From contig JAFYVA010000118.1 of the NCBI GenBank assembly GCA_017549325.1, positions 1 to 12,164 of the forward strand: DNA of 12,164 bases, read 5' to 3'. Shown piece by piece: positions 1-12,164 of the stretch; position 1 is the stretch's first letter, and each line of letters starts with the position of its first letter. Under the pieces are notes generated by a model. The model was not told where the DNA came from and did not search any database. It saw nothing but the letters and a program-made list of their open reading frames with translations. Source of the DNA: Oscillospiraceae bacterium (GTDB lineage: Bacteria; Bacillota_A; Clostridia; Oscillospirales; Oscillospiraceae). A program made the translations under genes and the position numbers.

Positions 1-1
1 C

Positions 2-577
2 GCTGAGATCATCAAGCTGCGTCAGCGCATCAACACCACCTTCATCTATGTTACCCATGACCAGACCGAGGCTATGACTCTGGGCGACCGTATCGTCATC
101 ATGCGCGACGGCTTCATCCAGCAGATCGGCACTCCCCAGCAGGTCTTCGATCATCCCGCCAACCTGTTCGTGGCCGGCTTCATCGGCACTCCCCAGATGA
201 ACTACTTCGACGGCCACCTGAGCGTGGTGGACGGCAAGTATGTCGTCAGCGCCAACGGTACCACCGTGGAGCTGAGCGAGGATAAACAGGAGCGCCTGAA
301 GGCCAACAACGTCCCCGAGCAGGATGTGATCCTGGGCGTCCGTCCCGATCACCTGACCCTGTGCCAGAGCGGCATCAAGGGCAAGGTGGATGTCAGCGAG
401 CTGATGGGCTCCTCCGTGCACCTGCACATCAACGCCGACGGCCGCGATGTGATCGTCATCGTCCCCACCAACGGCGAGGCCACCTCCTTCCCCATGGGCA
501 CCGAGGTCAACCTGACCTTCGCCGGCAACGTGGCACACGTCTTCTCCAAGGAGACCGAGAAGAACCTGGAGTTCTGA
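2..577 (+). CDS. ugpC: ABC transporter ATP-binding protein, MsmK/UgpC/MalK family (3' part only)
   Basis: This is the C-terminal 191 residues of the cytoplasmic ATPase of a CUT1-type sugar importer; the 5' end, including Walker A, lies before the window. The reading frame is open from base 2. The H-loop is visible as YVTHDQTEAM, followed by the helical stretch LGDRIVIMRDG and the family signature VAGFIGTPQMN that leads into the C-terminal regulatory TOBE/OB domain (ILGVRPDHL, SELMGSSVHLHI). These features mark the subfamily that drives oligosaccharide importers such as maltodextrin or multiple-sugar systems. A strong terminator follows within 6 bases of the stop, so it is not in one transcript with the genes to its right. 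Members of this family are known to serve several importers. Because the importer at 3170-6382 has no ATPase beside it, this protein may energise it; that link is inference. Confidence 0.93.
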   Translation, partial: AEIIKLRQRINTTFIYVTHDQTEAMTLGDRIVIMRDGFIQQIGTPQQVFDHPANLFVAGFIGTPQMNYFDGHLSVVDGKYVVSANGTTVELSEDKQERLKANNVPEQDVILGVRPDHLTLCQSGIKGKVDVSELMGSSVHLHINADGRDVIVIVPTNGEATSFPMGTEVNLTFAGNVAHVFSKETEKNLEF

Positions 578-582
578 TTTAA

Positions 583-620
583 GAAAAAATAAGAGGGCCG
601 AAAGGCTCTCTTATTTTTTC
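583..620 (+). terminator. Intrinsic terminator after the ABC ATPase
   Basis: A 17-bp stem (583-599 with 604-620, one G-U pair) closed by a GAAA tetraloop at 600-603. The right arm ends in TTATTTTTTC and more T-rich sequence follows to about 630. The left arm carries the matching A-run, so the hairpin could also work on the opposite strand. Confidence 0.93.
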
Positions 621-625
621 TTTTC

Positions 626-654
626 TTTTCAAAACAATGCGTCTATGCTATACT
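626..654 (+). promoter_or_regulatory. Candidate promoter of the barstar-like gene
   Basis: TTTTCA (626-631) and TATACT (649-654) separated by 17 bases, giving 4/6 and 5/6 matches to the SigA consensus. A start about seven bases after the -10 would fall near 661, leaving a leader of roughly 17 bases that contains the ribosome binding site. It lies just after the ATPase terminator, so the gene is probably its own unit. Confidence 0.55.
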
Positions 655-677
655 TTCCACAGAAGGAGGTGGCAGTT

Positions 678-986
678 ATGAATCCAAAAGGCTGGTATGT
701 CACCGACGGCTTTCCCTACATTCTCGACCTCACCGATTGCCGTAGTTGGCAAGACCTCCATGATCGCATCCGTAAGCTGTTTGCCTTTCCCGACTACTAC
801 GGAGAAAACTGGGATGCTATGTGGGATTGCCTGACGGATTTATTTCGGGAAGATGACGAAGGTGAGATCATTATCATTGGATTGTCTTCCATGCCGAAAG
901 ATTTGCAGAAATACGCCCAAAAGATGTGCAAGGTTTTCGAGTATCTCCATGAAGAATACCCCAAAATCACCTGTCGATACGAATAA
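678..986 (+). CDS. Barstar-family protein (ribonuclease inhibitor-like)
   Basis: The 102-residue product matches the barstar fold family, small cytoplasmic proteins that bind and block barnase-type ribonucleases. The visible hallmark is a run at about residues 24-46 containing LHDRIRKLFAFPDYYGENWD and then AMWDCLTD, which corresponds closely to the barnase-contacting helix and loop of Bacillus barstar (LPEYYGENLDALWDCLTG). A hydrophobic strand IIIIG follows, and the length fits the family. The ATG at 678 is chosen because AAGGAGG (663-669) sits 8 bases upstream; an in-frame codon at 645 has no such site. The gene stands alone: there is no ribonuclease or toxin gene on either side. Its sequence is visibly poorer in G+C than its neighbours, which hints at separate acquisition. 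The fold assignment is firm; the target is unknown. Confidence 0.88.
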   Translation: MNPKGWYVTDGFPYILDLTDCRSWQDLHDRIRKLFAFPDYYGENWDAMWDCLTDLFREDDEGEIIIIGLSSMPKDLQKYAQKMCKVFEYLHEEYPKITCRYE

Positions 987-996
987 CCCCCACACA

Positions 997-1028
997 AAAA
1001 AGCAGAGCGCGGATGCGCTCTGCTTTTT
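997..1028. terminator. Bidirectional terminator shared by convergent genes
   Basis: A perfect stem AGCAGAGCGC / GCGCTCTGCT (1001-1010 with 1015-1024) around a GGAT loop, flanked by A's on the left and T's on the right. It can therefore stop transcription from the barstar gene (+) and from the small minus-strand gene ending at 1032. It lies 11 bases after one stop codon and 4 bases beyond the other. Confidence 0.92.
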
Positions 1029-1031
1029 CTC

Positions 1032-1217
1032 TTATACCACGTCGGGGCGGCGCTTCTGCTCCATCTCCGCTACCTCCTGCTGCAGTTGGGCAAAACTGCT
1101 GATGTCCTTCATCTGCAGCAGCGTCTGCACCCGTGGCGGCAGGTCGTAGTAGTACTGATAGGCGCGGGCATCGTTGTTCAGCACATCCTCCAGTGTGGTT
1201 TTTCCCTGATAGCTCAT
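1032..1217 (-). CDS. Small protein of unknown function (61 aa)
   Basis: I do not recognise this family. The product begins MSYQGKTTLEDVLNND, continues with an aromatic patch AYQYYYDLPPRVQ at residues 19-31, and ends in a polar, probably helical segment rich in Gln and Glu before RRPDVV. It has no signal peptide, membrane segment or Cys pair and should be cytoplasmic. The ATG at 1217 is chosen because GGAGGTG (complement of 1225-1231) lies 7 bases upstream; a longer in-frame start at 1235 would place that site inside the gene. It follows the Nudix gene by 44 bases on the same strand, so co-transcription is likely. Its ribosome binding site is one arm of a 12-bp hairpin, which suggests controlled translation. 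That it is a real gene rests on the site, the paired terminator and the tight fit between neighbours. Confidence 0.75.
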   Translation of the reverse strand: MSYQGKTTLEDVLNNDARAYQYYYDLPPRVQTLLQMKDISSFAQLQQEVAEMEQKRRPDVV

Positions 1218-1224
1218 AGCAAAA

Positions 1225-1254
1225 CACCTCCGCACAGTAGTATGTGCAGAGGTG
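1225..1254 (-). promoter_or_regulatory. Intercistronic hairpin covering a ribosome binding site
   Basis: On the minus strand CACCTCTGCACA (1254-1243) pairs with TGTGCGGAGGTG (1236-1225) in a 12-bp stem with one G-U pair and a 6-base loop. The right arm contains GGAGGTG, the ribosome binding site of the gene starting at 1217. The stem is followed by only four T's, so it is a weak terminator at best. It could act as partial terminator, mRNA end stabiliser or translation switch. Confidence 0.7.
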
Positions 1255-1261
1255 CTTGTTT

Positions 1262-1738
1262 TTAAATTTCCAATTCTTTTCCGTCCAGCGCAGCATAGGC
1301 CAGCGTCTCCCCCTCGTAGCGCAGCTTCAAAGAGAAGTAGGGCGTGTCGGGCTCGTGGATGCGCTCTAAAAACAGCTTATCGCCCGCCCACAGGGGCAGC
1401 TGATACAGCTTATCCTTGTGGATCCACTCCAAGTCGCCCTCGTTGCACTCGATCAGCTCACCCTCGTAGCCGGTGGCGGTGAATACGAACATATACTCCG
1501 TCTCCCACTGGCTGGAGAGGAACGTCACCAAGCCGCGGCAGCGATAGTCGGTAAGGCGCAGGCCCGTCTCCTCCAGCGTCTCCCGAACGACGCACTCCTC
1601 GGGACTCTCGTCGGGCTCGAATTTGCCGCCCACACCCACCCACTTGTCGTGGTTGAGGTCGTTCTCCTTCTTCACCCGATGGAGCATCAGATACTCGCCC
1701 TCGGGATTTTCAATATAGCACAGTGTAGACAGATACAT
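1262..1738 (-). CDS. Nudix hydrolase, MutT/8-oxo-dGTP diphosphatase-like
   Basis: The 158-residue cytoplasmic protein belongs to the Nudix family, which hydrolyses nucleoside diphosphates linked to another moiety using a divalent metal. The complete Nudix box is present at residues 38-60: Gly38, Glu44, then REtlEETGL with Arg52, Glu53, Glu56 and Glu57, fitting G-x5-E-x7-RE-U-x-EE-x-G-U. The preceding DKWVGVGGKFEP and the family-typical length resemble oxidised-nucleotide pool-cleaning members; the exact substrate cannot be read from sequence. The ATG at 1738 has AAGGA 9 bases upstream. A near-consensus promoter lies at 1772-1800. The gene is the first of a probable two-gene unit with the 61-residue protein. 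Confidence 0.9.
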   Translation of the reverse strand: MYLSTLCYIENPEGEYLMLHRVKKENDLNHDKWVGVGGKFEPDESPEECVVRETLEETGLRLTDYRCRGLVTFLSSQWETEYMFVFTATGYEGELIECNEGDLEWIHKDKLYQLPLWAGDKLFLERIHEPDTPYFSLKLRYEGETLAYAALDGKELEI

Positions 1739-1771
1739 CGTCTTTCATCCTTCCTCGTTTCATTCCCGCCC

Positions 1772-1800
1772 ACTATACCACAGGTGCTGTTGTTTGTAAA
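1772..1800 (-). promoter_or_regulatory. Promoter of the Nudix gene
   Basis: On the minus strand TTTACA (complement of 1795-1800) and TATAGT (complement of 1772-1777) are separated by exactly 17 bases, each 5/6 to consensus. Transcription would begin near 1765, about 27 bases before the start codon. Confidence 0.8.
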
Positions 1801-1856
1801 GAACTGTGAACAAACCATAAAGTTTTCTAAAAGCGCGGTAAAATCCCGCCGCTCCC

Positions 1857-1885
1857 TTGACATTGGCGGAAAAACTTGATACACT
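1857..1885 (+). promoter_or_regulatory. Promoter of the LacI-family regulator
   Basis: A perfect TTGACA (1857-1862), 17-base spacer and TACACT (1880-1885). The predicted start near 1892 lies just before the palindromic operator at 1900-1925. It points away from the Nudix promoter, so the two share a divergent control region. Confidence 0.85.
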
Positions 1886-1899
1886 ACAAAAGGCTCCTA

Positions 1900-1925
1900 T
1901 GAAAACGATACCGCAATCGTTTTCA
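1900..1925. promoter_or_regulatory. Palindromic operator, probably for the adjacent LacI-type regulator
   Basis: Two perfect 10-base arms, TGAAAACGAT (1900-1909) and ATCGTTTTCA (1916-1925), around the 6-base centre ACCGCA. The A/T-rich arms containing CG are typical of LacI/GalR-family sites. The position just after the predicted transcription start and 23 bases before the regulator's ATG fits negative autoregulation by blocking initiation or elongation. Binding by this particular regulator is inferred from location. Confidence 0.72.
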
Positions 1926-1947
1926 GCGCCAAATTTTACTAAGAAAG

Positions 1948-2970
1948 ATGCAGGATACGGCCGTGACCATTAAAGATATCGCCCGTCTCAGCGGCGTCAG
2001 TATCACCACCGTGTCCCGCGTGCTGAACAATCGGCCCGATGTGAGCGAGGAGAGCCGCCGCCGCGTAGAGGCGGTCATCCAGAGCACCAACTACATCCCC
2101 AACAACTCCGCCCGCGAGCTGGTGCGCACCGATTCCAGCAACATCGGCCTTGTGGTCCGCGGCGTGAGTAACCCCTTCTATACCGACATCATCCACGCCA
2201 TCGAGTCTGCCGTCACCGAGGCCGGCTACACGCTGGTGATGCAGCAGATCGGCTCGGATAAGGACGAGGTGAGCCACGGCGCCGTCATGCAGCGGGAAAA
2301 GCGTCTGCGCGGCATCATTTTCTTAGGCGGCCGCTTCGACTATACGGCGGAGGATCTGGCCTCCATCACCGTCCCCTTCGTCTGCTGTTCCTACACCAAC
2401 CCCTACGGTACACTCAAGGACGAGGGCTACTCCTCCGTCTCCATCGCCGACGAGGAAACGGCCCGCGAGGCGGTACAGTATCTCATTGCCCGTGGTCACC
2501 GCCGCATCGCCGCCCTGATCACCAACGCCCACGACCGCTCCATCAGCCAGCTGCGCTACGAGGGTTTCCTCCGCGCACTGAACGATGCCGGTCTCACGCC
2601 CGCCGCCGTGCTGTGCACCGACAGCTACGATATCCGCGGCGCTTATGAATCCATGAAGTCCGAGCTCGCCAATGGCGGCGGCGACTTCACGGCCCTGTTC
2701 GCCATCTCCGACAACATGGCCATCGGTGCCATGCGCGCCCTGCGGGACGCAGGCCGCACCATCCCCGAGGATTGCTCCGTCATCGCCATTGACGGTCTCG
2801 AGCTCTCGGCCTACATCGACCCTCCCCTGACCACCCTGTGTCAGCCTATGGAGGAGATGGGCCAGCGCAGCGTGAAGCAGCTGCTCTGTCTCATGAGCGG
2901 CGAAGGGACGCACACGCAGCACATTTTGCCTACGGAATTGCGTGAAGGAAGAAGCGTGGCAACTATCTAA
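1948..2970 (+). CDS. LacI/GalR-family transcriptional regulator
   Basis: This 340-residue regulator senses a small ligand, usually a sugar, and binds DNA as a dimer. An N-terminal helix-turn-helix spans residues 6-27 (TIKDIARLSGVSITTVSRVL), followed by the hinge helix YIPNNSARELVR. A periplasmic-binding-protein-like sensor starts at about residue 65 (NIGLVVRGVSNPFY) and includes RGHRRIAAL, FAISDNMAIGAMRALRDAG and the C-terminal PPLTTLCQPMEEMG. The length is standard. The start is uncertain: the ATG at 1948 lacks a clear ribosome binding site, whereas an in-frame GTG at 1963 has CAGGA 7 bases upstream and would give the common beginning MTIKDIA. The gene is followed by the importer operon on the same strand, 199 bases on, which suggests it controls alpha-glucan uptake. 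The operator upstream suggests autoregulation. The ligand is unknown. Confidence 0.93.
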   Translation: MQDTAVTIKDIARLSGVSITTVSRVLNNRPDVSEESRRRVEAVIQSTNYIPNNSARELVRTDSSNIGLVVRGVSNPFYTDIIHAIESAVTEAGYTLVMQQIGSDKDEVSHGAVMQREKRLRGIIFLGGRFDYTAEDLASITVPFVCCSYTNPYGTLKDEGYSSVSIADEETAREAVQYLIARGHRRIAALITNAHDRSISQLRYEGFLRALNDAGLTPAAVLCTDSYDIRGAYESMKSELANGGGDFTALFAISDNMAIGAMRALRDAGRTIPEDCSVIAIDGLELSAYIDPPLTTLCQPMEEMGQRSVKQLLCLMSGEGTHTQHILPTELREGRSVATI

Positions 2971-2986
2971 AGCGGTGCAAGGCACC

Positions 2987-3042
2987 AAAGGCTCCCTTGT
3001 GTAAAGGGAGCTGGCTCGCGAAGCGAGACTGAGGGATTGTCC
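2987..3042 (+). repeat. Two-hairpin intergenic repeat, copy A
   Basis: Begins AAAGGCTCCCTTGTG and ends GAGGGATTGTCC. It holds stem 1, GCTCCCTT / AAGGGAGC (2991-2998, 3004-3011, loop GTGTA), and stem 2, CTCGC / GCGAG (3015-3019, 3023-3027, loop GAA). Copies at 3051-3100 (opposite strand) and 6608-6659 share the layout with compensating base changes. Confidence 0.85.
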
Positions 3043-3050
3043 TTATTTGT

Positions 3051-3100
3051 GTCAACCCCTCCGCCCCTACGGGGCACCTCCCCTTACACAGGGGAGGCTT
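3051..3100 (-). repeat. Two-hairpin intergenic repeat, copy B (inverted)
   Basis: Read on the minus strand this begins AAGCCTCCCCTGTGTAAGGG and ends GGAGGGGTTGAC. Stem 1 is CCTCCCC / GGGGAGG (3077-3083 with 3091-3097); stem 2 is GCCCC / GGGGC (3063-3067 with 3071-3075). It faces copy A across 8 bases, so the pair may be the two ends of one mobile palindromic element of about 115 bp. Confidence 0.85.
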
Positions 3101-3111
3101 ATTGAAATAGT

Positions 3112-3135
3112 TTTTTACAGCCCCTGCTGTGAAAA
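3112..3135. promoter_or_regulatory. Inverted repeat upstream of the sugar-binding lipoprotein
   Basis: TTTTTACAGC (3112-3121) and GCTGTGAAAA (3126-3135) form a 10-bp imperfect inverted repeat around CCCT. It overlaps the best -10-like hexamer (AATAAT, 3134-3139), for which no good -35 is visible. It could be an operator or an RNA hairpin in the leader. Its arms do not match the operator at 1900-1925. Confidence 0.4.
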
Positions 3136-3169
3136 TAATAAAAAATTTTTTAAAGGAGATTATCAAAGT

Positions 3170-4471
3170 ATGAAAAAGTTTCTTGCTCTGATGCTGGCCC
3201 TGGTCATGGTGCTGGGTCTTGTCGCCTGTGGCGAGAAGGCTCCCGCCGATGAGGGCACTGAGGCTACCGGCAGCGTTTACTGGCTGAACTTCAAGCCCGA
3301 GTCCGACGAGGCTCTGCAGAAGATCGCTGCCCTCTACACCGAGAAGACCGGTGTCCCCGTCAAGGTCGTCACCGCTGCTTCCGGCACCTACAACGACACC
3401 CTGACCTCCGAGATGGATAAGGACGAGGCTCCCACCATGTTCGTCGTGGGTAACTCCGCCGCCGTCAACACCTGGGGTGAGTTCTGCTACGATCTGTCCG
3501 GCACCGACGTGTTCAACGAGCTGAACACCGACGCTTACATCCTGAAGGATGCCGAGGGCAAGGTCTGCTCCATCGGTTACTGCTATGAGTGCTACGGCAT
3601 CATCGTCAACAAGGCTCTGCTGGCCGAGGCTGGCTACGCTGTTGAGGACATCACCAACTTCGAGTCCCTGAAGGCCATCGTTGAGGACATCACCGCCCGC
3701 AAGGACGAGCTGGGCTTCTCCGCCTTCACCTCCTCCGGCATGGACGGCAGCTCCTCCTGGCGCTTCACCGGCCACGTTGCCAACCTGGAGTACTACTGGG
3801 AGAGCGTTGACGCTCCCGAGGCCTGGACTGCTTGCCCCGCTGAGCTGACCGGCGCTTACATGGACAACTATCGCAACCTGATCGACCTGATGTTCGCCAA
3901 CGGCACCCAGGATCGCACCGCTCTGGCCACCGGTGGCTTCGATGCCGCTGCTGAGTTCAAGGCTGGCGAGGCTGTGTTCTATGCCAACGGTAACTGGGAG
4001 TGGTCCGGCCTGTCCGAGGTCTTCACCGCTGACGATCTGGCTATGATCCCCTACTACTCCGGCGTTGCCGGCGAGGAGAACGTGGGTCTGAACTGCGGTA
4101 CCGAGAACTACTGGGCCGTCAACGCCATGGCTTCCGAGGATGACATCAAGGCCACTCTGGACTTCATGTACTGGCTGGTCACCGACGCTGAGGGCTCCGC
4201 TCTGGCCGTCGAGACCTTCGGCGTTATGCCCTACACCAACGCTGTCGCCTCCTCCAACCCCTTCCTGGCCATGGCTAACGAGCTGGCCGGCGCCGGTAAG
4301 ACCAACATGTGGTGGGCCACCAACTATCAGCCCGATGTTGACAACTATCGCGCTGCTCTGGTCTCCGCTCTGAACGATTACAACGCCGATCCCACCGATG
4401 CTAAGTGGGAGGCCGTTGAGACCGCTTTCGTCGCCGGTTGGGCTACCTGCTACGCCAACGTCAACGGCTAA
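3170..4471 (+). CDS. Extracellular sugar-binding lipoprotein of an ABC importer (MalE type, family 1)
   Basis: The 433-residue substrate-binding subunit of a CUT1 carbohydrate importer would sit on the outer face of the membrane and deliver oligosaccharide to the permeases at 4617-6382. The signal peptide MKKFLALMLALVMVLGLVAC ends in the lipobox LVAC, making Cys20 the lipidated residue. A short acidic linker follows (EKAPADEGTEATG). Family 1 binding-protein features include VYWLNFKPESDEALQKIAAL near the mature start, ECYGIIVNKALLAEAGY at 140-156, and MYWLVTDAEGSALAVETFGV near 333-352. The ATG at 3170 is chosen because AAAGGAG lies 11 bases upstream and the signal peptide begins there. Codon use is strongly biased (GCT/GCC, GAG, CTG), as expected for an abundant protein. 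Seven Cys beyond the lipidated one are unusual for an exported protein. The ligand is probably maltodextrin-like because malQ is downstream; this is inference. Confidence 0.93.
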   Translation: MKKFLALMLALVMVLGLVACGEKAPADEGTEATGSVYWLNFKPESDEALQKIAALYTEKTGVPVKVVTAASGTYNDTLTSEMDKDEAPTMFVVGNSAAVNTWGEFCYDLSGTDVFNELNTDAYILKDAEGKVCSIGYCYECYGIIVNKALLAEAGYAVEDITNFESLKAIVEDITARKDELGFSAFTSSGMDGSSSWRFTGHVANLEYYWESVDAPEAWTACPAELTGAYMDNYRNLIDLMFANGTQDRTALATGGFDAAAEFKAGEAVFYANGNWEWSGLSEVFTADDLAMIPYYSGVAGEENVGLNCGTENYWAVNAMASEDDIKATLDFMYWLVTDAEGSALAVETFGVMPYTNAVASSNPFLAMANELAGAGKTNMWWATNYQPDVDNYRAALVSALNDYNADPTDAKWEAVETAFVAGWATCYANVNG

Positions 4472-4477
4472 TTACGC

Positions 4478-4507
4478 TTGACGCTGCATCAGCAATAGGT
4501 TTATAAT
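4478..4507 (+). promoter_or_regulatory. Internal promoter ahead of the permease genes
   Basis: TTGACG (4478-4483), an 18-base spacer and a perfect TATAAT (4502-4507) lie directly after the lipoprotein stop codon. The predicted start near 4514 falls inside the palindrome at 4508-4532. This would allow the permeases to be transcribed apart from the lipoprotein. Confidence 0.65.
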
Positions 4508-4532
4508 AAGGGGCGGGCAATGCCCGCCCCTT
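4508..4532. terminator. Perfect GC-rich stem-loop between lipoprotein and permease genes
   Basis: AAGGGGCGGGC (4508-4518) pairs perfectly with GCCCGCCCCTT (4522-4532) around AAT: 11 bp, very stable. The sequence after it (ACTGCATC) has no U-tract, so complete termination is unlikely. A partial terminator or 3'-end stabiliser for the abundant lipoprotein message is more likely, a common arrangement after binding-protein genes. Because it abuts the -10 at 4502-4507, an operator role is also possible. Confidence 0.6.
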
Positions 4533-4616
4533 ACTGCATCTCACCCCTTTGGCTGCATGAGGCCGATGGGGTGCATTGTACATTTACAAGCGAAAAATTT
4601 ATCGGGGAGATGAGAT

Positions 4617-5537
4617 TTGACAATGAAGCGCAAACGCGACACAACAGCGGTCAACGGTAAGCTTCTGCGCCGTCCTATCCGCCGCTGGTTCCCGTTGTTT
4701 ATGGGACCCATGGTGGCCGCTTTCTGCATCGGCTTCGTCTGGCCGTTCCTGCAGGGCATTTACCTGTCCTTCTGCCAGTTCAAGATCACAAAGAACGCCA
4801 AGTTCGTCGGTCTTGAGAACTACATCCGCGCCTTTTCCGACCAGTCCTTCGGCCGCGCCTTCTGGTACACCGCCCTCTTCACGGTGGTAACGGTGGTACT
4901 GATCAACGTACTGGCCTTCGCCGTGGCCTACGCGCTGACCCAGAAGATGAAGGGCGCCAACCTGTTCCGCACCGTCTTCTTCATGCCCAATCTCATCGGC
5001 GGTATCGTCCTGGGCTATATCTGGTCCATGATCTTCGACGGTATCCTCTCCAAGTTCAACACCTCCATCCTGCTGGAGAGCCGTTACGGCTTCTGGGGTC
5101 TGGTGATTCTCCTGTGCTGGCAGCAGATCGGCTACATGATGATCATCTACATCGCAGGTCTGCAGGCTGTCCCCGAGGATATGCTGGAGGCCGCCCGCAT
5201 CGACGGCGCCACCCGCTGGCAGACGCTGTGGAAGGTCACCATCCCCAACGTGATGCCCTCCATCACCATCTGCACCTTCCTCACCCTCACCAACGGTTTT
5301 AAGCTCTACGACCAGAACCTGGCCCTGACCGACGGTCTGCCCTTCATCATCAATCCCGACGGCAGTACCATCAAAACCACGGAAATGCTGGCGCTGAACA
5401 TCGTCAGCACCTTCAATGGATCCGGTCTCCACTCCCGCGGCACAGCACAGGCCAAGGCGGTGCTGTTCTTCATTCTGGTGGCCGCTATGGGTCTGATCCA
5501 GCTCCGTGCCACCCGCAGTAAGGAGGTGCAGCAGTAA
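4617..5537 (+). CDS. Carbohydrate ABC importer permease, MalF type
   Basis: The 306-residue inner-membrane subunit forms the transport channel together with the product of the next gene. About six hydrophobic segments are visible (roughly residues 24-52, 78-106, 116-140, 156-180, 208-228 and 278-297). The cytoplasmic EAA loop that docks on the ATPase is at 191-210 (EAARIDGATRWQTLWKVTIP). The chain is short compared with E. coli MalF and lacks its large periplasmic insert, as is usual in Gram-positives. Start choice: TTG at 4617 has GGGGAG (4604-4609) 7 bases upstream; ATG at 4623, two codons later, has the same site at 13 bases and is the alternative. The stop overlaps the next start, so the two permeases are translationally coupled. 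Confidence 0.93.
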   Translation: MTMKRKRDTTAVNGKLLRRPIRRWFPLFMGPMVAAFCIGFVWPFLQGIYLSFCQFKITKNAKFVGLENYIRAFSDQSFGRAFWYTALFTVVTVVLINVLAFAVAYALTQKMKGANLFRTVFFMPNLIGGIVLGYIWSMIFDGILSKFNTSILLESRYGFWGLVILLCWQQIGYMMIIYIAGLQAVPEDMLEAARIDGATRWQTLWKVTIPNVMPSITICTFLTLTNGFKLYDQNLALTDGLPFIINPDGSTIKTTEMLALNIVSTFNGSGLHSRGTAQAKAVLFFILVAAMGLIQLRATRSKEVQQ

Positions 5538-6382
5538 TGGCAAAGCGCAATTCCCGCAGCAAGGCAGTACTGTCTGCCTTCTTCGCCGTCATCTGTGTGG
5601 TCTATGTCATCCCCGTGTTGATGGTGCTCTTGAACTCCTTCAAGCTCAACACCTTTGTCAAGACTGCTACCTTTGCATGGCCCTCCGGCGAGATGTTTGC
5701 CGGCTGGGCGAACTTCATCAAGGGCATGACCTTCGGCAACTACCCCTTCTATAAGTCTGCTCTGTACTCTCTGATCATCACCCTGCTGGGTACGTTCCTG
5801 ATCCTGCTGTTCACCTCCATGGCCGCATGGTACATTTCCCGCGTAGACAGTGTCCTGTGCCGCGCCGTGTATTTCGGCTGCGTCTTCTCCATGGTGGTGC
5901 CCTTCCAGATGGTGATGTTCACCCTCTCCCGCACCGCCGACAAGCTGGATCTGAACACCCCCTGGACCATCCCCGTCATCTATCTGGGCTTCGGCGCAGG
6001 TCTGGCGGTATTCATGTTCGTGGGCTTCGTCAAGTCCATCCCCCTGTCCATCGAGGAAGCCGCCGCCATCGACGGCTGCGGCCCCGTGCGCACCTACTTC
6101 AATGTGGTGGTGCCCATGCTCAAGCCCACCCTCATCTCCGTGGGTATTCTGGAGATCATGTGGATCTGGAACGACTATCTGCTGCCCTATCTGGTGCTGG
6201 ACATCAACGAGTACCGCACCATCCCCATCCACATCCAGTATCTCAAGGGCAGCTACGGTACGGTGGATCTGGGCGCTACCATGGCCCTCATTCTCATGAG
6301 TATCATCCCCGTTATCGTCTTCTACCTCTGCTGCCAGAAGCACATCATCAAGGGTGTGGCCGCCGGCGCGGTGAAGGGATAA
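5537..6382 (+). CDS. Carbohydrate ABC importer permease, MalG type
   Basis: The second channel subunit has 281 residues, the usual length. Hydrophobic segments lie at roughly 11-32, 76-98, 107-129, 142-165, 198-219 and 247-266. The EAA loop is at 173-197 (EEAAAIDGCGPVRTYFNVVV, then PMLKP). The MalG-type C-terminus QKHIIKGVAAGAVKG is intact; in E. coli MalG this tail reaches into the ATPase dimer. The ATG overlaps the previous stop by one base (TAATG), with AGGAGG (5521-5526) 10 bases upstream inside the preceding gene. Partners are the lipoprotein at 3170, the MalF-type permease, and an ATPase not encoded in this cluster. Confidence 0.94.
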   Translation: MAKRNSRSKAVLSAFFAVICVVYVIPVLMVLLNSFKLNTFVKTATFAWPSGEMFAGWANFIKGMTFGNYPFYKSALYSLIITLLGTFLILLFTSMAAWYISRVDSVLCRAVYFGCVFSMVVPFQMVMFTLSRTADKLDLNTPWTIPVIYLGFGAGLAVFMFVGFVKSIPLSIEEAAAIDGCGPVRTYFNVVVPMLKPTLISVGILEIMWIWNDYLLPYLVLDINEYRTIPIHIQYLKGSYGTVDLGATMALILMSIIPVIVFYLCCQKHIIKGVAAGAVKG

Positions 6383-6393
6383 GAAAACCTCTT

Positions 6394-6419
6394 AAAGGGG
6401 GGGAGCTTCTCCCCCCTTT
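6394..6419 (+). terminator. Probable terminator after the importer operon
   Basis: An A-rich/G-run arm AAAGGGGGGGAG (6394-6405) pairs with CTCCCCCCTTT (6409-6419) around CTT, about 11-12 bp with one slipped or wobble position. It lies 11 bases after the permease stop. The following TTTAGATT is a weak U-tract, so some read-through toward malQ is plausible. Confidence 0.55.
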
Positions 6420-6434
6420 AGATTCCCCCTCTCT

Positions 6435-6591
6435 CTCTGTGCCGCGCGCTCGCAAGCTCGCACACTTACAGAGCGCAGAGTATTTTTTGCCACGGGAACC
6501 GCGGCAAAAAATGATTAAATAAGTTCCTACGCACGCCGCGAAGCAAGTCCCCTTGGGGGACATGTCGCGGCAAAAATGATTAAAAATGTTC
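6435..6591. repeat. Tandem imperfect hairpins with a 26-base direct repeat
   Basis: Three inverted repeats follow one another: CTCTGT/ACAGAG closing 6435-6473; ATTTTTTGCC..CGG / CCG..GGCAAAAAAT at 6482-6512 (one mismatch); and a nested stem at 6535-6571, GCCGCGA/TCGCGGC outside GTCCCC/GGGGAC. The last two are each followed by nearly the same sequence, CGCGGCAAAAAATGATTAAA from 6500 and CGCGGCAAAAATGATTAAAA from 6566, both running on to GTTC: an imperfect direct repeat with a period of about 66. No open reading frame with a ribosome binding site is present. Confidence 0.7.
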
Positions 6592-6607
6592 TTGGCATAC
6601 TAAAGCC

Positions 6608-6659
6608 AATGCCTCCCTTGTGTAAAGGGAGGTGCCCCGAAGGGGCGGAGGGATTGACC
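6608..6659 (+). repeat. Two-hairpin intergenic repeat, copy C
   Basis: Begins AATGCCTCCCTTGTGTAAAG and ends GGAGGGATTGACC. Stem 1 is CCTCCCTT / AAGGGAGG (6612-6619 with 6625-6632); stem 2 is GCCCC / GGGGC (6634-6638 with 6642-6646, loop GAA). Same layout as the copies at 2987-3042 and 3051-3100. Confidence 0.85.
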
Positions 6660-6685
6660 CCCTCTCCCTACCATTCACCCTACAT

Positions 6686-6721
6686 GGCAGAAAAATCGTA
6701 GATTTTTCGCCAGCATTTTTT
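6686..6721 (+). promoter_or_regulatory. Terminator-like hairpin in the malQ leader
   Basis: GAAAAATC (6690-6697) pairs with GATTTTTC (6701-6708) around GTA, extended by GGC/GCC with one bulged A. Three bases after the stem comes AT6 (6715-6721), directly before the malQ ribosome binding site AGGAG at 6722-6726. It could attenuate malQ expression or end stray read-through. No competing antiterminator fold is obvious. Confidence 0.45.
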
Positions 6722-6736
6722 AGGAGAAAGATCACT

Positions 6737-8263
6737 ATGGAACGTTCCGCTGGAATTCTGCTGTCGGTGTCCTCCCTGCCCTCGCCTTACGGCATTGGCA
6801 CCATGGGCAAGGCCGCTTACGATTTTGCCGATTTTCTCGCCGCCGCCGGCCAGAAATACTGGCAGCTGCTGCCGCTGGGTCCCACCAGCTATGGCGACTC
6901 CCCCTACCAGAGCTTCTCTACCTTCGCCGGTAACCCCTACCTCATCGATCTGGATATGCTCATCGAGGAGGGTCTGCTGGAGGAGGACGAGGTCAAGCTC
7001 CGCGATTGGGGCAGCAACGACCGCGCCGTGGACTACGGCAAGGTCTATGAAAACCGCTTTGCCGTCCTGACCCTCGCCAAGGAGCGCGGCTGGGACAAAT
7101 ATACCTCGGAGCTGGATGCCTTCATCACCGAGAACAGCCGCTGGCTGGGCGAGTATGCCCTGTACATGGCCTGCAAGCGCCACTACGGTATGCGCGCCTG
7201 GACGGAGTGGCCCGACGACATCCGCCTGCGCAAGGCCGAGGCCATGGAGGCACACCGCGTAGCACTCAAAGAGGACATCGAGCTGTTTATCTTCATCCAG
7301 TTCCTCTTCTTCCGCCAGTGGAACACCCTGCGCGAATACCTCCACGAGAAGGGCATTCAGGTCATCGGCGACCTGCCCATCTATGTGCCGCTGGACAGCG
7401 CCGATGTGTGGGCCGAGCCCCAGTTCTTCCAGATGGACGATCAGTGCGTCCCCACCGCCGTCAGCGGTGTGCCGCCGGATTATTTCAGCGCCGACGGTCA
7501 GCTCTGGGGTACGCCTCTGTACGATTGGAGCACCATGAAGGCCGACGGCTACGGCTGGTGGATCCGCCGCATCGACGGCGCCGGCAAGCTCTACGATGTG
7601 ATCCGCATCGACCACTTCCGCGGCCTTGACGAGTACTGGGCCGTGCCTTACGGCGAGACCACCGCCCGCAACGGCCAGTGGCTCCCCGGCCCCGGCATGG
7701 ATCTGGTGGGCGCGCTCAACGGCTGGTTCCGCAACCTCAGCTTTATCGCCGAGGATCTGGGCTATCCCACCCCCGGCGTGGCCCGTCTGCTCCACGACAG
7801 CGGCTGGCCCGGCATGAAGGTGCTGCAGTTCGCCTTTGACTCCCGCGACTCCAGCAGCTACCTGCCCCACAGCTATCCCCGTCACTGCGTCTGCTACACC
7901 GGCACCCACGACAACGCGCCTCTGGAGATGTGGCGCCGCGAGGCAGCCCCCGCCGACATCGCCTACGCCACGGAGTATCTCGGCCTGAGCGAGCGCGAGG
8001 GCTTCAACTGGGGCATCCTCCGGGGCGGTCTCGGCAGCGTGGCCGATCTGTTCGTGGCACAGATGCAGGACTATCTGGGTCTGGGTATGGGACACCGCAT
8101 GAACACCCCCGGCGAGAGCGCCGGCAACTGGCAGTGGCGTATGCTCCCGGACGAGGCAAGCGATGCCCTCGCCGCGAAGATCCGCCGTATGTGCGAGAAC
8201 TACGACCGCTGCGCAAAGCTCGTTGTGGAATCCGCCACCGAAGCCACCGCAGAAGAAGAATAA
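6737..8263 (+). CDS. malQ: 4-alpha-glucanotransferase (amylomaltase, GH77)
   Basis: A cytoplasmic enzyme that transfers alpha-1,4-glucan segments between maltodextrins, releasing glucose and making longer chains for phosphorolysis. At 508 residues it has the typical bacterial length. Near the N-terminus are GILLSVSSLPSPYGIG and LLPLGPTSYGDSPYQSFSTF. The catalytic residues of GH77 are all visible: nucleophile Asp292 in RIDHFRG, acid/base Glu339 in FIAEDLG, and transition-state Asp392 in YTGTHDN. Their spacing matches Thermus amylomaltase (293/340/395). The ATG at 6737 has AGGAG 10 bases upstream; an upstream in-frame start at 6632 lies in repeat DNA and is rejected. It follows the importer by 354 bases on the same strand, and no convincing promoter of its own was found, so it may depend on read-through. 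It completes a maltodextrin uptake-and-processing module. Confidence 0.97.
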   Translation: MERSAGILLSVSSLPSPYGIGTMGKAAYDFADFLAAAGQKYWQLLPLGPTSYGDSPYQSFSTFAGNPYLIDLDMLIEEGLLEEDEVKLRDWGSNDRAVDYGKVYENRFAVLTLAKERGWDKYTSELDAFITENSRWLGEYALYMACKRHYGMRAWTEWPDDIRLRKAEAMEAHRVALKEDIELFIFIQFLFFRQWNTLREYLHEKGIQVIGDLPIYVPLDSADVWAEPQFFQMDDQCVPTAVSGVPPDYFSADGQLWGTPLYDWSTMKADGYGWWIRRIDGAGKLYDVIRIDHFRGLDEYWAVPYGETTARNGQWLPGPGMDLVGALNGWFRNLSFIAEDLGYPTPGVARLLHDSGWPGMKVLQFAFDSRDSSSYLPHSYPRHCVCYTGTHDNAPLEMWRREAAPADIAYATEYLGLSEREGFNWGILRGGLGSVADLFVAQMQDYLGLGMGHRMNTPGESAGNWQWRMLPDEASDALAAKIRRMCENYDRCAKLVVESATEATAEEE

Positions 8264-8268
8264 TACAT

Positions 8269-8303
8269 AAAAAGAAGAGAGCCTGCACGGCTCTCTTCTT
8301 TTT
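8269..8303 (+). terminator. Intrinsic terminator of malQ
   Basis: A perfect 15-bp stem, AAAAAGAAGAGAGCC (8269-8283) with GGCTCTCTTCTTTTT (8289-8303), loop TGCAC, continuing in T's. It starts 5 bases after the malQ stop codon. Confidence 0.95.
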
Positions 8304-8316
8304 TGTTTTTCATATG

Positions 8317-8366
8317 GCTATTAAGCAAAAAAGACGCCCGAAGGCGTCTTTTTTTCGCTTAATAGC
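8317..8366 (-). terminator. Terminator of the uracil permease gene, with extended stem
   Basis: The core is a perfect 12-bp stem (8327-8338 with 8343-8354). On the minus strand its loop is C(TTCG)G, the extra-stable tetraloop, and it is followed by TTTTTT. The stem continues outside a two-base slip as GCTATTAAGC / GCTTAATAGC (8317-8326 with 8357-8366), which includes the permease stop codon and the two bases of coding sequence before it and beyond. Its partner at 8269-8303 serves the convergent malQ. Confidence 0.92.
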
Positions 8367-9690
8367 TACCCAGGTCGGCAGCCTTGTCGCCCTCGGCGTT
8401 GGCACCGAACTCATAGTCGTTGCCGGGGAGGACGGCGTTGAACACCACGCCCAGGATGGCGGCGATGGCGAGGCCGGACAGGGTGATGGCAGCGCCGCCC
8501 ACGGTGAAGGTGATACCACCCACGGAGCTGAAGCCCAGACCGGAGACGAAGATGACGGCGGCGATGATCAGGTTGCGGGACTTGGTCAGGTCGACCTTAT
8601 TCTCCACGATGTTGCGCACACCGACAGCGGAGATCATACCGTAGAGGATGAAGCTGACACCGCCGACGATGGCAGCGGGGATGGAGTTGACCAGTGCGTC
8701 GAACTTGGGAGAGAAGCTGAGGATGATGGCGAAGTAGGCAGCCAGACGGACGACACGGGGATCGTACACCTTGCTCAGTGCCAGCACGCCGGTGTTCTCA
8801 CCGTAGGTGGTGTTGGCGGGGCCGCCGAAGAAGCCGGCAAGGGCGGTAGCCAGACCGTCGCCCAGCAGCGTGCGGTGCAGACCGGGATCGCCGATGAAGT
8901 TCTTACCGGTGGTGGAGGAGATGGCGGAGACGTCGCCGATGTGCTCCATCATGGCAGCGATGGCGATGGGAGCCATCACGAGGATGGCGGAGATGTCGAA
9001 CTTAGCGATGACGAACTGCTGCAGACCCACAAACTGAGCGCTGTTGACGGCGGTGAAGTCCACCTGACCGGCGATGAGGGCCACGATGTAGCTGACCACC
9101 ACACCCAGCAGGATGGGGATGATCTTGATCATGCCCTTACCCCAGATGTTGGCCACCACGACCACCACGATGGCCACAACAGCCAGCCACCAGCAGGTCA
9201 TGACGTTAGACACGGCGGAGCCGGCCAGGTTCAGACCGATGAGGATGATGATGGGACCGGTGACGATGGGGGGGAAGAAACGCATGACCTTCTTGGCGCC
9301 CACCAGCTTGAACAGCAGGGCCAGCACCAGATACAGGCCGCCGGCGACGACGATACCGCCCAGTGCGTAGGCCAGCTTCAGCTGGGGATCCATACCCTCA
9401 TAGGAAGGCAGGGTAGCCACGGTAGAGAAGCCGCCCAGATAGGCGAAGGAGGAGCCCAGGAACGCGGGCACCTTGAACTTGGTGCAGATGTGGAACAGGA
9501 TGGTGCCCAGACCGGCCATCAGCAGCGTCGTCTGGATGCTCAGGGGCAGGCCGTAACCCTGCACGAGGATGGGGACGAGAACGGTAGCGCCGAACATGGC
9601 GAACAGGTGCTGCAGACCCAGCACCAGCATGCGGGGCGTACCCAGCGTGCGTGCGTCGTAGATGGCCTCCTGGCCAAGACCTTTTTTCAT
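8359..9690 (-). CDS. uraA: Uracil permease, NCS2 (nucleobase/ascorbate) family
   Basis: A membrane transporter that imports uracil with protons, supplying pyrimidine salvage. The 443-residue protein is rich in hydrophobic segments, as expected for the 14-segment NCS2 fold. Motifs include LGLQHLFAMFGATVLVP at 24-40, VTGPIIILIGLNL, AMMEHIGDVSAIS around 246-258 and GGPANTTYGENTGVLALSKV at 289-308. Glu249 and Glu298 have the same 49-residue spacing as the uracil-binding Glu241 and Glu290 of E. coli UraA. The ATG at 9690 is chosen because AGAGGA lies 9 bases upstream; an in-frame ATG at 9720 has no ribosome binding site and overlaps the leader terminator's tail. The roughly 150-base leader holds a small reading frame and an attenuator-type terminator, so expression probably responds to pyrimidine supply. 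Confidence 0.96.
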   Translation of the reverse strand: MKKGLGQEAIYDARTLGTPRMLVLGLQHLFAMFGATVLVPILVQGYGLPLSIQTTLLMAGLGTILFHICTKFKVPAFLGSSFAYLGGFSTVATLPSYEGMDPQLKLAYALGGIVVAGGLYLVLALLFKLVGAKKVMRFFPPIVTGPIIILIGLNLAGSAVSNVMTCWWLAVVAIVVVVVANIWGKGMIKIIPILLGVVVSYIVALIAGQVDFTAVNSAQFVGLQQFVIAKFDISAILVMAPIAIAAMMEHIGDVSAISSTTGKNFIGDPGLHRTLLGDGLATALAGFFGGPANTTYGENTGVLALSKVYDPRVVRLAAYFAIILSFSPKFDALVNSIPAAIVGGVSFILYGMISAVGVRNIVENKVDLTKSRNLIIAAVIFVSGLGFSSVGGITFTVGGAAITLSGLAIAAILGVVFNAVLPGNDYEFGANAEGDKAADLGSY

Positions 9691-9720
9691 TTGCGATTTT
9701 CCTCTCTTTCTTTCAAACAT

Positions 9721-9749
9721 AAAAAAATGACCGATGAAATCATCGGTCA
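9721..9749 (-). terminator. Leader attenuator terminator of uracil permease
   Basis: On the minus strand TGACCGATGA (9749-9740) pairs perfectly with TCATCGGTCA (9737-9728), effectively a 9-bp stem with an ATTT loop, followed at once by seven T's (9727-9721). It lies between the promoter and the permease gene, so transcription must get past it. The first three bases of the stem are the stop codon of the leader reading frame. Confidence 0.9.
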
Positions 9750-9815
9750 GGGATTACAAACAGAAACACCAATAGAGGGAACGGCAGTGGCAGTGCAGGT
9801 GATCGTCAGCATCAT
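9747..9815 (-). CDS. Putative leader peptide of uracil permease (22 aa)
   Basis: A short frame, too small for standard gene calling, opens with two ATGs (9815 and 9812). GGGAGG (complement of 9824-9829) lies 8 bases before the first. It encodes 22 residues starting MMLTITCTATAV and ending VCNP, then TGA at 9749-9747. There is no run of one amino acid, so charged-tRNA sensing is unlikely. The second half is U-rich and the stop codon is the first triplet of the terminator stem, so a ribosome arriving there would prevent the hairpin. This matches the plan of E. coli pyrBI, where low UTP slows RNA polymerase in a U-rich leader and lets the ribosome catch up. Translation is inferred, not shown. 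Confidence 0.6.
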   Translation of the reverse strand: MMLTITCTATAVPSIGVSVCNP

Positions 9816-9831
9816 ATCCGTATCCTCCCTC
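9775..9831 (-). promoter_or_regulatory. Leader RNA fold that would cover the leader peptide's ribosome binding site
   Basis: On the minus strand GAGGGA (9831-9826) and ACGG (9821-9818) are complementary to the continuous stretch CCGTTCCCTC (9784-9775), giving 10 pairs with a 4-base bulge. The pairing hides most of the GGGAGG site of the small reading frame. It may be a second conformation that shuts off leader translation. Confidence 0.4.
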
Positions 9832-9847
9832 GTGATTTTTCTTGCCT

Positions 9848-9876
9848 ATTATACGAGTCAAATATTAAAAATTCAA
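9848..9876 (-). promoter_or_regulatory. Promoter of uracil permease
   Basis: On the minus strand TTGAAT (complement of 9871-9876), a 17-base spacer and a perfect TATAAT (complement of 9848-9853). The predicted start near 9841 gives a leader of about 150 bases before the permease ATG. Confidence 0.85.
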
Positions 9877-9959
9877 GCACCTTCTTCCATAATTTCTGTC
9901 AAATTTCGCGGGCAGGATTTAGCGGTTTTGCACAAGTGCCAACGCACTTCCCCCTACCC

Positions 9960-10006
9960 AAAAAACATCCCCCTCTTTTGCCCTTTGGCGGGCAAAGGAA
10001 GGGGAT
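9960..10006 (-). terminator. Intrinsic terminator of the amidase-like gene
   Basis: On the minus strand a 17-base arm (10006-9990, ATCCCCTTCCTTTGCCC) pairs with GGGCAAAAGAGGGGGAT (9983-9967) with one wobble and one mismatch, followed by GTTTTTT (9966-9960). It lies 26 bases after the stop codon. Confidence 0.88.
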
Positions 10007-10032
10007 ATCTCAGCGTTTGTAAAGGCGGTCGA

Positions 10033-11286
10033 TCAGCCGTTCCAACCGATGATCTTAATGAGCCGGTGGAAGGTGTAGTAGTAGGCTCCGGCGGGGAAAT
10101 CCCGGTAGTTGGTGGTGTTGCAGGAGATGAGGTAGTCCACCACCTGACCGTCCTCGTCAAAGACCACATCGGAGATAATGGTGGTGTGGCGGTGGTCGCC
10201 GTCAAAGCCCACGATCAGCACATCGCCCACCTCGCCGGTATAGTATCCCGCCTCGGTGTCGGCCACAAGGCCGAAGCCCTCATTCTTGCGGCAGTAGTCG
10301 TAGAATCGTCCCACATTGATCCACGAAAGATCCAAATCGTTCTGTCCGTCCCAGTACCACTCCTCATCGCCCCGCTCATCCTCGGGGATACCGCCGGCCA
10401 GCAGCACCTGCGAGCCGAAGTTCATGCAGTTGCCGCCCACGGCATCGTAAGCGTACCACTCGTCGTTGCGCTTGCCGCAGTACTCGTAGAGATACGCCAG
10501 CGCGGCGTTGCGGTCATAGGGATGCTCTGCCGAGAGATGGACGGTGGCCTTCTCCCCCCGGGTCAGCTGGCGGCGCTCGATGGAACGGAGGATATACTCG
10601 ATGTTGGCATCGTACCCGCTGCCCTCGGCGTAGGTGAAGGAGAAGTAGGGGTTGTCGTCAGCCTCGTGGTGGTAGAGCTTCAGCGTCTCGCCGCGGGTGT
10701 CGAAGATAAAGATGTGGGGCAGGTCATAGAGAATGGAGTCGGTGTCGGCTGTGGCGGCGAAGTTCATCACCGTATTCTCGTTGGCCTCCACCCGCAAAAA
10801 GCCGTCCTCCTGCTCCACATCGGTGACGGTGAGGACATAGTCCACCTCCGGCATCCGCAGGTCGGTGAGCGCCGCCTTACGGATGGCAATGAGGGTGCGG
10901 AGGGATGCCTCATGCTGCAGCTGCTCCCCCTCCTCGGTGAACAGACCCGACAGATCGGGCTCTTCAAAAGCGGCAAGAGGCTGATACCACGCGTCCATAA
11001 ATTCGCCCATGAGGATGGTGTGTTCCTCTGTGAGGGGTGCGCCTGCGGGATCAACAAAGCCATTCACCCGAGAGGTAAAGGGCTCGGCCTCGTCGGGGAC
11101 GGGGTCAGACCCATCGGGGGTGCTCGTCACGGGAGGCAGGGGGGTGTTCACATCCTCCACAGGGAGATGGCTCTCGGCCTGCATCTTGGACCAATAGCCG
11201 TAGCCAAGAGCGGCAATAACGGCCAGCAGGATGAGAATGATGACCACAAAAGGCCACACGCGGCGTGTCGTTTTTTCCTGTCGCAT
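10033..11286 (-). CDS. Membrane-anchored protein with C-terminal amidase-like (Amidase_6, papain-fold) domain
   Basis: The 417-residue protein has a basic N-terminus, one hydrophobic segment at about 11-31 (WPFVVIILILLAVIAALGYG), a Pro/Asp/Thr-rich linker at 40-70, a middle region of about 170 residues that I do not recognise, and a C-terminal domain. That domain starts YDRNAALAYLYEYCGKRNDE and contains GGNCMNFGSQVLLAGGIP, with candidate catalytic Cys287, and GDVLIVGFDGDHRHTTIISD, with candidate His365/His367. This is the layout of the putative amidase domain (Amidase_6), whose usual motif is GGDCTNFxSQ; here Asp is Asn and Thr is Met. The topology places the domain outside the cell, so a cell-wall peptide is a reasonable but unproven substrate. 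AGGAGG sits 8 bases before the ATG, and the gene has its own promoter and terminator. Confidence 0.85.
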   Translation of the reverse strand: MRQEKTTRRVWPFVVIILILLAVIAALGYGYWSKMQAESHLPVEDVNTPLPPVTSTPDGSDPVPDEAEPFTSRVNGFVDPAGAPLTEEHTILMGEFMDAWYQPLAAFEEPDLSGLFTEEGEQLQHEASLRTLIAIRKAALTDLRMPEVDYVLTVTDVEQEDGFLRVEANENTVMNFAATADTDSILYDLPHIFIFDTRGETLKLYHHEADDNPYFSFTYAEGSGYDANIEYILRSIERRQLTRGEKATVHLSAEHPYDRNAALAYLYEYCGKRNDEWYAYDAVGGNCMNFGSQVLLAGGIPEDERGDEEWYWDGQNDLDLSWINVGRFYDYCRKNEGFGLVADTEAGYYTGEVGDVLIVGFDGDHRHTTIISDVVFDEDGQVVDYLISCNTTNYRDFPAGAYYYTFHRLIKIIGWNG

Positions 11287-11312
11287 TGAAAATTCCTCCT
11301 CTCTTCTCTCTC

Positions 11313-11321
11313 AGTATACCA
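11313..11321 (-). promoter_or_regulatory. Extended -10 promoter of the amidase-like gene
   Basis: On the minus strand TGGTATACT (complement of 11313-11321) combines the TGn extension with TATACT. No good -35 hexamer is visible at 16-18 bases; that space holds the hairpin at 11326-11353. The predicted start is about 20 bases before the start codon. Confidence 0.55.
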
Positions 11322-11325
11322 ATTT

Positions 11326-11353
11326 GGGCGCGTTGCAAACACGCAACGCGCCC
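11326..11353 (-). terminator. GC-rich hairpin at the 3' end of rny
   Basis: GGGCGCGTTGC (11326-11336) and GCAACGCGCCC (11343-11353) form a perfect 11-bp stem with a 6-base loop, 12 bases after the rny stop. No U-tract follows on either strand (AAATTGG on the minus strand), so it is a weak terminator or an mRNA-end stabiliser. Confidence 0.55.
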
Positions 11354-11365
11354 AGTCGAAGATGT

Positions 11366-12164
11366 TTACTTGGCGTACTCCACGACCTTGGTCTCGCGGA
11401 GGACGTGCACCTTGATCATGCCGGGATACTCCAGCTCGTTCTCGATGCGGCGGGCAAGCTCGCGGGCCAGAATGGTCATCTCGTCCTCGCTGACCTGCTC
11501 GGGCTTGACCATCACGCGAACCTCGCGGCCGGCCTGAATGGCGAAGCTCTTCTCCACGCCGGGATAGGTGCCGGTGATCTCCTCCAGCTTCTCCAGACGC
11601 TTGATGTAGTTCTCCAGATTCTCGCGGCGGGCGCCGGGACGGGCGGCGGAGACAGCATCGGCTGCCTGCACCAGGCAGGCCACCAGCGTCTTGCACTCCA
11701 CATCGCCGTGATGGGCCTGCATAGCGTGAATGATGTCCTCTTTTTCCTTATACTTGCGGGCATACTCCACGCCGAGCGCCACATGCGTACCCTCGAACTC
11801 GTGGTCCAGTGCCTTGCCGATATCGTGCAGGAGGCCTGCGCGCTTGGCGGCGTGGACGTCGGCGCCCAGCTCGGCGGCCATCAGACCGGCGATGTGGGAC
11901 ACCTCGATGGAGTGCTGCAGCACATTCTGGCCATAACTGGTGCGGTAGTGCAGCTTACCCAGCAGCTTCTGCAGCTCGCCGTGGAGGCCGCGCACGCCCG
12001 TCTCCAGTACGGCGCGCTCACCCTCGGAGCGGATGACGGCGTCCACCTCGCGGCGAGCCTTCTCCACCATCTCCTCGATGTGGGTGGGATGGATACGGCC
12101 ATCGGCGATCAGCTTCTCCAGTGCCACGCGGGCGATCTCGCGGCGGACAGGCTCGAAGCAGGAC
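11366..12164 (-). CDS. rny: Ribonuclease Y (3' part only)
   Basis: RNase Y is the membrane-tethered endoribonuclease that starts bulk mRNA decay in many Firmicutes. The visible C-terminal 266 residues begin within [20 protein letters not shown], the conserved segment just after the KH domain, and continue with [20 protein letters not shown]. The metal-binding HD domain follows, with [19 protein letters not shown] and the diagnostic [12 protein letters not shown], then [20 protein letters not shown]. The family's C-terminal region ends [19 protein letters not shown]. The frame is open to the window edge, so the N-terminal anchor, coiled coil and most of the KH domain lie beyond 12164. The GTG at 12127 is internal and not the start. 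All expected motifs in this part are intact. Confidence 0.97.

What the first reader, a model, noticed from the sequence alone, without database searches (positions are those of the whole stretch)
9721..9853. Uracil permease leader has the architecture of pyrBI-like, translation-coupled attenuation
Between a consensus promoter and the permease gene lie a 22-codon frame with a strong ribosome binding site (GGGAGG, 8 bases from ATG), a U-rich stretch just before the frame's end, and a perfect terminator with a T7 tail. The frame's TGA is the first triplet of the terminator stem, so a ribosome at the stop would block the hairpin. In E. coli pyrBI, low UTP slows polymerase in the leader and lets the ribosome prevent termination. 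Firmicutes usually control pyrimidine genes through the RNA-binding protein PyrR, and I see no convincing PyrR-binding loop here. If real, this is a PyrR-independent, UTP-sensing leader in a Clostridium-type genome.
Basis: partly seen in the sequence, partly recalled or inferred. Interest (0 to 1): 0.72.

Follow-up and report, generated by a model that had tools for sequence, protein, structure and literature searches.

The report
Ribosome-gated terminator before uracil importer
Before a uracil-import gene in gut Oscillospirales bacteria lies a tiny frame that runs into a transcription stop signal, an arrangement like the classic E. coli pyrBI switch, plus an unexpected pairing between the frame's ribosome site and its U-rich stretch that may work as a timer.

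Summary
On the minus strand lie a promoter, a strong Shine-Dalgarno (SD), a 22-codon frame, a U-rich tract and a perfect terminator whose first stem triplet is the frame's TGA, 37 nt before a uracil permease gene. The design recurs across Oscillospirales: in the uraA tree, 32 of 32 rows of the window's clade carry it and 1 of 50 rows of the Lachnospiraceae-type clade does (labels partly by eye). Peptides vary; SD, frame, U-tract and the stop/stem meeting stay. PyrR was found in 1 of 45 genomes I listed as leader-bearing and 13 of 35 others. No PyrR-binding RNA passed its cut-off; no trp-type antiterminator was seen. I read it as pyrBI-type attenuation: slow RNA polymerase (low UTP) lets a ribosome load, occlude the terminator and keep the SD unlocked. 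Termination, ribosome action and UTP response are inferred, not shown. New variant of a known kind.

The parts
9848..9876 (-). sigma-70-type promoter, TTGAAT-17-TATAAT
   Evidence: consensus scan, 10 of 12 matches; function inferred
9824..9829 (-). Shine-Dalgarno GGGAGG of the leader frame; 9828-9824 predicted to pair with 9778-9774
   Evidence: read; pairing predicted
9747..9815 (-). leader frame, 22 codons + TGA (second ATG at 9812-9810)
   Evidence: recurs as a frame, not as a peptide
9774..9784 (-). anti-SD segment: 9784-9781 with 9821-9818 and 9778-9774 with 9828-9824
   Evidence: fold; class-wide SD/tract complementarity
9750..9780 (-). U-rich pyrimidine tract at the 3' end of the frame
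   Evidence: class average 46-47% U in the last 30 nt before the stem
9728..9749 (-). terminator hairpin, 9 pairs, loop 4; its first triplet is the frame's TGA
9721..9727 (-). T7 tail, predicted 3' end of the attenuated transcript
   Evidence: termination not measured
9701..9706 (-). SD of uraA (GAGAGG)
   Evidence: read
8359..9690 (-). NCS2 uracil permease gene (uraA), the controlled gene
   Evidence: PF00860 1.3e-87; TIGR00801 over its cut-off; best single-function match is uracil permease PRK10720, below its cut-off

Best explanation
The leader is a ribosome-gated transcription attenuator of uraA that works like E. coli pyrBI. RNA polymerase makes the SD and the short frame, then the U-rich tract, then the terminator. 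If polymerase is slow (low UTP, many U to add), a ribosome loads and follows closely; at or near the stop codon it covers the 5' arm of the hairpin, the terminator cannot form and uraA is transcribed. If polymerase is fast, no ribosome is near, the hairpin forms and transcription ends. In addition the pyrimidine tract holds an anti-SD: once it is out of the polymerase it can pair with the SD, so a ribosome must load before the tract appears. That makes the leader an RNAP-speed timer with two exclusive states: SD locked and terminator formed, or frame translated and terminator open. Supported by comparison: recurring frame, stop/stem meeting, U-tract, SD/tract complementarity, near-exclusion with PyrR. 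Inferred: termination, ribosome occlusion, UTP as the signal, and the timing role of the lock.
For: Architecture in the window. Recurrence: 32 of 32 uraA rows of the window's supported clade labelled leader-bearing, 1 of 50 in the Lachnospiraceae-type clade, 14 of the other 32. 39 of 48 against 8 of 368 control terminators; frames with SD reach the stem in 45 of 45 against 115 of 175 and stop at it in 43 of 45 against 38 of 175. Ordinary genes of these loci keep a median 19 nt between stop and stem (n 83; 37% under 12 nt), leaders -2.5 nt (n 42); the leader set had been chosen with the stop no more than 15 nt before the stem, so this contrast is partly built in. In the last 12 codons U is raised at codon positions 1 and 3 (38 and 52% against 15 and 15% in uraA; position 2 is level, 43 against 42), so the wobble base, and not only the amino acids, drives the U-tract. 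Frame 0 alone has excess synonymous change. PyrR in 1 of 45 against 13 of 35 genomes, Fisher 5e-5, not corrected for kinship. SD/tract: own mean dG -15.5 against -13.3 for permuted partners, 0 of 20,000 as low; shuffle mean P 0.24; two control windows flat; uraA's own SD tends the other way. The minimum-energy fold keeps SD/tract pairs and terminator together in 64 of 69 (no shuffled control for this count).
Against: Nothing here measures termination, translation or UTP. Part of the U-tract is explained by pairing with a purine-rich SD. U is weak in many of the more distant leaders: 8 of 15 passing leaders of the order draw have under 40%, 14 of 69 representatives in all. The pyrimidine genes tested in the same genomes mostly lack the leader: 2 of 20 pyrB, 0 of 29 upp, 0 of 21 carA, so it is not a general pyrimidine regulon; many pyrB lie inside operons, and a scan of 12 pyr contigs added nothing beyond G022. 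Leader and PyrR co-occur in G019 and G541, and 22 of the 35 leaderless genomes have no PyrR hit either. A review reports that transcription outruns translation in Bacillus subtilis (PMC7858274, passages); if that held in Oscillospirales, tight coupling would be doubtful.
Confidence: 0.73

Rival explanations
1. Coupled attenuator that senses translation capacity or ribosome supply rather than UTP: the frame is read and the terminator gated, but the signal is the rate of ribosome loading (SD lock), not polymerase speed.
For: SD/tract pairing makes loading the gate; no call tests UTP; some leaders are poor in U.
Against: The gene is a uracil permease; U exceeds C two to one in the last 30 nt (47 against 24%) although an anti-SD alone would favour C; the leader stands largely where PyrR is missing.
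Confidence: 0.14
2. PyrR or another RNA-binding protein controls the terminator.
For: Normal mode in Firmicutes (recalled); pyrR lies directly before uraA in 12 family genomes that lack the leader.
Against: PyrR protein over its cut-off in 1 of 37 genomes (34 of 37 have matches at E 0.001 or better, nearly all under the cut-off, which I take for other phosphoribosyltransferases) and PyrR RNA over its cut-off in 0 of 37, with one weak match in G019; no Rfam match in the leaders; apart from SD, tract and hairpin the leader sequence is not conserved by eye.
Confidence: 0.03
3. Trp-type attenuation by stalling at codons of one amino acid.
For: A leader frame before a terminator; Phe, Ser and Leu are the commonest residues of the last 12 codons.
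Against: No shared codon run (the window has no Phe); leader/terminator-arm complementarity is not above shuffles (mean P 0.46, 42 leaders), so no antiterminator is seen; U is raised at the wobble position.
Confidence: 0.03
4. A small protein gene with its own terminator, unrelated to uraA.
For: Own promoter, SD and terminator; mild excess of synonymous change.
Against: The peptide is not conserved; 23-114 nt, median 49, separate stem and uraA start in 77 leaders, 37 nt in the window, where the scan saw no promoter (relatives not scanned); only 8 of 368 other terminators have such a frame.
Confidence: 0.03
5. A metabolite riboswitch with the terminator as expression platform.
For: Terminator in the leader of a transporter gene.
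Against: In 20 related loci the only Rfam matches at gathering score are two lysine riboswitches downstream of uraA and two tRNAs; about 12 nt from the likely transcript start (inferred) to the SD leave no room for an aptamer outside the frame.
Confidence: 0.02

Closest known systems
E. coli pyrBI (pyrL) attenuator
   Same: SD GGGAGG, short frame, U-rich tract and an intrinsic terminator reached by the frame, before a pyrimidine gene. Folds also predict SD/tract pairing in the pyrBI leaders of two E. coli, Klebsiella and Proteus (pair probability 0.99-1.00; shuffle P 0.30-0.52, so none significant). In the Klebsiella record the frame ends inside the stem, as in many leaders here.
   Different: Controls a permease, in Bacillota; peptides unalike by eye. 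The frame usually ends at or inside the stem, while that of E. coli runs through it. SD/tract complementarity is statistically supported here and is not mentioned for pyrBI in the passages I read.
E. coli pyrE attenuator (rph-pyrE)
   Same: Translation ends close to the terminator and U-rich RNA precedes it (recalled, no call).
   Different: There the frame is a full gene, rph (recalled); here it is a leader of 17-38 codons.
PyrR attenuation of Bacillus-type pyr genes
   Same: Terminator before the uracil permease gene, pyrimidine control (recalled).
   Different: No PyrR-binding RNA over cut-off and PyrR in few leader genomes.
SD-sequestering translational attenuators (erm type)
   Same: An SD is held in a hairpin until an event frees it (recalled).
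   Different: Here the leader's own SD is predicted to be held by the tract before the terminator, and the output is transcription, not translation.

Membership tests
pyrBI-type (translation-coupled, UTP-sensing) attenuator | short leader frame with SD between promoter and gene | tested here: met
pyrBI-type (translation-coupled, UTP-sensing) attenuator | intrinsic terminator that the frame reaches or enters | tested here: met
   window: TGA is the first stem triplet; 45 of 45 leaders with SD against 115 of 175 controls reach the stem
pyrBI-type (translation-coupled, UTP-sensing) attenuator | U-rich tract in the leader just before the terminator | tested here: met
   46-47% U in the last 30 nt against 22% background; 55 of 69 leaders at 40% or more; in the order draw only 7 of 15
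pyrBI-type (translation-coupled, UTP-sensing) attenuator | no antiterminator structure needed | tested here: met
   complementarity to the 5' arm not above shuffles
pyrBI-type (translation-coupled, UTP-sensing) attenuator | control of a pyrimidine gene | tested here: met
   uraA; PF00860, TIGR00801; substrate uracil inferred from family
pyrBI-type (translation-coupled, UTP-sensing) attenuator | readthrough rises at low UTP and needs leader translation | not testable with these tools
   needs transcription and translation assays
pyrBI-type (translation-coupled, UTP-sensing) attenuator | the frame is translated | tested here: inconclusive
   excess synonymous change in frame 0 only, 7 pairs, P 0.01; no ribosome data
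PyrR-controlled attenuator | PyrR-binding RNA loop in the leader | tested here: not met
   RF00515 over cut-off in 0 of 37 genomes, one weak match; none listed in the window
PyrR-controlled attenuator | PyrR protein in the genome | tested here: inconclusive
   over cut-off in 1 of 37 and 1 of 45 leader-bearing genomes; one PyrR model used, genomes may be incomplete, and the window's own genome is not held
trp-type amino-acid attenuator | run of codons for one amino acid and an antiterminator | tested here: not met
riboswitch | aptamer of a known class | tested here: not met
   no Rfam match in the leader of the window or of 20 loci; unknown classes cannot be tested

The most novel reading that the evidence does not exclude
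The U-rich tract is at once the clock and the lock: it slows polymerase when UTP is short and, once made, seals the leader's own SD. A ribosome that has loaded in time keeps both SD helix and terminator open; otherwise both close. This would be an RNAP-speed-gated ribosome-loading switch, used in mostly PyrR-less Oscillospirales, and possibly an overlooked part of the classic enterobacterial pyrBI attenuator as well.
Probability: 0.37. Interest if true: 0.84.

Novelty: new variant of a known kind. Interest (0 to 1): 0.72.

Why it matters
Transcription-translation coupling in Bacillota is disputed: a review reports runaway transcription in B. subtilis and short stop-to-terminator distances as its mark (PMC7858274, passages). 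A widespread attenuator that can only work if ribosomes keep up with polymerase would argue that coupling is real, at least locally, in a major gut order. It also offers a PyrR-free route of pyrimidine control, a case of one gene with two alternative regulators within one family of bacteria, and a testable idea, SD locking by the sensor tract, that may apply to E. coli pyrBI.

Tried and rejected
Rfam on the window and 20 loci: nothing relevant. Leader frames with terminator before upp (29 loci) and carA (21): none, though a few hairpins without frame; before pyrB (20) G020 and G022, a weak row in G012 that I discounted, and terminators without frame in G015 and G024. Scan of 12 pyr-operon contigs: three rows, of which only G022 is convincing. 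Trp-type antiterminator: rejected. Literature: ten searches; among the papers listed (lists capped at 2 to 20 of up to 1,765) none by title or start of abstract describes a uracil-permease leader-frame attenuator in Bacillota. Only open-licence PMC papers are covered. I read passages, not whole papers, of PMC2965389, PMC7858274, PMC4824070 and PMC5021804; Johnson 2020 was not held and is known here through PMC7858274.

Weak points of my own counts. Tree labels: leader rows kept by eye, plus L012, L014, L075, L080 and L150 called by eye because the hairpin finder had mis-chosen or missed their stems; 14 further rows with implausible frame/hairpin combinations (L025, L030, L044, L051, L059, L062, L066, L067, L077, L079, L151, L152, L164, L175) were counted as lacking the leader; L067, L174 and L175 are not in the tree. 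The fixed criteria pass 0 of the 48 loci outside my Oscillospirales-like group (9 of them have a terminator before uraA). From I used 36 of 40 rows (4 repeat loci), 74 of 87 rows (11 repeats, one without upstream sequence, one second copy). Before the 77-leader set I dropped 5 of the 40 rows by eye (L232, L252, L258, L262, L270). L238 and L244 look like through-running frames but are not in that set. Of the 45 'leader-bearing' genomes, G387 and G524 rest on dropped rows and G544, G539 and G317 on reading by eye; without G387 and G524 it is 1 of 43 against 13 of 37. Stop positions of the 77 are limited by the search window (no more than 15 nt before the stem). The SD/tract tests treat 69 representatives as independent although they share ancestry; the count of 64 of 69 with pairing probability 0.5 or more has no shuffled control. 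The script failed after its main results; the identities and gap list are not usable, because identity was counted over aligned columns only, and were replaced by the ungapped pairs. Of six gammaproteobacterial leaders, Aeromonas (start uncertain) and Photobacterium (no SD frame found at the expected place) gave no clear answer.

Full report
What is there. On the minus strand, 5' to 3': promoter TTGAAT-17-TATAAT (9876-9848), SD GGGAGG (9829-9824), ATG 9815, a 22-codon frame ending with TGA 9749-9747, a U-rich stretch before that stop, a 9-pair hairpin 9749-9728 whose first triplet is the TGA, T7 to 9721, then uraA from 9690 behind its own SD. The gene is an NCS2 nucleobase permease, nearest by single-function model to uracil permease though under that model's cut-off. 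The window's genome is not held, so relatives were used.

Conservation. One scan of genome contigs gave the 80 best uraA loci of a capped list. Their upstream regions showed the same order of parts in Oscillospiraceae-type loci. An even draw of 295 genomes of the order gave 39 with uraA and one of 250 genomes of a family gave 86; upstream regions were fetched and read. With fixed criteria, 24 of 33 Oscillospirales-like loci including the window, 15 of 36 new loci of the order draw and 0 of 48 other loci pass; 8 of 368 other terminators in the same loci pass. In the family draw 40 of 74 new loci gave a leader row by looser criteria, of which I kept 35. In the uraA tree the window sits in a clade (support 98) of 32 rows, all labelled leader-bearing; in the Lachnospiraceae-type clade 1 of 50 is, and 14 of the other 32 rows are. 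The labels rest partly on my eye, as told under Tried and rejected.

What is conserved. Not the peptide: compare MMLTITCTATAVPSIGVSVCNP with MMFSAVSESRMVVPSIIIF or MLYSMHSACMAAGSFSPFSFV. What stays is the strong SD, a frame of 17-38 codons, a tract with 46-47% U (background 22%), and a frame that reaches the stem. In the last 12 codons U is raised at codon positions 1 and 3 and level at position 2 against uraA. U is strong in the window's own kin (22 of 24 passing leaders at 40% or more) and weaker in the order draw (7 of 15). Ordinary genes in these loci leave a median 19 nt between stop and stem (83 genes; 37% under 12 nt). In 7 close ungapped pairs, 17 of 37 single-change codons are synonymous in frame 0 (27% expected, P 0.01), against 7 of 34 and 8 of 34 in the other frames, which favours translation.

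Who else could regulate uraA. PyrR-binding RNA: 0 of 37 genomes over cut-off, one weak match in G019. PyrR protein over cut-off: 1 of 37, again G019; the matches in the other genomes are weak and I take them for other phosphoribosyltransferases. In 80 family genomes PyrR occurs in 14: 1 of the 45 I had listed as leader-bearing and 13 of 35 others, 22 of which thus have neither; in 12 of the 14 it lies directly before uraA. Leader and PyrR look like alternatives at the same gene, with two co-occurrences (G019, G541). The same kind of leader stands before pyrB in 2 of 20 genomes and before 0 of 29 upp and 0 of 21 carA genes, so the system seems mainly a permease switch.

A second layer. The leader upstream of the terminator folds more stably than shuffles (mean z -2.0, 42 leaders), with no excess complementarity to the terminator arm. 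The pairing lies between the SD and the pyrimidine tract. In 69 non-redundant leaders the SD region pairs with its own tract better than with dinucleotide-shuffled tracts (mean P 0.24, z -7.4) and better than with other leaders' tracts (0 of 20,000 permutations, z -7.2), while codons 2-7 and the region -45 to -26 show nothing and the stretch just before the tract (-50 to -25) next to nothing (mean P 0.44). uraA's own SD shows the reverse tendency (mean P 0.62; 61 genes). In 64 of 69 an SD base pairs with the tract at probability 0.5 or more; the partner spans about -24 to -14 before the stem (medians), and SD helix and terminator coexist in 64 of 69 folds (these two counts have no shuffled control). 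In the window 9828-9824 pairs with 9778-9774 and 9821-9818 with 9784-9781.

How it most likely works. Published work in E. coli reports that a ribosome close to a stop codon represses a terminator a few nt downstream and that pyrBI depends on coupling of translation to transcription across its leader (PMC4824070, PMC5021804; passages). The same parts are here. Low UTP slows polymerase on the U-rich tract; a ribosome loads, translates the short frame and covers the hairpin's 5' arm; uraA is made. With ample UTP polymerase finishes the tract first; the tract seals the SD, no ribosome comes, the hairpin forms. The SD lock would sharpen the decision and spare the cell from translating the terminated RNA. 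Sequence comparison supports the parts; the kinetics, the UTP signal and the lock's role are inference.

Relation to known systems. By anatomy this meets the testable defining features of pyrBI-type attenuation and fails those of PyrR-RNA, trp-type and known-riboswitch control. The functional features were not testable, so 'works like pyrBI' is the claim; descent from it is not claimed. The pyrBI leaders of two E. coli, Klebsiella and Proteus are predicted to pair SD and tract too (probability 0.99-1.00), but none is significant against shuffles (P 0.30-0.52), and Aeromonas and Photobacterium gave no clear answer. Ten searches of open PMC papers, with capped lists, listed no description of such a uraA leader in Bacillota.

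Noticed in passing
L265, L272, L274, L278, L280, L287, L288, L292, L293, L296, L298, L300: In these leaderless family members uraA lies directly downstream of a pyrR-like gene; the genome search places PyrR there in all 12 genomes.
   Followed up: yes
L088 (G020) and L107 (G022), upstream of pyrB: pyrB preceded by the same kind of leader frame and terminator.
   Followed up: partly
L301-L304 (E. coli, Klebsiella, Proteus pyrBI leaders): Predicted pairing between the leader SD and the U-rich tract, not significant singly.
   Followed up: partly
L283 and L291: uraA preceded by a terminator-like hairpin without a recognised leader frame; a different attenuator may act there.
   Followed up: no
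L008 and L070: MAG contigs titled Spirochaetales carry uraA and leader that fall in the window's Oscillospiraceae-type clade: mis-binning or transfer.
   Followed up: no
L005:4524-4693 and L007:4479-4654: Lysine riboswitch just downstream of uraA.
   Followed up: no
window 8269-8303 and about 8330-8352: Two hairpins with T-runs between the convergent malQ-like gene and uraA; the first is listed by the scan, the second only seen in the sequence and in weak Rfam alignments.
   Followed up: no
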